DNA of 64,000 nucleotides. Source: an uncultured Lachnospiraceae bacterium (GTDB lineage: Bacteria; Bacillota; Clostridia; Lachnospirales; Lachnospiraceae). The notes beneath the pieces are model-generated. The model saw only the letters and a list, made by a program, of their open reading frames with translations, was not told where the DNA came from and searched no databases. Location: the NCBI GenBank assembly GCA_902801515.1, contig CADCII010000004.1, positions 37,064 through 101,063 on the forward strand. The letters run 5' to 3'. The translations under genes and the position numbers were made by a program. This document shows, one piece after another, positions 1-64,000 of the stretch (position 1 is its first letter; the number at the start of each line of letters is the position of its first letter).

Positions 1-885
1 CGTTCTGCCCGCTCCTACAAGGCCTGAGAATCCGAGGACCTCACCCCTGTGAAGCTGGAAGGAAACAGGCTTCACGTAGTCGGAGGAAACATTTTCCACA
101 TCCAGCAGGACATCTCCGATCTCCTTCTCTTTATCCAGGGACGCATAGATGTCGCCCAGATCCCTGCCTACCATCAGTTTGATCAGTTCCGCATCCGTGG
201 CCTTGTTGGTTTCATAGATTCCAATATGCCTTCCATCCTTGAAGATCGCCACCTTATCTGTGATCTGACGGATCTCGCTCATCCGGTGTGAGACATACAG
301 GACGACCAGCCCTTCCTCTTTCAGCTTGCGGATGATGTCGAACAGACTCCGGATCTCCGCGTCTGACAGGGATGCTGTCGGTTCATCGAATGCAATGACC
401 CTCAGGTTCTCCCTGCTGTAAGCCTTCATGATTTCTACCATCTGCTGGTAGGCGATGGACAGATTCTTGACCTTTTCTGTCGGTTTGATCGGCAGGCCGA
501 AATCATCGATGATCTTCTGCGCCATCTTATTTGCCTGCGCGGTATTGATCACGCCCAGAGAATTCGACGGCATGCGTCCGAGGTAAATGTTCTCGGCTAC
601 GCTCAGTTCCAGAAGGATCTGCCTTTCCTGATAGATAATGCTGACGCCGTCCTCAATTGCCTGGTGGGGAGATTTGTAATGCTTCTCTTCCCCATCCAGC
701 AGATAAGTCCCGCTCGTCGGCTGATAGTCTCCGTTGAGTGTTTTCAGCAGCGTCGATTTACCGGCTCCGTTCTCGCCAAGGAAAGCAAGCACTTCGCCGC
801 CGAACGCCTGAAAGCTCACATCATCCAGTGCCTTCACGCCCGGGAAATATTTCGAAATGTGCTGAAACTCCAGAACAGTTCCCAT
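1..885 (-). CDS. Sugar ABC transporter ATP-binding protein (MglA/RbsA type), 3' part outside window
   Basis: Partial gene; 295 codons are visible and the reading frame leaves the window at its left edge. The start ATG at 885 follows a strong GGAGGAG site. The N-terminal ATPase domain shows Walker A GENGAGKST, a divergent signature LSIAYQQ, Walker B VIAFDEPTASL and the switch segment YVSHR. The beginning of a second ATPase domain follows (LHRGEVLGFSGLVGAGRT), which is the duplicated layout of ribose/galactose-type carbohydrate importers of about 500 residues. It should energise uptake of a monosaccharide together with a membrane permease and a binding protein, probably encoded further left. 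The exact sugar cannot be told from this subunit. Confidence 0.9.
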   Translation of the reverse strand, partial: MGTVLEFQHISKYFPGVKALDDVSFQAFGGEVLAFLGENGAGKSTLLKTLNGDYQPTSGTYLLDGEEKHYKSPHQAIEDGVSIIYQERQILLELSVAENIYLGRMPSNSLGVINTAQANKMAQKIIDDFGLPIKPTEKVKNLSIAYQQMVEIMKAYSRENLRVIAFDEPTASLSDAEIRSLFDIIRKLKEEGLVVLYVSHRMSEIRQITDKVAIFKDGRHIGIYETNKATDAELIKLMVGRDLGDIYASLDKEKEIGDVLLDVENVSSDYVKPVSFQLHRGEVLGFSGLVGAGRT

Positions 886-1042
886 TTCGTCTCCTCCTGC
901 TGCATACTGACATCGATCTCCGTCATTTTTATGTCAATTTGTCGGAAATCTTCTTGCAATTTCTATTACAATGTAGCAAATAGACGAACTCATTTCATTG
1001 CTTATTATTGCCTTCGTGTTTAGATTTCTTGCTCTTATACAT

Positions 1043-1071
1043 AAAAAAGAAAGCGGATCTGCTCCGCTTTC
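1043..1071 (-). terminator. Rho-independent terminator of the amino acid ABC operon
   Basis: A 9-bp perfect stem (GAAAGCGGA with TCCGCTTTC, 5-nt loop) is followed on the minus strand by six T. It lies just after the end of the ATPase gene at 1119. Confidence 0.85.
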
Positions 1072-1118
1072 TCTTTTTCTCAGGCAATTATCAGAAAATG
1101 CCGCTGCCAGCCTTCTTT

Positions 1119-1841
1119 TTACAGGACCTTGGACAGGAAATCCTGCAGCCTCTGGTTCTTCGGATTATTGAAAAACTCATAGGGAGTATTCTCTTCGGCT
1201 ACAATGCCTTCATCAATGAACAGGATACGGCTTCCAACCTCCCTGGCAAATCCCATCTCATGGGTGACAACGACCATGGTCATACCGTCTTCTGCAAGTT
1301 CCTTCATGATCTCAAGTACTTCACCGACCATCTCAGGATCCAGTGCGCTGGTCGGCTCATCAAAGAGCATCACATCGGGATCCATAGCAAGCGCCCTTGC
1401 GATCGCTATACGCTGCTGCTGTCCGCCGGAGAGCATCCCCGGGTAGGCGTCTGCCTTATCCGGAAGCCCGATGCGCTTCAGCAGATCCTCTGCCTTCGCA
1501 TCCGCCTCCTCCTGGCTCATTTTCTTAAGCAGGACCGGAGCGAGTGTAATGTTCTGCCGGACCGTTTTCATCGGGAACAGATTGAACTGCTGGAATACCA
1601 TGCCCATCCTCTGCCGGATCTTATTGATATCCGTCTTCGGATCGGTCAGGGTGACTCCCTCGAAGATAATCTCTCCGCCGGTAGGCTCTTCCAGCAGATT
1701 GAGGCAGCGCAGGAAGGTGGACTTGCCCGATCCGGACGGACCAATGACAACGACCTTCTCACCTTTTTCGATATGCTGGTCGATCCCCCGGAGGACCTGC
1801 TGATGTCCAAAGCTTTTCTGAAGATTCTTTGTGATAATCAT
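1119..1841 (-). CDS. Polar amino acid ABC transporter ATP-binding protein (GlnQ type)
   Basis: A 240-residue ATPase of the polar-amino-acid uptake family. Visible motifs are Walker [10 protein letters not shown] (about 34-42), Q-loop VFQQFNLFP, signature LSGGQQQR, Walker [13 protein letters not shown] and the switch [10 protein letters not shown]. Length and motif spacing match GlnQ/ArtP-type subunits. It is the last gene of a three-gene operon (binding protein, permease, ATPase) and overlaps the permease gene by 4 nt, so translation is probably coupled. It drives import of a polar amino acid; glutamine, arginine or cystine are all possible and the sequence does not decide. Confidence 0.93.
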
Positions 1842-2545
1842 TTCCGGTCCCCCTTTCCCATCTTTCGCTCGAAGAAGCCCATCAGTGCTGACAGGCCGAG
1901 CGTCATGATAAGATAGATCGCGGCCGCGATCACATACGGCGGGATGACGTCCCAGGTCCTGGATCCGACATAGCCTGCCATCTTCATCAGGTCATTGACA
2001 GCGATGACAGAGATGACGGAGGTTTCCTTGACCAGAACGATGAATTCATTTCCGAGCGCAGGAAGGATATTCTTGATGGCCTGCGGCAGGATGATGGTCC
2101 GCATCGTCATAGAGTAGGTCAGTCCAAGAGAACGGCCGGCTTCCATCTGGCCGATCGGAATCGACTCGATGCCCGCACGGATGATCTCGGACACATAGGC
2201 GCCGGAGTTAATGCCGCAGCAGACCGCGCCGACCACGATGGGATTCGTGTTTGGGGATGTGAAGATCAGATTGTAGATGATCATGATCTGCACGATCATG
2301 GGCGTGCCGCGGATAACCGTGATATAAACTTTTGCAAACGCATTCAGGACGCTCAGGAGCGGATTGGACGAATGCTTCGAAGAGACCCTGATTATCGCAA
2401 GTATGATACCGATCGCGATACCGATGATCACTGCGAAGAGCGAGATCAGCAGTGTCATGCGCAGACCGCTCAGGTACGCAAGATAGCGCCGTTCGGGGAC
2501 CCATGCGTTATAAAAACTCTGTCCGATTGATTTTAATAATTCCAT
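1838..2545 (-). CDS. Polar amino acid ABC transporter permease
   Basis: A 235-residue inner-membrane subunit with about five hydrophobic segments. It carries the HisM/GlnP-type N-terminal stretch [12 protein letters not shown] and the cytoplasmic EAA coupling loop ([20 protein letters not shown]) that contacts the ATPase. The family usually runs 215-240 residues, so it appears full length. It follows the binding-protein gene after a gap of about 90 nt containing a hairpin, and overlaps the downstream ATPase gene by 4 nt. A homodimer probably forms the channel, since no second permease gene is present. Confidence 0.92.
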
Positions 2546-2569
2546 AGTATGGCTCTCTGCTTATAAACA

Positions 2570-2592
2570 GGGCACCCTTGCAAAGGGTGCCC
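2570..2592 (-). terminator. Intercistronic hairpin between binding protein and permease genes
   Basis: An 8-bp GC-rich perfect stem (GGGCACCC with GGGTGCCC, 7-nt loop) sits between two genes of one operon and is followed on the minus strand only by a weak T-rich tail. It probably stabilises or partly terminates the transcript, so that the binding protein is made in excess over the membrane parts. Confidence 0.6.
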
Positions 2593-2637
2593 CTTCCAAT
2601 CATTTCATTTTATATATGGCTGTGACTGCCCGCTTAA

Positions 2638-3987
2638 TTACTCAGCCTCGGTCTCAGCAGCCTCTGCCTCAGTCTCGGCAGCGCCTTCGGATGCGGTTGA
2701 ATGAGAAGCAATGATCTCATCCATCTGTCCGCTCTCCTGCAGCTGAGTGATGACTGCGTCAACAGCTGCCTTCATCTGCTCGTTGTCCTTCTTGATGGCT
2801 ACTGCGTAGGAATCCTCGAACAGAGCGTCGCCTGCAAGGATCTCAAGTCCGTCATTGGAAGCGACCAGCTCAAGCGCCGGAGCCTCATCCATAACGATGC
2901 AGTCGATCTTGCCGTTCAGAAGATCCTGTGCCGCCTGGACAAACTTGGTGTAGCGCTGTACAGACTTCGGAGAAGCGTTCTCGCTGACCCACAGGTCTGC
3001 GATGTTGCCCTGCTGAACACCGACAACCTTGCCTTCAAGTGCGTCCGCGGAAGATTCCTCAACCTTCGGATCTGCCTTGTTGACAAGGATGACATCCTTG
3101 GAATCCACATACTTGACGGAGAAGTCCATGACCTCTTCACGCTCTTCGCTGACAGAAACGCCAGCGGCGACGATATCGACCTTGCCCTGCTGTACTGCCA
3201 GGAGAGCTCCGTCGAAGTCCATGTTCTGAACTTCAAGTTCTACGCCGAGAGCATCTGCGATCGCCTGGGCGATATCCATGTCGATACCCTTGACCTCGTT
3301 GCCTACAAGATATTCATAAGGAGCAAATCCTGCCTCAGTTCCGACGATCAGCTTGCCGTCAGATACAGTGGTAACTGCGCTGAAGTCAACTTCCTCAGCT
3401 GCCTCTGCCTCAGTCATAACTTCTGCTGCTTCCTCTGCCTCAGTCATAACCTCTGCTGCTGCTTCCTCTGCCTCGGTCATAACCTCTGCTGCTGCTTCCT
3501 CTGCCTCGGTCATTGCGCTTACGATCGCTTCTTCAGCCTCGGTCATAAACTCTTCTGCTGCTTCTTCTGCTTCGGTCATCGCCGCTGTGAGTACTTCTTC
3601 TGCCTCGGTCATAAGTTCTGCAGCTGCTTCTGCTTCGGTCATCGCAGTTGTGACTGTTTCTTCTGCCTCGGTCATAAGTTCTGCCGCTGCTTCTTCTGCT
3701 TCAGTCATTGCGGCTGCAACAGTTCCTTCTGCCTCAGTAACTGCAGTCTCAACTGCAGCTGCAGCTTCCGTCTCGACAACCTGTGCTGCCTCTGTCTCGA
3801 CAACCTGTGCAGCCTCTGTCTCAACAGCCTGCGCAGCTTCTGTCACTGTCTCTTCAACAACTGCCTGTGTCTCTGCGGTCGTTGCCTTCTCAGTGGCCTT
3901 TTCTGTCTCTTTCTTTCCGCCGCTGCATCCGGTAAGTACCAGAGCTGTTACAGCAAGCAGAGCTGTGATCTTCCTGAATTTTTTCAT
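2638..3987 (-). CDS. Amino acid ABC transporter substrate-binding lipoprotein with a long helical repeat linker
   Basis: A 449-residue exported lipoprotein. The start is set at the ATG at 3987, preceded by AAGGAG; an in-frame ATG 18 nt upstream is less well placed. A lipobox LVLTGC puts the lipidated Cys at residue 21. Residues about 27-90 are acidic ETEAA-type repeats and residues 94-200 are ten tandem MTEAE units of 10-11 residues. A normal family-3 solute-binding domain follows (about 205-430: GKLIVGTEAGFAPYEY, DMDIAQAIADALG, DFDGALLAVQQGKVDIV), and the end repeats ETEAE. The usual family length is about 260-280, so the linker adds over 150 residues. The domain should bind a polar amino acid outside the membrane and deliver it to the permease encoded downstream. 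Confidence 0.92.
   Translation of the reverse strand: MKKFRKITALLAVTALVLTGCSGGKKETEKATEKATTAETQAVVEETVTEAAQAVETEAAQVVETEAAQVVETEAAAAVETAVTEAEGTVAAAMTEAEEAAAELMTEAEETVTTAMTEAEAAAELMTEAEEVLTAAMTEAEEAAEEFMTEAEEAIVSAMTEAEEAAAEVMTEAEEAAAEVMTEAEEAAEVMTEAEAAEEVDFSAVTTVSDGKLIVGTEAGFAPYEYLVGNEVKGIDMDIAQAIADALGVELEVQNMDFDGALLAVQQGKVDIVAAGVSVSEEREEVMDFSVKYVDSKDVILVNKADPKVEESSADALEGKVVGVQQGNIADLWVSENASPKSVQRYTKFVQAAQDLLNGKIDCIVMDEAPALELVASNDGLEILAGDALFEDSYAVAIKKDNEQMKAAVDAVITQLQESGQMDEIIASHSTASEGAAETEAEAAETEAE
3388..3708 (-). repeat. Tandem 30-33 bp coding repeats (MTEAE units)
   Basis: Ten consecutive copies encode MTEAE followed by 5-6 mostly Ala/Glu residues (for example MTEAEEAAAEV). The copies differ by small substitutions and one-codon length changes. 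Upstream, residues 55-80 of the same protein hold a second, shorter ETEAA repeat. An 11-residue period fits a continuous alpha helix. Confidence 0.9.
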
Positions 3988-4045
3988 AATCCGACTCCTT
4001 CTCACTTTGTAATACTTTCAAGTTGCAAAGTTACAGTTCTCAAGC

Positions 4046-4074
4046 ATTATATGGCAATCTCACACAGAACACAA
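4046..4074 (-). promoter_or_regulatory. Sigma-A-type promoter of the amino acid ABC operon
   Basis: On the minus strand TTGTGT is followed after 17 nt by a perfect TATAAT, about 60 nt before the start codon at 3987. Confidence 0.7.
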
Positions 4075-4083
4075 GCATAAATA

Positions 4084-4119
4084 ATGCATCTTTCGGCGTT
4101 TTTCAGCCGAAAGATGCAT
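4084..4119 (-). terminator. Terminator after the UPF0210 gene
   Basis: A 14-bp perfect inverted repeat (ATGCATCTTTCGGC and its complement, 8-nt loop) with A/T-rich flanks on both sides. It lies between the UPF0210 gene end and the promoter of the next operon, and closes the polA operon. Confidence 0.75.
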
Positions 4120-4152
4120 ATTATAATCAAAAATGCCATATATATGCATTAC

Positions 4153-5517
4153 TTAGTTTTTAAACGAATGGATCGGAGCGGGGATCCTTCCCTGCCTCCT
4201 GATAAAGTCTTCGCAGGAGAATCTGTTCACCGGCATGATCGGCGCATGTCCGAGCAGCCCTCCGAATTCAACACTCTCGCCCACGCCCTTGCCGATCACG
4301 GGGATCAGTCTGACAGCAGTCGTTTTCTGATTGACCATGCCGATCGCCATCTCATCGGCGATAATGCCGGATATTGATGATGCTTTCGTGTCACCCGGTA
4401 TGGCGATCATATCCAGGCCCACCGAGCAAACACAGGTCATTGCCTCCAGCTTCTCGAGATGAAGCGCCCCTGCCTCCACAGCGTCGATCATACCCTGGTC
4501 TTCCGACACGGGAATGAAAGCGCCGGACAGTCCGCCCACATAGCTGGACGCCATGACGCCGCCTTTCTTGACCTGGTCATTGAGCAGAGCGAGCGCTGCT
4601 GTCGTTCCCGGAGCACCTGCATATTCCAGTCCGATCTCGCAGAGAATATCCGCAACCGAGTCACCGATCGCCGGAGTCGGAGCCAGAGACAGGTCTATGA
4701 TGCCGAACGGTACGCCCAGTCTTCTGGATGCTTCCTGCGCGACCAGCTGGCCGACACGGGTAACCTTAAACGCAGTCTTCTTGATGGTCTCGCAGAGAAC
4801 TTCGAAATTCTCTCCTCTTACCGATTCCAATGCGGTCTTTACAACGCCGGGACCGGATACGCCGACATTGATCACCGTATCTCCCTCGGTCACGCCGTGA
4901 AATGCCCCTGCCATGAACGGATTGTCATCCGGAGCATTGCAGAATACCACGAGTTTCGCACATCCCAGAGAATCCTGTTCTTTTGTCAGCCTGGCCGTCT
5001 CAAGTATGATCTCGCCGAGCAGACGGATCGCATCCATATCGATTCCCGTCTTCGTGGATCCGACGTTGACTGATGAACAGACAAAATCCGTGGACGCAAG
5101 TGCCCTGGGGATGGCACGGATCAGGTTCTCCTCTGCAGGAGTCATTCCTTTCGATACCACAGCGGAGAAACCGCCCAGGAAATTGACACCGACTTCCTTT
5201 GCGGCTCTGTCAAGTGTCTGTGCGATACTGACGAAATCCTCCGGCGTCCTGCATGCAGAGGCGCCGACCAGTCCGATGGGCGTAACAGAGATCCTTTTGT
5301 TGACAACAGGAATCCCGTACTCCCTCTCGATCTCATTTCCGACCTTAACCAGATCTTTCGCGCAGGTCGTGATCTTTGAATAGATATTTTCATTTAGCTG
5401 AGCCAGATCCGAGGTAATACAGTCAAGAAGGCTGATGCCCATGGTGATCGTACGGACGTCCAGATTCTCCTGGGTGATCATCTTGACTGTCTCGGTTGCT
5501 TCCAGAATATTAATCAT
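4153..5517 (-). CDS. UPF0210 (PFL-like, DUF711) family protein
   Basis: A 454-residue cytoplasmic protein recognised as the UPF0210 family from its N-terminus ([28 protein letters not shown]), the conserved KRISVTPI stretch, and glycine-rich segments such as [13 protein letters not shown] and [13 protein letters not shown]. Members are about 450 residues, so it is complete. The family has a fold related to glycyl-radical/pyruvate-formate-lyase barrels but its reaction is not established, and no radical glycine motif is obvious. The gene follows the ACT-domain gene after 30 nt. This pairing is common in Firmicutes and suggests that the ACT protein senses a ligand, perhaps an amino acid, for this enzyme. 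Confidence 0.88.
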
Positions 5518-5547
5518 CGTTAAACCGCCTGTCTGTATACCTGATGA

Positions 5548-5820
5548 TCAGATCCGATGCATCGCGTTGAATATGTCTTCGCCCATGACACGGATCGACA
5601 GTCCCATGCTCTTTCCCATCGCGTCGAGTTCATCTGCGATCTCACCTGTTTCCTTGGTTGACTTCGCAGGGTCTGTGACCATCATCATATTGAAATAACC
5701 GCCGACGATCGTCTGTGAGATATCCAGTATGTTAACCTGGTTCTGAGCCAGATATGTGCAGACTTTCGCGATGATTCCCACCGCGTCTTTGCCGACAACT
5801 GTTATGATTACTCTTTTCAT
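5548..5820 (-). CDS. ACT domain-containing protein (UPF0237)
   Basis: A 90-residue single ACT domain. The ATG at 5820 is chosen because it follows GGGAGAA and gives the canonical beginning MKRVIITVVGKDAVGI; upstream in-frame codons lie inside the preceding gene. ACT domains bind small ligands, often amino acids, at dimer interfaces. The segment VNILDISQTIVGGYFNMMMV carries the usual beta-alpha-beta pattern. It is encoded directly before the UPF0210 gene and is probably its regulatory partner. It acts in the cytoplasm and has no catalytic motif. Confidence 0.9.
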   Translation of the reverse strand: MKRVIITVVGKDAVGIIAKVCTYLAQNQVNILDISQTIVGGYFNMMMVTDPAKSTKETGEIADELDAMGKSMGLSIRVMGEDIFNAMHRI

Positions 5821-5836
5821 GTTCTTCTCCCTTGTA

Positions 5837-6637
5837 TCAGATATGCAGCAGGTCCATCGGATGAGTGCGGCTTGCCACTTCAACCGGTATATCGCCTTCT
5901 TTGTAAGGACACTGTTCATCCAGGGCAAGCTCAGACATCACTGTTGCATAAGCAAGTTCATCATAGTTATTCGTCTTGCTCAGATGGCCCAGATACGCTT
6001 TCTTCATGTGATCATTCAGGACCTGTGCCAGAAGCATGCCTGCCGAAACATTGGACAGATGGCCCTTCTCCGACAGGATCCTCTGCTTGAGCGGGTAAGG
6101 ATAAGGACCGACCTGAAGCATATTCTCGTCATGGTTGGACTCCACCAGCACCGTATCCAGGTCTTTCAGGTGAGACAGTGTGTATCGGTTGAAGCATCCC
6201 ATATCGGTAGCCACGGCAGCTGCCCTTCCTCCGCTCTCCACACGGTACGCCACAGGATCCGCGGCGTCATGTGATACGTGAAATGCTTCTATCTTCAAGT
6301 CTCCCACTATAAATGGGAGATCCGCGTCGATCGCATGGAACAGGCTCTCATCCACCTTCCCCAGAGGCGCGTACCGCATGATCTGGCGGATCGTAGCAGC
6401 TGTCGCGTACACAGGGATATGTGCCTTTCGGCTGAGAACTCCCAGTCCGGATATATGATCGCTGTGCTCATGCGTGACCAGTACTGCTGAGATATCCTCC
6501 GGCCTGCGGTCGATCAGTTTCAGAGCGTCCGTTATCCTCTTGCAGGAGATCCCGGCGTCGATCAGTACGCAGGTCTGATCAGATCCGATATATATGCAGT
6601 TCCCGCTGCTCCCGCTGGCGATACTGTAAAAGTCCAA
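5837..6637 (-). CDS. MBL-fold metallohydrolase (YycJ/WalJ-like)
   Basis: A 267-residue cytoplasmic metallo-beta-lactamase-fold protein. The start is taken as TTG at 6637, after AGGAAGGA, giving (M)DFYSIASGSSGNC, the typical beginning of this family; the upstream ATGs lie inside coaE. Metal-binding motifs are THEHSDH (HxHxDH), a downstream His in VSHDAADPV, and VESNHD. Relatives are YycJ/WalJ-type nucleases or phosphodiesterases linked to DNA replication and cell-wall control. The operon position after polA and coaE fits a DNA-metabolism role, but the substrate is not determined here. Confidence 0.88.
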   Translation of the reverse strand: MDFYSIASGSSGNCIYIGSDQTCVLIDAGISCKRITDALKLIDRRPEDISAVLVTHEHSDHISGLGVLSRKAHIPVYATAATIRQIMRYAPLGKVDESLFHAIDADLPFIVGDLKIEAFHVSHDAADPVAYRVESGGRAAAVATDMGCFNRYTLSHLKDLDTVLVESNHDENMLQVGPYPYPLKQRILSEKGHLSNVSAGMLLAQVLNDHMKKAYLGHLSKTNNYDELAYATVMSELALDEQCPYKEGDIPVEVASRTHPMDLLHI

Positions 6638-6659
6638 TAGTTTCTTCCTTCCTGTCTTC

Positions 6660-7265
6660 TCAGGATATCTTCGCGATATCTCTCCGGGCAAGCGCATTGT
6701 CCAGCTGCCAGAACGTATTCTGTACGTTTTCAGAGGAATTGTCAATCGTAAGCGCACACAGAGCGCGGAAACTTTCATCCGCTCTCTGGCTTCTGAACAT
6801 CTGTGTGATTCTCTCGTCCGTATAGCCGCGGCTGTCTTTCAGACGCCTTCTGCGCGTATCTTCATCCGCATATATGTACCATATCTCATCGCAGATCTCA
6901 TCATAATGATCATCCAGCAGAAGCGCCGCCTCCACAACGATGAGCGGACAGTCCTGATGTTCTGTGATGAGTTGATTGACTCTCTCTCTCACAGCGGGAT
7001 GAACAATTGCATTCAGTTCTTCCCTCAGACGGCTGTCTCTGAATACCATCTGTGCAACAGCCCTGCGGTCAATCGAATTATCCTCTTTCACTACCTGTCT
7101 GCCGAACAGTTCTACCATGGGGCTGTAGCATGTCTCTCCCGGTTCCTGGAGTTTCCTTCCGACTTCATCGCACTCGATCAGATATGCTCCATAGGATTCT
7201 CTTAGATATTCCAGCACCGTACTCTTGCCTGATCCGACGCCCCCTGTGATACCCAGTACTTTCAT
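6660..7265 (-). CDS. coaE: Dephospho-CoA kinase
   Basis: A 201-residue enzyme that phosphorylates the 3' hydroxyl of dephospho-CoA, the last step of coenzyme A synthesis, in the cytoplasm. The P-loop GITGGVGSGKST opens the protein, and the family segments IECDEVGRKLQEPG, DRRAVAQMVF, HPAVRERV and VVEAALLLDD follow. The second ATG (7265) is preferred because GGGAG is correctly spaced from it, while the first (7271) abuts that site. The gene lies between polA and the YycJ-like gene. CoaE next to polA is a common arrangement in Clostridia and Bacilli. Confidence 0.95.
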   Translation of the reverse strand: MKVLGITGGVGSGKSTVLEYLRESYGAYLIECDEVGRKLQEPGETCYSPMVELFGRQVVKEDNSIDRRAVAQMVFRDSRLREELNAIVHPAVRERVNQLITEHQDCPLIVVEAALLLDDHYDEICDEIWYIYADEDTRRRRLKDSRGYTDERITQMFRSQRADESFRALCALTIDNSSENVQNTFWQLDNALARRDIAKIS

Positions 7266-7343
7266 TTTCATCTCCCTCAGAGTTTTCAGGCCTGCCGCCA
7301 GATTCTGCAGATTCTTCCGGTTCTCATGTCATTGCACTTCATA

Positions 7344-10148
7344 TCAGTGCGCTTCATACCAGCTGTTTCCTGTATGCATGTCGATCTCAAGCCGGACTTT
7401 CATATCGGCAGCTCCTTCCATCTCACGGCGGATGATCTCCTGTACCTGGCCGATCTCATCCTCATCCGCCTCTACCAGCAGTTCATCATGCACCTGGAGT
7501 ACAAGACGGCTCTTAAGGTTCTTAGCGCGAAGGCTCCTGTCCACCCCGACCATGGCGATCTTGATGATGTCCGCCGCAGTTCCCTGGATCGGTGCGTTCA
7601 TGGCAACCCTCTCTCCGAAGGACCTGCGCATGAAGTTGGATTCCTTAAGTTCCGGGATCGGTCTCCTGCGGCCATACAGTGTTTCAGAATAACCCTTTTC
7701 TTTAGCCCCTGCCACAGCAGAGTCCAGAAATGCCTTGATCCCCGGAAATGTCCTGAAATACTGTTCTATAAACTCCGCCGCTTCCTTCCTTGTGATTGAC
7801 AGTCCCTGGCTCAGGCCAAATGAACTGATTCCGTATACGATCCCAAAGTTGACTGCCTTCGCATTTCTCCGTAGCTGGGGAGTCACCTCTTCAAGCGGGA
7901 CATGGAAGACCTCGCTGGCAGTGATCGCATGAATGTCTTCTGCGGAATTGTACGCCCGGATGAGATTCTCATCACCCGATACATGCGCGAGCACGCGCAG
8001 TTCGATCTGCGAATAGTCCGCGTCCACAAACTTTGACCCTTCTTTCGGGACAAAGACTCTGCGGAGTTCTCTTCCCAGCTCTGTCCTGACAGGGATATTC
8101 TGAAGGTTCGGATCGGTCGAACTGATACGGCCGGTCGCAGTGATCGTCTGGTTGAACTTGCCGTGGATCCTTCCGTCTTCTGAAATATACGCTGACAGAC
8201 CGTCCGCATAAGTGGACTTTAGTTTCGTGAGCTGGCGGTACTCCAGGATATCCGCAACGATAGGATACTCCTCGGCCAGTTTCTCCAGTACGTCAGCCGC
8301 CGTCGAATAACCGGTCTTGGTCTTCTTTCCGTACGGAAGATGAAGATCCTCAAACAGAACCTGTCCCAGCTGCTTAGGAGAATTGATATTAAACTCCTGT
8401 CCTGCCTGCCTGTATATGTCTGCTTCAAGCTCAGCTATACGCCCGGTCAGCTTCTCCCCGTATTCCTTCAGTTCATCCGCCCTGACAAGAATACCTTCCT
8501 TCTGCATATGGTACAGGACAAATACCAGCGGCATCTCAATCGTATCAAAGAGTTTCTCCATCCCTTCTTCGGCAAGAGTCTCCCGGATCTTATCCTCCGT
8601 CTTAAGGGCGGTCTGTGCCTGAAGGCATGCAAACCTGACAAGCGCATCCATCGCGCTGCCCGGATCCTGCGGCCCTGAAGAATCCCTTGTCTTCTTTGCG
8701 CCGGAAGGCAGCACAGACGGGTCTTCATACGCGAGGGCGGCGATCTCAGCGATTCCCCTCTTCCCCATAAGTTCCGCCTGCGAAGGGACAAACTGCCCGG
8801 CATATGTCTTCATCACAGCATCATAGGAATAGACTCCCTGAAGCGGATTCAGCAGATAGGCGCCTATGGCTGCATCAAAAAATAAACTCTGCTCATCTGG
8901 CGCAAAGCCGTTTCCGTCATCAAGAACATTCAGCTGTTCCTTCATATCGATCATCGCGATATGGCGGGCATTTTTCACCAGCCTGACAAGCGATGAAGCA
9001 GACGGTCTTGCGATAAAGATATCCTCCTCTTCAAGGGCGATCGCCGCGCCGGCGATAATACCATTCTCATACAGGATCTGCAGTCCGAAACGATCTGCCT
9101 CAGATGCCTTTGTAAGCGCCTTTTCCACTTCCGGATCTTCTCCGCCGCCCTGAAGGCCGGCAAGATATTCCCCGATAGGTCCGGCCTCCGCTGCCCCTCT
9201 GTCAGGCGTAAGGACACAGCAGGGTCTCTCTTTTGCCTGTGGCTGTATGGCAGGCGTATCTTCCATATTGGCGAGGAACCGGCTCACCATGGTCCGAAGT
9301 TCCAGTTCCCTGCACAGGTCAAGTGCCTCCTGTGTATACAAAGCCGCGTGGTCTTTATCCAGTCTTGCCTTGTCAAAATCAAGTTCAAAAGGCGCGTTTC
9401 TGTCTATGGCAGCCAGCCATTCCGACAGCTTCGCATCCTCCCAGTAATCTCTGAGAGAAGCCTGCGCTCTGGCAGGTTTGATCTCATCCAGATGGTCGTG
9501 CGCATTGTCGATACTGTGGTACTGGGCAATGATCTTCGTGGCGGTCTTCTCACCCACTCCGGGGATCCCCGGGATATTGTCGGACGCGTCTCCCATCAGT
9601 GCCTTGACCTGTATGAATTCTTCAGGCGTTACAAGATATCGCTCCTGCACATCCTTTGCATAATAATCCTCGACCTCGGTCCCGCTCTTTTTTGTCTTCG
9701 GGATCCGTACCATGGTCCTGTCGGAAGCAAGCTGCAGCAGATCACGGTCTCCGGAGATGATCCGTACATCCAGATCCTGCTCCTCCGCTTTTCTTGAGAT
9801 GGTACCGATCAGGTCATCCGCCTCGTATCCCTCCAGCATCATAAGAGGAACTCCCATCGCAGTGAGCATGTTCTTCATAAGAGGTACCTGTTCACGCAGT
9901 TCATCCGGCATGGCGTGCCTTGTCCCCTTGTACGCCTCATACCGTTTGTGGCGGAACGTCGGAGCATGCAGGTCAAAGGCAACCGCCAGATACTGCGCCT
10001 GCTCCTCATCCAGGATCTTAAACAGAATATTCAGAAAACCATAGACGGCATTCGTATGGACGCCCGCACTGTTCGTAAGAAGCGGGATCCCGTAGAAAGC
10101 ACGGTTCAATAAGCTGTGACCGTCCAGCAATACGATCTTATCACTCAT
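7344..10148 (-). CDS. polA: DNA polymerase I
   Basis: A 934-residue polymerase that removes RNA primers and fills repair gaps. The N-terminal 5'-3' exonuclease domain (about 1-290) shows the metal-site segments SGDRDLLQLA and GDASDNIPGIPGVG. The middle 3'-5' exonuclease-like domain (about 310-520) lacks a recognisable DEDD set, so proofreading is probably absent, as in many Firmicutes. The polymerase domain has motif A DADYSQIELRVLAH, motif B RRNAKAVNFGIVYG and motif C VHDELLVE. It overlaps the upstream zinc-finger gene by 8 nt and precedes coaE by about 80 nt. Confidence 0.97.
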   Translation of the reverse strand: MSDKIVLLDGHSLLNRAFYGIPLLTNSAGVHTNAVYGFLNILFKILDEEQAQYLAVAFDLHAPTFRHKRYEAYKGTRHAMPDELREQVPLMKNMLTAMGVPLMMLEGYEADDLIGTISRKAEEQDLDVRIISGDRDLLQLASDRTMVRIPKTKKSGTEVEDYYAKDVQERYLVTPEEFIQVKALMGDASDNIPGIPGVGEKTATKIIAQYHSIDNAHDHLDEIKPARAQASLRDYWEDAKLSEWLAAIDRNAPFELDFDKARLDKDHAALYTQEALDLCRELELRTMVSRFLANMEDTPAIQPQAKERPCCVLTPDRGAAEAGPIGEYLAGLQGGGEDPEVEKALTKASEADRFGLQILYENGIIAGAAIALEEEDIFIARPSASSLVRLVKNARHIAMIDMKEQLNVLDDGNGFAPDEQSLFFDAAIGAYLLNPLQGVYSYDAVMKTYAGQFVPSQAELMGKRGIAEIAALAYEDPSVLPSGAKKTRDSSGPQDPGSAMDALVRFACLQAQTALKTEDKIRETLAEEGMEKLFDTIEMPLVFVLYHMQKEGILVRADELKEYGEKLTGRIAELEADIYRQAGQEFNINSPKQLGQVLFEDLHLPYGKKTKTGYSTAADVLEKLAEEYPIVADILEYRQLTKLKSTYADGLSAYISEDGRIHGKFNQTITATGRISSTDPNLQNIPVRTELGRELRRVFVPKEGSKFVDADYSQIELRVLAHVSGDENLIRAYNSAEDIHAITASEVFHVPLEEVTPQLRRNAKAVNFGIVYGISSFGLSQGLSITRKEAAEFIEQYFRTFPGIKAFLDSAVAGAKEKGYSETLYGRRRPIPELKESNFMRRSFGERVAMNAPIQGTAADIIKIAMVGVDRSLRAKNLKSRLVLQVHDELLVEADEDEIGQVQEIIRREMEGAADMKVRLEIDMHTGNSWYEAH

Positions 10149-10596
10149 TTACTGTTGTCTCCTTCTCTTTATCTGTCTCTTCCGCAGTCAGAGCGGCAGG
10201 CACTTCATACTCTTCCTCGACTGCAGGCCTTCCTATAATACTTAATCTGAGCGGCCATTCGAGATGCACATTTGAAAAAGTAACGATCCCCCAGAGGGCG
10301 GCGACAAGCGCAAACTCGGCAGTCAGGATCACCGCTACCTTGAAAGCTTTGCTCTGATTGCGTCTTCTCAGATAAGCCCTGGATTCTTCCAGTTTCCGCC
10401 TGAGTTTCTTTTTGAAGTTATAATCGCCCTTCTCGTCCACATCATTCAGCGTTCTGTAGATTGAATAATAGACTTCCAGCTCATCAAAACAGTCCGGACA
10501 GGTCTGTACATGATTCAGGAATTCTTCCAGTTCCCTGTCCGACAGATATCCGTCCAGATATGCCCGGATCATCTGCTGCGATGTAACACAATTCAT
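10141..10596 (-). CDS. Zinc-finger (zf-HC2-like) single-pass membrane protein, anti-sigma-like
   Basis: About 151 residues. The ATG at 10596 is preferred over an upstream TTG. The N-terminal part has the pattern HVQTCPDC (HxxxCxxC) within a helical region, as in zinc-binding anti-sigma domains. A basic segment (KKKLRRKLEESRAYLRRR) precedes one membrane helix (about 93-115). The C-terminal tail is outside and acidic (AEETDKEKE). Such proteins usually hold a sigma factor at the membrane, but no sigma gene lies beside it. Instead it overlaps polA by 8 nt and heads the polA-coaE operon. Whether it regulates a distant sigma factor or has another role is unknown. Confidence 0.75.
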   Translation of the reverse strand: MNCVTSQQMIRAYLDGYLSDRELEEFLNHVQTCPDCFDELEVYYSIYRTLNDVDEKGDYNFKKKLRRKLEESRAYLRRRNQSKAFKVAVILTAEFALVAALWGIVTFSNVHLEWPLRLSIIGRPAVEEEYEVPAALTAEETDKEKETTVNE

Positions 10597-10647
10597 TTTC
10601 AATATCCCTTTACTGTGCAAAATGAGTCGGTTTCCAGGTTATCCAAT

Positions 10648-10676
10648 ATTATATAGCATCCTTCTGTGAAAAACAG
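10648..10676 (-). promoter_or_regulatory. Probable promoter of the polA operon
   Basis: On the minus strand a perfect TATAAT lies about 50 nt before the start at 10596, with a weak -35 (CTGTTT) 17 nt upstream. It is back-to-back with the mgtE promoter. Confidence 0.5.
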
Positions 10677-10708
10677 TACTTTGTTTGGATGCCATTTCTT
10701 TTTGTGCA

Positions 10709-10717
10709 TGGTATAAT
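10709..10717 (+). promoter_or_regulatory. Extended -10 promoter of mgtE
   Basis: TGGTATAAT matches the extended -10 consensus 31 nt before the mgtE ATG. No good -35 is seen, which fits an extended -10 promoter. The leader is too short for a magnesium riboswitch. Confidence 0.55.
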
Positions 10718-10748
10718 AATAAGAACTTCTGAAAAAGGAGGAATCCCC

Positions 10749-12086
10749 ATGGCAGATTTCAAGGATATTACCAGATTACTGACGAGCGGTGTGCCCGACA
10801 ATATTCAGCGCCTCGTAGATGAAACGCATCCCGCCGATGTTCTGGAGGCTGTCCAGGAAGAAGCCGGAGGAGATTACAAATATCTGCTGGCGCTGCCGGA
10901 CGACTTTCTTGCAGACGTCATCGATGAAGCGGATGACGATGATAAATATGACATCCTGAAAGTCATGGATCCGGACCGGACAAGGTCCGTCCTGAACCGG
11001 ATGAGCGTTGACGAGATCGCCGACCTGATCCAGGAACTTGAGGATGATAACAAGGAAGCTGTCATAAAGTCTCTGCTGCGCGGCCGTACCAAAACGGACG
11101 TTACCAAGCTTCTGAAATACGACGAAGATACCGCCGGCGGTATCATGACCACACAGTTCATCGCGATCTATGCGTCGAACACGGTCATGAAGGCTCTGAA
11201 CTATCTCAAGACAGAGGTGGACGCCGAGACCAGTTACTACATGTACGTCGTCAACAAAGAAGATTATACGCTGCTTGGCGTTGTCTCCCTGCGCGATCTG
11301 GTCATGGCACCGTTTGACACCCGTATTGAAGAGATCATGAATACCAACGTCATATCCGTCAACGCCAACCTTGACCAGGAAGACGTTGCGGATGAATTCT
11401 CAAAATACGGTTATCCTGCACTGCCTGTCGTAGATGATAACGGAAAAATGATCGGAATCGTCACTGTTGATGATGTCATCGACGTCATCAACGAAGAGGC
11501 TACCGAAGACATCTACCACATGGGCGGTGTCAACAAGGAAGAAAAGATCGACGGTACTGTCCTTGAATCAGTCAAGAGCCGTCTGCCCTGGCTGATCGTC
11601 AACCTGTTCACTGCCATTCTTGCCTCTTCCGTCATTGCGAAATTTGACGGAACCATCGAGAAGATCGTGGCACTCTCCGCAGTCATGACGATCATCTCCG
11701 GAATGGGCGGAAACGCCGGGACGCAGTCTCTTACCATGGTCGTGCGCGCCCTCTCACTGGATGAGATCGATAAAAACAACGCAAAAAGCATACTCCTCAA
11801 AGAGATCTTCGCAGGATTTCTGAATGGAGTCGTGATCGGCGCTCTGGTTGCCGCGATCGCCCTCTTCTACAATTTCAATCCGTGGTTCGGGCTGATCGCA
11901 GGGCTTGCGATGATCATGAACATGGTCTGCGCCGCCCTTGCCGGCTTCCTGATCCCGATCATTCTGGAGATGATGCACATAGATCCTGCACTGGCGTCGA
12001 GCGTCTTCGTGACAACAGTCACGGACTGCCTGGGGTTCTTCTTCTTTCTCGGGCTTGCGACCCTCACCATGCCGCTTCTGATGTGA
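10749..12086 (+). CDS. mgtE: Magnesium transporter MgtE
   Basis: A 445-residue magnesium channel. The ATG at 10749 follows GGAGG at good spacing and gives MADFKDITRLL. The N-terminal acidic MgtE_N superhelical domain (about 1-130, ending in LKYDEDTAGGIMTT) is followed by two CBS domains (about 135-255, with VSLRDLVMAPFD and GIVTVDDVIDV) and a five-helix pore domain (about 275-445, with SGMGGNAGTQSLT near the selectivity region). The cytosolic domains sense magnesium and close the pore when it is plentiful. It is monocistronic, divergent from the polA operon, and convergent with xth. Confidence 0.96.
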   Translation: MADFKDITRLLTSGVPDNIQRLVDETHPADVLEAVQEEAGGDYKYLLALPDDFLADVIDEADDDDKYDILKVMDPDRTRSVLNRMSVDEIADLIQELEDDNKEAVIKSLLRGRTKTDVTKLLKYDEDTAGGIMTTQFIAIYASNTVMKALNYLKTEVDAETSYYMYVVNKEDYTLLGVVSLRDLVMAPFDTRIEEIMNTNVISVNANLDQEDVADEFSKYGYPALPVVDDNGKMIGIVTVDDVIDVINEEATEDIYHMGGVNKEEKIDGTVLESVKSRLPWLIVNLFTAILASSVIAKFDGTIEKIVALSAVMTIISGMGGNAGTQSLTMVVRALSLDEIDKNNAKSILLKEIFAGFLNGVVIGALVAAIALFYNFNPWFGLIAGLAMIMNMVCAALAGFLIPIILEMMHIDPALASSVFVTTVTDCLGFFFFLGLATLTMPLLM

Positions 12087-12154
12087 ATGGCGACTCCTCA
12101 GACCTGTCATGAAACAAAGATACACGGACAGATTATTTAACACTATGCTCACAG

Positions 12155-12208
12155 AAAAAGCGTGCCGCAGTATTGATATGCTACCATACTGCGCGGCACG
12201 CTCTTTTA
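12155..12208. terminator. Bidirectional terminator between mgtE and xth
   Basis: A long stem (AGCGTGCCGC-AGTAT with ATACT-GC-GCGGCACGCT) has T-rich tails on both strands and lies between convergent genes. Confidence 0.75.
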
Positions 12209-12270
12209 TGTTTATAATCTTCATGCTGTCCCTGCCAGGGCCTGCTGCTCCCCGCAGCCGGATCCATTTT

Positions 12271-13029
12271 TTACAGATCCACGTCAAGTTCCACCGGACA
12301 GTGGTCTGATCCGAATACATCTGTATGGATCTTTGCCCCAATCAGTTTCTCATCCAGGGATTTCGATGTGATGAAATAATCGATACGCCATCCCGCATTC
12401 TTCTCTCTCGCACGGAACCGATAGCTCCACCAGGAGTAGACACCTTCCAGATCAGGATAGAAAAACCGCCATGTATCCGTGAATCCGGAGCCAAGCAGCT
12501 GTGTCATCTTCGCTCTCTCTTCATCGGAAAAACCTGCATTCTTATGGTTCGCCTTCGGATTCTTCAGGTCGATCTCCTCATGCGCGACATTCAGGTCCCC
12601 GCACAGTATGACCGGCTTTTTCCCGTCCAGTCCTCTGATGTAAGCCTGGAAATCATCCTCCCATTTCATCCTGTAATCCAGGCGTTTCAGACCATCCTGC
12701 GAATTCGGCGTATAGCAGGTGACAAAATAAAACTCAGGATACTCCAGCGTAATGACCCTTCCCTCCAGGTCATGCTCCTCAATCCCGATCCCGTAAGTCA
12801 CATTGACCGGTTCTCTCTTAGCAAAGACCGCCGTCCCTGAGTACCCTTTCTTCTGTGCATAGTTCCAGTACTGATGATAGCCTTCAGGAAGCCGGAGATC
12901 GATCTGTCCCTCCTGCAGCTTTGTCTCCTGGACAGCGAACAGATCCGCGTCCATCTGTCTGAGGATATCTTCAAACCCTTTTCCTACACAGGCCCTAAGG
13001 CCGTTTACATTCCAGCTGACTGCCTTCAT
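12271..13029 (-). CDS. xth: Exodeoxyribonuclease III
   Basis: A 252-residue AP endonuclease / 3'-5' exonuclease acting in base excision repair. Motifs in order: SWNVNGLRA, metal-binding Glu in VQETKLQ, catalytic region CYTPNSQDGLKRLDYR, GDLNVAHEEIDL, GFTDTWR, WWSYRFRAREKNAGWRIDY and the terminal catalytic His in SDHCPVELD. The length is normal for the ExoA/Xth group, and GGGAGAG precedes the ATG. It is transcribed alone, facing mgtE. Confidence 0.96.
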   Translation of the reverse strand: MKAVSWNVNGLRACVGKGFEDILRQMDADLFAVQETKLQEGQIDLRLPEGYHQYWNYAQKKGYSGTAVFAKREPVNVTYGIGIEEHDLEGRVITLEYPEFYFVTCYTPNSQDGLKRLDYRMKWEDDFQAYIRGLDGKKPVILCGDLNVAHEEIDLKNPKANHKNAGFSDEERAKMTQLLGSGFTDTWRFFYPDLEGVYSWWSYRFRAREKNAGWRIDYFITSKSLDEKLIGAKIHTDVFGSDHCPVELDVDL

Positions 13030-13171
13030 AATCCATCTCTCCCAAGAATCAGTCTTTCCCTTACATCTGTTCTGCCCAGTATATCATGAAAATGAATCAT
13101 GTGAAATGGACTTGATTTTATGCGCACGATATGCATTAATAATATCATGATTTCAGAGAGGAGGGTTTGCT

Positions 13172-13594
13172 ATGAAACTGATCTACCCTGCCATATTTAC
13201 TCCCTATTTCGATGAGGGTGGATATGACGTCACATTTCCTGATCTTCCGTCTTGCACAGCTTCCGGAGATAATCTGGAGGAAGCGCTTGACAATGCTGCT
13301 GACGAGGCAAGCCGCTGTATTCTCTCCCTGATGGAGAAAGGCCAGGACGTACCTCCCGCGTCAGATTATTCCGATATAGAGGTTGAGGACCCGGATGACT
13401 TCATCAACTATATCGTACTGGACATGGGAGCCTACTCCGAAGCACACGCGCAGAAATCAGTACGAAAGAATATTACGATTCCCTCCTGGCTGAATGCGTA
13501 CGGGGAAGCCCATCACGTTAACTTCTCCCGGATCCTGCAGGACGCTCTGCTGAATATGACGCAGCAGAAACGCTCTGACAGAGACGGTTTCTGA
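13172..13594 (+). CDS. HicB family antitoxin-like protein, no HicA neighbour
   Basis: A 140-residue protein with an N-terminal HicB fold: YPAIFTPYFDEGGYDVTFPD followed by LPSCTASGDNLEEALDNAADE (residues about 3-45). The C-terminal helical segment NITIPSWLNAYGEAHHVNFS fits a ribbon-helix-helix DNA-binding domain. GAGGAGG lies well placed before the ATG. HicB normally neutralises the HicA RNase encoded directly upstream, but neither flank encodes a roughly 60-residue HicA-like protein. It may be a solitary transcriptional regulator or a remnant of a lost toxin pair. Confidence 0.85.
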   Translation: MKLIYPAIFTPYFDEGGYDVTFPDLPSCTASGDNLEEALDNAADEASRCILSLMEKGQDVPPASDYSDIEVEDPDDFINYIVLDMGAYSEAHAQKSVRKNITIPSWLNAYGEAHHVNFSRILQDALLNMTQQKRSDRDGF

Positions 13595-13626
13595 CAGGCT
13601 CAGCATCGATGTATTTTGATTGATTA

Positions 13627-13655
13627 TTGTCTAAGAACTGAATTTGTGATATTAT
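13627..13655 (+). promoter_or_regulatory. Promoter of tRNA-Leu
   Basis: TTGTCT is separated by 17 nt from TATTAT, about 40 nt before the tRNA. Confidence 0.55.
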
Positions 13656-13693
13656 TCTGATGTTTCCGTTCTGAGAGGTTCGGAAACAGGTCA

Positions 13694-13776
13694 GCCGGTG
13701 TGTCGGAATGGCAGACGAGGAAGACTCAAAATCTTTTGTAGGCAACTACGTGTGGGTTCGAGTCCCACCACCGGCA
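13694..13776 (+). tRNA. tRNA-Leu (anticodon CAA)
   Basis: Class II tRNA of 83 nt. The acceptor stem is GCCGGTG with CACCGGC. The anticodon stem-loop GAAGA-CTCAAAA-TCTTT has anticodon CAA reading UUG. A long variable arm follows, and the T arm is GTGGG-TTCGAGT-CCCAC. CCA is not encoded. It is an isolated gene flanked by its own promoter and terminator. Confidence 0.96.
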
Positions 13777-13783
13777 TATATGC

Positions 13784-13833
13784 AGAAACCGTGTTATTGC
13801 TGAAAGCCAGCAATTACGCGGTTTCTGTTCTTT
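13784..13833 (+). terminator. Terminator of tRNA-Leu
   Basis: A long hairpin (AGAAACCG..ATTGCTG with CAGCAAT..CGGTTTCT) is followed by GTTCTTT, 8 nt after the tRNA. Confidence 0.8.
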
Positions 13834-13951
13834 CATTTCGCTTATTTCATATCACCACACGTTTCGAAAGTTCCTTTTTTGCAGGAACAAAGATATCTTC
13901 AAAAAATCTCCTCAGAATAACCTTACAGAGAATAATAGCCCGATAAGTGAA

Positions 13952-13980
13952 TTGACATTCTTATTGAGTTATATTAATCT
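13952..13980 (+). promoter_or_regulatory. Promoter of the GLUG-type exported protein gene
   Basis: A perfect TTGACA is 17 nt from TAATCT, about 55 nt before the start codon at 14035. Confidence 0.65.
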
Positions 13981-14034
13981 AACTACGGTTTTTCTTAACT
14001 AATATTCATTCTGACTATAGAGGAGGTTATATCT

Positions 14035-15111
14035 ATGAAAAAAGTGGCAGTATTCTCACTTTCAGCCATGCTTGCTGCAGTTTCCTGCATAGGCGCAGTT
14101 GCCCAGGAGACAGAACAGGATATGACAGAAGGAAGTGTCACGCCCGTTGTGGAAGAGATTCCGGAGGATGCGATTGAGATTGCTTCCGCGGAAGACCTGG
14201 CAGCAGTCAATGACAATCTCAGTGCATATTATGTGCTGACGGCAGACATTGACCTTGAAGGCGCTGCAATCACCCCGATCGGAAGCTTTGTACCGGAAGG
14301 GGAGGAAGATGAAGAGGCTGAGACTCCCTCCGATGAGAATGCCTTTACAGGAACCTTCAACGGAAACGGCTACACGATCTCCAACTTCACGGTAGGTGAA
14401 GAAGACAGCTGGTGCTCCGGTCTGTTCGGCTGCATCGCCAATGCGACCGTCGAGAACCTGACAGTGGAGAATGCTTCTGCACAGGGCACCATCATGGTCA
14501 GTGACGTGGTCGGTTATTCCTACTGCTCCACCGTAAATGATATTGTCCTGAAAGACGGCTCAGTCAAGGCTTTTGCTTCCGAAATGAGCTCAGAAGGTAT
14601 GTACGGCGGCATCGTCGGCGCCGGCATGGGCAGCATGCTGATCAACTGTGAAGCACAGGCAGACATCGAGATCCCTGACAACACGGCAAACGCCGGTATC
14701 GTAGGGGGCGGCCTGGAAATGACTTCCCTTCTCAACTGCTCTTCGTCCGGCAGCGTCACTGCAGGTAAAAAATGCTACGGACTGGGCGGCGTCTCGGGCT
14801 GCGCATTCGGTGCTGAAGAGATCACTTCCTGCTCTGCATCTGATGTGACCATCACCGCAGGCGACGGCTGCTTCTGGATCGGAGGCATCACGGGGTACTC
14901 AGGAGGATTCGAGGATGAATCAGCAGGCGTTCCTGTAACGGAAGTCTCAGACTGCACCACCAGCAACGTCGAGATAGATGCCCCGGAAGGCGCAGAAGGC
15001 GTTGATGACTTTGTCGGAGCTGGTTTCTTCAACGAAGAAGTCGCACAGGCATTCGGTGCTCCGTACGATCAGCCGACTGTCTTCACCATCGAGAACTGCA
15101 CCGCTGCATAA
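14035..15111 (+). CDS. Exported GLUG-motif beta-helix-type protein
   Basis: A 358-residue secreted protein with a signal peptide (MKKVAVFSLSAMLAAVSCIG.., cleavage probably after GAVAQ). The mature part starts with IEIASAEDLAAVN and YYVLTADIDLEG, followed by FTGTFNGNGYTISNF and GLFGCIANATVENLTVENA, the pattern of GLUG-type repeat adhesin or polysaccharide-binding beta-helices. No cell-wall anchor, transmembrane tail or catalytic motif is visible, so it may be released or held by other contacts. GAGGAGG precedes the ATG and a strong promoter drives it alone. Function unknown; surface adhesion or glycan binding is a guess from the fold. Confidence 0.8.
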   Translation: MKKVAVFSLSAMLAAVSCIGAVAQETEQDMTEGSVTPVVEEIPEDAIEIASAEDLAAVNDNLSAYYVLTADIDLEGAAITPIGSFVPEGEEDEEAETPSDENAFTGTFNGNGYTISNFTVGEEDSWCSGLFGCIANATVENLTVENASAQGTIMVSDVVGYSYCSTVNDIVLKDGSVKAFASEMSSEGMYGGIVGAGMGSMLINCEAQADIEIPDNTANAGIVGGGLEMTSLLNCSSSGSVTAGKKCYGLGGVSGCAFGAEEITSCSASDVTITAGDGCFWIGGITGYSGGFEDESAGVPVTEVSDCTTSNVEIDAPEGAEGVDDFVGAGFFNEEVAQAFGAPYDQPTVFTIENCTAA

Positions 15112-15146
15112 AATGCACGCATCCTTGCTGTAATCGTAAACGTTGA

Positions 15147-15175
15147 AAATGGCGCCGCATCTGACGGCGCCATTT
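15147..15175. terminator. Bidirectional terminator hairpin
   Basis: An 11-bp perfect stem (AAATGGCGCCG and complement, 7-nt loop) lies between two convergent genes. T tails are short on both strands. Confidence 0.7.
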
Positions 15176-15209
15176 CTATATTCTGATGAAGAATTGTCCG
15201 CAATCCTGT

Positions 15210-16022
15210 TTATTTCATATTCACAGACAGTTTCTTCTGCTCTTCTTCATCTGTCTCATCTGAATGCGATTCTATCCGGATCTTCGCAGGAGCAGTTTCT
15301 TCATGATCGTTCTCTGCAATGAGCTTGTCACAGGAGATTCTGTCATCGGACTCCATCGGAACCTCTGCCAGAAGCCTGTGCAGTTCATAGTGCGGATTGT
15401 ATTTGTCATGGGGATAGTCATATTTGCCGACTTCGACAGAATCCGGCATGCCTTCCACGTAAGGGACATACTTTCGTCCGTTCGGAAAGGCCAGTTTATT
15501 CCACTCATAAGCTCCGACTGCGGTAGCGTGGGCCACAATCCCTTCATAATACCCCGCTGTCCCTGTCATATATCCGCTGGCAATGACAGCGCTGTACATG
15601 GCTTCCGGAGTGGAATTCAGATTGCGTATCACCGAAGCGACTCCAGGATAATTCCCCTGCCAGAACCAGATCAGGAATGCATGAAGGCCGTCCGAGAAGG
15701 TCGGAAATGAAGCGAACCCCCCATACACACTTCCGCAGGGAACGATTGCCGCGATCGTCGGGGAATAAGATATTCCCCAGTAGTTATTGTATACGGCGGC
15801 AAGGGCGGAAACTGAATTATATCCGGACTCTACACCTGCCATGCCGACAACAGTCGAAGGCCATATACCATATTCCCTGCACTGGGTTATGATCTCGTCC
15901 TTGTGCGATTCCATGATACTCTTCAAGTCAGCGGCATGTGCAGTGCCTGCCAGTGAAGCCCCGATGATCATCGTGAGGACAAACACACGTATCTTTTTAC
16001 CAAATGAACTCATAGGCCGCAT
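15210..16022 (-). CDS. Exported glucosaminidase-domain protein (peptidoglycan hydrolase)
   Basis: A 270-residue protein with an N-terminal signal peptide (about 1-30, ending AGTAHAA). The domain that follows matches the glucosaminidase fold of cell-wall hydrolases: WPSTVVGMAGVESGYNS holds the expected catalytic Glu (in GVESG), then VYNNYWGIS, YGGFASFPTFSDGLHAF and the Tyr-containing YYEGIVAHATAVGAYEW. It should cleave glycan strands of peptidoglycan outside the membrane. The C-terminal 40 residues are hydrophilic and acidic. The start codon overlaps the stop of the upstream repeat lipoprotein (TAATG); a second ATG at 16013 is also possible. The two are probably translated together and act together. 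Confidence 0.82.
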   Translation of the reverse strand: MRPMSSFGKKIRVFVLTMIIGASLAGTAHAADLKSIMESHKDEIITQCREYGIWPSTVVGMAGVESGYNSVSALAAVYNNYWGISYSPTIAAIVPCGSVYGGFASFPTFSDGLHAFLIWFWQGNYPGVASVIRNLNSTPEAMYSAVIASGYMTGTAGYYEGIVAHATAVGAYEWNKLAFPNGRKYVPYVEGMPDSVEVGKYDYPHDKYNPHYELHRLLAEVPMESDDRISCDKLIAENDHEETAPAKIRIESHSDETDEEEQKKLSVNMK

Positions 16023-17182
16023 TACTCCGCGTTCTCACCACTCTGCGTCTCCTCCTGCGGGGGCGCTGCTTTGTCCGCTTCTTCCTGAAGCTGTGCGACG
16101 ACTTCGTCATCGATAACTCCGTCCGCCGGCTCATATCCGTACAGCTTCTGGAAACGTTTTACCATGATGATCGTTCTCTCTCCGCAGTATCCGTCAACTT
16201 CTCCGACAGGAAGCTGCAGCTTATTCAGGCAGTCCTGGACCTTCTTCGTGGTCTCTTCAGATACCTCACCGTTCTTCAGATCATCCAGAGAGTCCAGTTC
16301 TTCAGCCTTCTCCAGCATGTCAGAAACATCGGCGAACGCGATATCATAGTATTGCTTCAATTCGGCGACGGTGACAGCTCTCTTGGCATATCCGGCATCC
16401 CACAGTTCATTGTAGGCGTCAATATCCTGCTTTTCTTTCCAGGAGACATATGCATCGTACTGATTCTGCAGGCCGTTCAGATACTGTTCGCAGAGATACT
16501 GCAGATTGAGGTTGTCGACCCGGGCGTTTTTGTATCTGTCCATGAACCACCGCTCTGATTCGCAGCACTTATTGTTTGCTTCCGCGATCTCATCATTGGT
16601 CATCATGCTCAGTTCCGCTTCTGTGTAGGAGCCGGAAAGCGCAATACGGTCATTGACTGAAGCGCCGATATCTCCCAGGAAATCTTCCGCCGGAATCACC
16701 ATGACACCCTCTGTCTTAGCTTCTGTCTGGGCTGTTTCAGGCTCGACCGCCTCTGTCTCAGCTTCTGTCTGGACTGTTTCCGGCTCAGCTGCCTCTGTCT
16801 GAACCGCTTCAGTCTCGATCTCTTCCGGTTCAGTCTCGATCACTTCCGGCTCAGTCTCGATCACTTCCGGCTCAGTCTCAATCACTTCCGGCTCAGTCTC
16901 GATCTCTTCCAGTTCAGTCTCAATCGCTTCCGGCTCAGTCTCAATCACTTCCGGCTCAGTCTCAATCACTTCCGGCTCAGTCTCAATCACTTCCGGCTCA
17001 GTCTCGAGAGCTTCCGACTCAGCCTCGAGAGCTTCCGACTCAGACTCGAGAGTTTCTGTTTTAACCGCCTCTGTCTGTACGGTTTTATTCTGTGTCTCAT
17101 ATTTACCGCAGGATGTACAGCCTGCCGTCAGTACTACTAAGAGCATGATCACAGTCGTACTTCTCCAGTTTGCTTTAATCAT
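16022..17182 (-). CDS. Repeat lipoprotein with C-terminal peptidoglycan-binding domain
   Basis: A 386-residue lipoprotein. The signal peptide ends in lipobox LTAGC (Cys 22). Residues about 47-124 are a heptad array of TEPEVIE units, and more acidic TEA/EPE repeats run to about 160. A helical region (about 165-300) follows, then a PG-binding_1-like domain near the C-terminus (about 305-370: VQDCLNKLQLPVGEVDGYCG, MVKRFQKLYGYEPADGVIDD). It would be tethered to the membrane and reach the wall through the extended acidic spacer. It overlaps the downstream glucosaminidase gene, suggesting a pair that binds and trims peptidoglycan. Confidence 0.8.
   Translation of the reverse strand: MIKANWRSTTVIMLLVVLTAGCTSCGKYETQNKTVQTEAVKTETLESESEALEAESEALETEPEVIETEPEVIETEPEVIETEPEAIETELEEIETEPEVIETEPEVIETEPEVIETEPEEIETEAVQTEAAEPETVQTEAETEAVEPETAQTEAKTEGVMVIPAEDFLGDIGASVNDRIALSGSYTEAELSMMTNDEIAEANNKCCESERWFMDRYKNARVDNLNLQYLCEQYLNGLQNQYDAYVSWKEKQDIDAYNELWDAGYAKRAVTVAELKQYYDIAFADVSDMLEKAEELDSLDDLKNGEVSEETTKKVQDCLNKLQLPVGEVDGYCGERTIIMVKRFQKLYGYEPADGVIDDEVVAQLQEEADKAAPPQEETQSGENAE
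16811..17044 (-). repeat. Tandem 21-bp coding repeats (TEPEVIE heptads)
   Basis: About eight to nine copies of a 21-bp unit encode TEPEVIE with variants TEPEAIE, TELEEIE and TEPEEIE. Two ESEALE-type units precede the array. Regular proline every seven residues suggests an extended rather than helical spacer. Confidence 0.88.
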
Positions 17183-17259
17183 ATTGTTGCTCCTTCTTCC
17201 TTTTTACCAAGATTCAGCGAAGGCTATATCCCAGCGGGGGGCACCCCCTGTGAGATGTA

Positions 17260-17287
17260 ACCGGCACGTCCCAGAAGCCGTGCCGGT
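17260..17287 (-). terminator. Terminator-like hairpin after lysA
   Basis: A 9-bp perfect stem (ACCGGCACG with CGTGCCGGT, 10-nt loop) lies directly after the lysA stop; the T tail is poor. A second GC-rich inverted repeat (GGGGG..CCCCC) follows on the same transcript. Confidence 0.6.
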
Positions 17288-17292
17288 GTTTA

Positions 17293-18558
17293 TTATACCA
17301 GTTTATTGTAAATTGGGAAGCAGTCAAAGGTTGAGAAGTAGTCCTTCGGTTCCTGCGCCCTGCGGATCAGCTCCACACTGCCGTCTTCTTTCTTCAGAAG
17401 TTCAGCCGACCACAGCCTTCCGTTATAGTTATATCCCATGGAAAATCCGTGGGCACCGGTGTCATGAATGACCAGGTAGTCTCCCAGATCGATCTTCGGC
17501 AGGAAACGGTCTATTGCGAACTTGTCATTGTTCTCACACAGAGAACCGGTAACGTCATATTTGTGGTCGCACTTTGCGTTCTCTTTCCCCAGGACCGTAA
17601 TGTGGTGGTAGGCACCGTACATGGCAGGCCGCATCAGGTTGGCTGCGCAGGCATCCACGCCGATGTATTCTTTGTAGATATGCTTCTCGTTGATCGCCTT
17701 CGTCACAAGGCAGCCGTACGGGCCCATCATGAAGCGTCCCATCTCCGTAAAGATCCGGACATCATCCATCCCGTTTCTGACCAGTATACGGTCATAGGCC
17801 TCATGGACTCCCGCCCCGATCTTCGCGATATCCGCGCCGACACCATCCGGTGTGTACGGGATTCCTACGCCGCCTGACAGATTGATAAAGGAAATGTGCA
17901 CTCCGCAGGTATTCTTCAGGCGCACCGCCAGCTTGAACAGAGTGGATGCAAGCGTCGGATAATAGTCATTTCCGACTGTATTGGATACCAGGAAAGCATG
18001 AATGCCGAAGTGCTTTACACCTTTCTTCTTCATGATCTGGAACGCCTCAAAGATCTGTTCTTCCGTCATGCCGTACTTGGAATCTCCGGGGTTGTCCATG
18101 ATACCGTTGGACAGTTTGTAGAAACCGCCCGGATTGAACCTGCAGCTCATAGTCTCCGGAAGAGATCCCAGCTCTTTCTCCACGATCTCGATATGGCTGA
18201 TGTCATCCAGATTGATGATGGCTCCAAGATCCGCAGCCTTGCGGTATTCCTCAACCGGCGTGTCGTTGGAGGAGAACATGATCTCTTCCCCGGTGATCCC
18301 GCATGCTTCGGACAGCATCAGTTCCGTCATGGAAGAACAGTCACATCCGCACCCCTGCTCGTGCAGAATATTGAGCAGGAAGGGATTGGGCGTGGCCTTT
18401 ACCGCAAAATACTCACGGAAACCTGGGTTCCAGGAAAATGCGTCGTATACACGTTTCGCGTTTTCACGGATTCCTTTCTCATCATAGAGATGGAACGGAG
18501 TCGGGTATGTTTTTACGATCTCCCTGACCTCATCGAGTGTTACAAAGGTTTTTTTCAT
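17293..18558 (-). CDS. lysA: Diaminopimelate decarboxylase
   Basis: A 421-residue PLP enzyme converting meso-diaminopimelate to lysine. The PLP lysine lies in EYFAVKATPNP (about residue 54), and the barrel glycine loop is NLSGGVGIPY. The substrate/PLP-binding EMGRFMMGPYG and the dimer-site CxE motif in GSLCENNDKFA are present. It is slightly diverged from textbook LysA and belongs to the decarboxylase group common in Clostridia; a related ornithine/carboxynorspermidine decarboxylase is a less likely alternative. It starts 26 nt after the LTA-synthase-like gene, so both may share a transcript serving the cell envelope. Confidence 0.88.
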   Translation of the reverse strand: MKKTFVTLDEVREIVKTYPTPFHLYDEKGIRENAKRVYDAFSWNPGFREYFAVKATPNPFLLNILHEQGCGCDCSSMTELMLSEACGITGEEIMFSSNDTPVEEYRKAADLGAIINLDDISHIEIVEKELGSLPETMSCRFNPGGFYKLSNGIMDNPGDSKYGMTEEQIFEAFQIMKKKGVKHFGIHAFLVSNTVGNDYYPTLASTLFKLAVRLKNTCGVHISFINLSGGVGIPYTPDGVGADIAKIGAGVHEAYDRILVRNGMDDVRIFTEMGRFMMGPYGCLVTKAINEKHIYKEYIGVDACAANLMRPAMYGAYHHITVLGKENAKCDHKYDVTGSLCENNDKFAIDRFLPKIDLGDYLVIHDTGAHGFSMGYNYNGRLWSAELLKKEDGSVELIRRAQEPKDYFSTFDCFPIYNKLV

Positions 18559-18583
18559 AATATTGCTCCTCTATACTGCATGT

Positions 18584-20779
18584 TCACTCACTGCTCAGAT
18601 GTATGCCAAAGATGTCGTCAACTCTGCTGCGTGTATCATTCAGGTGATTATACTGAAGGATATTATAATTGTTTAAGATTTCCAATCTGTCCTTATCTTC
18701 GTCAGTGCCGGACCAGCTGTGGAATGTACCTTCCGGATCCACATAAGCCCCTGCGGCAAGTGCCGGCACCTGCTCTCTCATCTGCATCAGGAACTTCTGG
18801 TAGGGATTCAGTTCCAGTCCCGCGTCTTCGAGCACCATCGGGCACAGATAATTGGCGCTGATCAGATCCGCGTCCTCTCTCTTTTCTGCCCCGAAATTAT
18901 TCCAGATCACATAAGGAACAAGATAATGCTTCTGCACATCTTCAAGCGACTCTTCCGTAGACCCTGCAGCTCCGCTGTTGTCAGATGCCGTATCGAACGA
19001 CTCATTTCCGACCAGATCATCGATCACATCAGTGATATAGTCGCCGGGCTCATGATCACCGAACATGACGATTACCGTAGGTTCGGTGACATTCTTTTCA
19101 AAGTAGCTGATCAGGTCGGTGAATGCCTGGTCAGAATATTTGATAAGTGTCAGATAGCGCTCCGCTGCCACAACGTCCCCTGTCTGGAGCGGCGCATCTG
19201 TCAGCATGACTTCCTCAGTGAACCCGTTGTCTGTCTCCTTGGGCGTATATCCGGAATGGTTCTGCATGGTGACAAGGAAGATAAAATCACTCTCACCCTC
19301 CGGCTTTGACTCAAAGATGTCGATGATCTTGTCAAACGCACCTTTGTCACTGACATAATTGCGCAGTTTATCCGCTCCGCTGAAGTCATTCAGATCCAAG
19401 AATTCATCAAAGCCCATAAGCGGATAGACTCTGTCTCTCTCCCATCCGCTCCCGTTGTACGGATGCATGCCGATGGTCCTGTATCCCATTTCTTTCAGGT
19501 AAGTGGCTGTGGTCGGGATATCGGAGTGGATATACTGCTGGAACACTACACATCCCGGAGGCAGGAAAGCCATAGTATCGCTGCTCAGGCATTCATATTC
19601 CGTGTTTGCAGTATTGCCGCCCTTGACGGATACCATCAGATGTCCGGAAGTATACTCCTCCATCAGTTTCCGGAATCCGGGCATGTAATCTTCGCTGGTA
19701 TTAAAGTCTCCAAGCACCGACAGGTCCGAGAAGGCTTCATTCATGATTATGATGATATTCGGATTCTGCTCTGCCGCGGAAGATGCAGCGGCTTCATAAG
19801 AGTCTTCCGCCCCCTGAGCAATCTCCTCCGCCTTCGATGCGCTGTATCCGTCCGGCTTCTTTACATTCAGAAATGAAAGGTTGGACAGGAACGCCGGCCA
19901 GAAACCATTCTTGGTGCAGCGGACATTGGGGGTGAACAGAGTCGTGTCGATTCCCCAGAAGGTCTTCATCTCATCGCTTTGAAGTCCGCTGACCACGAGG
20001 ATCAGGGCTGCCAGCACGATCGCGCACCCGCCAAGACGCACCGGAAGGAAGCGGAACTTCGCATTCATTTTTATCGATATCAGAATGAGGAAAACAAACC
20101 CGAAGGTGGCAAAAAGCATCTGCCACTTGACCGTATAGTCGTAATTACCTGCCACATTGCCCGCTGTTCTGACAGACAGCAGGTCCCATGGAACGATCGG
20201 GTTTCCGCGGAACTGAACCACATAGTAATTGATCACTGCAACCAGCATCAGGAGTGCGGAAGCGATGCTGTATCCGACCCTGAAACTTCCTGCCAGGAAA
20301 GCCAGGAACAGATAGAACAGATAGAACAGCAGGATGTTCAGCAGGAACATGGAGCTGAACGGTTCCGCAATCTTGTAGGAAAGAGGTGCTCCTACGTGCC
20401 AGAATCCGCGGTTATACGCCTCCACAAAAATAAAACTCAGCGGAGGGATCAGAACTGCGAATACGCCTGTATAGATCTTCGAGAAGAGTCCTCTGCCGAT
20501 CTTTACATACATGAATACGCCTGCCAGAACACTCAGGATGATGCAGATGGTTACCCTTCGCGGAGCGATCCAGTCCAAAAGATCATCCAGGCTGTACCTG
20601 ACCTGCGGAGCCGGTCCCGGGAAAGACGATCCGCCCCGGATCGCCAGTACCGTAAGCAGGATCATCAATGCTGTTGTGATCAGAGATGCTGCCAGCCTGG
20701 GATAACTGACTGTCTTCCGTTTATCCCCGCCATTCTTTTCCTGACTGTCTGGCTGCAGCTGTGTCTGTGTGCTGTTCAA
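18584..20779 (-). CDS. LTA synthase family sulfatase-fold membrane enzyme
   Basis: A 731-residue membrane enzyme. The start is TTG at 20779 with AGAAGG 6 nt upstream. The N-terminal part holds six or more hydrophobic segments (to about residue 285). The extracellular sulfatase/phosphoglycerol-transferase domain follows: metal-binding NIIIIMNEAFSDLS, probable catalytic Thr in KGGNTANTEYECLSS, MHPYNGSGWERDRVYPLMGF and metal-binding GDHEPG. LtaS-type enzymes move glycerol-phosphate from phosphatidylglycerol onto a growing teichoic acid or glycolipid. Family length is about 600-750 residues. A role in polyglycerolphosphate surface polymers is likely, though the exact acceptor is uncertain. Confidence 0.88.
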   Translation of the reverse strand: MNSTQTQLQPDSQEKNGGDKRKTVSYPRLAASLITTALMILLTVLAIRGGSSFPGPAPQVRYSLDDLLDWIAPRRVTICIILSVLAGVFMYVKIGRGLFSKIYTGVFAVLIPPLSFIFVEAYNRGFWHVGAPLSYKIAEPFSSMFLLNILLFYLFYLFLAFLAGSFRVGYSIASALLMLVAVINYYVVQFRGNPIVPWDLLSVRTAGNVAGNYDYTVKWQMLFATFGFVFLILISIKMNAKFRFLPVRLGGCAIVLAALILVVSGLQSDEMKTFWGIDTTLFTPNVRCTKNGFWPAFLSNLSFLNVKKPDGYSASKAEEIAQGAEDSYEAAASSAAEQNPNIIIIMNEAFSDLSVLGDFNTSEDYMPGFRKLMEEYTSGHLMVSVKGGNTANTEYECLSSDTMAFLPPGCVVFQQYIHSDIPTTATYLKEMGYRTIGMHPYNGSGWERDRVYPLMGFDEFLDLNDFSGADKLRNYVSDKGAFDKIIDIFESKPEGESDFIFLVTMQNHSGYTPKETDNGFTEEVMLTDAPLQTGDVVAAERYLTLIKYSDQAFTDLISYFEKNVTEPTVIVMFGDHEPGDYITDVIDDLVGNESFDTASDNSGAAGSTEESLEDVQKHYLVPYVIWNNFGAEKREDADLISANYLCPMVLEDAGLELNPYQKFLMQMREQVPALAAGAYVDPEGTFHSWSGTDEDKDRLEILNNYNILQYNHLNDTRSRVDDIFGIHLSSE

Positions 20780-20820
20780 AAGATGCCTTCTTTCTGTGTC
20801 TTGCCGGGCATCGGGCGGAC

Positions 20821-21813
20821 TCAGTTCTGATCCGCGCCCGGTACGCCGTTCTTTATATGCTGATGAGTGAACAGATGATCCTGACAGTATTCGTGATTGC
20901 CTTCACACTTCGAGCAGTAACGAAACTCCAGTTTCTCATCATCCAGTTCAGTTCTTCCGCATATCGTACATTTGTGACGTGCTCCGTTCGGATAGATCTT
21001 CGCATAGCCTGCGCTGCGCCTGCTGGTGCTGCCTGCCTGCGTCCTGCTGCCGGGATCGGATGACGGCTTCTTAGCCTGGCTCCGGCCGCGGGTGAACACA
21101 CTCGCCCCTCCCTGCTGTCCGTCCCTGCGGTAGGTGGCCTTCCTGGCCGACTGCTTCGGGCTGAATCTCCTCAGATCTCTTGTCGAGAGGAAATAGATCA
21201 CAAAGTTCACGACTGACAGTGCGATCACAAGGCGCGGCGTCGCCATACCTACCTTGTAGAATGAATACGCCAGCATTACGGCTTCAAAGATCCCGAGCCA
21301 GCTCATCTTGATCGGAATGACAAAGTACAGGAGCACCTGCGCGTTTGGATAGGTAAACGCAAATGCCAGCAGGATCGATGTCTGGATATAATAGGTGGTC
21401 ACAAACATCTTCATGATCTGTATATTGATCAGGGCTGCCGGAGTACCCATGGAGAGGAACACCGGATATGCCAGCATCATGCCGATATCCGTGATCAGTA
21501 TCCCGCCCAGGATATAGATGTTGAAATAAAAATCCCCCCAGGTATTTGCCAGAGTCCTTGCGATCCAGTAGTAGAAAAACAGCATGATGACTGTAAAGAT
21601 CGTAAGCTCTGAAGGCGGCATCAGCACCCATGACAGCAGACGCCAGACCTGCCCCCTGCAGATGAGTACAGGATCAAAACAGATCATATTCAGTGTATTC
21701 GGCGCAAGCATGCTCAATGTATATCCGACCACCTGAAAAGCGATCATGATCACAGGGAGCTCGCGGATCGCATAGCGCCCGAAACGGCGCTCCATCTTAC
21801 TGAGAAATTTCAT
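20821..21813 (-). CDS. Rhomboid/Der1-like membrane protein with C-terminal zinc-ribbon-like domain
   Basis: 330 residues. Residues about 15-215 contain six hydrophobic segments arranged as in rhomboid/Derlin-type proteins (IYILGGILITDIGMMLAYP, FLSMGTPAALINIQIMKMF). The rhomboid catalytic GxSG serine and paired His are not found, so it is probably not a protease. A basic, Ser/Arg-rich linker (about 215-285) leads to a C-terminal cluster KCTICGRTE..FRYCSKCEGNHEYC..H..H, which could bind one or two zinc ions on the cytoplasmic side. It lies 41 nt after nothing else in its operon and precedes the LTA-synthase-like gene. Function unknown. Confidence 0.7.
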   Translation of the reverse strand: MKFLSKMERRFGRYAIRELPVIMIAFQVVGYTLSMLAPNTLNMICFDPVLICRGQVWRLLSWVLMPPSELTIFTVIMLFFYYWIARTLANTWGDFYFNIYILGGILITDIGMMLAYPVFLSMGTPAALINIQIMKMFVTTYYIQTSILLAFAFTYPNAQVLLYFVIPIKMSWLGIFEAVMLAYSFYKVGMATPRLVIALSVVNFVIYFLSTRDLRRFSPKQSARKATYRRDGQQGGASVFTRGRSQAKKPSSDPGSRTQAGSTSRRSAGYAKIYPNGARHKCTICGRTELDDEKLEFRYCSKCEGNHEYCQDHLFTHQHIKNGVPGADQN

Positions 21814-21904
21814 GAATACTTATTTCCTTTCTTTTCACCCTCTTAACCCGGTTATTTTACACAACTATCCATGAAATGTACAGAAGCGTCACTGAAAATA
21901 TATC

Positions 21905-21940
21905 TTAAAAGGGAGCCGGGCAGGTCTGTCCTGCCCCGGC
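21905..21940 (-). terminator. Terminator of the pot operon
   Basis: A GC-rich stem (GCCGGGCAGG with CCTGCCC-CGGC) lies 38 nt after the potD stop, followed on the minus strand by TCCCTTTT. Confidence 0.7.
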
Positions 21941-21977
21941 CCCCTTGCCGGCTCTGATCTGTTCAGCTGTGTTCAGA

Positions 21978-23252
21978 TCAGTTTGATTTCACTTTGTCCC
22001 AGTACTTCGCGTACAGTGCGTCTCCGTCCTCGCCGATGTAGGTGTATACCTGGCTGTTCTCCAGCATCTTGGCTGTCGGGAACGCGACTGTGGAATTCTT
22101 GATGTCCTCATCCTCGATGAGTTCTCGCGCTTCCTTGTTGGGCGTTGAGTAGGTGATATAATCGAAGTTCTTCATCGCAATATCGCCTCTGCACAGGAAG
22201 TCAAGGAACTTCTCCGCGTTTTCAACATTCTGCGCATCTTTCGGAATGACCCAGCTGTCGATCCACACATTGGATCCTTCTTTCGGGATCACGTATTCCA
22301 GGTCCTCATTCTCACGGGCGGTGTAGATCGCTTCTCCGGAATAGATGACGCCGAGGGCTGCCTCTCCGCCTATCATCTTGTCGCGGACCTGGTCGATCAC
22401 GTATGCCTGTACGAGCGGCTTCTGTTCGATCAGCTTGTCGGCGCACGCCTTAAGTTCTTCCTCGTCGACCGTATTGATGTCATAGCCGAGAAGTTTCTCC
22501 GCCACCATGAAGGCATCGCGGACAGAATCCTGCATCAGGATATTATCCTTGTATTTTTCATCCCACAGGATCTCCCAGGAATCGACAGTGTCGCCCTCTT
22601 CGATCATGCTGGTGTTGTAGAGGATGCCGACCGTGCCCCAGCAGTAAGGGATCGAATATTTATTTTCCGGATCAAATCCCTTCGACTGCTCGATGTAGGT
22701 TTCATCGATGTTTTTGTAGTTCGGGATATGGTCAAAGTTGATCGGCTGAAGCATGTCATTCGCGATCATCTTGGCGATCATATAGTCAGACGGACAGATC
22801 AGATCGTAGGATGCTGCTCCGGCGGCAACCTTCGGATACATGATCTCGTTGGTCTCGAACTCTTCATAGACCACTTCGATACCTGTCTCTTCCTCAAACT
22901 GGTCAAGCACGTCCGGATCGATATACTCACCCCAGTTATAGACGACGACCTTGCCGCTTCCTTTTGCGCTCTTTCCGGCCTCTGCTGCTTCTGCTTCGGT
23001 CTGTGTTGCCGGCTCCGCTTCGGTCTGCGCCGTCATCTCTGCCTCTGTCCCTGCTGCCTGCACTTCAGTCTGCGCTGCCGCAGTTTCCGCTGCCTGGCCT
23101 TCTGTCTGTTCAGTTTTCTCTGACTGTGCAGCGGCTGTCTGCTCAGTGGTTTCCTTTGTGGTCTCCTTCGCCGTATCAACTTTCTTGATGCAGCCCGTAA
23201 GAAGGCACGGGATCAGTACAGCGACCATGACAGATGCAATGACTTTTTTCAT
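21978..23252 (-). CDS. potD: Spermidine/putrescine-binding lipoprotein PotD
   Basis: A 424-residue lipoprotein (lipobox LLTGC, Cys 21) and last gene of the polyamine uptake operon. After an acidic TEAE/TE-rich linker (about 25-100) comes the PotD-type binding domain: VVVYNWGEYIDPDVLDQFEE, GAASYDLICPSDYMI, and the C-terminal FLDFLCRGDIAMKNFDYITY. PotD proteins are about 350 residues, and the difference here is the acidic linker. It captures polyamines outside the membrane and hands them to PotB/PotC. GAGGAG precedes the ATG. Confidence 0.94.
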   Translation of the reverse strand: MKKVIASVMVAVLIPCLLTGCIKKVDTAKETTKETTEQTAAAQSEKTEQTEGQAAETAAAQTEVQAAGTEAEMTAQTEAEPATQTEAEAAEAGKSAKGSGKVVVYNWGEYIDPDVLDQFEEETGIEVVYEEFETNEIMYPKVAAGAASYDLICPSDYMIAKMIANDMLQPINFDHIPNYKNIDETYIEQSKGFDPENKYSIPYCWGTVGILYNTSMIEEGDTVDSWEILWDEKYKDNILMQDSVRDAFMVAEKLLGYDINTVDEEELKACADKLIEQKPLVQAYVIDQVRDKMIGGEAALGVIYSGEAIYTARENEDLEYVIPKEGSNVWIDSWVIPKDAQNVENAEKFLDFLCRGDIAMKNFDYITYSTPNKEARELIEDEDIKNSTVAFPTAKMLENSQVYTYIGEDGDALYAKYWDKVKSN

Positions 23253-23269
23253 ACTCTTCAGTCTCCTCT

Positions 23270-24085
23270 TTAATGTGTTGCTTTATTAACTGCGGGTTCC
23301 TTGCTTTTTCCCCTGCCGAATATCATCAGCAGGACCAGAACGCTGACAAACAGCAGCGTGGACAATGCGTACATCTCCGGCTTGATCCCTTTTCTGACCT
23401 CTGTGTAGATCTTGGTCGACAGTGTATCGAAGCCGGGGCCCTTGGTAAAATGAGTGATCACGAAGTCATCAAGTGACAGCGTGAAAGCCAGCATAAACCC
23501 GGACAGGATCCCGGACATGATATCCGGAAGCACCACCTTGCGGAAAGCAAACATCCTTGTCGCTCCCAGGTCCAGTGCGGCTTCATAGGTGCTGATATTG
23601 ACCTGCCGCAGCTTGGGCATTATCGACAGCACCGTATATGGCAGATTAAAAGTGATATGCCCGATCAGTACTGTCCCGAATCCGAATTCCACCGCATATC
23701 CCCATCTGGACAGGAACTGTCCCAGTCCGATGAACAGCAGCATCAGCGAGATTCCCGTTACGATCTCCGCATTCAGCATGGGAATGTTGATCGTGCTCAG
23801 AATAACCGTCCGCCTTCTTCTGTTCATGGAATTGAGGCTGATGGCGGCAAGCAGTCCGAGAAGCGTGGAGATCAGCGCGGACAGCACGGCGACAAGCAGT
23901 GTGTTGTAAAGTGCCGACATGATAGCTTCATTGCGGAACATCTCAGCATACCATTTCAGCGTCCAGCCGCCCCATTTTGCCCTGGTCCTCGAGTTATTGA
24001 AGCTGAACAGGATCAGGACCGCGATCGGCGCGTACAGCAATATGAAAATGAAACCCAGATAGATTCTGGAAAGAGCTTTTTTCAA
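23270..24085 (-). CDS. potC: Spermidine/putrescine ABC transporter permease PotC
   Basis: A 271-residue permease with six predicted helices. The EAA coupling motif is YEAALDLGATRMFAFRKVVL, and the N-terminal part PIAVLILFSFNNSR is typical of PotC. Start is TTG at 24085 with GGAGGG upstream. It pairs with PotB to form the polyamine channel in the membrane. The 3' end is 17 nt before the potD start. Confidence 0.94.
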   Translation of the reverse strand: MKKALSRIYLGFIFILLYAPIAVLILFSFNNSRTRAKWGGWTLKWYAEMFRNEAIMSALYNTLLVAVLSALISTLLGLLAAISLNSMNRRRRTVILSTINIPMLNAEIVTGISLMLLFIGLGQFLSRWGYAVEFGFGTVLIGHITFNLPYTVLSIMPKLRQVNISTYEAALDLGATRMFAFRKVVLPDIMSGILSGFMLAFTLSLDDFVITHFTKGPGFDTLSTKIYTEVRKGIKPEMYALSTLLFVSVLVLLMIFGRGKSKEPAVNKATH

Positions 24086-24109
24086 TTCTCAACCCTCCGC
24101 AGGAGTTTC

Positions 24110-24931
24110 TTACAGAACGATCCCTTCCGCGTCTCCATTGTCGTAATGCTGCATGACAGCCATCGAGATCAGGATGAATATCATCAGGACCAGTGACAGG
24201 CCGCTTCCCACGTTCCAGTTGCCGACCTGCGTAAACTGCTGCTCGATCACATTTCCGATCAGGAGGACCTTGGATCCTCCGAGGAAATCACTTATGACGA
24301 AGGTCGTGAGTGCCGGTACGAATACCATTGTGATTCCGGAGATGACTCCGGGGATCGTCAGCGGGAAGATTACTTTCCAGAAAGTCTGGAACTTGTTCGC
24401 TCCCAGGTCATATGCCGCGTTCACCACATTCTGGTCGATCTTCTCAAGTGCGTTGTATATCGGCAGTAGCATGAACGGCAGAAAATCGTAGATCATCCCC
24501 AGCGCTATGGCATAGGGCGTATTGATCAGATACAGTTTCGGCAGATGCAAAAATCCCAGGATCTGGTTGATGACACCGTTGCGCTCCAGCAGAGTCTGCC
24601 AGGCAAGTATGCGGAGCAGCGAATTCATCCACATGGGGATGATAAAGATCGTTACGATAAATCCGGTTGCCCCGACTTTCATATTGGTCAGAATCAGCGC
24701 CAGCGGATAGGCCATGATCAGGCAGACCGCCGTCGCGAACAGCGACAGGATCAGGGACAGCACCAGGGCTTTCATCCTTTCCGGCGTTCCCATCTGGGCA
24801 ACATTGCTCCAGGTAAACGCCCCCGTGCTGTCAGTGAGACCGTAGTAGACGATCATCAGCAGGGGGATGATGATAAATGCGGCGGTCCAGATCAGATACG
24901 GACCGCTCAGCAGCGGATTGCGTCGTTTCAT
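24110..24931 (-). CDS. potB: Spermidine/putrescine ABC transporter permease PotB
   Basis: A 273-residue permease with six predicted helices. The N-terminal LIWTAAFIIIPLLMIVYYGL and the EAA motif NVVNAAYDLGANKFQTFWKV are PotB hallmarks. Its start overlaps the potA stop (TGATG), so translation is coupled. It forms the membrane channel with PotC. Confidence 0.94.
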   Translation of the reverse strand: MKRRNPLLSGPYLIWTAAFIIIPLLMIVYYGLTDSTGAFTWSNVAQMGTPERMKALVLSLILSLFATAVCLIMAYPLALILTNMKVGATGFIVTIFIIPMWMNSLLRILAWQTLLERNGVINQILGFLHLPKLYLINTPYAIALGMIYDFLPFMLLPIYNALEKIDQNVVNAAYDLGANKFQTFWKVIFPLTIPGVISGITMVFVPALTTFVISDFLGGSKVLLIGNVIEQQFTQVGNWNVGSGLSLVLMIFILISMAVMQHYDNGDAEGIVL

Positions 24932-26070
24932 CAGATATCCTCCACACCCACAGCCTCTTCATCTTCGGAAGCAGGTTTGTTCATGATCTGAATATTGTAA
25001 GGATCCACACTCATCAGGACTTTGGTCCCGACGGGGAACATCCTGGTCGAATGGACCAGCCATTCAAAGCCGCCGCTCTGGACTTCCATCTCATAATGGA
25101 CGCCTTTGAAGATCAGGTGTGACACCGTTCCGGTCAGGAAGCCATGATTGAACTTCGTGACACGCCTCACTGCCCTCTGGTATTCCTCGCTGTCTTCTTC
25201 CGCGTCCGCGGGAACTGCAGTCAGCTCCAGGTCCTCCGGACGTATGACAACATCGACCGGTTTGTTGACGCCAAACCCGGTATCCACGCATGCAAACTTC
25301 ACGCCCTGCATCAAGACCAGTTTATCCTGCAGCATGATACCGTTCAGAATATTGGAATCTCCGATGAAGTCCGCGACAAACGCGTTCTCCGGTTCATTAT
25401 AGATATCCTCAGGCGTTCCGATCTGCTGGATATATCCCTGGTTCATGACAACGATGGTATCTGACATCGTCAGCGCTTCTTCCTGGTCATGCGTCACATA
25501 GATAAATGTGATGCCCAGCTCATTTTTCAGACGGATCAGTTCGTACTGCATGTCCTGCCTGAGTTTCAGGTCAAGCGCGCCCAGCGGCTCGTCCAGAAGC
25601 AGAACCTTTGGCTCGTTGACGATAGCACGCGCGATGGCGATTCTCTGCTGCTGTCCGCCGGAAAGGGAATCTGGCATACGGTTCTCGTAGCCGTCCAGAT
25701 TGACCAGTTTCAGCGCATAGCTGATCTTATCTTTGATATAGGATTCCGGCTTTTTCCGGATACGCAGACCAAAGGCGATGTTTTCCGCAATGGTCATATG
25801 CGTAAACAGGGCGTACTTCTGAAAAACCGTATTGAGCTGGCGTTTGTTGGGCGCCAGGCCGGTGATGTCCTCACCGTCGAAGATCACTCTTCCGGTATCC
25901 GGCGTTTCAAATCCGCCGAGGATACGGAGCGTGGTCGTCTTTCCGCAGCCCGAAGGGCCGAGAAGTGTCAGGAATTCATTTTCGCGTATATACAGATTCA
26001 GGTCATCCAGGACCATCTGTCCGTCAAATGACTTGGTTATATGCTGAAGATCGATCAGTTTGGTGCTCAT
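24931..26070 (-). CDS. potA: Spermidine/putrescine ABC transporter ATP-binding protein PotA
   Basis: A 379-residue ATPase. Walker A is GPSGCGKTT, the Q-loop [12 protein letters not shown], the signature LSGGQQQR, Walker [13 protein letters not shown] and the switch [14 protein letters not shown]-terminal TOBE-type regulatory domain (about 240-370, with [12 protein letters not shown]) is typical of this subfamily. It energises polyamine import and is encoded between the regulator and potB. The start at 26070 has only a weak ribosome binding site. Confidence 0.95.
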
Positions 26071-26110
26071 ATCAGGGTCCCTCTAAACTCACAGATTCAA
26101 GGCGGTATCA

Positions 26111-26650
26111 TCAGAAGCTGGGCGGAGTACTCACCCAGATGATTGAGGCGGCCGCCTTGCCTGCTGCCTCTATGTAATGGAGCGCGGTGGGCTTGAAATA
26201 AAAAGCCTCCCCCTTTTTCGCCCTGTATGTCTGCTGTCCCACATGGATCGTAATCTGGCCGCTCAGCACATAGCCGAACTCCTCTCCCTCATGGGGATCG
26301 TCGATATACGTCTTTCCTCCCGGCCGGATCGTCACGCGGATCGGTTCCATCTCATTCTTCTGGGCATTCGGGATGATCCACTCTGTCTTATTTCCCAGCT
26401 CTTCATCTATCTTCTCGAAATAGTCCGCGTCGTGAAATACCACCTGGCTGTCGGTCACATCTCCGAAGAATTCCTTCAGATCCGTTCCCAGCGCCTGGAG
26501 GATATCAACCAAAGTCGCGATAGACGGTGATGTCAGGTCTCTCTCAACCTGGGATATGAAACTTTTTGACAGTTCTGTCCTGTCTGCCAGCTCTTCCTGT
26601 GTCAGATTGAGCGCGAGACGAAGCCTCTTTATCTTCAGTCCAATCTCCAT
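26111..26650 (-). CDS. XRE-cupin transcriptional regulator of the pot operon
   Basis: A 179-residue regulator. The N-terminal Cro/C1 helix-turn-helix (about 5-60: LRLALNLTQEELADRTELSK, VERDLTSPSIATLVDILQAL) is followed by a C-terminal cupin domain (about 105-175: GGKTYIDDPHEGEEFGYVLS, GEAFYFKPTALHYIEA). This domain pair is typical of PuuR-like sensors, in which the cupin binds a small effector. As the first gene of the potABCD operon it probably represses its own promoter, releasing or tightening when polyamines bind. GAGAGGA precedes the ATG. The leader carries several short palindromes that could be its operators. Confidence 0.9.
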   Translation of the reverse strand: MEIGLKIKRLRLALNLTQEELADRTELSKSFISQVERDLTSPSIATLVDILQALGTDLKEFFGDVTDSQVVFHDADYFEKIDEELGNKTEWIIPNAQKNEMEPIRVTIRPGGKTYIDDPHEGEEFGYVLSGQITIHVGQQTYRAKKGEAFYFKPTALHYIEAAGKAAASIIWVSTPPSF

Positions 26651-26667
26651 GCGGTCCTCTCTCTGAA

Positions 26668-26740
26668 TTCAGTAAAAATAAACTGAAAATTCAGTCTTAC
26701 TTTATAAAGTAAAAATAAACAAAAAATACAGTTTTACTAA
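26668..26740. promoter_or_regulatory. Palindrome cluster in the pot leader, candidate operators
   Basis: Between the transcription start and the regulator gene lie a perfect 16-bp palindrome TTACTTTATAAAGTAA (26697-26712), TTCAGT-N8-ACTGAA (26668-26687), ACTGAA-AA-TTCAGT (26682-26695), and two direct copies of AGTAAAAATAAAC (26671 and 26708). GTTTTACTAAAC lies further up. Their position just downstream of the promoter fits roadblock-type repression. Confidence 0.6.
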
Positions 26741-26756
26741 ACCACACACTCTCTCG

Positions 26757-26784
26757 ATTATATTCCTTTATACAGCAGTGTCAA
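26757..26784 (-). promoter_or_regulatory. Strong sigma-A promoter of the pot operon
   Basis: Perfect TTGACA (26779-26784) and perfect TATAAT (26757-26762) on the minus strand are separated by 16 nt. The leader to the ATG at 26650 is about 100 nt. Confidence 0.85.
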
Positions 26785-26803
26785 TAGATTTCACGCATGT
26801 CAC

Positions 26804-26829
26804 AAAAAAAAGAGGCGGCATCCGCCGCC
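26804..26829 (-). terminator. Terminator of the lactonase-type gene
   Basis: The stem GGCGGC-N4-GCCGCC on the minus strand is followed by TCTTTTTTTT. It lies between the pot promoter and the lactonase stop, insulating the pot operon. Confidence 0.9.
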
Positions 26830-26854
26830 CCCTGGAAAAACCTTGCAAATATGG

Positions 26855-27919
26855 TTATTGCACAGTCTCTGAGATCTCCGAAATCAGGATACAGTTCGGT
26901 GTCTCCACATACTGCTGCTTCCCCTTCATGACCAGTGTCCCCTTTTCGTAGTCGATCGTAAAGAAACGCATATATCCTGACTCATGGCACAGGACGATCA
27001 TGGTTTTCTCATCCGGGAACACATCGATATCCTTCGGATATCCGCCGCTGATCGGGAGGATCAGGATCTTCGTCAGAAGGCCTGTCTCCGGATCGATCCT
27101 GAAGATGCCGACTGAATTCTCTCCCGCGCTGGAGCAGTACAGATATCTGCCGCTCGGGGATACCTTCAAAGCACAGCTTGCGGACGACACATCCTTGTCG
27201 TCATACATGCTCTGCACTTCCTGGATCTTCTCAAATGTCGGCTCTTTTCCTGACCCGTCATAGCGGTAGGCGATGATCTTGTTGGTGATCTCACAGTTGA
27301 TATATGCATACTTTCCATCCTTTGAGAACACCATCAGTCTTGGTGCGGACTCAAGGGGAAGGCGAAGGATACTGTACAGGTGCAGTTTTCCGGTCACAGG
27401 CGTGACCTTGTAGATCTTGACCTGGTCAACTCCGTTGTCGACAGCACACAGATACTTGTCATCGGGCGTCGGGATCACACAGCTCACATGAGGCCTGAAG
27501 TTGCGCTCGGCGACAGAACCGATCCCCTGATGGAACACTCCGTCCAGAACCGAGCCCAGACGCCCGTCTCTGTGCGTGTGGACAACCGTCACCTTACCGT
27601 CGTGATAGCCGCCTACGAACAGGAACTTGCCCGAGACGTCAGTGGACAGGTAGCAGCCTCTCATACCGTCGATATTCACCTTATTGATCGGCGTCAGGCT
27701 TCCGTCCGCCTCGATCTTCAGAACTTCGACACCCTCATCCGCGATCGAATACAGGAACTTTCCGCTCCTGGACTTCGTGACGTAGGAGGAATTGTGGACA
27801 GGGACGACATTCCGCTCCTTCAGGATACGGTTCTCACTGTCCACATCATAGACATGGATCCCTATGCTGCTTCCGTGGGTATAAGTCCCGATATAAGCTA
27901 CATACTTTTTATTTTCCAT
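26855..27919 (-). CDS. Lactonase family seven-bladed beta-propeller protein
   Basis: 354 residues from the ATG at 27919, which gives MENKKYVAYIGTYTHGSSIG, the typical opening of 6-phosphogluconolactonase (YkgB/Pgl)-type propellers; in-frame codons further upstream have no family resemblance. Blade-like repeats recur: SRSGKFLYSIADEG, DVSGKFLFVGGYHDG, PTPDDKYLCAVDNGVDQV, SKDGKYAYINCE, SPSGRYLYCSSAGENSVG and FPDEKTMIVLCHES. It is cytoplasmic, with no signal peptide. Hydrolysis of a sugar lactone is possible, but the family is broad and the substrate cannot be inferred. The ribosome binding site (AAAGG) is weak and distant. Confidence 0.82.
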   Translation of the reverse strand: MENKKYVAYIGTYTHGSSIGIHVYDVDSENRILKERNVVPVHNSSYVTKSRSGKFLYSIADEGVEVLKIEADGSLTPINKVNIDGMRGCYLSTDVSGKFLFVGGYHDGKVTVVHTHRDGRLGSVLDGVFHQGIGSVAERNFRPHVSCVIPTPDDKYLCAVDNGVDQVKIYKVTPVTGKLHLYSILRLPLESAPRLMVFSKDGKYAYINCEITNKIIAYRYDGSGKEPTFEKIQEVQSMYDDKDVSSASCALKVSPSGRYLYCSSAGENSVGIFRIDPETGLLTKILILPISGGYPKDIDVFPDEKTMIVLCHESGYMRFFTIDYEKGTLVMKGKQQYVETPNCILISEISETVQ

Positions 27920-28018
27920 AAGATACAGGATACCTTTCTGACATCTTTGTAAACCGCGGACAGACGCCGTACATCTTCTGTCTCCTGCCTGCATGCAGTT
28001 CCATTCACGTCCTGTTTC

Positions 28019-28027
28019 TGATAGAAT
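28019..28027 (+). promoter_or_regulatory. Extended -10 promoter, possibly leaderless, before the pseudouridine synthase gene
   Basis: TGATAGAAT matches an extended -10 element. Transcription would start at or next to the ATG at 28034. No ribosome binding site precedes this ATG. Confidence 0.4.
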
Positions 28028-28033
28028 ACCCTC

Positions 28034-28942
28034 ATGACTCGGGAGATAACTTACAAAATCGAACAGGACGAATGGACGGCAGGCCGCAGGGCTACTGCCG
28101 GTGAATTTCTGCGCAGACGAGGCTTCTCGCGCCATCTGCTCACCTACCTACGCCACCATAATAACACGCTTCTGCTCAACAATGAAGCAGTCTTTACCAA
28201 TCATCCGGTTTTTCCCGGGGATACGCTTACCGTGATCTTCACAGATGAGATTCCCGAGCTGACAGTAGTCCCGACTCCCATGGATCTGAACATTGTCCAT
28301 GAAGACGAAGACATACTTGTCATCAACAAACCGCCTCATCTTCCGATCCAGCCTTCTCTCGGCCATTATGAGAATACGCTCGGCAACGGTGTCGTCGCCT
28401 ACTATCAGGCACAGGGCATTCCCTTTGTCTATCGATGTGTCAACCGTCTGGACCGCAATACCAGCGGTCTGGTGATCATCGCCAAAAACATGGCAAGTTC
28501 CGCAATCCTGTATGAGGAAATGAAAGAGCGGCGGATTCACCGAACGTATTTTACCGTAGTGCACGGGCGTCCGGACATCCCGGGAGGGACCATCGATCTT
28601 CCCATAGCCAGAAAGACTCCGTCTCTGATGGAGAGGTGTGTTGATCCCGAAAACGGGCAGCGGGCTGTGACTCATTTTACAGAGCTGTCCTGGCAGGAAA
28701 CAAACAACACTACTGCCCTGTCCGTATGCCTCGAGACAGGAAGGACACACCAGATCCGCGTCCACATGTCCTATACCGGACACCCTGTCGTGGGCGACTC
28801 GCTCTACGGCATTCCTTCCGGCGACCTGATCGACAGGCAGGCGCTGCACTCCTGGAAGCTGGAATTCATGCATCCCATCAGCAGGAAAGATCTGTACTTT
28901 GAAGCACCGCTTCCTGAGGATATCCGCTCACTGCTGTCCTGA
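28034..28942 (+). CDS. RluA/RluD family pseudouridine synthase
   Basis: A 302-residue RNA-modifying enzyme. The N-terminal S4-like RNA-binding domain (about 18-80: TAGEFLRRRGFSRHLLTYLR, VFPGDTLTVIF) is followed by the synthase domain with the catalytic Asp in VNRLDRNTSGLVIIA (about 135-150) and the C-terminal ETGRTHQIRVHMSYTGHPVV. It converts specific uridines in 23S rRNA or tRNA to pseudouridine; which site is not predictable because several RluD paralogues usually coexist. No ribosome binding site is seen before the ATG, and the -10-like element just upstream suggests a leaderless message. It is divergent from the lactonase-type gene. Confidence 0.92.
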   Translation: MTREITYKIEQDEWTAGRRATAGEFLRRRGFSRHLLTYLRHHNNTLLLNNEAVFTNHPVFPGDTLTVIFTDEIPELTVVPTPMDLNIVHEDEDILVINKPPHLPIQPSLGHYENTLGNGVVAYYQAQGIPFVYRCVNRLDRNTSGLVIIAKNMASSAILYEEMKERRIHRTYFTVVHGRPDIPGGTIDLPIARKTPSLMERCVDPENGQRAVTHFTELSWQETNNTTALSVCLETGRTHQIRVHMSYTGHPVVGDSLYGIPSGDLIDRQALHSWKLEFMHPISRKDLYFEAPLPEDIRSLLS

Positions 28943-28993
28943 ACACGGTCCTTTACATGAGGTACGGCTGATCTGATCTTTTGGAACTCACAC

Positions 28994-30097
28994 TCACGCA
29001 GGAGCGTATATCTTCTTAAGGCTGTCCATCCTTGCAGTCATATTCCTCATCATCAGATCCAGGACCGTAATGGCAGTCATACACTCCACTACAACGACAG
29101 CCCTCGGAACGATCACCGGATCATGACGGCCTGTGATCTCCAGACCATGAACCTGTCCGTCACTGCCCAGCGCCATCTGCATCTGCGCAATCGACGGCGT
29201 CGGCTTGAATGCTGCCCTGATAAGAACACTGCTCCCGTCACTCATGCCTCCCAGGATCCCTCCTGCATGATTCGATGCCTTTTTCGGACCATCCTCTGAG
29301 TCCTGATACTGATCGTTATTCTCAGAGCCTCTGGACATCGCGGCAAACAGTCCGTCACCGATCTCAACTCCCTTGACCGCTCCAATTGAAAACAATGCCT
29401 GGGACAGAAGTGCGTCCAGTTTGTCAAACACAGGCTCTCCGATCCCTGCCGGAAGACCCTTCACGACACAGTGGACCGTCCCTCCGGAAGAATCCTTCGC
29501 AGCCATGCATTCATCCAGATATTCCCTGGCATGCTCTTCCGCCTCGGCATCAGGCATATACAGAGCGCTGTTTTTCAGATGCTCTTCATCAAATGCGGAA
29601 GGATCACAGACCACAGGTCCTATTGAAGCTGTGTAAGCCGTGACTTCGACCCCCAGTTCCTTCAGGATCTTTGCGGCGATCGCACCGGCGGCGACCCTTG
29701 CTGCTGTCTCCCTTCCGGAAGACCGTCCCCCGCCCCTGTAATCCCGCAGTCCGTATTTCTCATCAAACCCAAGGTCTGCATGCCCGGGCCTGTATACGTC
29801 CTTCAGATTGCTGTAATCTCCGGAATGCTGATCGCCGTTTTCTATCACCAGGGATATCGGAGTGCCGGTCGTCTTTCCCTCAAAAACGCCTGACCAGATC
29901 TTTACACTGTCCGGCTCGGAACGCTTCGTAGTATAACGGTTCTGCCCCGGTTTCCTGCGGTCAAGGTATGCCTGGATGTCTTCCTCACACAGAGACAGTC
30001 CCGCAGGACAGCCGTCAACCGTAACCCCCAGGCCTTTCCCGTGGCTCTCGCCCCAGGTTGTGACGCGGAACAGAGTCCCAAACGATGATCCTGCCAT
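28994..30097 (-). CDS. aroC: Chorismate synthase
   Basis: A 367-residue FMN-dependent enzyme making chorismate from EPSP, the last shared step to aromatic amino acids and folate. The ATG at 30097 follows GGAGGATAAGAGT and gives MAGSSFGTLFRVTTWGESHG, the first AroC signature. Further signatures are RPGHADLGFDEKYGLRDYRG, the GGRSSGRETAARVAAGAIA segment, and HDPVIVPRAVVVVE near the end. It is complete for the family and not in an operon with other aro genes here. Confidence 0.96.
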   Translation of the reverse strand: MAGSSFGTLFRVTTWGESHGKGLGVTVDGCPAGLSLCEEDIQAYLDRRKPGQNRYTTKRSEPDSVKIWSGVFEGKTTGTPISLVIENGDQHSGDYSNLKDVYRPGHADLGFDEKYGLRDYRGGGRSSGRETAARVAAGAIAAKILKELGVEVTAYTASIGPVVCDPSAFDEEHLKNSALYMPDAEAEEHAREYLDECMAAKDSSGGTVHCVVKGLPAGIGEPVFDKLDALLSQALFSIGAVKGVEIGDGLFAAMSRGSENNDQYQDSEDGPKKASNHAGGILGGMSDGSSVLIRAAFKPTPSIAQMQMALGSDGQVHGLEITGRHDPVIVPRAVVVVECMTAITVLDLMMRNMTARMDSLKKIYAPA

Positions 30098-30207
30098 ACT
30101 CTTATCCTCCACTGTACTGACATACGCAGATAAACTGCGCCGGTTACTCTTGCTGTCAAGTTTATCGGATATTCTCCGTATTGTCACCATCCGATAACAA
30201 TATGAGG

Positions 30208-30232
30208 AAGAGCCGGCTTTCTGCCGGCTCTT
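30208..30232 (-). terminator. Terminator of metQ
   Basis: A 10-bp perfect stem (AAGAGCCGGC with GCCGGCTCTT, 6-nt loop) lies after metQ in its direction; the T tail is short. Confidence 0.65.
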
Positions 30233-30303
30233 TCGCTCAATCCCACCCAGACTGTGTTCACGAAGTTCTGTAAATGGGTCTCTTTTCCTGTTTCGCCTGA
30301 ATA

Positions 30304-31167
30304 TTACTCAGCTTCAGTCTCAATAATCTCAGCCTCGGTCTCAGCTGCACCGTCTACTTCATAAGGAACAACTGCTCCGCTCCAGGTCTCCTCGATGAAT
30401 GCCTTGACTTCATCACTCTTAAGGACTTCTACCAGAGCCTGGATCTTCGGCTCATTCTCATTTCCTTCCTTAACCGTGATGATATTGACATACTGCTGGA
30501 TCGCGTCTGAATCAGCAGCCTCGACAGCCAGTGCGTCAGTGCCTGCATTGAGGCCAGCCTCAAGTGCGTAGTTTCCGTTCAGGACTACATAGGAGACTTC
30601 GTCAATATGTCTTGCAACCTGAGCAGCCTCGAACGGCTCGATCTCCAGATTGAAAGGATTGTCCGTAATGTCTTCCGGAGTTGCGGTGATGCCTGCTTCC
30701 GGATCCAGCGTGATCAGTCCCTGAGCCTCAAGCAGAAGGAGAGCTCTCGCCTCATTTGTCGTATCATTCGGAACGCCGATGGTATCGCCGTCTGCTACCT
30801 CGTCCAGAGAAGCTTTCTGTCCGGCGTAGATGCCGAACGGCTCATAGTGGATCTCGCCTGCATTTACCAGATGAGTGCCCTGCTCTTCGTTGAATGCGTT
30901 CAGGTAATTGATATGCTGGAAGTAGTTCGCATCCAGTTCACCTGATTCAACTACATTGTTCGGCTGCACATAGTCCTCAAACACCTGAACCTCAAGTTCA
31001 TAACCCGCTTCCTCCAGAATCGGCTTTGCGAATTCCAGGATCTCAGCATGCGGCGCCGGGGTAGCGGCAACTGTAATCTTCTCCAGGTCATCTGCAAAAG
31101 CGCACATCGGCAGTGTGCCCAGAATGGTTGCTCCTGCCAGTACCGCTGCTAAAATCTGTTTTTTCAT
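30304..31167 (-). CDS. metQ: Methionine-binding protein MetQ (NlpA family)
   Basis: A 287-residue exported solute-binding protein. The signal peptide runs to about residue 26 (ending CAFADD); a Cys at 22 lies in PMCAFA, which is a poor lipobox, so lipidation is uncertain. The NlpA domain shows ITVAATPAPHAEILEFAKPI, EVQVFEDYVQPNNVVESGEL, DANYFQHINYLNAFNEEQG, VGVPNDTTNEARAL-like GVPNDTTNEARALLLLEAQG and the terminal FIEETWSGAVVPY. It ends in an acidic tail AETEAEIIETEAE. It binds methionine for the MetNI transporter encoded upstream, from which it is separated by a terminator and an own promoter. Confidence 0.94.
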   Translation of the reverse strand: MKKQILAAVLAGATILGTLPMCAFADDLEKITVAATPAPHAEILEFAKPILEEAGYELEVQVFEDYVQPNNVVESGELDANYFQHINYLNAFNEEQGTHLVNAGEIHYEPFGIYAGQKASLDEVADGDTIGVPNDTTNEARALLLLEAQGLITLDPEAGITATPEDITDNPFNLEIEPFEAAQVARHIDEVSYVVLNGNYALEAGLNAGTDALAVEAADSDAIQQYVNIITVKEGNENEPKIQALVEVLKSDEVKAFIEETWSGAVVPYEVDGAAETEAEIIETEAE

Positions 31168-31244
31168 AACTAACTCCTCCTCGTGTTAAAATGTTATTTA
31201 CCGGTCCGTCTTCTCAAACGGTACCTGTATTTGTTCATGCAAGG

Positions 31245-31274
31245 ATGATATCACAGTCTCTTCAAAAAGAACAA
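31245..31274 (-). promoter_or_regulatory. Probable promoter of metQ
   Basis: TTGTTC and TATCAT on the minus strand are separated by 18 nt, about 80 nt before the metQ ATG and just downstream of the metNI terminator. Confidence 0.5.
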
Positions 31275-31280
31275 TACAGG

Positions 31281-31320
31281 AAAATTAGAGCCTGCTATAG
31301 GTTTTTCCTATAGCAGGCTC
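31281..31320 (-). terminator. Terminator between metI and metQ
   Basis: A 14-bp perfect inverted repeat (GAGCCTGCTATAGG and complement, 5-nt loop) is followed on the minus strand by TAATTTT. Confidence 0.8.
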
Positions 31321-31349
31321 TTCGCTTTTTCTGTGGTTCTCTCTGTGGT

Positions 31350-32006
31350 TTATTTCCTGTGGTCAAGCACACTTGCAAGTTTCATTCCGATCATCTGGAA
31401 GATCTGGAACAGGATCACCAAAAGTGCGACCGTCATCAGCATGATATCCGTTCTCCAGCGATAGTAGCCATACTGGATTGCCAGATCTCCGAGACCGCCG
31501 CCGGCGACAGTTCCTGCCATGGCGGAGTAACCCAGGATCGTTCCCAGTGTGATCGTGGCACCGACGATCAGAGATGTCTTCGCCTCTACCAGCAGGACTC
31601 TGAATACGATCGTCCAGTTGCTCGCGCCCATGGATCTTGCCGCCTCAATAACTCCCGCATCCACTTCTTTCAGTGAGGATTCCACCATACGCGCAATGTA
31701 GGGTGCCGCCGATACGACCAGCGGAACGATCGTAGCCGTCGTACCGTAACTCTTTCCTACCAGGAATCTGGTAAATGGGATCAGCAGGATCAGCAGGATC
31801 AGGAAAGGAATGCTTCGCATGATATTGATGATAACATCCAGGATCCTGTAGATAAATGCATTGGGTTTGATCCCGTCCTTGTCCGTAACGGTAAGAAGGA
31901 TACCCACAGGAAGGCCGATCACATATCCGAGGAATGTGGATACCAGTGTCATATAGACCGTCTCCCTGAGTCCCTCCGCAAGGAGCATAATCGTCTTACT
32001 ATCCAT
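31350..32006 (-). CDS. metI: Methionine ABC transporter permease MetI
   Basis: A 218-residue permease with about five helices. The family opening LLAEGLRETVYMTLVSTFLG, the EAA loop EAARSMGASNWTIVFRVLL and the conserved SAMAGTVAGGGLGDLAIQYG identify MetI. It dimerises to form the D-methionine/L-methionine channel. It starts 2 nt after the metN stop, so the two are co-translated. Confidence 0.95.
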   Translation of the reverse strand: MDSKTIMLLAEGLRETVYMTLVSTFLGYVIGLPVGILLTVTDKDGIKPNAFIYRILDVIINIMRSIPFLILLILLIPFTRFLVGKSYGTTATIVPLVVSAAPYIARMVESSLKEVDAGVIEAARSMGASNWTIVFRVLLVEAKTSLIVGATITLGTILGYSAMAGTVAGGGLGDLAIQYGYYRWRTDIMLMTVALLVILFQIFQMIGMKLASVLDHRK

Positions 32007-32008
32007 GA

Positions 32009-33028
32009 TCAGTACACCTCCTCGATCTCAAGTCCTCTTTCTCTCAGATAATCCTCCATCTTCAGGCGTACTTCCCTGTCTGTGGGGAGCTGAAGGATCA
32101 TGGCGCCCTTCGCGACTCCGCCTACATTCCTGGTATCGGCACGGAGAATGTTGACCGGCTGCCCGAACTGCAGGATCATGTTGGCAATGACCGGCTCAAA
32201 CGCGGAATTTTCGCTGAAGACGATACGTATCTTCTTTCCTTCCGTGATCTCATCCACCATGGCGCTCTCACCAGGCAGGCCGCCCTGGGCATCTCTCAGG
32301 ATCAGTTCCCTTGCAGCGCGGGACTTCGGATGGTTGAAAATATCGACCACCTGTCCTTCTTCCACCAGCACACCGTTCTCGATGATCGCGACCTTGTTGC
32401 AGATCTTCTGGATGACGGACATCTGATGCGTGATGATAACGATCGTGATCCCCATCTCCTGGTTGATCTGTTTCAGCAGTCCCAGGATCTGTTCTGTCGT
32501 CTGAGGATCAAGTGCGGACGTCGCTTCATCGCAGAGCAGAATATGCGGATCACAGGCAAGAGCCCTTGCGATCGCGACTCTCTGCTGCTGTCCGCCAGAC
32601 AGCTGGCTGGGATAGCTCTTCGCCTTATCCGACAGGCCGACTGTCTGGAGCAGTTCCTTAGCCCTCTCCCTTGCCTCTTTTTTCTTCTTGCCCTGGATCA
32701 GCAGCGGAAATGTGATATTGTCCACCGCATTCTTCTGCTGGAGCAGATTGAAGGACTGGAAGATCATGGCGATCTTCATCCTGGCAGCTCTCAGTTCCTT
32801 CTCGGACAGAGCGCCAAGTTCCTGCCCCTCTATGAAAACCTGTCCGTCAGACGGCTTCTCCAGATAGTTCAGGCAGCGTACAAGCGTAGACTTGCCGGCT
32901 CCCGACATACCGATGATGCCGTAGATATCCCCCTTCTCGATACTGATATTGATATCCTTCAGGGCGTCGACTTTCAGATCTTTCTGCGTAAATGTTTTCG
33001 ACAGATTTCTGACTTCGATCTCACTCAT
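32009..33028 (-). CDS. metN: Methionine ABC transporter ATP-binding protein MetN
   Basis: A 339-residue ATPase. The ATG at 33028 is preferred, since AAAGGG lies upstream and MSEIEVRNLSKTF matches the family start. Walker A is GMSGAGKST (about 40-48), the signature LSGGQQQR (about 143-150), and Walker B ILLCDEATSALD. The C-terminal NIL domain (about 265-339, with FSENSAFEPVIANMI and ILRADTRNVGGVAKG) binds methionine and closes the transporter when internal methionine is high. First gene of metNI(Q). Confidence 0.96.
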   Translation of the reverse strand: MSEIEVRNLSKTFTQKDLKVDALKDINISIEKGDIYGIIGMSGAGKSTLVRCLNYLEKPSDGQVFIEGQELGALSEKELRAARMKIAMIFQSFNLLQQKNAVDNITFPLLIQGKKKKEARERAKELLQTVGLSDKAKSYPSQLSGGQQQRVAIARALACDPHILLCDEATSALDPQTTEQILGLLKQINQEMGITIVIITHQMSVIQKICNKVAIIENGVLVEEGQVVDIFNHPKSRAARELILRDAQGGLPGESAMVDEITEGKKIRIVFSENSAFEPVIANMILQFGQPVNILRADTRNVGGVAKGAMILQLPTDREVRLKMEDYLRERGLEIEEVY

Positions 33029-33055
33029 CTTTCGAATAATCCCTTTCATACGATT

Positions 33056-33096
33056 GCGCCCGACGCGGCAGATTAATTCAGGTACGCCGCGGGCAG
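33056..33096 (-). other. Hairpin in the metN leader
   Basis: The leader folds into a GC-rich stem (GCCCGCGGC pairing with GCCGC-GTC-GGGC) between promoter and start codon. It does not resemble an S-box, and no methionine riboswitch core is visible. Its role is unknown. Confidence 0.35.
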
Positions 33097-33104
33097 ACTT
33101 GTGT

Positions 33105-33133
33105 ATTATATCAGATTCCGCCACTTCTGTTAA
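33105..33133 (-). promoter_or_regulatory. Promoter of metNI
   Basis: TTAACA and a perfect TATAAT on the minus strand are separated by 17 nt, about 75 nt before the metN ATG. Confidence 0.7.
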
Positions 33134-33144
33134 TGCATCCGGAC

Positions 33145-33210
33145 GTAAAAAAGAAGAACCGGCTTTCTATGATCCCTGAAATGGCAGAGCCATTCGGTCA
33201 GAAAAAGCCG
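33145..33210 (-). terminator. Probable terminator of the PrsW-type cluster
   Basis: CGGCTTTTTCT pairs with AGAAAGCCGG around an inner AATGGC/GCCATT hairpin, followed on the minus strand by TTCTTCTTTTTT. Confidence 0.55.
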
Positions 33211-33234
33211 ATTATTATTATCTATGAAATCAGT

Positions 33235-33876
33235 TTAGAATCCGGGCGGCGGTTCGAACCGCTGTTTGGGACGGAAACGCAGATATCCCGCAGTTGCGGT
33301 CAGCGGGATCACATAACCAATCCAGGCCGCCAGACCTGCCTGCGAAACCAGCAGGTTATAGACCGCGTGGAATATGACCGCAAGGGACAGAAGCCCGAAC
33401 AAGCCCGCGATCCGTATATACAGGCGGTCCCACAGCAGCATCAGTCCTATTCCGATCAATGCCCCGTTGATCACGTGCATGGCCCCCGTACCAAATCCGC
33501 GGATCACAAGGCTGAAGATATTATCCGCACCGTTTGAAACAAGATAGCAGACATTTTCAAAGGTGGCAAAACCGGATGCGATCATCAGCAGAAGTCCCGG
33601 ACATTCCCTCCTGTCTGGTTCAAACACCAGAATATAGAAAACGATCGGGAACAGTTTCATGAACTCCTCTACCATCGGACTGATCTCTATGGATGCAGTC
33701 ATGGCGTCCGTCCCGTGAACAACTGCGAGAAATGTGCTGATATACGAAGACAGAAGACAGGCAGTCATTCCTCCCAGAACAAAGAGGATCGATCTTTTCC
33801 CCTGCCCGCGCAGGCACAGCACCACGATCAGAAGCGGCGCTGCCAGACAGATGTAGATATTCTCTATATAATTCAT
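33235..33876 (-). CDS. PrsW family intramembrane metalloprotease-like protein
   Basis: A 213-residue membrane protein with seven or so helices. All four PrsW-type polar motifs are present inside hydrophobic segments: EE in SPMVEEFMKLFP, ExxN-type in SGFATFENVCYL, HxxxG in MHVINGALIGIG and HxxxN in IFHAVYNLLV. These residues are thought to bind the catalytic zinc. In Bacillus subtilis PrsW makes the first cut in anti-sigma RsiW. Here the gene overlaps the preceding membrane-protein gene by 4 nt (ATGA) and is last in a cluster starting with a sigma-region-4 protein, so cleavage of a membrane anti-sigma-like partner is a reasonable inference. Confidence 0.85.
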   Translation of the reverse strand: MNYIENIYICLAAPLLIVVLCLRGQGKRSILFVLGGMTACLLSSYISTFLAVVHGTDAMTASIEISPMVEEFMKLFPIVFYILVFEPDRRECPGLLLMIASGFATFENVCYLVSNGADNIFSLVIRGFGTGAMHVINGALIGIGLMLLWDRLYIRIAGLFGLLSLAVIFHAVYNLLVSQAGLAAWIGYVIPLTATAGYLRFRPKQRFEPPPGF

Positions 33877-34502
33877 CCGGCCTCAGCCCCCTTTACTGCT
33901 ATAAACAGGAAAAGCATACTGATAGTCAGAAGCAGGTCCAGCCAGTAATACGGATTGGCAAACGTTTCCCCGCTCCAGAAACAGGATGCTGTCCACAGCG
34001 CATATTCAGCAATACATATACTCAGTATTGCCAGAAACCCTCTCCTTACCGCATACTGCCGGGCAGAACTGCCCCGGGTCAGAAGCAGTCCCCGGGTCAC
34101 ATTTTGCAGGATAAGCCCCATAGCAATCGCAGTGGAGATGTTACTCATTATCTTTCCCCACTGCATATAGAATACTGCCATACAGGCAGTGAACACCGGA
34201 CCGATCCACAGTGCAGCGCTGCGGGTGGGAACCGCCCCTTCCGGCAAAAGATGCCTGGCAAGGAGGAACAGGAACAGATAAGCAGCGAACCATGTGCTCT
34301 CTGATACATAATCGAGCATGGCGCTTCTGTGAAGCAGGACCAGCATCAGTACCCAGTACAGCTGGCCCATCAGCATGGTCAGATAATACAGAGAAAGGAG
34401 CAGCCAGACTTTGCTGCTCCTTCTTGTAAACTGATAGCAGGTCATCCCGAAGCAGAAGATCAGGACCAGCAGCTGGATCAGGTTTTCCGCCATCTCTATC
34501 AT
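33873..34502 (-). CDS. Multi-pass membrane protein of unknown function
   Basis: 209 residues, with about six or seven hydrophobic helices covering almost the whole chain (LIQLLVLIFCFGMTCYQF, KVWLLLSLYYLTMLMGQLYW, and so on). No catalytic or binding motif was recognised. The start ATG follows GGAGGAGC and overlaps the upstream stop by 4 nt; its own stop overlaps the PrsW-type start by 4 nt. The tight coupling says it works with the neighbouring small membrane protein and the protease, perhaps as a sensor or protease partner. No family assignment is possible from sequence alone. Confidence 0.7.
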   Translation of the reverse strand: MIEMAENLIQLLVLIFCFGMTCYQFTRRSSKVWLLLSLYYLTMLMGQLYWVLMLVLLHRSAMLDYVSESTWFAAYLFLFLLARHLLPEGAVPTRSAALWIGPVFTACMAVFYMQWGKIMSNISTAIAMGLILQNVTRGLLLTRGSSARQYAVRRGFLAILSICIAEYALWTASCFWSGETFANPYYWLDLLLTISMLFLFIAVKGAEAG

Positions 34503-34912
34503 GCCTGCTCCTCCTGCCCGGGCATATCCGCTCTCTCATCGTTTACCGTTCTCCCGGTTCCTTCCTTCGGGCCGGGCAGATCCATGCTCTCATCATTCCA
34601 CATCCTGAGGCGAAAACACAGCACGGTAACTGAAATTCCAAGAAGGAAAGCCAGAATTCCCGTCACCACATATCCAAGCACACCCGCAGTGGCAAAAAGA
34701 CTCGCATTCATACCCTCCATCACTCTGGCCATACCGGATATGTCCATGGTATCCATAACTCGTGGAATGGAAAATGACAGTCCGATGATCATGACCAGGC
34801 AGGCTGCCACCGCAGAAAATGACAATACTCTCGCCACACGCTCTCTCTTTTTTCTCTCCAGTTCTGCAGCCCTGCGGTGCATTGCCGCAATCCTCTCTTC
34901 ATTCGTGCGCAT
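34499..34912 (-). CDS. Small two-helix membrane protein, candidate anti-sigma/regulatory partner
   Basis: 137 residues. The N-terminal 28 residues are a strongly charged helix (ERIAAMHRRAAELERKKRER) facing the cytoplasm. Two membrane helices (about 29-48 and 75-98) flank a short outside loop, and a hydrophilic acidic C-terminal tail follows. GAAGGAG precedes the ATG, which lies within the 3' end of the sigma-like gene (14-nt overlap). Position and topology fit a membrane regulator of the sigma-like protein and a possible substrate for the PrsW-type protease. No zinc-finger anti-sigma motif is present, so this is inference. Confidence 0.65.
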   Translation of the reverse strand: MRTNEERIAAMHRRAAELERKKRERVARVLSFSAVAACLVMIIGLSFSIPRVMDTMDISGMARVMEGMNASLFATAGVLGYVVTGILAFLLGISVTVLCFRLRMWNDESMDLPGPKEGTGRTVNDERADMPGQEEQA

Positions 34913-35111
34913 GACTTACTCCTTCTTTCTCAAGCTCTGTTCGAAGTCTCTTTTTCCCCCTGTCCAGCAGGTAATCGATCTTCTTAGTGCTGACTCCCAT
35001 GACCATGGCAGCCTGGGCGCAGCTCATATCCTCAACATATACCAGCCACAGCGTTTCTCTTGTCTGAGAGTCGATCCCTTCCATACACAGCTTCAAAATC
35101 ATCTTCACCAT
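34899..35111 (-). CDS. Region-4-only sigma-70-like helix-turn-helix protein
   Basis: A 70-residue protein resembling only the -35-recognising region 4 of sigma factors: ETLWLVYVEDMSCAQAAMVM, GVSTKKIDYLLDRGKKRLRT. Full ECF sigma factors are about 160-190 residues with region 2, which is missing; the upstream frame closes with a stop 10 codons before the ATG. A good promoter 33-60 nt upstream places the transcript start close to this ATG, arguing that the short form is the real product rather than a broken gene. The ribosome binding site is weak, and the ATG at 35102 is an alternative start. It overlaps the next gene by 14 nt. Confidence 0.65.
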   Translation of the reverse strand: MVKMILKLCMEGIDSQTRETLWLVYVEDMSCAQAAMVMGVSTKKIDYLLDRGKKRLRTELEKEGVSHAHE

Positions 35112-35143
35112 GATCCGGGTAAACGCTTCGAGCTTTATAAGTC

Positions 35144-35172
35144 ATCATATCATAGCTTCGGATTTTACTCAA
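35144..35172 (-). promoter_or_regulatory. Promoter of the sigma-like/PrsW cluster
   Basis: TTGAGT and TATGAT on the minus strand are separated by 17 nt. The predicted transcript starts about 25 nt before the ATG at 35111. Confidence 0.6.
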
Positions 35173-35255
35173 TTACTGCCGGCGCCGATACCTGTAGCAA
35201 TCACAGACCTTGTGTGTTACTATCCTGTAAGACAGAACAATCAAGGAGGTTCTCA

Positions 35256-36233
35256 ATGACACTTCAGCAGATGCGCTACGCCATAATGATCGCGGACTGC
35301 GGCAGCATGAACGAGGCTGCCCACAAGCTGTTTATCACACAGCCTTCCCTGTCCAGCACCATCAAAGAACTGGAGAAAGAACTGGGCACCCCGATCTTTG
35401 TCCGCTCCAACCGGGGCATAACGATCACGCAGGAAGGTCTTGAATTCCTGGGATACGCCAGACAGATCATCGACCAGTACGGGATACTGGAAGAGCGTTT
35501 TATCGACCGCACGTCCAGAAAGACGAAATTCTCCATATCCACCCAGCACTACTCATTTGCCGTAAAAGCCTTTATAGAGACGGTAAATGAATTCGGCATG
35601 GATAATTATGAATTCGCGATCCATGAGACGCAGACCCACACCGTCATGAACCATGTCCGCAACATGAAGAGTGAACTGGGAGTCCTGTACCTGAATGATT
35701 TCAACCGTGAAGCTCTCACCAAACTCTTCCGTGAATACGGTCTGGAGTTCAACCCTTTGTTCGCGTGCAGCGTCTGTGTCTATCTGTGGAAGAATCACCC
35801 GCTGGCAGACCGTGAAGATATCTCCATAGAGGAGCTTCGCCCTTACCCCTGCCTGTCCTTTGAGCAGGGCGACAACAGTTCTTTCTATTTTGCAGAAGAA
35901 GTCCTCAGCACCTATGATTACAGGAAGATCATCAAGGCGGACGACCGTGCTACACTCCTGAACCTTATGGTGGGAATGAACGCTTTTACCCTGTGCTCCG
36001 GGATCATTACGGAAGACCTGAACGGATCCGACTATATCGCCGTGCCTCTGGCCGGAGACAACCGCATGACCATCGGGTACATAAAAAAAGCCCGGGTCGA
36101 GCTAACCGACCTGGGCCGAAACTACATAAAACAGCTGAAGATCATAGGACAGAAAAGCGGCGAAGGAGTCGTGATGCTGTCAGAGCCGCCCGAGATGCTT
36201 ACATCTTCCCGCCCTTCAGGTAATAATTCCTGA
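35256..36233 (+). CDS. LysR family transcriptional regulator
   Basis: 325 residues from the ATG at 35256, which follows AAGGAGG. The winged helix-turn-helix (about 1-60) is typical: MTLQQMRYAIMIADCGSMNE, AAHKLFITQPSLSSTIKELE, LGTPIFVRSNRGITIT. The C-terminal effector-binding domain (about 90-300) has the periplasmic-binding fold. It is divergent from the sigma-like cluster, which it may control; no other divergent target is adjacent. The effector is unknown. Its 3' end overlaps the convergent DUF5662 gene by 35 nt. Confidence 0.92.
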   Translation: MTLQQMRYAIMIADCGSMNEAAHKLFITQPSLSSTIKELEKELGTPIFVRSNRGITITQEGLEFLGYARQIIDQYGILEERFIDRTSRKTKFSISTQHYSFAVKAFIETVNEFGMDNYEFAIHETQTHTVMNHVRNMKSELGVLYLNDFNREALTKLFREYGLEFNPLFACSVCVYLWKNHPLADREDISIEELRPYPCLSFEQGDNSSFYFAEEVLSTYDYRKIIKADDRATLLNLMVGMNAFTLCSGIITEDLNGSDYIAVPLAGDNRMTIGYIKKARVELTDLGRNYIKQLKIIGQKSGEGVVMLSEPPEMLTSSRPSGNNS

Positions 36234-36834
36234 CAAAACGGAAACATTCCTTCTCCCCCTTCCGCGCAAGGAGCTTGAGCATATACTCCAGCTCTTTCGC
36301 CGTCTGGGGATGCATAAGGTTCCCGGCCTTTCCTCTCTCATAATACCTGAGAGGCTCTACATCCGTGTAGGCATCTTTCATATATGTCTTGGAAGCAGCT
36401 ATGCGGTCCATCAGCATCTCAGCCACATATCGTCTGGGCATCTGAACGGGACGGACCGGGAACTTCCCCATCTTTGCAGCTTCAATATTATAATCCGTCC
36501 AGTACTCATAGTGATGCCGGTTTCTTCCCTTATGATGGATCCAGGCGTCAGAATGCCCTCTGACTACCCGTTCTCCGTTATTCGGACTCTGCTTTCCCCC
36601 CTGGAAATAACGGAAACCGCTCACAAGCTCTGTCGGCTGAAACTTGGACAGGTCATGAAGCAGCCCCTGCCTGTACAGTCCCACCGCAAAACATCCCTCC
36701 GCCACCAGTTTCTTGTGGTGAAAAACGGTCTTCAGATGTCCCGCAGCTTTTGAGAGTGTGATCTTCCCGTCAGAAGGATCTCCTTCATATCTTCCGGAAG
36801 CCTTATTCTTTTTATTCTTTTCTTCTGTAGCCAT
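36199..36834 (-). CDS. DUF5662 family protein
   Basis: About 211 residues from the ATG at 36834; an in-frame TTG at 36846 overlaps less favourably. The family features are LLHDLSKFQPTELV, with an HD pair, and a histidine-rich segment WIHHKGRNRHHYEYWTDY, which look like metal ligands of an HD-type hydrolase, then MPRRYVAEMLMDRIAASK. A basic Lys-rich N-terminus precedes it. It is cytoplasmic. Its biochemical role is not established. It follows the debranching-enzyme homologue after 12 nt and is probably co-transcribed with it. Confidence 0.75.
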   Translation of the reverse strand: MATEEKNKKNKASGRYEGDPSDGKITLSKAAGHLKTVFHHKKLVAEGCFAVGLYRQGLLHDLSKFQPTELVSGFRYFQGGKQSPNNGERVVRGHSDAWIHHKGRNRHHYEYWTDYNIEAAKMGKFPVRPVQMPRRYVAEMLMDRIAASKTYMKDAYTDVEPLRYYERGKAGNLMHPQTAKELEYMLKLLARKGEKECFRFVRNYYLKGGKM

Positions 36835-36846
36835 TTCTATATTCAA

Positions 36847-38868
36847 TCACCCTACCAGCACCCGGATCGTACGGGCAGGAACTCTCACACATTTCACTTC
36901 TTCTGAAGATCCACAGCCGCAGTCCTTCCCGCCCGGCTGGCGGCTGAAACGGTCAACCGAGGTATCGATCATCACATGCCACTCTCTCCCGCTCGGAAGG
37001 TAAGGAAGCGCAAGTTCTCTCTCCTGCCAGTGGAAATTATAGGCGACATACACATAGGACCCTTCCTTGCTGTCCTTCAGTTCCTTCAATACATCACCGT
37101 CGGGTTCCTGGGCGCAGTACATCATTCCCACGCTTCTCTCCTGCTGGTCAAAGGATGCGAACCATGCGTTGGAACCGTGGCAGGAGAAGTCCGGGAAGAA
37201 TCCGCCAAGGCTTGCGCCTGTAAGTTCTGCCTTCTGATGCAGAAGCGGATGCGATGCCCTGAAAGCGATCAGCATTCTTAAATACTCCGACAGTTCCTGC
37301 GCATCTTTTGTATCAGACCATCTGATCCAGGTCAGTTCACTGTCAAAACAGTACGGGTTGGAATTGCCCATCTGTGTGTTCAGCATCTCATCGCCGGCAG
37401 TGAGCATCGGCGTTCCCTGCGAGAGCATCATCAGAGCCAGCGCATTTTTCATCTGCTTCATGCGGAGTCTGCTGATCTCCTTCTTCCTGGAGGGACCCTC
37501 AACTCCGCAGTTCCAGGAGTATTCATACGCCGCGCCGTCTCGGTTGTTCTCTCCGTTCTCCTCGTTATGCTTATCGTTATAGGAGACCAGGTCAAGCAGC
37601 GTAAAACCGTCATGACCGGTGATCGCGTTGATCACTCCGGCATCCTTCGGATTATACCGGCATCTGGAGACGAAATCTTTCAGGCTGTCGGAATCTCCCT
37701 TCAGGAACTTCCTCGCGTCATACCTGAATCCCACATTATACTCCGCAAGATTGCGGAAACGGTATGGCCGGCCCTTCGGATACATCCTTGCGGTATCGAA
37801 ATAATCCGAGATCAGTTTCACATCGCTCAGCGCGGGGCTCTTCGCGACAGCATTCATGTCATCCTGGGAAGACATCATCAGGAAACCGTCTACATGGTAG
37901 AACTCTGTCCACCACAGAAGGCATGCCTGCATATAGGCAGGATCGGTGCCTTCCGGCCAGTTGATCTCCATAAGGACCTCGATCCCTGCTCTGTGAAGTT
38001 CCCGGACCATAGTGCGGAATTCAACGGACGGATCGGCTGACGCACTGTAAGAGCGTTTCGGAGCAAAGAACCATCCGGGGCCAAACCCCCAGTAATTCAG
38101 ATGTCCGGCAGTCTTCCCGGATTTTCCCGCACCCTTGACGTCACTGTCCTGCGGACTGTTCTCAGCCCTCATCTCCGGTCTCAGCTCACCTTCCGGCATC
38201 ATGACAGCAGACTCGGGAAGGGAACTTCCCGCGATCAGCCGTCCCAGTCCCTCAGGCCTGTACGCATCACGATCCCTGTCAATGACCTCATCAAACTCAT
38301 AGCAGGGCATCAGCATCACAGCCGTGATACCCAGTCCCTTCAGATAAGGAATCTTCTCGATGATCCCCGCAAAAGTTCCCCTGTTCCTGACTTTTGAAGA
38401 CGGGCTCTTTGTAAATCCCCTTACATGCAGTTCATAAAACACAGATTCACTGAATGGTATACGGAGATGCTTATCCTCATCTCCCCAGTCAAACTGCTGA
38501 CAGGCAAACCCTCCGCGGACGCAGTGCTCTCCCTTCCCGCGGGGCTCGCCAAACTTCTCTCTTCCTGAAACGGTCTGCGCTGAAGGATCTGTCACGATCC
38601 TGCCGCCGATCCGGTAATTGTATTCCATACACTCCGCAGGGATACCGGAGACCATCATGGCAAATACCCTGCCTGTCACGGGACTGTCGGGAAAAGGAAC
38701 CTCCATCTTAACCTGATCGCTTCCCTTCTCATAGAGAAGCAGAGATGCCTGCTCTCCTTCCGGCACCACAACTGAAAACAGAATACCGTCTGCCATGATA
38801 TCCGCGTGAGGAATAAAACCTGCGATCTTAAGATTATTAACTGATGTAATACATGGATCCCACTTCAC
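36847..38868 (-). CDS. GlgX/isoamylase-type GH13 homologue lacking catalytic residues
   Basis: 673 residues, start GTG at 38868 with AAGGAG upstream. It has an N-terminal CBM48-like domain (about 15-110), then a GH13 barrel (about 140-560) closest to glycogen debranching enzymes: SVFYELHVRGFTKSPSS, LNYWGFGPGWFFAPKRSYS, GHDGFTLLDLVSYNDKHNEE, SQGTPMLTAGDEML. The key residues are altered. The nucleophile site normally reading VDGFRFD is VDGFLMM (Met 332 for Asp). The acid/base site is LISDYFD (Asp 355 for Glu). Region I has EINWPEG in place of DVVYNHT. The HD pair (419-420) remains. It is therefore likely a non-hydrolytic glucan-binding or regulatory protein; residual activity cannot be excluded. 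Confidence 0.85.
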   Translation of the reverse strand: MKWDPCITSVNNLKIAGFIPHADIMADGILFSVVVPEGEQASLLLYEKGSDQVKMEVPFPDSPVTGRVFAMMVSGIPAECMEYNYRIGGRIVTDPSAQTVSGREKFGEPRGKGEHCVRGGFACQQFDWGDEDKHLRIPFSESVFYELHVRGFTKSPSSKVRNRGTFAGIIEKIPYLKGLGITAVMLMPCYEFDEVIDRDRDAYRPEGLGRLIAGSSLPESAVMMPEGELRPEMRAENSPQDSDVKGAGKSGKTAGHLNYWGFGPGWFFAPKRSYSASADPSVEFRTMVRELHRAGIEVLMEINWPEGTDPAYMQACLLWWTEFYHVDGFLMMSSQDDMNAVAKSPALSDVKLISDYFDTARMYPKGRPYRFRNLAEYNVGFRYDARKFLKGDSDSLKDFVSRCRYNPKDAGVINAITGHDGFTLLDLVSYNDKHNEENGENNRDGAAYEYSWNCGVEGPSRKKEISRLRMKQMKNALALMMLSQGTPMLTAGDEMLNTQMGNSNPYCFDSELTWIRWSDTKDAQELSEYLRMLIAFRASHPLLHQKAELTGASLGGFFPDFSCHGSNAWFASFDQQERSVGMMYCAQEPDGDVLKELKDSKEGSYVYVAYNFHWQERELALPYLPSGREWHVMIDTSVDRFSRQPGGKDCGCGSSEEVKCVRVPARTIRVLVG

Positions 38869-38985
38869 TTATCGCATACTCCTTCCTGCCATTTCAGCCA
38901 GTCTCCCGTACATACTTGTTCAGATTATAGCATACATACCGTCTGTTGAACCAAAAAAATCAGCCAATGATTCAAAGAAGACATA

Positions 38986-39013
38986 TTGCATTTACAGACA
39001 GGATAATTATAAT
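38986..39013 (+). promoter_or_regulatory. Promoter of the folT riboswitch transcript
   Basis: TTGCAT and a perfect TATAAT are separated by 16 nt, directly before the riboswitch. Confidence 0.65.
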
Positions 39014-39027
39014 AAGAGGGAAAATGA

Positions 39028-39131
39028 AGCGAAGTAGGATATGGCGCGTTAAGTGGTCAGTGGATGGGGAGTTGCCCTGAAACGAAGAATGGTTGTCAAT
39101 CATTCGCGGTGCCGTATCCGCACCCGTTGCT
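39028..39131 (+). ncRNA. Tetrahydrofolate (THF) riboswitch aptamer
   Basis: The leader of folT contains the conserved THF-box parts: GCGCGTTAAGTGG near 39044, GATGGGGAGTTGCCC, GAAACGAAG and TCGCGGTGCCGTATCCGC. Pairings seen are AGCGA/TTGCT (outer, 39028-39032 with 39127-39131), GGATATGGC/GCCGTATCC (39037-39045 with 39111-39119), a GGG/CCC hairpin, and AATGGTT/AATCATT. This matches the known fold upstream of folate transporter genes in Firmicutes. It should bind reduced folates and lower FolT synthesis when they are abundant. The 300-plus nt between genes here holds only this leader and its promoter. Confidence 0.85.
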
Positions 39132-39205
39132 GCATGTACAGGAAAGTTATATTTATTCAAAAATATTACAGCATCTCCTTTATGTGTAGACGGATTCCTG
39201 TTCAT

Positions 39206-39220
39206 CACCTTAAGGAGGTG
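39206..39220 (+). promoter_or_regulatory. Ribosome-binding-site hairpin of folT
   Basis: CACCT-TAAGG-AGGTG folds over the AAGGAGG site 7 nt before the folT ATG. CTCCTT at 39175-39180 can also pair with AAGGAG. Translation control by the riboswitch is therefore likely. Confidence 0.55.
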
Positions 39221-39227
39221 TTTATTT

Positions 39228-39818
39228 ATGCAGAGAAACCGTTACCAGACTGTGTGGTGTACCTACACCCTTGTCTCTCTTGGCGCCCTGACCGCCATCA
39301 ATCTGATTCTCTCCAGATTTCTAGCCATCAATATCGGCGGATTCGGCCGGATACAGCTGGGATCCATCGCCCGGATCATGGCCGGACTGTGGTTCGGACC
39401 GCTGGCCGGCGGATTATGCGGCCTTGTCAGCGATCTTCTGGGCTGCCTTATCCAGGGCTACGCCGTCAATCCGCTGATCACCTTCGCAGCGATCCTGTGG
39501 GGTGTCATTCCCGCTCTCTTCTTCCCGGAAGGAATCTGTTCACGCAATTCCGTGTCCAGAAAATCCGGAATCCTGAGACTTTGTGCAGGAACCATCATTG
39601 CATGCCTGGTATGTACCCTGCTCATCACCACAGCCGGGCTGGTTCTCTTCAATGGACTGAATCTCTATACGATTCTTCCCACAAGGGCGACACAGACACT
39701 CCTGCAGATTCCCGTATACTGCGTCCTCGTCAGTCTGCTGTATTACAGTCCGGTCACCTCACAGATCAGGCAGATACTCTATATACAGATGGAGAGGCGT
39801 AAAACCCCGGCGATGTGA
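39228..39818 (+). CDS. folT: Folate ECF transporter S component FolT
   Basis: A 196-residue membrane protein with about six helices. The pattern ALTAINLILSRFLAINIGG, IQLGSIARIMAGLWFGPLAGGLCG and VSDLLGCLIQG matches S components of energy-coupling-factor vitamin importers, and the THF riboswitch upstream identifies folate as the substrate. It binds folate outside and associates with the shared EcfT-EcfA-EcfA' module, which is not encoded here. AAGGAGG precedes the ATG at 39228. Confidence 0.9.
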   Translation: MQRNRYQTVWCTYTLVSLGALTAINLILSRFLAINIGGFGRIQLGSIARIMAGLWFGPLAGGLCGLVSDLLGCLIQGYAVNPLITFAAILWGVIPALFFPEGICSRNSVSRKSGILRLCAGTIIACLVCTLLITTAGLVLFNGLNLYTILPTRATQTLLQIPVYCVLVSLLYYSPVTSQIRQILYIQMERRKTPAM

Positions 39819-39883
39819 TGAAAGTGTAAAAGTCTGAACCCGTGACAATATAGAAAGAACTTCTTCCAAGGGAGGGCCTTATC

Positions 39884-40903
39884 ATGATCTATCCGCGGTT
39901 TCTCAGTGAGAACAGCACGGTCGGCATCAGTGCGCCAAGCGCCGGCGTCGGCCATAAGATTGACAGTTTCAATGAGAGTCTGAAGATCCTGAAACAGCAG
40001 GGCTGGAAGACCTGGGAGACAGAACACGTCCGTGTCGACGATCTCCGGGGAGGCACTGCCGCCCAGAGAGCACAGGAACTGACCGCTCTCTTCCTGCATC
40101 CTGCAGTCGACGCAGTATTTGCAGCTTCCGGAGGAGATTTTCTGAGCGAGATCCTTCCGCATCTTGACTGGGAGATGCTCAGAGAACATCCCAGGTTTCT
40201 CTGCGGAGCATCAGATCCCACCGGGATCCTCTATCCGCTGACGACCATCTGCGACATCGCAACTGTCTATGGGAATAACGCAGGCAGTTTCGACACGACC
40301 GTACTGTCTGCCTCAGGTGAAGCAGTCCTTCCGGACTACCTTGAGAATGCCCTTCGCATACTGAAGGGAGAAGATGTGGTGCAGGAGACCTCACAGATGC
40401 ATCTTGGATCAGCGCCCTTCCTTGCGCCGGAAGGTCCTCTTGTCTTTGACACCCCCACTGTCTGCCCGTCAAACACGGATGAACTTCATGTCACCGGGCG
40501 CTGCGTTGGCGGATGTATCGACGTACTCAAGGATCTGATCGGAACCTGCTATGACCATACGGCTGACTTTATCAGCCGCTACGAAGAAGACGGATTTATC
40601 TGGTACTTTGATAATTTTGCTCTCTCTTCCGCCGTCCTGTACCGCACACTGCTGCAGTTTCGCTATGCAGGGTGGCTCAGTCCGGAGCATACCCGCGCCG
40701 TCCTGATCGGACGCACCTGCTTTGAGACGGAAGAATCCGAGATGACCTACAGCGACGCGATCCGTATGGCCTTCCCTGATATCCCTGTCATATCGGAAAT
40801 GGATATAGGGCACACGGCGCCTCACTTCACCATGGTAAACGGTGCTCTGGCAGATCTTGACTGGGAGAACGGGAAAGCGAAGATCCGCTTCCGCTATGAA
40901 TGA
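39884..40903 (+). CDS. S66 family peptidase (LD-carboxypeptidase / MccF-like)
   Basis: A 339-residue cytoplasmic protein. S66 features: STVGISAPSAG near the N-terminus, AASGGDFLSEILP, nucleophile Ser 110 in CGASDPTGILYP, GRCVGGCIDVLKDLIGT, and the catalytic His 310 in MDIGHTAPHFTMVNG. The glutamate of the Ser-Glu-His triad appears to be Asp 243 (WYFDNFALSS). Relatives trim the terminal D-alanine from muropeptides during wall recycling or inactivate microcin C7-like adenylates. Which applies is undecided. GGGAGGG precedes the ATG. It stands alone and is convergent with the antiporter operon. Confidence 0.87.
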   Translation: MIYPRFLSENSTVGISAPSAGVGHKIDSFNESLKILKQQGWKTWETEHVRVDDLRGGTAAQRAQELTALFLHPAVDAVFAASGGDFLSEILPHLDWEMLREHPRFLCGASDPTGILYPLTTICDIATVYGNNAGSFDTTVLSASGEAVLPDYLENALRILKGEDVVQETSQMHLGSAPFLAPEGPLVFDTPTVCPSNTDELHVTGRCVGGCIDVLKDLIGTCYDHTADFISRYEEDGFIWYFDNFALSSAVLYRTLLQFRYAGWLSPEHTRAVLIGRTCFETEESEMTYSDAIRMAFPDIPVISEMDIGHTAPHFTMVNGALADLDWENGKAKIRFRYE

Positions 40904-40909
40904 CATTCA

Positions 40910-43105
40910 TTATCTTCTGACGATATAGAAAACGATGACCCCCAGGATCAGAAGCATGCCGATACAGGCAAACATCATGGCAAATGAGAAGTTTGCAGTC
41001 AGGGACCCGTATCCCTCTCTGATCTCATCCCTCTTCTTATGGAAGAAACTGAGCGTGCCCTGTGCCTTTCCTGTAATGACACGCTCCCGGAGTACTGTTT
41101 TCCGGCTCAGCATGATCAGCGCGTCTGTCCCCATGCTCAGCACTTTCAGGACTGCAGCAAAGAGATAGAACACCATGAAGGCTGCTTTTTTCAGAAGGCG
41201 GTCTTCTCCTGTCTGAGGCACAGTGTTGGTCATCACCATCATAAGGCCTCTGCATACTCTTGTCAGAACCTTATTTTCCCCGAATACAGAGAGAATCGTT
41301 CCGAATATAGCCGGCAGCCACTTTGTGAGCAGCGGACGGTACAGCAATTCTTCCAGGTCAAGCCATGCAGGCCACCGGTCTGCATAGACCCTCTCTCTCG
41401 TCATCAGCACCCGGCGGATAAACACAAGGTACAAAAACAGTCCGATACCCAGGGAGATCAGTCCGCCTGAAATGCATTCAAAACTCAGCGGCCTGAATTC
41501 TTCAAGCACGCCGGCATGCCCCGTCATCAGGGAAGCAATTGCTCCGAATACCGGCTTCTGCCCCAGCAGGATAAACAGGATGGAGGTACCGAATACGACC
41601 AGTGTGCTTCCTGCGTTCATGTAAGACTTCCCGGCCTTGTCGAAGACCTCCTGCTTTCTCAGATCTTTGTTCTTTTCAACAAACACACAGATAAACAGTT
41701 TCAGCATATATGCGAAAGTGCATCCTCCCGAGATCAGGAAGATCCATTCGATCACATGCAGGTCATGCGCCTGGGCAAGTGTTATGGCGGCTCCTTCTCC
41801 GGCCTCATGGATGCCGGATGTGATGGCTTCATGAAGCAGTGTCTTGCTGGCATATCCGTTGAACATCGGAACACCGCTGATTCCCACCAGTCCAAGGAAA
41901 AATGAGATCTTCAGAAGTGTCTTGTTCCTGCCGAATCCGCGGATCTCATTCAGATCCAGCGCCTCTGCGTTCATGACGACAACGCCGGCGGCGCAGAACA
42001 GGCAGAGCTTAAGCATGGAATGATTTACCATGTGAAGCATGGTACCTGACATTGCCATGGCTGCATGGTGACCGAGAGATGAAAAGCCGCCCACTATGGT
42101 CCCGCCTGCAGTTTCACCCGCACCCTGAGCCGTAAGCAGTACTGTCATACCGATTCCGGTAAGTATAAACCCGATCTGTGACATGGAAGAACAGGCAAGT
42201 GTCCTCTTCAGGTTGACAGAAAACAGGGCAAGAAGCGCTCCAAGGAACATGGTGATGGTCCCAAGGATCAGCACAGTCCATCCAAACAGGGCATTTTCAA
42301 GAAACACTTCCACTGTTGTCATCAGAATGCCGTAGATTCCAACCTTGGTCAATACGCCTGACAGCAGCGCTGAAGCCGGCGCCGGTGCGACCGGATGTGC
42401 CTTCGGAAGCCATACATGGACAGGGAACATACCGGCCTTGCAGCCAAATCCAATCAGAATGCAGATACCAGCCGCGAGAAGCCGTCCGGAGCCTGCAGCG
42501 TGCCGGGCGCTGAGCGCTGAAGGAAGTTCTGCATACATCAGAGTACCTGTCTCATACTGCAGCAGTGCAAGTCCCATAAACAGCACCAGACCGCCGATGA
42601 TGGCAATAAACAGATAAGTGTAACCAGCACGGATCGCACCCTGTGTCTCTTCGTGCATGACCCAGGTGAAAGACGTCAGCGACAGGATCTCAAAGAAGAC
42701 GAATGTTGTCATCAGATCTCCCGAAAGCATCACGCCCTGCGTTGCCCCAAGTGTTGCCAGGACAAAAAGATAATACCGGTTCAGGTTCTCCGGCTCATGC
42801 CTGAAATATTCCTGTGAGAACAGAGTCGTAAACGCCCACATCAATGCTGTCACAAGGCTGTACACACTCCTGAAGCCATCTGCTCTCAGACTCATTCCGG
42901 AGGCAAAAACATGCGGAATGTCCAGATTCAGCAAAGAGGATGCCCCTCCGCGGATAACCGTCAGCAGAAGAAGGACCGACAACGCCAGTTCGATAAATGT
43001 AGTAATTACAGCGAATGAATTTCTTGTTTTCTCACTCTTTTTCCCAATGATGTAATCTGTGATCCCGAACCCAAACGGCAGGAACACCAATAAAGCAGTC
43101 AGCAT
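40910..43105 (-). CDS. Large antiporter-like subunit (MrpD/NuoL type), fourth copy
   Basis: 731 residues, about 17 helices; longer than the usual 480-500 because of a C-terminal extension (after about 520) with further helices, as in NuoL/MrpA-like proteins. Core motifs of the proton-pumping antiporter family: helix-5 Glu in FVFFEILSLTSFTWV, helix-7 Lys in GFGCKAGMFPVHVWLPKAH, PVAPAPASALLSGVLTKVG, and the later Lys in NHSMLKLCLFCAAG. Each such unit is thought to carry one ion path. Last of ten genes in the operon; it starts 17 nt after the preceding gene. Confidence 0.88.
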   Translation of the reverse strand: MLTALLVFLPFGFGITDYIIGKKSEKTRNSFAVITTFIELALSVLLLLTVIRGGASSLLNLDIPHVFASGMSLRADGFRSVYSLVTALMWAFTTLFSQEYFRHEPENLNRYYLFVLATLGATQGVMLSGDLMTTFVFFEILSLTSFTWVMHEETQGAIRAGYTYLFIAIIGGLVLFMGLALLQYETGTLMYAELPSALSARHAAGSGRLLAAGICILIGFGCKAGMFPVHVWLPKAHPVAPAPASALLSGVLTKVGIYGILMTTVEVFLENALFGWTVLILGTITMFLGALLALFSVNLKRTLACSSMSQIGFILTGIGMTVLLTAQGAGETAGGTIVGGFSSLGHHAAMAMSGTMLHMVNHSMLKLCLFCAAGVVVMNAEALDLNEIRGFGRNKTLLKISFFLGLVGISGVPMFNGYASKTLLHEAITSGIHEAGEGAAITLAQAHDLHVIEWIFLISGGCTFAYMLKLFICVFVEKNKDLRKQEVFDKAGKSYMNAGSTLVVFGTSILFILLGQKPVFGAIASLMTGHAGVLEEFRPLSFECISGGLISLGIGLFLYLVFIRRVLMTRERVYADRWPAWLDLEELLYRPLLTKWLPAIFGTILSVFGENKVLTRVCRGLMMVMTNTVPQTGEDRLLKKAAFMVFYLFAAVLKVLSMGTDALIMLSRKTVLRERVITGKAQGTLSFFHKKRDEIREGYGSLTANFSFAMMFACIGMLLILGVIVFYIVRR

Positions 43106-43122
43106 ATCTTTTTCCTGATTTC

Positions 43123-44586
43123 TTAGATCACTCCTGCAGCTATCTTACCGAGAAAATCCATGATCGGTCCCGGAAAGATGCCAAGCAGTACATTAACAGC
43201 TGTAAAGATCCCGATGGGAAGAAGCATGCGCCACCCCGGATCTGTAAGTTCTTTCCCTTTCCACCTGTTCTCATCCGACACAGGGAAGAAAGCTCTCAGT
43301 GTTACAGACAGTGTATAGATCGCGCAGAAGAACGCCGCCACGATCAGGCACGCTGTTCCGATGTAGGAATAAACGGTTCCTGCCTGCGCGCCGGCAAGCA
43401 GAAGATTCCATTTGGATATAAACCCGCACAGCATCGGAATCCCCGTCAGGGACAGGGCGCCGAGTGTATAGAACGTAAATGTCAGGGGCATCTTCTTCCC
43501 CGCCCCATTGATCTCATAAACATAACTGCGCCCGCTCTGATGCATGAACGCACCGGCACACAGGAACAGACTCATCTTAATGACGCCGTGGAACAGCATG
43601 TGAGCCATACCGGCTGTGTACCCTGCCGGATTCAGCAGCATCACACCGAACAGCATATAACTCAGGTTGCTGACTGTAGAGTAGGCAAGCCTTCTCTTGA
43701 AATGTCTCTCCCTCAGTGCTCTTCCAGCTGACAGCACCAACGTCACAAAAGAGACAGTGACCGCCACTTTCTGTGCCCAGGTACCTGCCAGATGCTGAGG
43801 GCTGAACACATACCAGGTAAGTCTCATGATGGCAAAAACGCCCGAATTTACTACCGCGACTGCATGCAGAAGCGCCGTTACGGGAGTGGGTGCTACGGAC
43901 GCTGTCGGAAGCCATCTGTGAAACGGCATGACTGCAGCCTTTACGCCGAATCCGAAGAAACCAATCAGGTAGATCAGCAGCATAAAATTCTCCGGAAGCT
44001 CATGAAATGAGTGGCCGCCAAGTGTAAATGACGGTGTGGTATACATCGTCGTTACCATGACTGTGATCAGGGCAGCCGCGGCTCCTCCTATCACATACCC
44101 CGCATATACCCGTCCTGCATACATGGATTCGCTGTTCTGATAATGCGTGACAAGCGGGATCGTGACCAGCGACAGCATCTCGTAGAACACATAAAGCGTA
44201 AGAATGTTTGCAGAAAAACAGACGCCCAGGGCAACACCGTATGTCATGATATAGAAAGCAAAGAACACATTTTTATGCTCTGCGTTCCCCATATACTCAA
44301 ACGCGTACAGGGTGACAAACGGCCACATCAGGGAGACCATTCCGGCAAAGAGCATGCCAAGCCCGTCCAGCTGGAATGCGATACGGTATCCTCTTGTAAA
44401 TGAATAAACCGTAAAATCCCCCACCGGTCCGCCAAGGATCACGATCCAAACGATGACCGACGCAGCGCATGCGATAACCTCACACCAGATCCGCTTGCCC
44501 GGTACGCTCTTTGGCGCGGACACCAGCAGCCTGGCCCCTCCGAGGATCGGAAGCAATATAGCGATTATGATAAGAATATTTCTCAT
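43123..44586 (-). CDS. Antiporter-like subunit (MrpD/NuoM/N type), third copy
   Basis: 487 residues with about 14 helices. Family motifs: helix-5 Glu in LYVFYEMLSLVTIPLV, helix-7 Lys in GFGVKAAVMPFHRWLPTA, SVAPTPVTALLHAVAVVNSG, and Lys in FHGVIKMSLFLCAG. It diverges from the other copies at the helix-8 segment, where HAVAVVNSG replaces SGIIAKAG or SGVLTKVG, so its ion path may differ. It probably pumps or exchanges protons and sodium in the membrane arm of the complex. Confidence 0.88.
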   Translation of the reverse strand: MRNILIIIAILLPILGGARLLVSAPKSVPGKRIWCEVIACAASVIVWIVILGGPVGDFTVYSFTRGYRIAFQLDGLGMLFAGMVSLMWPFVTLYAFEYMGNAEHKNVFFAFYIMTYGVALGVCFSANILTLYVFYEMLSLVTIPLVTHYQNSESMYAGRVYAGYVIGGAAAALITVMVTTMYTTPSFTLGGHSFHELPENFMLLIYLIGFFGFGVKAAVMPFHRWLPTASVAPTPVTALLHAVAVVNSGVFAIMRLTWYVFSPQHLAGTWAQKVAVTVSFVTLVLSAGRALRERHFKRRLAYSTVSNLSYMLFGVMLLNPAGYTAGMAHMLFHGVIKMSLFLCAGAFMHQSGRSYVYEINGAGKKMPLTFTFYTLGALSLTGIPMLCGFISKWNLLLAGAQAGTVYSYIGTACLIVAAFFCAIYTLSVTLRAFFPVSDENRWKGKELTDPGWRMLLPIGIFTAVNVLLGIFPGPIMDFLGKIAAGVI

Positions 44587-44619
44587 CAGACAGACACTTT
44601 CTTTAAGAGAACTCAGATC

Positions 44620-46062
44620 TTAAAACCCGAGTGATTTCAGTATGGTTACGCCAAATATCCCCATTATAAGAGCGACACAGCACAGCAGTATCATCGGAAC
44701 TGTCATGAGAGCGGACGGTTCTCTGCTCTCTGTATTAATCTGGGCATCCTTACCGGGGAAGAATGATTTAAAAGCCACCGGCAGCAGATATCCGGCAGTA
44801 AGCATTGCGGATATCAGGAGGATCACAACAGGAAGTACACTCAGAACGCCCATTCCGTTGGAGATCGTGCTTGCTGCAATCACCCATTTACTCAGGAAGC
44901 CGCCCATCGGCGGTATACCTACAAGAGACAGAGAAGCCGCAGTAAAGCAGCACATGACCACCGGCATCTGTTTCCCGATCCCGACCAGGTCATCTACTCT
45001 CCTCTTGCCAAGCTTATAGATAAAAACGCCGGCACACAGGAACAGACATCCCTTGGAGGACGCATGACTTACGACGTGGAGAAGCGCTCCCTGAACACCG
45101 CCATCTGTCAGCATGGACAGTGCCAGCATGATGTACGAGATCTGGCTTACAGTTGAATAAGCCAGTCTCTTCTTCATGTTCTTTTCCAGGAAAGCCATCA
45201 TCGAGCCCATAAAGACAGTAATCATGGCAAGTATCATCCACGCGTACTGGACCCAGGTCCCGCGGATAAAATCAGCGCCGACCGAGTAATAGACCAGACG
45301 GATCACTACGATAACGCCTGCCTTCGCTATGATGCCGGACAGAAGTGCTGAAGCCGGTGCCGGAGCAATGGGATGCGCCGTCGGCAGCCAGCCATGCATG
45401 GGATACATACCCGCTTTTGTACCGAAACCGACGATTGCGACAAACACAGCGATCAGAAGGATCGTCTCATGACCTGATACCATAGATGTATCCAGGAATC
45501 CGCCGGCGGTAAACTGCCTTCCTGCCATGCCATAGAAATATACAAAGAATACTCCGAACAGTCCCATGAGAGCTCCGCCCACAGAATAAAACAGGTATTT
45601 CATTCCGGCAGCGACCGCTTCCTTCGTTCCTTCGTGAAGGACCAGCGGAACAGTCGTAAGAGTTGCCATCTCAAAGCAGAAATATACCGTGACCAGATTG
45701 GCAGACGAGCAGACAGCGATCAGCGCGCCGAGCGAAATATAGAAAAATGCGAAGAAAACCGGCTGGTCCTCCTCCACTTTCATATACTCAAACGCATAGA
45801 ATGCGGTACAGGTGTACAGAATCAGCACTGCTGCCAGGAACACCCTGCCAATATTGTCCAGTGCGAAAGAGAAGGTCACGTTTTCAGAAAAAGAAAACAA
45901 AGTGATCTCACCACCGCGAATAATCAGTGCCGTTCCGAGAATCGCCGTGACCACGGATATCAGACTGTACCGGACGCACAGACTCCTGAAGGAATCCGCT
46001 TTTATGCAGGACGCCAGTATTCCCGCTATGATCGGAAACAGTATCGTCAGGATAATGAACAT
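44620..46062 (-). CDS. Antiporter-like subunit (MrpD/NuoM/N type), second copy
   Basis: 480 residues from the ATG at 46062, which follows GGGAGAG; an upstream in-frame ATG would add a hydrophilic tail. About 14 helices. Motifs: helix-5 Glu in VYFCFEMATLTTVPLV, helix-7 Lys in GFGTKAGMYPMHGWLPTAHP, IAPAPASALLSGIIAKAG, and Lys in SHASSKGCLFLCAG. It is a full-length antiporter module in the middle of the operon. Confidence 0.88.
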   Translation of the reverse strand: MFIILTILFPIIAGILASCIKADSFRSLCVRYSLISVVTAILGTALIIRGGEITLFSFSENVTFSFALDNIGRVFLAAVLILYTCTAFYAFEYMKVEEDQPVFFAFFYISLGALIAVCSSANLVTVYFCFEMATLTTVPLVLHEGTKEAVAAGMKYLFYSVGGALMGLFGVFFVYFYGMAGRQFTAGGFLDTSMVSGHETILLIAVFVAIVGFGTKAGMYPMHGWLPTAHPIAPAPASALLSGIIAKAGVIVVIRLVYYSVGADFIRGTWVQYAWMILAMITVFMGSMMAFLEKNMKKRLAYSTVSQISYIMLALSMLTDGGVQGALLHVVSHASSKGCLFLCAGVFIYKLGKRRVDDLVGIGKQMPVVMCCFTAASLSLVGIPPMGGFLSKWVIAASTISNGMGVLSVLPVVILLISAMLTAGYLLPVAFKSFFPGKDAQINTESREPSALMTVPMILLCCVALIMGIFGVTILKSLGF

Positions 46063-46084
46063 AACTCTCTCCCTCTCTTCTCCA

Positions 46085-47605
46085 TCACAAAAACATTCCC
46101 AGTCCACGGTATATCATGTCTGATATCACCCAGGAAAACATCCCCAGAAAGATGTTTCCCGTTGTCAGGATTATTCCCGCAAGGATATATCCCGCGCGGC
46201 CCCTGTCAAAACGGATTGCCTGTTTCGGGGAAGGCTTTGAAGTATCTCCAGAATCTGAATAAATACGGATCAGTGTCCGGATAAAGTACAGTGCGTTCAG
46301 CAAGGAGCTGACAGCAAGCGCGATCATCACAAGCAGGATCTTATAAGGCTGTGTAGTCATGATCGCTGCCTGTCCGAATATCAGTTTCGACGCGAATCCG
46401 GCAAAGATCGGAATTCCTATCATTGACAGTGACCCGACCGTGAAAAAGAACCCCGCAAGGGTATCTCTGCGCCCGCTTCCCTGAAGCTCATGAAACTTCA
46501 GGCTGTCCCCGGATACTTCCGCAAGATAAGGCGTCGTCAGGAACAGCAGGCTCTTGGTCGCCGCATGGGCAAAGATCTGAAACAGCGCTGCGTTAAATCC
46601 GGCAAATGTACCGAGTCCGATCCCCATGTAGATATAACCAATCTGAGCTGCTGACGAGAATGCGACCATCTGGTTGATGGTGGATGCTCTCATGGCTGAT
46701 ACAGACCCGATCACCATTCCGCAGATTCCAAGGATAAACAGGATCTTTAATATCGGAGTCTGACGAAGTACATCTACGCCGATCGTACGAATGTAGATCT
46801 TGAACAGCAGGAACAGATACGCTTTGGAGACCAGCGAGCTCAGCACAGATCCGGAAGTCGGCGTTGCCCAGCCATAGGTATCCGGCATCCAGAAATGGAA
46901 AGGAAACATACCGCTCTTGATCCCCAGTCCGATGGTGAGAATACCAATTGAAAGAGACAGCGCAGGGATCGAAGAAGGATCCGCCGCCACAGACGCGAGG
47001 CTCTCTCTCATCGGAACCATCAGAAGATGTCCTGAGATGTCATACAGCAGTACCACTCCCAGAAGAAACAGACCGCTGCCCACAAGGTTCATGATCATAT
47101 AGCGGACTGCGGCAAGGGTAGTCCTTCCGATCTCACGGACGATCAGTATACCGCAGCTGGTAAGTGTCAGAATCTCCAGGAACACATACCCCGTAAAGAT
47201 GTCATTGGTCCACGCCATGGCCATGAGAGCAGCTGTCATCAGATTCAGCAGACTGAAATAGAGATTCTGCTTGCTCTCATCAATATCCTTACAGAGAAAA
47301 TGATATCCTGCCAGGATACTGCACATAAGGACTATCAGAAACAGCAGGGCGATCAGCGCCTCAAGAACTCCCGCGCGGATCTCATTTCCCCAGGGTGCGG
47401 GAAACTCACCCATGGGATAAGTAAAAGCCTTGCCTGTATTGATTGCGTATCCAAGTACACAGCTGACCATAACGATCAGGACCGATTCATATGCAATTGT
47501 ATAATTCCGCGCGCTGCGCGCCGGCAGCATCATGCACAGCACTCCCGAGAACAGACTCAGCACCACTGTGAACAGCGGAAAATTCCAGATTATACTCATT
47601 TGCAT
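46085..47605 (-). CDS. Antiporter-like subunit (MrpD/MbhH type), first copy
   Basis: 506 residues with about 14 helices. Motifs: helix-5 Glu in GYVFLEILTLTSCGILI, helix-7 Lys in GLGIKSGMFPFHFWMPDTYG, WATPTSGSVLSSLVSKAYLF, and Lys in AHAATKSLLFLTTPYL. Directly after mrpC, the place of MrpD/MbhH in known clusters, so this is the best candidate for the orthologous D subunit. Its start overlaps the mrpC stop (TAATG). Confidence 0.88.
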   Translation of the reverse strand: MQMSIIWNFPLFTVVLSLFSGVLCMMLPARSARNYTIAYESVLIVMVSCVLGYAINTGKAFTYPMGEFPAPWGNEIRAGVLEALIALLFLIVLMCSILAGYHFLCKDIDESKQNLYFSLLNLMTAALMAMAWTNDIFTGYVFLEILTLTSCGILIVREIGRTTLAAVRYMIMNLVGSGLFLLGVVLLYDISGHLLMVPMRESLASVAADPSSIPALSLSIGILTIGLGIKSGMFPFHFWMPDTYGWATPTSGSVLSSLVSKAYLFLLFKIYIRTIGVDVLRQTPILKILFILGICGMVIGSVSAMRASTINQMVAFSSAAQIGYIYMGIGLGTFAGFNAALFQIFAHAATKSLLFLTTPYLAEVSGDSLKFHELQGSGRRDTLAGFFFTVGSLSMIGIPIFAGFASKLIFGQAAIMTTQPYKILLVMIALAVSSLLNALYFIRTLIRIYSDSGDTSKPSPKQAIRFDRGRAGYILAGIILTTGNIFLGMFSWVISDMIYRGLGMFL

Positions 47606-47985
47606 TACCTGTCCTCTTTTTCATGTTTGGACAGATTGTAGATATCGTCCAGATCCAGAGTGTGATAGCGCTTATAAAGGCGCACACTCAGTGAAAGCAT
47701 AACAGCGGTTACAGACACGGAGACGACAATACCTGTCAGCACCAGACCCGCGGGAACCGGGTTAATGTAGGCAGATACCTCCTGCACTCCGTTTTCGATA
47801 ATGGGAGCTTTTCTTCCCCTGATATATCCCATGGAGGCAAGAAGAAGAAACGTTCCCGTATCCATTATATTCATCCCGATCAGCTTCTTGATCAGGTTCC
47901 TGTGAAACAGCAGCGTGGAGAAACCGACAGCAAACAGGATGATCGCCGCCGCTTCCTCATAATTGGCAAGCAGATGCCGTATCAT
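47605..47985 (-). CDS. Mrp/Mbh antiporter subunit C (NuoK-like)
   Basis: 126 residues from the ATG at 47985. Three membrane helices in the NuoK/MrpC pattern: AAAIILFAVGFSTLLFHRNL, IKKLIGMNIMDTGTFLLLAS, and VSAYINPVPAGLVLTGIVVS. The conserved stretch near the third helix identifies MnhC/MbhG. It overlaps the upstream gene by 4 nt and the following D subunit by 1 nt. It links ion movement between the B and D parts of the complex. Confidence 0.9.
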   Translation of the reverse strand: MIRHLLANYEEAAAIILFAVGFSTLLFHRNLIKKLIGMNIMDTGTFLLLASMGYIRGRKAPIIENGVQEVSAYINPVPAGLVLTGIVVSVSVTAVMLSLSVRLYKRYHTLDLDDIYNLSKHEKEDR

Positions 47986-48929
47986 ATTTGTCCTCCTATG
48001 CTCCCTCTCCGGAACAGACTGTAGAATCCGAACATTGTGCATCCGACCACACAACCGACCGCGATATCAAGCGGAAGGATCATCCCGCCCGAAAAGATCG
48101 CTCCCGGAGTCCCCTTTGGAATATGGTTTTCCAGACCGTTTGCTCCCATGAAGAATACGTACCCCTTCGCAAAACTGTAGAACCCCAGAGATACGAACGT
48201 AACAATATTACTGACCTTCAGCGTGAAGAACCGGTCTGCCTTGTCAAAACCAAACGCCACAGAGAACAGAATCATGCCTGCTCCCAGAACAGCGCCTCCC
48301 GAAAATCCACCTCCGGGTGAATTCTGTCCGTTCAGCAATATATAGATCCCGTACAGCAGGATGCAGGGAACGATCACCGCGCATACCAGTCTCAGCACCG
48401 GGTCTGTTGACAGGTCGAAATAAGTATCCGTCCTGACTGTGTAATAATCCTCATAATCTGACCGCTGATTCTTTCTGTCAATTCTCAGCAGGATCATGAC
48501 ACAGATCAGAGCAGTAAACAGCACATGGGACTCGCCAAGCGTATCAAACGCCCTGTAATCCAGAATCATTCCGGAAACGATATTGACAGCCCCGGTTTCC
48601 TCAAGACCGTCTTCCACATAGCGGCTGACGACTTCCACTGCTCTTGGATTCTCCGCACCGTACTCGGGCAGAAGACTGACCGTATAAAGGAGTACCAGCG
48701 TCAGCATAATACAGGAAATAAACGCTATCACAAGGTATATGGTACGGAACCTCGCACGATCACGTCCGATCGCTTCCAGCACTTCTGGGCGGTGGTCATA
48801 TTCTTCTTCTGCAGCTCGGGTGATCTTCTTAAGTTCACTGTGGGAGACGTCAGGCTTATTGAAGTTGTCCAGGATACCATCCATCACATCCTGATCACCG
48901 TACAACCAGGCCAGGAATCTCTTCTTCAT
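47982..48929 (-). CDS. Fused MbhE/MrpB-type antiporter subunit
   Basis: 315 residues. A 60-residue charged N-terminal region (NKPDVSHSELKKITRAAEEE) is unusual. A MbhE-like part (about 62-155) follows, with VNIVSGMILDYRAFDTLGES, then a MrpB/MbhF part (about 175-315) with YGIYILLNGQNSPGGGFSGG and GMILPLDIAVGCVVGCTMFG. In many organisms these are two genes or the C-terminus of MrpA. It overlaps both neighbours by 4 nt. Confidence 0.87.
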   Translation of the reverse strand: MKKRFLAWLYGDQDVMDGILDNFNKPDVSHSELKKITRAAEEEYDHRPEVLEAIGRDRARFRTIYLVIAFISCIMLTLVLLYTVSLLPEYGAENPRAVEVVSRYVEDGLEETGAVNIVSGMILDYRAFDTLGESHVLFTALICVMILLRIDRKNQRSDYEDYYTVRTDTYFDLSTDPVLRLVCAVIVPCILLYGIYILLNGQNSPGGGFSGGAVLGAGMILFSVAFGFDKADRFFTLKVSNIVTFVSLGFYSFAKGYVFFMGANGLENHIPKGTPGAIFSGGMILPLDIAVGCVVGCTMFGFYSLFRRGSIGGQI

Positions 48930-49264
48930 CGTCCTGTCCTCCTCTTCTTTCCGGAAGAACTCTTTGCATTCTTTTCATTATGCATCTTCTGTTCTTCCCT
49001 GCGGTCAGAAGGGTCAACCTCATCCTCTTTCCGGATCTTTTTCAGCGTCATCAGAAACAATGTGCCGCTGACACCTGCGCCGACTGCTGCCTCTGTAATA
49101 CCAAGGTCCGGACTCTCCATCAGTATCCATACCACAGACATCATAAAGCTGTATGCCATGAATATGATCACTGCCTGAAGCAGATTCCCGGTCAGGTTCA
49201 CCGCGACCGCGCATACGATCAGGAGAATCAGAAGAATAATCGTTATTATCTCTCTTGGATCCAT
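48926..49264 (-). CDS. MbhD-like (DUF4040) antiporter subunit
   Basis: 112 residues from the ATG at 49264. Three hydrophobic helices with VNLTGNLLQAVIIFMAYSFM and the diagnostic SPDLGITEAAVGAGVSGTLF, which equals part of the MrpA C-terminal domain and free-standing MbhD. A basic, Lys/Arg-rich cytoplasmic tail ends the protein. It occurs in the same order as in membrane-bound hydrogenase clusters. Confidence 0.87.
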   Translation of the reverse strand: MDPREIITIILLILLIVCAVAVNLTGNLLQAVIIFMAYSFMMSVVWILMESPDLGITEAAVGAGVSGTLFLMTLKKIRKEDEVDPSDRREEQKMHNEKNAKSSSGKKRRTGR

Positions 49265-49278
49265 TATCCTTCCCTTCC

Positions 49279-49614
49279 TTATTTCTTGCCGTAATCCGTT
49301 CCAAACCGCACATATCGCGCAATAAACGGATTCGTATTTACCTCGATCCTGCTCAGAAAATGTGTACTGACAGGTGATGTCAGCCACATAAACAGAATCA
49401 GCAGGAACAGTTTCAGACTGTCAAGATTCAGTCCGGAGGAAATGATCATAGCAAAGACAACACATCCAAGTCCGAAAGAATCTCCGATACCGGATGCATG
49501 CATTCGGTTCATTACAAATCCAAGCCTGAACAGACCTGCAACTTCCAGTATAAATGCGAGTATGCCGCAAAAAAGTATCACCGCGGTGATCCAGAAACGA
49601 ATCCATTCAATCAT
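49279..49614 (-). CDS. Mrp antiporter subunit G
   Basis: 111 residues from the ATG at 49614, which follows GGGAGGTG. Three helices with the MnhG/MbhC segment AGLFRLGFVMNRMHASGIGD, where an R-M-H/A pattern is typical, and FLLILFMWLTSPVSTHFLSR. It overlaps the mrpF gene by 8 nt. Small accessory subunit needed for antiporter assembly. Confidence 0.9.
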   Translation of the reverse strand: MIEWIRFWITAVILFCGILAFILEVAGLFRLGFVMNRMHASGIGDSFGLGCVVFAMIISSGLNLDSLKLFLLILFMWLTSPVSTHFLSRIEVNTNPFIARYVRFGTDYGKK

Positions 49615-50068
49615 GAGGCACCTCCCTCTGAGGCACTGTTTCCCTGCTGTTTTTATCCTGCTGCAGACTGCCTGCGGCCGGCACACTGGCCTGTGTCTCT
49701 TTCGTCTGTCCCAGGGATACATCCTGAGCCCCAAATGCCTGTACTCCCGGTGGCTGCTCTCCTGCCTTCATGCCTTCATCTTCATCCGTCAGATTAAGTC
49801 TGCGGATATAAACAGACGCCAGGATAAGGACCGTAAGGAAACTGAGCATTGCGTAGATAATCGCGATATCTGTCAGATAACTCTCGTCAAGCATCTGTGA
49901 CAGGATCGCTATCGTACAGATCACCAGGGTCCCGATCATATTGATGCACAGGATGCGGTCTATGATCCTGGGTCCGATGATACTTCTGATCAGGATGATC
50001 CCTATAAGGACTGCCATAACAGTCAACGCGCCTGTAAACAGATACTGATATGCCAGATCGACTGTCAT
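49607..50068 (-). CDS. Mrp antiporter subunit F with a long hydrophilic tail
   Basis: 153 residues. Residues 1-90 are the normal MrpF/MbhB core with three helices (LIRSIIGPRIIDRILCINMI, TDIAIIYAMLSFLTVLILAS). Residues about 95-153 are a Gln/Glu/Pro-rich tail not usual for this subunit (about 90 residues in most). It overlaps mrpE by 4 nt and mrpG by 8 nt. Confidence 0.9.
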   Translation of the reverse strand: MTVDLAYQYLFTGALTVMAVLIGIILIRSIIGPRIIDRILCINMIGTLVICTIAILSQMLDESYLTDIAIIYAMLSFLTVLILASVYIRRLNLTDEDEGMKAGEQPPGVQAFGAQDVSLGQTKETQASVPAAGSLQQDKNSRETVPQREVPHD

Positions 50069-50538
50069 TCTGACCTCCCTTCAATATGCATCCTTCCCAG
50101 GAGCTTCACAAAAGAAGAAGAATCCAGTCCCTCTCCCATAGCCGGGATCAGGCAATGGATCTTAAAATGATTCCCTTCCTGTTCGACGGTATAAGTCCCC
50201 GGAGTCAGTGTGATGGAATTGGCAAGGACCGCATTCTGAAACATCGTATGAAACTCCGAATCAAACTCTACCAGCACCGGATCCGGATGTTTCTCCGGAT
50301 TTACAATAATACCGGCAACCTGAATGGCCGCCTTGACGATCTCCTTCACAAGATTCAGGAAATATACAACCGCCCAGGGCAGATGCTTCCATATAAGAAG
50401 TTCTATTCGCAGTGAGTATCCGAATGCGTATCTTGCAAACAAAAAAACAACGGCAGCTATCACTATTCCCAGAATCACGAGTTCCGTAGTAACGCGGCCG
50501 TTAAGAATTATCCACAATAAGAAAAAGAATGTAACCAT
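50065..50538 (-). CDS. Mrp antiporter subunit E
   Basis: 157 residues from the ATG at 50538; a GTG at 50547 inside the AGAGGTG site is less likely. Two N-terminal helices, then a cytoplasmic domain. Diagnostic MnhE segments are LVKEIVKAAIQVAGIIVNPE and NAVLANSITLTPGTYTVEQEG. First gene of the ten-gene antiporter operon, with a clear promoter upstream. Confidence 0.9.
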   Translation of the reverse strand: MVTFFFLLWIILNGRVTTELVILGIVIAAVVFLFARYAFGYSLRIELLIWKHLPWAVVYFLNLVKEIVKAAIQVAGIIVNPEKHPDPVLVEFDSEFHTMFQNAVLANSITLTPGTYTVEQEGNHFKIHCLIPAMGEGLDSSSFVKLLGRMHIEGRSE

Positions 50539-50567
50539 TACCTTCACCTCTTAAATCCTTCCGACAG

Positions 50568-50596
50568 AGTGTAGCACTTGTTGACTGTTTTTACAA
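50568..50596 (-). promoter_or_regulatory. Promoter of the antiporter operon
   Basis: TTGTAA and TACACT on the minus strand are separated by 17 nt, about 30 nt before the mrpE ATG. Confidence 0.6.
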
Positions 50597-50629
50597 TATC
50601 AACAAAGACAGTCCCATCCGAAATTCGGA

Positions 50630-51898
50630 TCAGTCCCGTCCGTAACGCACTTTCTCATATTCAGCATGAAGTGACTTCATATCTTCTGAATCCGGAAGTC
50701 CTGCCAGAGTCTCTATCTCGGACGGAGTCTCACTGATCCCGGGAGCCTCTGAGCGATAATGAAGGATCGTCTTTCTATAGCGCCGCCTTATGCCTGACGG
50801 ATAGCCAAAACGGGAGGTCGAAAAGCGCCGGAGACTGATATGCTCATCCGAATCTCCCTCAAACCGGACTTCTCTTCTCTCCTTTTCGATTCCCCGGAAC
50901 AGGGCAGCTGCATGCATCAGCAGCCTGACAATGATAAATACAAGGAGCGCGATGCAGAGAACAGTGACCATATTCTCTATAAATGAAAACAGTTTCACGA
51001 CCCAGACAGGAGGCGGCGCGCCTTCCTCTTCAGCCATCAGGCGCATAAGCTCCTCCATAATAAACCGCTGCCCCATGATCCCGCTGCTGACCGCACTCTC
51101 ATCCGGCAAAGACCCAAAGGACGGAATGTCAAGAAAATGCCGGCCGCCTGCCGTAAGCACTGCTATTACAGCAAACAGCGCTGAAGGGATCAGGACACGC
51201 AGTAGCTGCCTGTTCATGAGATTCCTGATCCTTCCCGCCGGAACTCCCTTCACATGCTTTCTGTTGTCCAGATAAACCGTTCTTCCCCTGAATGCCAGAT
51301 ACGGAATATACAGAAAATAGTACAGGACAGCTGCAGCCAGAGCCGCGTTCCCAAGTCCTGTGCTGTGAGCAAACAATGACAGAACATATATAGCTGCTAT
51401 CCAGATGAAAGTAAACCAGGACGGACCGGGAAGCAGTTTGCTGTCCTGTGTCCACGACAGATCTCCTTCTCTTTTTGACCGGATCCGGCTGTTTTCATTG
51501 TAGCGGATGGACATGGCATCAAAAAAGAACAGAAGGAGGATCATCAGGTCAGGCGGATATATGGCTCCTTTCATTGTCAGCCCCGTCAGTCTTCCCACGC
51601 AGTGAGCACCTGTCATCCCTCCCATGATCAGTATCATACCGGTCAGGACAAACAGAGTGAAACGGGAGATCCTGGTCTGTGCGAAATGCATCAGAGCTCC
51701 CGGGATCACCAGAAGAAGCGCCGAGAGATAAACCGCAGTCAGTCTTCCGTCAGCTGCAGCGGCGGCAGCCGGATCCATTCCTGCTTTCGGGATCAGCGCA
51801 GCCAGAGGCACCAGAAGAGCAAGCGGCACGATCATATGCAACCGCCTGAAGATCTCTGTATACTGCTCTGATAAAGTTTTCGGTCTGTCCTCATTCAT
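50630..51898 (-). CDS. Multi-pass membrane protein following DUF58 gene
   Basis: About 422 residues from the ATG at 51898; an in-frame ATG at 51940 overlapping the DUF58 gene is an alternative and neither has a strong ribosome binding site. Eight or so hydrophobic segments: four in the first 150 residues, then TM pairs near 165-215, 235-260 and 315-345. A charged cytoplasmic tail of about 85 residues ends it. Position in a MoxR-DUF58 operon suggests it replaces the transglutaminase/DUF4129-type membrane partner usually found there, but no catalytic triad is visible. Function unknown. Confidence 0.7.
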   Translation of the reverse strand: MNEDRPKTLSEQYTEIFRRLHMIVPLALLVPLAALIPKAGMDPAAAAAADGRLTAVYLSALLLVIPGALMHFAQTRISRFTLFVLTGMILIMGGMTGAHCVGRLTGLTMKGAIYPPDLMILLLFFFDAMSIRYNENSRIRSKREGDLSWTQDSKLLPGPSWFTFIWIAAIYVLSLFAHSTGLGNAALAAAVLYYFLYIPYLAFRGRTVYLDNRKHVKGVPAGRIRNLMNRQLLRVLIPSALFAVIAVLTAGGRHFLDIPSFGSLPDESAVSSGIMGQRFIMEELMRLMAEEEGAPPPVWVVKLFSFIENMVTVLCIALLVFIIVRLLMHAAALFRGIEKERREVRFEGDSDEHISLRRFSTSRFGYPSGIRRRYRKTILHYRSEAPGISETPSEIETLAGLPDSEDMKSLHAEYEKVRYGRD

Positions 51899-51914
51899 AT
51901 CTGTTCTATAAGTA

Positions 51915-53102
51915 TTAATCTGATACGATATCTGAATCATCCCGCACAGGAATCCCCTGCTGCGTGTCAGAGAAAGGAAGAATAAACAGGTTCTCCTCCC
52001 GCTCTGCCTGTCTGCCCTCAGCAGACCTGACAGCTGTCACAAAGATGCCGCTCCCCTGCTGCGCCAGAAGGTTGTGCATACTCCTGCGAATGTCCGACGT
52101 ATCAAAAGCACTGAAGAAAACACAGACCTCGTCAGCATGCCTGCCTCTCATCTCTCTGGCTGCCTTTCCTATCATATCCGCAAACGGCATCACGTCCATC
52201 TTCTCAAAATCAGATGCCAGATATTCTTCCATCTGTGTCAGGACATCCGCCTGTCGGCCGATCCTGAAGGAAACATACGCTCCGTCATGATCCTGAAGAC
52301 CAGAGGAAGTGTTCACAGAGAGCTTCACATTTTCCTGTCGTGCAGCCAGATTCCGCGCAAGAGACGCGGCACCCGAAACTGCCAGTTCACGCAGATCTTC
52401 TGAGAAAGGAATATTCTGATCCATCGACACATCCAGAAAGATACTGATGTCCAGTGATGTTACAGAAGCATAGGTATTGACCATCAGCTCCCCTGTATGC
52501 GCAGAAGCTTTCCAGTTGATTGCTTTCATGGGATCGTGCACTGTATACTGCCTGATCGACGCAAACACAAAGGGATCCTCATACAGCCGCCTGGCGCTCT
52601 CCCGCTCTCCCAGTATCGCATCCAGGACTCTCAGCACTGGACTGCAGTCCACCTGCCTGGCATAAACATACATCCCGGGAAACCCTCCAGCCGGAGTGTC
52701 CATGATATATTCTTCTCTGAATAAAACAGAAGGTGCATGAATACTGAGCTGATCCGGACTGTAATAGCCGCGCTTTTTCCCTTCTACCTGATAATGCCTT
52801 ACGATCCGCTCCATCCCTTCGACAGCAAACAGATCCCTTTTATAGACATAATCACTTTTCTGAGTATTCTCCGCATCTATAAACATCAGTCCCGTGGGAA
52901 TGCGGAACCCGATCTCTACCAGAGGTACAGCCTGTCTCTTGCGGTTCTCGATCTCCTCTGTCAGTTCGCCTCTCTCTCCCAGGCAGATATGCGGCCTTGC
53001 AAATGAAACCCGGACAGACAGAGCTCTGTTCCAGATCCGGGAATACATATATCCGTAAATAAGAAGGAGCAGCAGTGCCCCGGCGAGAAATACAGCAATC
53101 AT
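51915..53102 (-). CDS. DUF58 domain-containing protein
   Basis: 395 residues. One N-terminal membrane helix (about 2-20), then a beta-rich region and the DUF58 signature RQYTVHDPMKAINWKASAHT. A von Willebrand A-like fold (about 215-370) follows with LDISIFLDVSMDQ, a partly degenerate metal site. DUF58 proteins are the standard partners of MoxR ATPases and probably act as adaptors that present or bind a substrate at the membrane. The gene begins 39 nt after the MoxR gene. Confidence 0.85.
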   Translation of the reverse strand: MIAVFLAGALLLLLIYGYMYSRIWNRALSVRVSFARPHICLGERGELTEEIENRKRQAVPLVEIGFRIPTGLMFIDAENTQKSDYVYKRDLFAVEGMERIVRHYQVEGKKRGYYSPDQLSIHAPSVLFREEYIMDTPAGGFPGMYVYARQVDCSPVLRVLDAILGERESARRLYEDPFVFASIRQYTVHDPMKAINWKASAHTGELMVNTYASVTSLDISIFLDVSMDQNIPFSEDLRELAVSGAASLARNLAARQENVKLSVNTSSGLQDHDGAYVSFRIGRQADVLTQMEEYLASDFEKMDVMPFADMIGKAAREMRGRHADEVCVFFSAFDTSDIRRSMHNLLAQQGSGIFVTAVRSAEGRQAEREENLFILPFSDTQQGIPVRDDSDIVSD

Positions 53103-53141
53103 CAGCCTTTACCGTCTCCTCATCTTCACCTCATCGTCTCA

Positions 53142-54098
53142 TCAACGTCTCCAGTCTTCCGTCGGGACCTCGACGCCGGACACTGCAATGCTTACCCGCT
53201 CCTCCTTCTCCCTGTCAGAAGTGATCCCTGACGCCAGGCAGCGGTGAACAAGAACCGGATACGTGACAGCCCTGATATCTTCAGGTACCACGTAATCCCT
53301 ACCCTGCACGAGAGCATACCCCTGGGCAGCACGGATAAGAGACAGCGTCCCTCTCGGACTGACCCCCTGCGCCATAGCCCCGGATATGCGGTTCCTGGTG
53401 CGCTGCACAAGCTGCGCCACATACCTTCGCAGGTCATCATGAACATAAACCCTTCTGCAGTCAGCCCTGACAGTGCTTATCTCCTGCAAAGAGACCACCG
53501 CTTCCAGATGTTCCAGAGGCTGATCTTCGATAAATCTCCCGATCATCTGTATCTCTTCTTCCTCTGACATGCTTCCCATCTCAATCTTCATAAGGAAACG
53601 GTCCAGCTGCGCTTCGGGAAGGGGAAAAGTTCCAAGAGTCTCCACCGGATTCTGCGTCGCCACAACGAAGAAAGGCTCTTCAAGTTTCCTTGTCTCCCCG
53701 TCGACCGTCACCTGGCTTTCCGCCATGCACTCCAGCAGAGCAGACTGGGTTCTGGGAGTAGCCCTGTTGATCTCATCGGCAAGCAGGATATTCGAAAATA
53801 CCGGTCCCTGCCGGAATACGAACCGGGACTTCTCCTGATTAAAATAATTCAGTCCTGTAACGTCGCTCGGAAGAAGATCTGGAGTAAACTGGATCCGGGA
53901 GAAAGCAAGACCGGCGGATGCAGCAAGGCTCCTTGCCATAACAGTCTTTCCCGTCCCCGGAACATCTTCGATCAGCACATGGCCTCCTGCTGCAAATGAC
54001 GCCAGCAGGAGCCGGATTGTCTCCTCTCTTCCGATCATCACCTTTGCGATATTATTCTGTATCTTCGCAAGAACCTGTGAACTCTCAGCAAAACTCAT
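53142..54098 (-). CDS. MoxR family AAA+ ATPase
   Basis: 318 residues from the ATG at 54098, which follows GGGTGAG. Walker A GHVLIEDVPGTGKTVMARSL, Walker B ILLADEINRATPRTQSALLE, sensor 1 VVATQNPVETLGTFPLPEAQ, and arginine fingers near LDRFLMKIEMG identify MoxR. These ATPases act as chaperone-like remodellers, here with the DUF58 and membrane proteins encoded next. The esterase gene ends 28 nt upstream, so they may share a transcript. Confidence 0.92.
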   Translation of the reverse strand: MSFAESSQVLAKIQNNIAKVMIGREETIRLLLASFAAGGHVLIEDVPGTGKTVMARSLAASAGLAFSRIQFTPDLLPSDVTGLNYFNQEKSRFVFRQGPVFSNILLADEINRATPRTQSALLECMAESQVTVDGETRKLEEPFFVVATQNPVETLGTFPLPEAQLDRFLMKIEMGSMSEEEEIQMIGRFIEDQPLEHLEAVVSLQEISTVRADCRRVYVHDDLRRYVAQLVQRTRNRISGAMAQGVSPRGTLSLIRAAQGYALVQGRDYVVPEDIRAVTYPVLVHRCLASGITSDREKEERVSIAVSGVEVPTEDWRR

Positions 54099-54126
54099 TT
54101 CACTCACCCGATCCAAACCTTTTTCA

Positions 54127-56388
54127 TCATCCTTCAGCTTCCGTTCCCGCTTCAGCATCCTCCACCGGTCCGACGCCTGACAAAAGATATGCAAAGCCTT
54201 CTTTCACATAAGGCAGGTAGAAAGAAGAACTGTGTTCTCCGTTATCAATCTCAAATACATGAGGGACTCTCAGTTTATCCAGATATTTCTCCACTGTCAT
54301 GTGCTCTATGTCGAATGTGTACATGTCATGATTGCCGCAGATCATAAAGATCTTATACGCAGACAGCTGCTGCGCATCCATCCTGAGCAGCTTCACCATG
54401 CTTCCGGAATAGTTCAGCGCACCGTAGATATCAAATATACCGGCATAGAGTTCCGGATGATCGATCGCATTGAGCCACGCGCCTCCGCCTCCCATGGACT
54501 CCCCTGCAAGAAATCTGTATTCACGCTCAGGCACGGTCCGCAGAGTGCTGTCCACCTCAGTGATCAGGTCTTCGTTCAGCATCGAAGCATAGGGGCCGGT
54601 CCACCAGCCCGCCTTCTGGGCGTGGCCGTCATTTGGAAAGATTACGATACATGGCGGGATCTGCCCGGAAGAGATTCCCTCATCAAGGATCTGCGGAACG
54701 CCGGCTATCTCGAAAGACTTGCCTGTCGAACCATATCCATGCAGCATATATACCACCGGATAACGATAAGATGACTCATAATATCCTTCCGGCAGATAGA
54801 CCCTGTACTCAATCTCCTTATCTCTCAGCGCTTTTGATGTAAATGAAGTCGCGTAGAATCTCTGCCCTGCCTTCGCGGGGTCTTCCTTCTTTTTTACTGT
54901 CTCGATCCGTATCGGTCCCGAATACCAGCCGCCGGCACCGCTTCCGTTGCACATACGGACAGCGATCATATTGGTCCCGGGCACAAGCAGGCCGTCCGGA
55001 ATTACGTAGATCCGTTCCACATCCCAGGGATTCGAGCGGTCATAGGCACCGCCCTCTTTCTCAATTCCGGTGGATCCTACACGTATGCCGTTTATATAGA
55101 TCTCATCCGCCTCATCGATCATCCCTGCGTCGATCTGAAGACCTGAAGTATCAAACTCCTCCGGCACCTCAAAACTACGCACATACCAGGCATAACCTGC
55201 ATAATAGGGATTGCCCTTCAGGCAGCGTGCAAAGTCCTCAGTCCACCAGTCAAGCCCCGGCTGAACAACATCCCAGGAAGTCCAGTCCTCATTCTCCAGG
55301 TAATCGATACCGTCAGGGCCTGACGCCACGTTAAAGTACCAGTCACCCGAAAGATCGATCATCCGGTCATCTCCCTGCGTGATCACAGGAACTTCAGGAA
55401 GCTCAGATTCAGTCTCATCCCCAGACTGTATCTGTCCGGCATCTGTTTCCGACTCAGTCTCAATTTCTCTGGACGCATCCGCCGCAGATTCCCCGGTAAC
55501 AGATTCCCCGTTCATGGCATGCACGAAATGAACCGAAAACCGGTTCAGGGAACGGGAGAGATTATCGACATAAGTCCCGTAATGAGCAAATGTCCTGGCT
55601 GAGTAATCAAACACAGAATAATCCCACGCGCTTACACTGTGGCTGGCTGTCAGACTGTCACTTCTGAACAGACTTGCAATGTCATAAGATCCGCCATCCG
55701 CAGACGCTGCCATGCTGTCGCTGTTCATGTCCATGTAGGTATAGTATTCCGCGACCCACTGAGACTGTGCCTTATAGGGAGCATCCACCTCATCCTCAAG
55801 AAGAGAAAAGATACTTCCATACTGTTCCAGCCAGCGGTTGCTGTCTGAAGTAAAATCCCCGTCATGGCTTCCGATCGCAGAAAACAGTTCCGGCTCCTTC
55901 TGAAGACTGCCTTCACTGTCCGAATACCCGAGAAGGAATGCCAGATACGCGCCTGTCCCTGTACCGATAACTCCCCTCATGGAATTGTCCGGACTCACAC
56001 TGTAATTGTCTTCTACAAGAGAGACTGCAGACCCAGTCTGTGACCACGGATCCTCATCACCGGTCAGTTCAGGGAAAACCGCGACCATATCCATAATCAC
56101 TCCTTCCCTCTCCAGCCGCCGTACCTCTTCTCCGACCCCGTCTGAGATATACTGCCAGGCACTGTATCCATCCTTCGGCATGAAATAAACAGACGGATAT
56201 TCGCGAGCCGGATCATAATCTTCCGGAACAGAAACATAGATCTTCTTTCCGCCTGTACCTTCCAGTTCCTGATATACACTGTTTGAATAAACACTGACAG
56301 CGAAAACCCTGTCCGCGCAGACAGGAGACAGGAACAAAGTTCCTCCAAGCAGCAGTGCAGCAAGACCGCACACAGATATCCGTCTCAT
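54127..56388 (-). CDS. Secreted two-module esterase with a sugar-binding-like middle domain
   Basis: 753 residues with a signal peptide (about 1-30). Module 1 (about 40-290) has an esterase-D-like shape, but the nucleophile elbow GTGTGAY (142-148) has Gly where Ser is expected. An acidic linker (about 305-335, TESETD) leads to a jelly-roll domain like the GH2 sugar-binding module (about 343-497: DLSGDWYFNV, ADEIYINGIRVG, GTNMIAVRM). Module 2 (about 515-740) is an intact esterase: GESMGGGG with Ser 631, Asp near 688-693 and His 719 in DNGEHSSSF. It may deacylate extracellular polysaccharides such as xylan or wall glycans; the substrate is unknown. Confidence 0.85.
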   Translation of the reverse strand: MRRISVCGLAALLLGGTLFLSPVCADRVFAVSVYSNSVYQELEGTGGKKIYVSVPEDYDPAREYPSVYFMPKDGYSAWQYISDGVGEEVRRLEREGVIMDMVAVFPELTGDEDPWSQTGSAVSLVEDNYSVSPDNSMRGVIGTGTGAYLAFLLGYSDSEGSLQKEPELFSAIGSHDGDFTSDSNRWLEQYGSIFSLLEDEVDAPYKAQSQWVAEYYTYMDMNSDSMAASADGGSYDIASLFRSDSLTASHSVSAWDYSVFDYSARTFAHYGTYVDNLSRSLNRFSVHFVHAMNGESVTGESAADASREIETESETDAGQIQSGDETESELPEVPVITQGDDRMIDLSGDWYFNVASGPDGIDYLENEDWTSWDVVQPGLDWWTEDFARCLKGNPYYAGYAWYVRSFEVPEEFDTSGLQIDAGMIDEADEIYINGIRVGSTGIEKEGGAYDRSNPWDVERIYVIPDGLLVPGTNMIAVRMCNGSGAGGWYSGPIRIETVKKKEDPAKAGQRFYATSFTSKALRDKEIEYRVYLPEGYYESSYRYPVVYMLHGYGSTGKSFEIAGVPQILDEGISSGQIPPCIVIFPNDGHAQKAGWWTGPYASMLNEDLITEVDSTLRTVPEREYRFLAGESMGGGGAWLNAIDHPELYAGIFDIYGALNYSGSMVKLLRMDAQQLSAYKIFMICGNHDMYTFDIEHMTVEKYLDKLRVPHVFEIDNGEHSSSFYLPYVKEGFAYLLSGVGPVEDAEAGTEAEG

Positions 56389-56453
56389 CTATCTTCAGCC
56401 TCCAAATATCTTCAGTCTCCATATATACATCCGGATATGAATCACCCTCCGGA

Positions 56454-57449
56454 TCACCCCATCACATCCCTGATGACCCGCTCCGCATTCTTCCGGAAGA
56501 TCTTCTCCACCTCATCCTGGGTATACCCATTATCCAGAAGAAGGTTCGCAAGTTTCGGATAATCCTGCGGGCCTTTCATCTTCGGCCGGCAGGTCCTTCC
56601 GATCCCGTCAAAATCAGATCCGAGGGCTATGCAGTCGATCCCCCCGACGTCCCTGATATGTCCTATGTGAGCCAGGTAATCTTCTACCCTGCTCTCAGTC
56701 GCATTGTTATACAGGAACAAAGGATACTGATTCAGTCCCATCACTCCGCCTTTAAGCGCAAGCGCGCGGATCATCTCATCGGTCATATTGCGGGGGTGGC
56801 TGCAGATCGCCCTGCAGTTGGAATGACTTGCGACAAACGGCTTCTGCGATATCTGAGCGACATCCCTGAATCCACCGTCTGAGAGGTGACTCACGTCAAT
56901 GATGATTCCAAGACGGTTCATTTCCGTGACCGCATCCTTACCAAAGTCGGTAAGTCCCCGGTCCATCTTCTCCTGAGGCACCATCTTCCCACCGGGCGTA
57001 TTGGGATATCCGAAACAATTTTCAAAGTTCCAGGTCAGGGTAATTAGCCGGACACCAAAGCGGTGATACAGTTCCAGTCTCTTCATATCCCCGTTGATAT
57101 CCCTGCCGTCCTCAATCGTCAGAAATGCACCGATCTTTCCCTCGGCTTCAGCCTTCTCCAGATCCTCCGCGCTTCTGCACATCATAATATGATCCGGATG
57201 CAGACTGCAGGTATTCTGAAGGATACCTGTCAGACGCCTGATATGCTTCCAGTCTCCTTCATACAGACCGCCCAGCTTCTTTACAGTAGTAAGTTTCGGA
57301 AGGCAGACTGCAAAAAACTGCGCCTTCGCCCCGCCCTTCTTCAATTTTACAACATCCAGCATCTCCAGCGGCAGCTGATAGATATCATGCTGAAAATGCA
57401 TATTTGCCTGCGTCAGTGTATCGCAGTGCATATCTATAAACGGAACCAT
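56454..57449 (-). CDS. Membrane dipeptidase family (M19) protein
   Basis: 331 residues. Zinc ligands of renal-dipeptidase-type enzymes are present: DMHCDTL (HxD), Glu in LTIEDGRDING, His in IDVSHLSDGGF and SHSNCRAICSHPRNMT, and Asp in LGSDFDGIG. It hydrolyses dipeptides, possibly including L,D-type or D-amino-acid dipeptides, in the cytoplasm since there is no signal peptide. It follows the HD-hydrolase gene by 12 nt. Confidence 0.92.
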   Translation of the reverse strand: MVPFIDMHCDTLTQANMHFQHDIYQLPLEMLDVVKLKKGGAKAQFFAVCLPKLTTVKKLGGLYEGDWKHIRRLTGILQNTCSLHPDHIMMCRSAEDLEKAEAEGKIGAFLTIEDGRDINGDMKRLELYHRFGVRLITLTWNFENCFGYPNTPGGKMVPQEKMDRGLTDFGKDAVTEMNRLGIIIDVSHLSDGGFRDVAQISQKPFVASHSNCRAICSHPRNMTDEMIRALALKGGVMGLNQYPLFLYNNATESRVEDYLAHIGHIRDVGGIDCIALGSDFDGIGRTCRPKMKGPQDYPKLANLLLDNGYTQDEVEKIFRKNAERVIRDVMG

Positions 57450-57461
57450 ATCTGCCTCCTC

Positions 57462-58055
57462 TTACTCCGGCCTGAGCGAACCCCTCTCCACATTCCGGTC
57501 AATGATCGTCTTCATATATTCCCAGACCTGCTCTGATCCCTCTGCCGTATGTACATTGCGCTTCTCAACCTGGGATCTCGCGACACCATTCTTTCTCCAG
57601 TCATCCCCCTCATTGGAATTATTCAGGAGCATCGGCTGGAAATTATCCATCACGTGAGCGAATCTGGCCTCCGGCGTCTTCCCTTCCTCAAACTCCTTCC
57701 ACAGATTCTCAAGATAAGTCCCCTGGTCCTCCGGGAGTATATGGTACAGCCGCTCAGCAGCAGCAAGCTCCCGCTCATGGGCTGTTTTCTGCGCTTCCGG
57801 ATCATATGCATAGGAATCGCCTGCGTCGATCTCCACCACATCATGCAGCAGGACCATCAGCATCGTTTTCGCCACGTCAAACTTCTCATTGGCATACTCA
57901 CTCAGAAGCCAGGTCATGGCAGCAAGATGCCAGGCATGCTCCGCGTCATTTTCCCTTCTGCCATACCCGCTCAGATGCGTGCGCCTGATAATATTCTTCT
58001 CTTTATCCAGTTCCAGTATGAATCTCACCTGGCGCTCAAACCGCTCCATATCCAT
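57462..58055 (-). CDS. HD domain hydrolase (5'-deoxynucleotidase YfbR-like)
   Basis: 197 residues from the ATG at 58055, after GAGGAGA. The HD metal motif set is visible: H in ENDAEHAWHLAAM, HD in LLHDVVEIDAGD, and D in FAHVMDNFQPMLLN. This is the HD_3/YfbR-like layout of phosphohydrolases that act on deoxynucleoside monophosphates. The exact substrate is inferred only. It lies between the MGMT-like gene (11-nt gap) and the dipeptidase gene. Confidence 0.87.
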   Translation of the reverse strand: MDMERFERQVRFILELDKEKNIIRRTHLSGYGRRENDAEHAWHLAAMTWLLSEYANEKFDVAKTMLMVLLHDVVEIDAGDSYAYDPEAQKTAHERELAAAERLYHILPEDQGTYLENLWKEFEEGKTPEARFAHVMDNFQPMLLNNSNEGDDWRKNGVARSQVEKRNVHTAEGSEQVWEYMKTIIDRNVERGSLRPE

Positions 58056-58066
58056 AGTAAGTCTCC

Positions 58067-58411
58067 TCAAAATACTCTTTTTGACCATTGAAACCGTTCC
58101 ATATCGACAAACCCGCGTTCATCGAACTCAACTCCTTCTGCCTCCAGGAGCGCGATCTGACGGTTCTCTCCTCCAAACGCAAATGCGCTGGAGGGTCTCC
58201 CCTCCCGGTTGACTACCCTGTAGCAGGGAATATGGTCCGGGTCCGGATTGACATGAAGTGCGTATCCCACAACACGCGCCAATCCCGGATTGCCTGCAAG
58301 CGCAGCAACCTGCCCGTAAGTCGCGACCTTTCCATATGGAATCTGCATCACCACAGCATAGATGCGCTCGTATGAATTCATGGGTCTTTCAGGAGAATTC
58401 AGATCCTTCAT
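58067..58411 (-). CDS. MGMT family (alkyltransferase-like) protein
   Basis: About 114 residues from the ATG at 58411, which has AAGGTGG 7 nt upstream. The DNA-binding and active-site part of O6-alkylguanine transferases is present: YAVVMQIPYGKVATYGQVAA, GNPGLARVVGYAL, and IPCYRVVNREG with the acceptor Cys in PCYRV (canonical PCHRV). The N-terminal domain of full Ogt is absent, as in short MGMT-family and alkyltransferase-like proteins. It may repair or flag alkylated bases; activity is uncertain because His is replaced by Tyr. Confidence 0.87.
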   Translation of the reverse strand: MKDLNSPERPMNSYERIYAVVMQIPYGKVATYGQVAALAGNPGLARVVGYALHVNPDPDHIPCYRVVNREGRPSSAFAFGGENRQIALLEAEGVEFDERGFVDMERFQWSKRVF

Positions 58412-58451
58412 TTTACCATCCACCTTGTCAAAACCACCGATGCTATAATCG

Positions 58452-59294
58452 TTAGCATACTATATTGCGAAGAGAGCCGATCCCTTCGATCCTGCACTCC
58501 ACCACATCACCCTCATTGAGGAACGTCGGAGGCGTCATGCCCATCCCGACGCCGGAGGGTGTTCCCGTGGCAATGATCGTTCCTGCCTGCAGAGTCATTC
58601 CTTCTGAGAGAATGGATATGATCTCGGCAATTCCCGCAATCAGGTTCCCTGTATTCGAATCCTGGCGCACCTCGCCGTTCACAAGACAGCTGATCCCGAT
58701 CTTCGGCGGAAATGAAAACTCATCTGCTGTGACGATGCATGGCCCCATGGGAGTAAAACCGTCAAGACTCTTGCCGAAATACCACTGCTTGTGCCTGGTC
58801 TGCAGATTCCTCGCGCTGACATCATTGACAATGGTATAGCCGAAGATATACTCCGCGGCATCTTCCATCTTCACATTCTTCGCATCCTTTCCGATGATCA
58901 CCCCAAGCTCACACTCATAGTCCAGAGAATCCACCAGGCCTCTGTAAGAAGGAATACCTGCATCCGGCCCCTGGGAATAATTCACTCTCTTGGAAAAGAA
59001 GATCGGATACGGGCGGTCTCCTCCAAACGCCTCGCTGGAGAAACGGTCCGCCTCTACTGCATGAGCAGCATAATTAATGCCGAGGCAAAGCACATCCTGC
59101 TTCGGACGAGGGATCGGAGACAGAATCTTACTGTCCGGTCCGACTGCCTGCGCATCTTCAGGGATCTCACTGACACCGCCTCTGCAGATCAGATCGTTCA
59201 TATCCGAAAACTGAGGAAGGATATACAGATTCTTTCCGTCAGCACTTACCGCGGTCCTCTCCGCACCGTCTTTCTCAATCGTATAGTATCGCAT
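58452..59294 (-). CDS. Fumarylacetoacetate hydrolase family protein
   Basis: 280 residues. The FAH C-terminal fold is complete (about 65-280): VLCLGINYAAHAVEADRFS, metal ligands in SLDYECELGVIIGKDAKNV (ExE), YTIVNDVSARNLQTRHKQW, and ATGTPSGVGMGMTPPTFLNE. Members hydrolyse or isomerise 2-oxo-acid products, such as acylpyruvates, in aromatic or sugar-acid breakdown. The substrate cannot be told; no pathway partner is adjacent. It starts 19 nt after the GH9 gene. Confidence 0.9.
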   Translation of the reverse strand: MRYYTIEKDGAERTAVSADGKNLYILPQFSDMNDLICRGGVSEIPEDAQAVGPDSKILSPIPRPKQDVLCLGINYAAHAVEADRFSSEAFGGDRPYPIFFSKRVNYSQGPDAGIPSYRGLVDSLDYECELGVIIGKDAKNVKMEDAAEYIFGYTIVNDVSARNLQTRHKQWYFGKSLDGFTPMGPCIVTADEFSFPPKIGISCLVNGEVRQDSNTGNLIAGIAEIISILSEGMTLQAGTIIATGTPSGVGMGMTPPTFLNEGDVVECRIEGIGSLRNIVC

Positions 59295-59313
59295 ACCTTA
59301 TCCCTCCTGCGGT

Positions 59314-61566
59314 TCAACGAAAAGCACTCAACAGATAAATGAACGGAGAATTCCAGTAGATCGTGATCTCATTTGTGGAATAACTCTGCGCATTGTCTAC
59401 ATAACACATGGCAGGAGCCTGATCCGCAAGAACGCCTTTCGCGTAAGGATCTTCCAGATTGCTGTCCGGGCCGCCTGCAAGCATTCCCTTCATCGTTATG
59501 CCCAGAGCCTGGGAAGGACGATGGTGCGGATTCACTGGAGAACAGGTTCCCTCACCTGTTACGAAACATATACCAAGTCCATTTGCCCCAAGCAGATAAT
59601 CCAGGTGCTTCTTCGCAAGCTCCCTGTATGAATCATCTCCTGTGATCTCAGATGCCATAAGCAGCATCATCGCATGATTTGCGACACTCATATTGGAGCC
59701 CCAGGGATAGTTCTTCCCCAGCGTCATACTGTAGGCATCCTTCGAACTCTTTCTCGTCAGTTCATCCGCTTCCTTGGCAAATATAGCTGCACAGCTGTCG
59801 CACAATGCCGCGATCTCATCATCCATACCGCCGTCGCGGCCCGCCTTCCACAGATCCCAGTATGCGTAAGATATCATCTGGCTCCATCCAAGCCCCGGGC
59901 TGATATACGGATTAAATATCTCCAGAAGCTTTTCCCTGACATCCGTATGCCCTGCGCAAAGCAGTTCAACAGCAGCCCAGATGATCTCATCCTGGCTTGA
60001 CCGGTCAGGATACTCGCCCGTCACAATCTCTTCCGGATTAGTGAATCCTTCATTATCCTCCATATCCTTCACATAATCCCAGGCGACGATCGACGCCTCT
60101 AAAGCCCTGTCAGCAAACTCCTCATCAAACGGACGGTAGATAACCGACGCCTTTGCCATGATCGCGGAAAAATCTCCTGTAGCAGCTGTGGAGACCGGTG
60201 CCAGAACCAGCTCATCCGTCTCATCCTGCGGCATTACTTCACCCGGAAATGAGCGGCATGTGACTTTGTGATACACACCACCTGTCTCAGGATCCTGCAT
60301 CTTAAGCATCCAGTCCAGCTCATACCGTGCCTCATCCAGAATGTCAGGGATCTCGTTTCCGCTCTCAGGAATCCCGATATCATCCGCATCAAGTCCGCAG
60401 TCTTCATAAGCGAGCATCAGATCCATTACCGCCTTGGCACCCGCTACCACATACCTTCCGTAATCACCCGCGTCATGCCAGCCTCCGCTGACATCCTTCA
60501 CCTTATTCGTTCCGTAGATCAGCGCCTCACCGGTATGACATTCGGGATGCGCAAACTCACCCGCATAATCCGCAGTCAACTCGCAGCCGCATCTTTGCAG
60601 ATAGAGCATCTTAATCGCATCATAGAAAACCTGATCATAGACTCCATCCGCAATTCTGAACGGAGCAGAATCTTCCTTCAGGTCACCACTCTCGACATGA
60701 ATGTGGTACTCTCCTTCATCCTTAAATGAAGAAAAATCTCCCCGCTTCACCCTTGTCTTCGTGGCCTCGTCATACATCGCCTTCTCAAAGATGCCCTCAA
60801 AGACATTCTCACCGGTTGCCTCATCGACGATATAGAATGCACCCTCTTCACTGTCTTCCTTTACCACGACCGTCTTACTGTCATCCGGGCGGTACCCCAC
60901 CTGGTTCAGTACCACATTCGCATACTCCGGAAGCGCCTCCGTGCGGACAGCATTCGAATCATCCTTGACCGTCAGCTTAACATTATCGATAAATACATGA
61001 TGAGGACCGGGATCCTCAGTCATATTCTCTGTCTTACCCATATTGAAAACAATCCTCGGAGCCGGATCCGAAGCTTCCGTCATCGTCCAGTCAACACTGA
61101 AATGAAGAAACTCAGGTCCTACATCGAGCCACTCACCCACATAGGCATGATAGTCACCGCCATTGAGCTGAAGACGGTACTCTACCTGGCGCTCAATATC
61201 GCATGCAATATCAAAGCTGTAGGTATAAACACAGTTCTGGTCCAGAGCAAAACCATCCCAGTAAACCTGGTTCGCATAATCAAGAGAACCACATTTACTG
61301 ATCGCTACATCCAGTGCCCCGCCAGTGTTTGTAATCTCACATTCACCGCCATTGGTATAGATATTGAAGCCATCTGTCCCGCCGTCTTCAAAATCAATAT
61401 TGACAAGTTCAGCGCCATCCGATGAATCCTGACTCTCAGTCTCCTGTGCCAGGGCTGTCATCCCGAAGCCAGTGGCAAGAGATACTGCCGGCCATGCTCC
61501 GCTGCTGCAAAGCATTGCAGCTATCACAGCCCCTGCAGTAAACCGCATCCTGATACTGTTCCTCAT
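59314..61566 (-). CDS. Secreted glycoside hydrolase family 9 enzyme
   Basis: 750 residues. Signal peptide about 1-40 (ending MTALAQETES), then a CBM4-like carbohydrate-binding module (about 52-200), an Ig-like domain typical of theme-type GH9 (about 215-305, VVLNQVGYRPDDSK) and the (alpha/alpha)6 catalytic domain (about 310-745). Catalytic sites: base Asp 365/368 in GGWHDAGDYGRY, NPHHRPSQ (679-686), and proton donor Glu 733 in STNEITIYWNSP. It should cleave beta-1,4-glucans or similar glycans outside the cell. No dockerin or wall anchor is present. Its start overlaps the phosphatase stop by 4 nt. Confidence 0.93.
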   Translation of the reverse strand: MRNSIRMRFTAGAVIAAMLCSSGAWPAVSLATGFGMTALAQETESQDSSDGAELVNIDFEDGGTDGFNIYTNGGECEITNTGGALDVAISKCGSLDYANQVYWDGFALDQNCVYTYSFDIACDIERQVEYRLQLNGGDYHAYVGEWLDVGPEFLHFSVDWTMTEASDPAPRIVFNMGKTENMTEDPGPHHVFIDNVKLTVKDDSNAVRTEALPEYANVVLNQVGYRPDDSKTVVVKEDSEEGAFYIVDEATGENVFEGIFEKAMYDEATKTRVKRGDFSSFKDEGEYHIHVESGDLKEDSAPFRIADGVYDQVFYDAIKMLYLQRCGCELTADYAGEFAHPECHTGEALIYGTNKVKDVSGGWHDAGDYGRYVVAGAKAVMDLMLAYEDCGLDADDIGIPESGNEIPDILDEARYELDWMLKMQDPETGGVYHKVTCRSFPGEVMPQDETDELVLAPVSTAATGDFSAIMAKASVIYRPFDEEFADRALEASIVAWDYVKDMEDNEGFTNPEEIVTGEYPDRSSQDEIIWAAVELLCAGHTDVREKLLEIFNPYISPGLGWSQMISYAYWDLWKAGRDGGMDDEIAALCDSCAAIFAKEADELTRKSSKDAYSMTLGKNYPWGSNMSVANHAMMLLMASEITGDDSYRELAKKHLDYLLGANGLGICFVTGEGTCSPVNPHHRPSQALGITMKGMLAGGPDSNLEDPYAKGVLADQAPAMCYVDNAQSYSTNEITIYWNSPFIYLLSAFR

Positions 61567-62015
61567 TCCATCTCCTCCCTGATCATCGCATCCAGACTTC
61601 GGTCCAGATCTTCATAAGTCTGTGCAAAATCTCCCGTAAACCATGGATCAGCAACCTCACGCTCAAGACCAATATAACTGAGCATCTTCCGGAACTTATG
61701 ATTCGGATCACCACCCAGCATCCTGCGCATATTACTCATGTTCCAGTCATCCATCCCGATCAGCAGATCATATCTGTCATAGTCATCTCTGGTGATCTGT
61801 CTTGCCCTGTGATGTCCGAAAGGAATCCCCTTCTTCGTCAGCATCCTTTTCGCGGGAGGATATATCTCGTTACCAATCTCCTCCCGTGAAGTCGCTGCGG
61901 AATCAGCATAAAACTGATCCTCTATCCCAAGCTTTTTAATCTTGTCCTTAAACATATACTCCGCCATAACAGAACGGCAGATATTGCCGTGGCATACAAA
62001 CAAGATATTCTTCAC
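61563..62015 (-). CDS. Low-molecular-weight protein tyrosine phosphatase
   Basis: 150 residues from the GTG at 62015, with AGGAAGGGG upstream; the in-frame extension further up is not family-like. The P-loop VCHGNICRSVMAE is the CxGNxCRS-type nucleophile motif with Cys and Arg present, and the general-acid Asp lies in VADPWFTG near the C-terminus. Such enzymes remove phosphate from protein tyrosines or act on arginine phosphate and capsule regulators. It overlaps the GH9 gene by 4 nt, an unusual coupling. Confidence 0.93.
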   Translation of the reverse strand: MKNILFVCHGNICRSVMAEYMFKDKIKKLGIEDQFYADSAATSREEIGNEIYPPAKRMLTKKGIPFGHHRARQITRDDYDRYDLLIGMDDWNMSNMRRMLGGDPNHKFRKMLSYIGLEREVADPWFTGDFAQTYEDLDRSLDAMIREEME

Positions 62016-62116
62016 TTTTAATCCCCTTCCTGAAATGCCGTAACATGCCCCATTTTGCGCAGTTTTGCAGGCCCCTTTAGGCCATAGGTACATTGTTATA
62101 AAAATCACATTTTTGC

Positions 62117-62202
62117 CAAATCGAGGCAAATTGAGGCAAGTTTAGGACACCAATCGTAGTCAAATCGTAGTAAAAATCGGCCCTTCTTACTACCAGTAGT
62201 AA
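62117..62202. repeat. Short tandem and inverted repeats, iteron-like
   Basis: Two tandem decamers CAAATCGAGG and CAAATTGAGG (62117-62136) are followed by CAATCGTAGT and CAAATCGTAGT (62151-62171), then a perfect inverted repeat TTACTAC-CA-GTAGTAA (62187-62202). AAATCG recurs again near 62202 and 62304. Confidence 0.6.
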
Positions 62203-62495
62203 ATCGCATCAAAACGGTGCAGATCGCTGCCGTAGCGACCACCCTGCAAGGCCCGGTTTTTTGCGCTATGCAGATAATGCCACGATAGATGAAGCCTGTG
62301 AGCAAATCGCGGCAAAATGTGTATGATCACGGCATATCCGCGCATGTATAAAAACACATTACTACGCTTCTACTACTATACAGCAGCCGGGGAATCTGCG
62401 CCATATCAAATCAATTGTGATGCCGGAATGCAATGCCGCGAATTGACGCGATCTGCCATCATGTGGTGTTCTGCCACAGAGATATTTGCACAGAC

Positions 62496-62528
62496 GAAAA
62501 ACGGCATCAGGATCTCTCCCAATGCCGT
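62496..62528 (-). terminator. Terminator of the exported repeat protein gene
   Basis: ACGGCAT and ATGCCGT form a stem with a 14-nt loop region, followed on the minus strand by TTTTCG, 20 nt after the stop codon. Confidence 0.75.
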
Positions 62529-62547
62529 ATGCGTGTCACTGCTTGTA

Positions 62548-63492
62548 TCACTTTACTCTCACAGTCACCGTCACCTGCTTCGTGGCTGGCAGGTAGTTAG
62601 CGTTACCAGATGCCGTGACATCGATCGTAAGCGTGTATTTGCCTTTCTTCAGCCCCTTCTTGACCGTGATGTTCCCGTTCTTGGCGTTCACCTTGAAGAA
62701 CTTCTTGAACTTCTTTTTGTTGACGCCGGTAAGCTTGTATGCCAGTTTGCCCCTGGCGTTACGGATGGTGAGGTACTTTGCTGGCTTGATGGTCTGCTTC
62801 TTCCTGGCAACCTTTGCCTTTTTGACCTTAACTGTCTTGCCCTGGGCGGTCATGGTGTTGGCTGCCTTATCTATCCGGAATGACCTGGTGATACTTCCAA
62901 TAAAGCCTCCCTTTCCTGTGACAGTCAGGTATGCGGTACCGGCATTGATATTATTCTTATAGGAGACCGTATAATCCGTCCCTTCATCTATTCCGACACT
63001 TTGATAGAAAACCGAAATCGGCTGAGTCTGCGCCTTTCCGCTATACACCCTCGGTTCATTGCAGTCAAGAATATCACTATGTTTTGAAAGATCGACAACT
63101 ATGGGAATTCCGTTTTTGCTTCGATACTCATATCCATCAATCTCAATAACAATCCAAAACACATCACCAGCCACATCCCTAGACTCTGGAATGTCCTTCC
63201 TGTAGAACCCATCAGGATCGATTGTGCAATATAACGACTCTATCAGACATTTATCATCTTCAATTGCGAGAACAAAATCTCCGATTTCGTTATAGCGGGC
63301 AATCATACTTTCATTGAACAGTGCTTCCGGATCAAACGAAATGGTTGTCCCGGTAACGGCCTTGCCTCCTTGCAGACCATGAATCAAGCCTTCCTTTACT
63401 TCAAATGTATAATCATCCGCATACGCCATCCCCGGCATCATCCCAAGCAGCATCGCCAGCACGATCAGCATCGTTGTAATTCTTCTCTTCAT
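62548..63492 (-). CDS. Exported protein with C-terminal Ig-like basic domain
   Basis: 314 residues from the ATG at 63492, after GGAGG. The signal peptide (about 1-26) ends GMAYADD. The first 120 residues are unlike anything recognised. Then come an MBG/Ig-like segment (about 135-215: VYSGKAQTQPISVFYQSVGI, NINAGTAYLTVTGKGGFIGS) and a Lys-rich C-terminal Ig-like domain (about 220-314, with KKFKKFFKVNAKNGNITVKK). Similar tails occur in secreted proteins of Lachnospiraceae and Actinobacteria. No anchor is present. Surface binding is possible; function unknown. Confidence 0.75.
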   Translation of the reverse strand: MKRRITTMLIVLAMLLGMMPGMAYADDYTFEVKEGLIHGLQGGKAVTGTTISFDPEALFNESMIARYNEIGDFVLAIEDDKCLIESLYCTIDPDGFYRKDIPESRDVAGDVFWIVIEIDGYEYRSKNGIPIVVDLSKHSDILDCNEPRVYSGKAQTQPISVFYQSVGIDEGTDYTVSYKNNINAGTAYLTVTGKGGFIGSITRSFRIDKAANTMTAQGKTVKVKKAKVARKKQTIKPAKYLTIRNARGKLAYKLTGVNKKKFKKFFKVNAKNGNITVKKGLKKGKYTLTIDVTASGNANYLPATKQVTVTVRVK

Positions 63493-63573
63493 GCTCCTGA
63501 CCTCCTTCCCAGAGTCCATGATTGTTTATACATCCATAGTACAGGATTATCCGTCCCTGCGCTATACCCCAAT

Positions 63574-63607
63574 AAAAAAACGGCCCACCACCCGCAGGTG
63601 ATGAGCC
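63574..63607 (-). terminator. Terminator of the recombinase gene
   Basis: An 11-bp stem (GGCTCATCACC with GGTGGTGGGCC, including G-T pairs) is followed on the minus strand by seven T. Confidence 0.85.
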
Positions 63608-63621
63608 TAGCCGTATCTGCT

Positions 63622-63939
63622 TTACCCAAGCTTGATTACTTTCTCTGATTCCTTCGTTTTCCCTTCCAGCTGATCCTGCTCTGCCCTGGCGCTCTCCACC
63701 AGCTGCAGCCGGACCATTTCGTTCTGTGCATCGTCAAGTCCCAGGTGCGTGTAGGTGTTCATCGTCACGCCTATATCTGAGTGACCCATGAGGTACTGCA
63801 GTGTCTTCGGGTTCATCCCGGATCTGGCCATGTTTGAGCAGTAGGTGTGCCGGCATACGTGTGGCGTGATGTTCGGCATCCGCACTCTGTAAATCTCATT
63901 GTATATTTGCACTATTGAGCAGCAAAAGTAAGACAGCAA
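63622..63939 (-). pseudogene. C-terminal part of a tyrosine recombinase (phage/Tn916-type integrase), partial or broken
   Basis: The catalytic C-terminal half is clear: HVCRHTYCSNMARSG (HxxR), QYLMGHSDIGVTMNTYTHLG with the second His and the nucleophile Tyr. Recognisable similarity begins around YNEIYRVRMPNITP. Upstream the frame stays open to the window edge, but about 40 residues (VIAFIQLFTFRVKEG, SLLSYFCC) do not look like an integrase, and the DNA turns A/T-rich. The gene may be truncated by a rearrangement, or continue outside the window. It marks the edge or remnant of an integrated element. Confidence 0.65.
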
Positions 63940-64000
63940 AGAGCCTTCTTTAACACGAAAAGTAAATAACTGAATAAAGGCGATAACATTTTTCTCAAAA

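What the first reader, a model, noticed from the sequence alone, without database searches (positions are those of the whole stretch)
40910..50538. Mbh-like antiporter operon with four tandem large pump subunits and no hydrogenase
Seen: gene order E-F-G-MbhD-(MbhE+MrpB fusion)-C-D-D-D-D. The first seven match the order of the antiporter part of membrane-bound hydrogenases, but three further D-like subunits (480, 487 and 731 residues) follow in place of hydrogenase genes, and no complete MrpA is present. Each carries the helix-5 Glu and helix-7 Lys of proton pumps. Known: complex I uses three such units in series. Inference: a high-gear cation/proton exchanger, or the membrane arm of a redox complex whose soluble part is encoded elsewhere.
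Basis: partly seen in the sequence, partly recalled or inferred. Interest (0 to 1): 0.7.

Follow-up and report, generated by a model that had tools for sequence, protein, structure and literature searches.

The report
Sodium-proton antiporter with four pump units
A gut bacterium carries a ten-gene membrane ion exchanger of a known type, but with four pump modules instead of the usual one or two and no electron-driven engine attached; relatives have three or even five, so modules seem to have been inserted repeatedly during evolution.

Summary
On the minus strand (50547..40910) lie mrpE-F-G, mbhD, an mbhE+mrpB fusion, mrpC and four intact antiporter-like genes (506, 480, 487, 731 aa). They are the genome's only PF00361 proteins; PF00346, PF01058 and PF00146 found nothing, so a hidden complex-I- or hydrogenase-type partner is very unlikely. 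All ten genes, in this order, are in 13 of 27 named related loci, most others being cut. D1-D4 are old orthologous lines, not recent copies. Best reading: a stand-alone group-3 Mrp (CPA3) cation/proton antiporter; D4 plus MbhD/E probably supply the parts of a split MrpA, and D2, D3 are extra middle units. Genomes of the same class and order hold further clusters with three, four and five units and no redox gene in the stretch; extra units arose in at least three ways. The genome has Rnf and a V-type ATPase close to a sodium type. Group-3 Mrp with several mrpD is in print; stand-alone four- or five-unit forms did not turn up in nine paper searches. A higher H+/Na+ ratio is untested.

The parts
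50065..50547 (-). mrpE (MNHE); start GTG 50547 or ATG 50538
   Evidence: PF01899 E 2.3e-27
49607..50068 (-). mrpF; Asn at the position of MrpF Asp35
   Evidence: PF04066 E 1e-10
49279..49614 (-). mrpG
   Evidence: PF03334 E 2.9e-18
48926..49264 (-). mbhD (part of the MrpA C-domain); Glu58 aligns with MBH MbhD Glu69
   Evidence: PF13244 E 1.6e-19
47982..48929 (-). mbhE + mrpB fusion, 315 aa; Asp129 and Glu133 align with MrpA Asp776 and Glu780 (numbers by motif spacing)
   Evidence: PF20501, PF04039
47605..47985 (-). mrpC (NuoK-like) with the MBH-type Asn/Asp pair
   Evidence: PF00420 E 4.9e-21
46085..47605 (-). D1, antiporter-like subunit in the MrpD position, 506 aa
   Evidence: PF00361 E 2.4e-37
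44620..46062 (-). D2, middle antiporter-like subunit, 480 aa
   Evidence: PF00361 E 1e-55
43123..44586 (-). D3, middle antiporter-like subunit, 487 aa, sister line of D2; TM8 Lys is Asn here
   Evidence: PF00361 E 2.6e-48
40910..43105 (-). D4, terminal antiporter-like subunit, 731 aa, with a long C-terminal tail (possible lateral helix about 584-671, then a last TM)
   Evidence: PF00361 E 1.6e-44

Best explanation
A stand-alone (redox-free) group-3 Mrp-type (CPA3) cation/proton antiporter. E, F, G, MbhD, MbhE/B and C form the cation path. D1 sits next to it as MrpD does. D4 is the distal unit in the place of the MrpA N-domain, and D2 and D3 are inserted between them, so four pump units form one row. 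Shown: gene content, order, conserved charged residues, absence of redox partners at Pfam sensitivity, old duplications. Inferred: one complex, one row, Na+ as the cation, reversible exchange tying the circuit of Rnf and a predicted Na+ V-type ATPase to the proton gradient (under acid conditions most likely Na+ in, H+ out). Inferred and weaker: more units mean more H+ per Na+.
For: Families. Only PF00361 proteins of the genome; no PF00346, PF01058 or PF00146. Layout kept: all ten genes in 13 of 27 named loci; 8 of 38 regions and 15 of 20 regions hold four D behind the fused gene. Of 88 loci searched with HycD, HycE, HycG, NuoH and Ensifer NuoB/NuoD, only L048 and six MBH-like loci hit. TM5 Glu, TM7 Lys and TM12 Lys in 16 of 16 counted loci for each of D1-D4. 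MbhD Glu and MbhE Glu in 34 of 34 loci where found, of 41. Orthologous D lines. D4 model: top solved match MrpA 7qru_A, E 3.2e-19. Rnf and V-type ATPase side by side; K subunit best match is the E. hirae sodium ATPase ring. Precedent: the P. furiosus stand-alone group-3 Mrp is reported to take Na+ in and pump H+ out as pH drops (PMC8415708, passages).
Against: No transport or complex data. MrpF Asp35, called invariably conserved and tested by D35L in PMC7419157 (passages), is Asn in 32 of 32 four/five-unit loci where F was found, so the cation route may differ. D3 lacks the TM8 Lys in 5 of 16 loci, the window included. The D4 tail is low-confidence and its length does not rise steadily with unit number (medians 267 for three, 303 for four, 283 in the one five-unit row measured). 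L029 and L042 show no mrpC. Rnf is in all 19 genus genomes, with or without the operon, so it gives no specific link. References placed weakly in the trees (long branches).
Confidence: 0.7

Rival explanations
1. The four D proteins do not share one complex: alternative antiporters are built from one set of small subunits with different D partners.
For: No structure of a four-unit row without a redox module is known to me (recall). D3 has a weakened residue set. The lateral-helix-like tail is poorly predicted.
Against: Order D1-D2-D3-D4 in every complete fused-type locus read; only the last D carries the long tail in the four-unit loci (tails after TM12 Lys 87-117 aa in D1-D3, 248-381 in D4), as expected of one distal unit.
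Confidence: 0.15
2. All four units are in one row but the exchange ratio is that of ordinary Mrp; the extra units serve proton collection, stability or another cation such as K+.
For: D3 TM8 Lys loss in 5 of 16 loci; MrpF Asp35 to Asn; the Mrp stoichiometry is stated as unknown, with 2 H+ per Na+ proposed (PMC9568556, passages).
Against: Each unit keeps the TM5 Glu, TM7 Lys and TM12 Lys, as if each still moves protons.
Confidence: 0.25
3. It is the membrane arm of a redox complex whose soluble part lies elsewhere in the genome.
For: Homology to MBH and complex I membrane arms; D3-like subunits occur in a rhizobial complex I cluster; G028 holds both the operon and a PF01058 gene.
Against: No PF00346, PF01058 or PF00146 protein in the genome while 11 of 14 control genomes ring for each family; 0 of 14 genus genomes with the operon have PF01058, while 3 of 5 without it do.
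Confidence: 0.04

Closest known systems
Group-3 stand-alone Mrp of Pyrococcus furiosus (PMC8415708, passages)
   Same: No mrpA gene; MbhD/E-type proteins; no redox module; E, F, G, B, C, D set; proposed Na+/H+ exchange for pH control.
   Different: One MrpD there, four antiporter-like subunits here; its MbhD and MbhE are fused there, MbhE and MrpB here. Its MrpF was not compared.
Group-1 Mrp (Bacillus, Anoxybacillus; PDB 7qru, 6z16)
   Same: Same subunit types; the D4 model matches MrpA best.
   Different: MrpA is split here; two extra middle units; MrpF Asp35 is Asn here.
MBH and MBS of Pyrococcus (PDB 6cfw, 6u8y)
   Same: Same order of the first genes; MBH-type Glu in MbhD; MbsE is also an MbhE+MbhF(MrpB)-type fusion (PMC8415708).
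   Different: No hydrogenase or reductase module here.
Complex I with four or five pump subunits: 2M, rhizobial green complex I, Ca. Manganitrophaceae Complex_I_3 (PMC9040806, passages)
   Same: Raised number of antiporter-like subunits; locus L048 fits the description of green complex I.
   Different: Those are redox-driven complex I; this has no NuoB, NuoD or NuoH homologue.
Peptoclostridium acidaminophilum E-F-G-mbhD-mbhE-B-C-D-D-D cluster
   Same: Same order; no redox gene in the 29-kb stretch.
   Different: Three D; mbhE and mrpB not fused.

Membership tests
Mrp / CPA3 antiporter, group 3 | Subunit types E, F, G, B, C, D and the MrpA C-domain (MbhD/E) | tested here: met
Mrp / CPA3 antiporter, group 3 | No mrpA gene, only mrpD, sometimes several copies (definition in PMC8415708) | tested here: met
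   PF00361 only in these four proteins
Mrp / CPA3 antiporter, group 3 | Stand-alone, no respiratory module (group 3 also includes forms inside respiratory complexes) | tested here: met
Mrp / CPA3 antiporter, group 3 | Acids of the Na+ path in the MrpA C-domain (MBH-type MbhD Glu, MbhE Asp/Glu) | tested here: met
Mrp / CPA3 antiporter, group 3 | MrpF Asp35 (reported invariably conserved in PMC7419157; not part of the definition by gene content) | tested here: not met
   Asn in 32 of 32 four/five-unit loci where found (of 41) and in 20 of 21 three-unit loci (L105 differs); Asp in 5 of 5 MBH-like loci
Mrp / CPA3 antiporter, group 3 | Na+(K+)/H+ exchange activity | not testable with these tools
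   needs vesicle assays
Membrane-bound hydrogenase (group 4 [NiFe]) | Large and small hydrogenase subunits and NuoH-like anchor | tested here: not met
   PF00346, PF01058, PF00146: none; PF00374 was not searched
Complex I (incl. 2M and green forms) | NuoB, NuoD, NuoH homologues | tested here: not met
Complex I (incl. 2M and green forms) | Three or more antiporter-like subunits | tested here: met
Complex I (incl. 2M and green forms) | Lateral helix lengthened by about 26 aa for an extra unit (PMC9040806) | tested here: inconclusive
   tail medians 267, 303 and 283 for three, four and five units, overlapping ranges; Mann-Whitney p 0.0007 for four over three, not corrected for kinship

The most novel reading that the evidence does not exclude
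A family of redox-free Mrp antiporters in Clostridia in which the number of pump units in one row (three, four, five) was raised several times independently by inserting modules at different places, and in which that number sets the H+/cation gear ratio: natural variants of one machine with different gears.
Probability: 0.35. Interest if true: 0.75.

Novelty: new variant of a known kind. Interest (0 to 1): 0.55.

Why it matters
The H+/Na+ stoichiometry of Mrp is stated as unknown (PMC9568556, passages), and why complexes of this family hold one to four pump units is tied in print to energy needs (PMC7419157, passages). Redox-free relatives with three, four and five units would let one measure what each added unit does without the complication of electron transfer. 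Physiologically it suggests how fermenters whose ion pumps look Na+-based, and which lack an Ech-type hydrogenase, may build or relieve a proton gradient.

Tried and rejected
Redox arm: rejected by genome searches, by relatives and, where 5 of 32 genomes have PF00346 (G128, G204, G340, G379, G394). All five carry three-unit clusters, and G394 also has its own MBH-like cluster L121. Redox queries hit 7 of 88 loci: L048 and the six MBH-like loci.

Recent duplication: rejected; window D pairs are 19.8-33.3% identical and the D lines are orthologous.

Helix length counts the units: tested, weakly supported at best; the five-unit row does not continue the trend. L103 (four units, 349) against its three-unit relative L106 (300) goes the expected way.

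Conserved neighbour as partner: flank ORFs of 65 loci were clustered (the listing shows groups of four loci or more, at most 25, read by eye). No redox gene was recognised among them; ORFs that matched my redox queries were set aside by that script and are covered. What recurs is local: an amino-acid-permease-like gene upstream in 6 loci, a regulator-like gene upstream in 8, genus synteny downstream.

Na+-circuit link by co-occurrence: Rnf (PF03116) is in all 19 genus genomes, so it does not separate those with and without the operon.

Natranaerobius as a described case: the 2009 paper (passages) concerns a single-subunit antiporter.

Prior description: nine searches of open-licence PMC papers showed no stand-alone four- or five-unit Mrp. 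Swartz 2005 and Chadwick 2018 were not seen, only cited in others. Papers were seen as passages or as search listings; none was read whole.
Full report
WHAT IS THERE. The minus strand from 50547 to 40910 encodes mrpE, mrpF, mrpG, mbhD, an mbhE+mrpB fusion, mrpC and four intact antiporter-like proteins: D1 506 aa, D2 480, D3 487, D4 731 (families). Genes E to D1 overlap or lie at most 11 bases apart, the D genes 17-33 bases, so one operon is likely. Downstream is a convergent LD-carboxypeptidase gene; upstream, on the same strand, are a 436-aa protein without a Pfam match, a DUF58 protein and a MoxR-type ATPase. Promoter-like sites are no more than in shuffles (8 against 10.4); terminator-like sites are (23 against 8.7), but every one listed lies inside the gene cluster, so I give them no meaning.

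GENOME CONTEXT. The window is part of contig C4 of a 3.08 Mb, 94-contig genome scored 100% complete and 3.46% contaminated. PF00361 hits five places, all in these four proteins. PF00346 (NuoD/large subunit), PF01058 (NuoB) and PF00146 (NuoH) hit nothing, while 11 of 14 control genomes ring for each. The nearest named relatives are Lachnospiraceae MAGs, several titled as rumen or RUG. One contig carries V-type ATPase genes followed directly by a six-gene Rnf cluster. The ATPase K subunit's best solved relative is the E. hirae sodium ATPase ring (2bl2, E 2.5e-29); the stretches LPGTQG and AMVETYAIL are identical in the printed alignment. That these hold Na+ ligands is recalled, not from a call.

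CONSERVATION. The search for related loci gave 27 named loci, 39-89% identical in D3. Thirteen of 27 show all ten genes in the same order (L018, L019, L021, L025, L026, L032, L035, L036, L037, L040, L041, L043, L044); L042 shows nine, without mrpC; most others are cut by contig ends, L029 also without mrpC. In 61 genomes (own plus 60 relatives), 14 of 19 genus genomes have a strong match to the fusion protein and none of these 14 has PF01058; of the 5 without it, 3 have PF01058 (Fisher p 0.010, not corrected for kinship or MAG gaps). Outside the genus G028 has both; G024, G043, G052 and G058 have the operon type without PF01058.

A SERIES OF CLUSTERS. A profile of the fusion protein hit 35 of 391 class genomes at E <= 1e-20 and 87 of 392 order genomes at E <= 1e-15. 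I read 38 regions (three are from genomes and one is a second place in G394). Eight hold four D behind the fused gene (L085, L086, L087, L089, L090, L091, L118, L120). Eighteen hold three D (D1 of L094 is broken, the third D of L112 is only 418 aa in the stretch); in L107, L108 and L117 two of the three are D4-like and tailed. L105 has three D, two of them nearest the rhizobial type. L103 has four D with mbhE and mrpB unfused; L104 has a broken third D. L119 has five intact D. Five (L109, L111, L115, L116, L121) have redox partners. L084, L088 and L097 are cut. Twenty further regions of the order: fifteen four-D (L129-L143; L143 cut upstream), one more five-D (L126, cut upstream of mrpB), L127 with four D of another make-up, L128 with three, L144 cut, L145 with redox genes. 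These 20 were chosen by me from the 87. Five-unit clusters thus occur in two genomes of one genus (G058, G458). A check with six redox queries over 88 loci hit only L048, L109, L111, L115, L116, L121 and L145.

PHYLOGENY. A 135-row tree and a 100-row bootstrap tree agree. D1 and D3 of the fused four-unit clusters form clades (100/97 and 100/99); D2 has 96/77. D4 is a clade once the terminal units of L119, L126 and L127 are included (100/99). D2 and D3 are sister lines (96/90), next to the middle unit of three-unit clusters. The five-unit clusters read D1, D1', D1'', D2, D4 and L127 reads D1, D1', D2, D4, so there the added units come from the D1 side. L103 matches its three-unit relative L106 at d1, d2 and d4, with a deep-branching extra unit at d3. 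L107 and L117 (and L108) have a doubled terminal unit. So at least three routes to extra units exist. Placement of the NuoL/M/N, HyfB and Mrp references is weak (long branches).

RESIDUES. TM5 Glu, TM7 Lys and TM12 Lys are present in 16 of 16 counted loci for each of D1-D4; TM8 Lys in 16 of 16 for D1, D2 and D4 but 11 of 16 for D3, where the window has Asn. His425, Glu453 and Lys469 of D4 are kept in 16 of 16 D4 and in 13, 13 and 14 of 14 terminal subunits of three-unit clusters; they are absent or rare in D1-D3 (Lys469 position: Lys in 2 of 16 D1). MbhD Glu58 aligns with P. furiosus MBH Glu69, which PMC7419157 pairs with MrpA Glu706; it is Glu in 34 of 34 four/five-unit loci where found. The MbhE Glu (MrpA Glu780) is also 34 of 34. 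MrpF Asp35 is Asn in 32 of 32 such loci and in 20 of 21 three-unit loci (L105 differs), but Asp in 5 of 5 MBH-like loci (41 four/five-unit loci were offered, several cut). This looks like a shared mark of the redox-free family and a warning that the cation route may differ. PMC7419157 reports D35L inactive, and says that changes to E and N in B. subtilis were mild (passages).

STRUCTURE. AlphaFold of D4 from 16 rows: mean pLDDT 73.9; residues 584-671 are mostly helical but mostly below 60, then comes a last TM. Foldseek's best match is MrpA of B. pseudofirmus (7qru_A, E 3.2e-19, TM 0.65 by query length, rmsd 14.9). Length after the TM12 Lys: median 267 in 17 three-unit, 303 in 19 four-unit, 283 in one five-unit, 349 in L103, 221.5 in four MBH-like terminal subunits, E. 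coli NuoL 214 and HyfB 265. The four-over-three difference (p 0.0007) is not corrected for kinship.

KNOWN BEFORE. [quoted passage not shown] PMC5703873 (passages) lists cyanobacterial duplications and says that clusters of anaerobes differ markedly. PMC9040806 (passages) describes complex I with four and five pump subunits and a 26-aa helix insert; L048 fits its rhizobial green complex I. PMC4478896 (passages) describes Ech plus Rnf in rumen butyrivibrios. Paper searches showed no stand-alone Mrp with four or five units.

HOW IT PROBABLY WORKS. The cation enters through E/F/G and MbhD/E and couples at C and D1; charge changes run along D1-D2-D3-D4, each moving protons; D4 with its tail holds the distal end. 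In a cell whose ion pumps look Na+-based (Rnf, V-type ATPase; whether Rnf pumps Na+ here is inference) and which lacks Ech-type genes, the complex would exchange Na+ for H+ to set cytoplasmic pH and a proton gradient. Direction and ratio are inference.

Noticed in passing
L119 (G058) and L126 (G458): Five tandem intact antiporter-like genes behind the small-subunit genes (L126 starts at mrpB because of the contig end).
   Followed up: yes
L127 (G486): Four-unit cluster of another make-up (D1, D1', D2, D4), related to the five-unit ones.
   Followed up: yes
L107, L108, L117: Clusters with one D1-like and two long D4-like subunits, both with C-terminal tails.
   Followed up: partly
L029 around 1792-1799; L042 around 4259-4274: No mrpC gene between the mbhE-mrpB fusion and D1, and none found in the locus.
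   Followed up: partly
L125 5987-19947 (own genome contig C7): V-type ATPase genes followed directly by an Rnf cluster.
   Followed up: yes
L092, L094, L095, L098, L101, L102, L103, L106 upstream: A 636-684 aa protein that looks like a GAF/PAS regulator (by eye) lies 108-560 bases upstream of the cluster, same strand.
   Followed up: no
L087, L129, L130, L131, L132, L134 upstream: An amino-acid-permease-like gene (by eye) lies 391-824 bases upstream, same strand.
   Followed up: no
L048 9032-21296: Ensifer plasmid nuo cluster with two D-like genes where NuoL would be, as described for rhizobial green complex I.
   Followed up: partly
window 47982-48929, residues 1-60 of the fusion: N-terminal extension of about 60 residues before MbhE, with a recurring RF..WL.G..D start in this family.
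   Followed up: no
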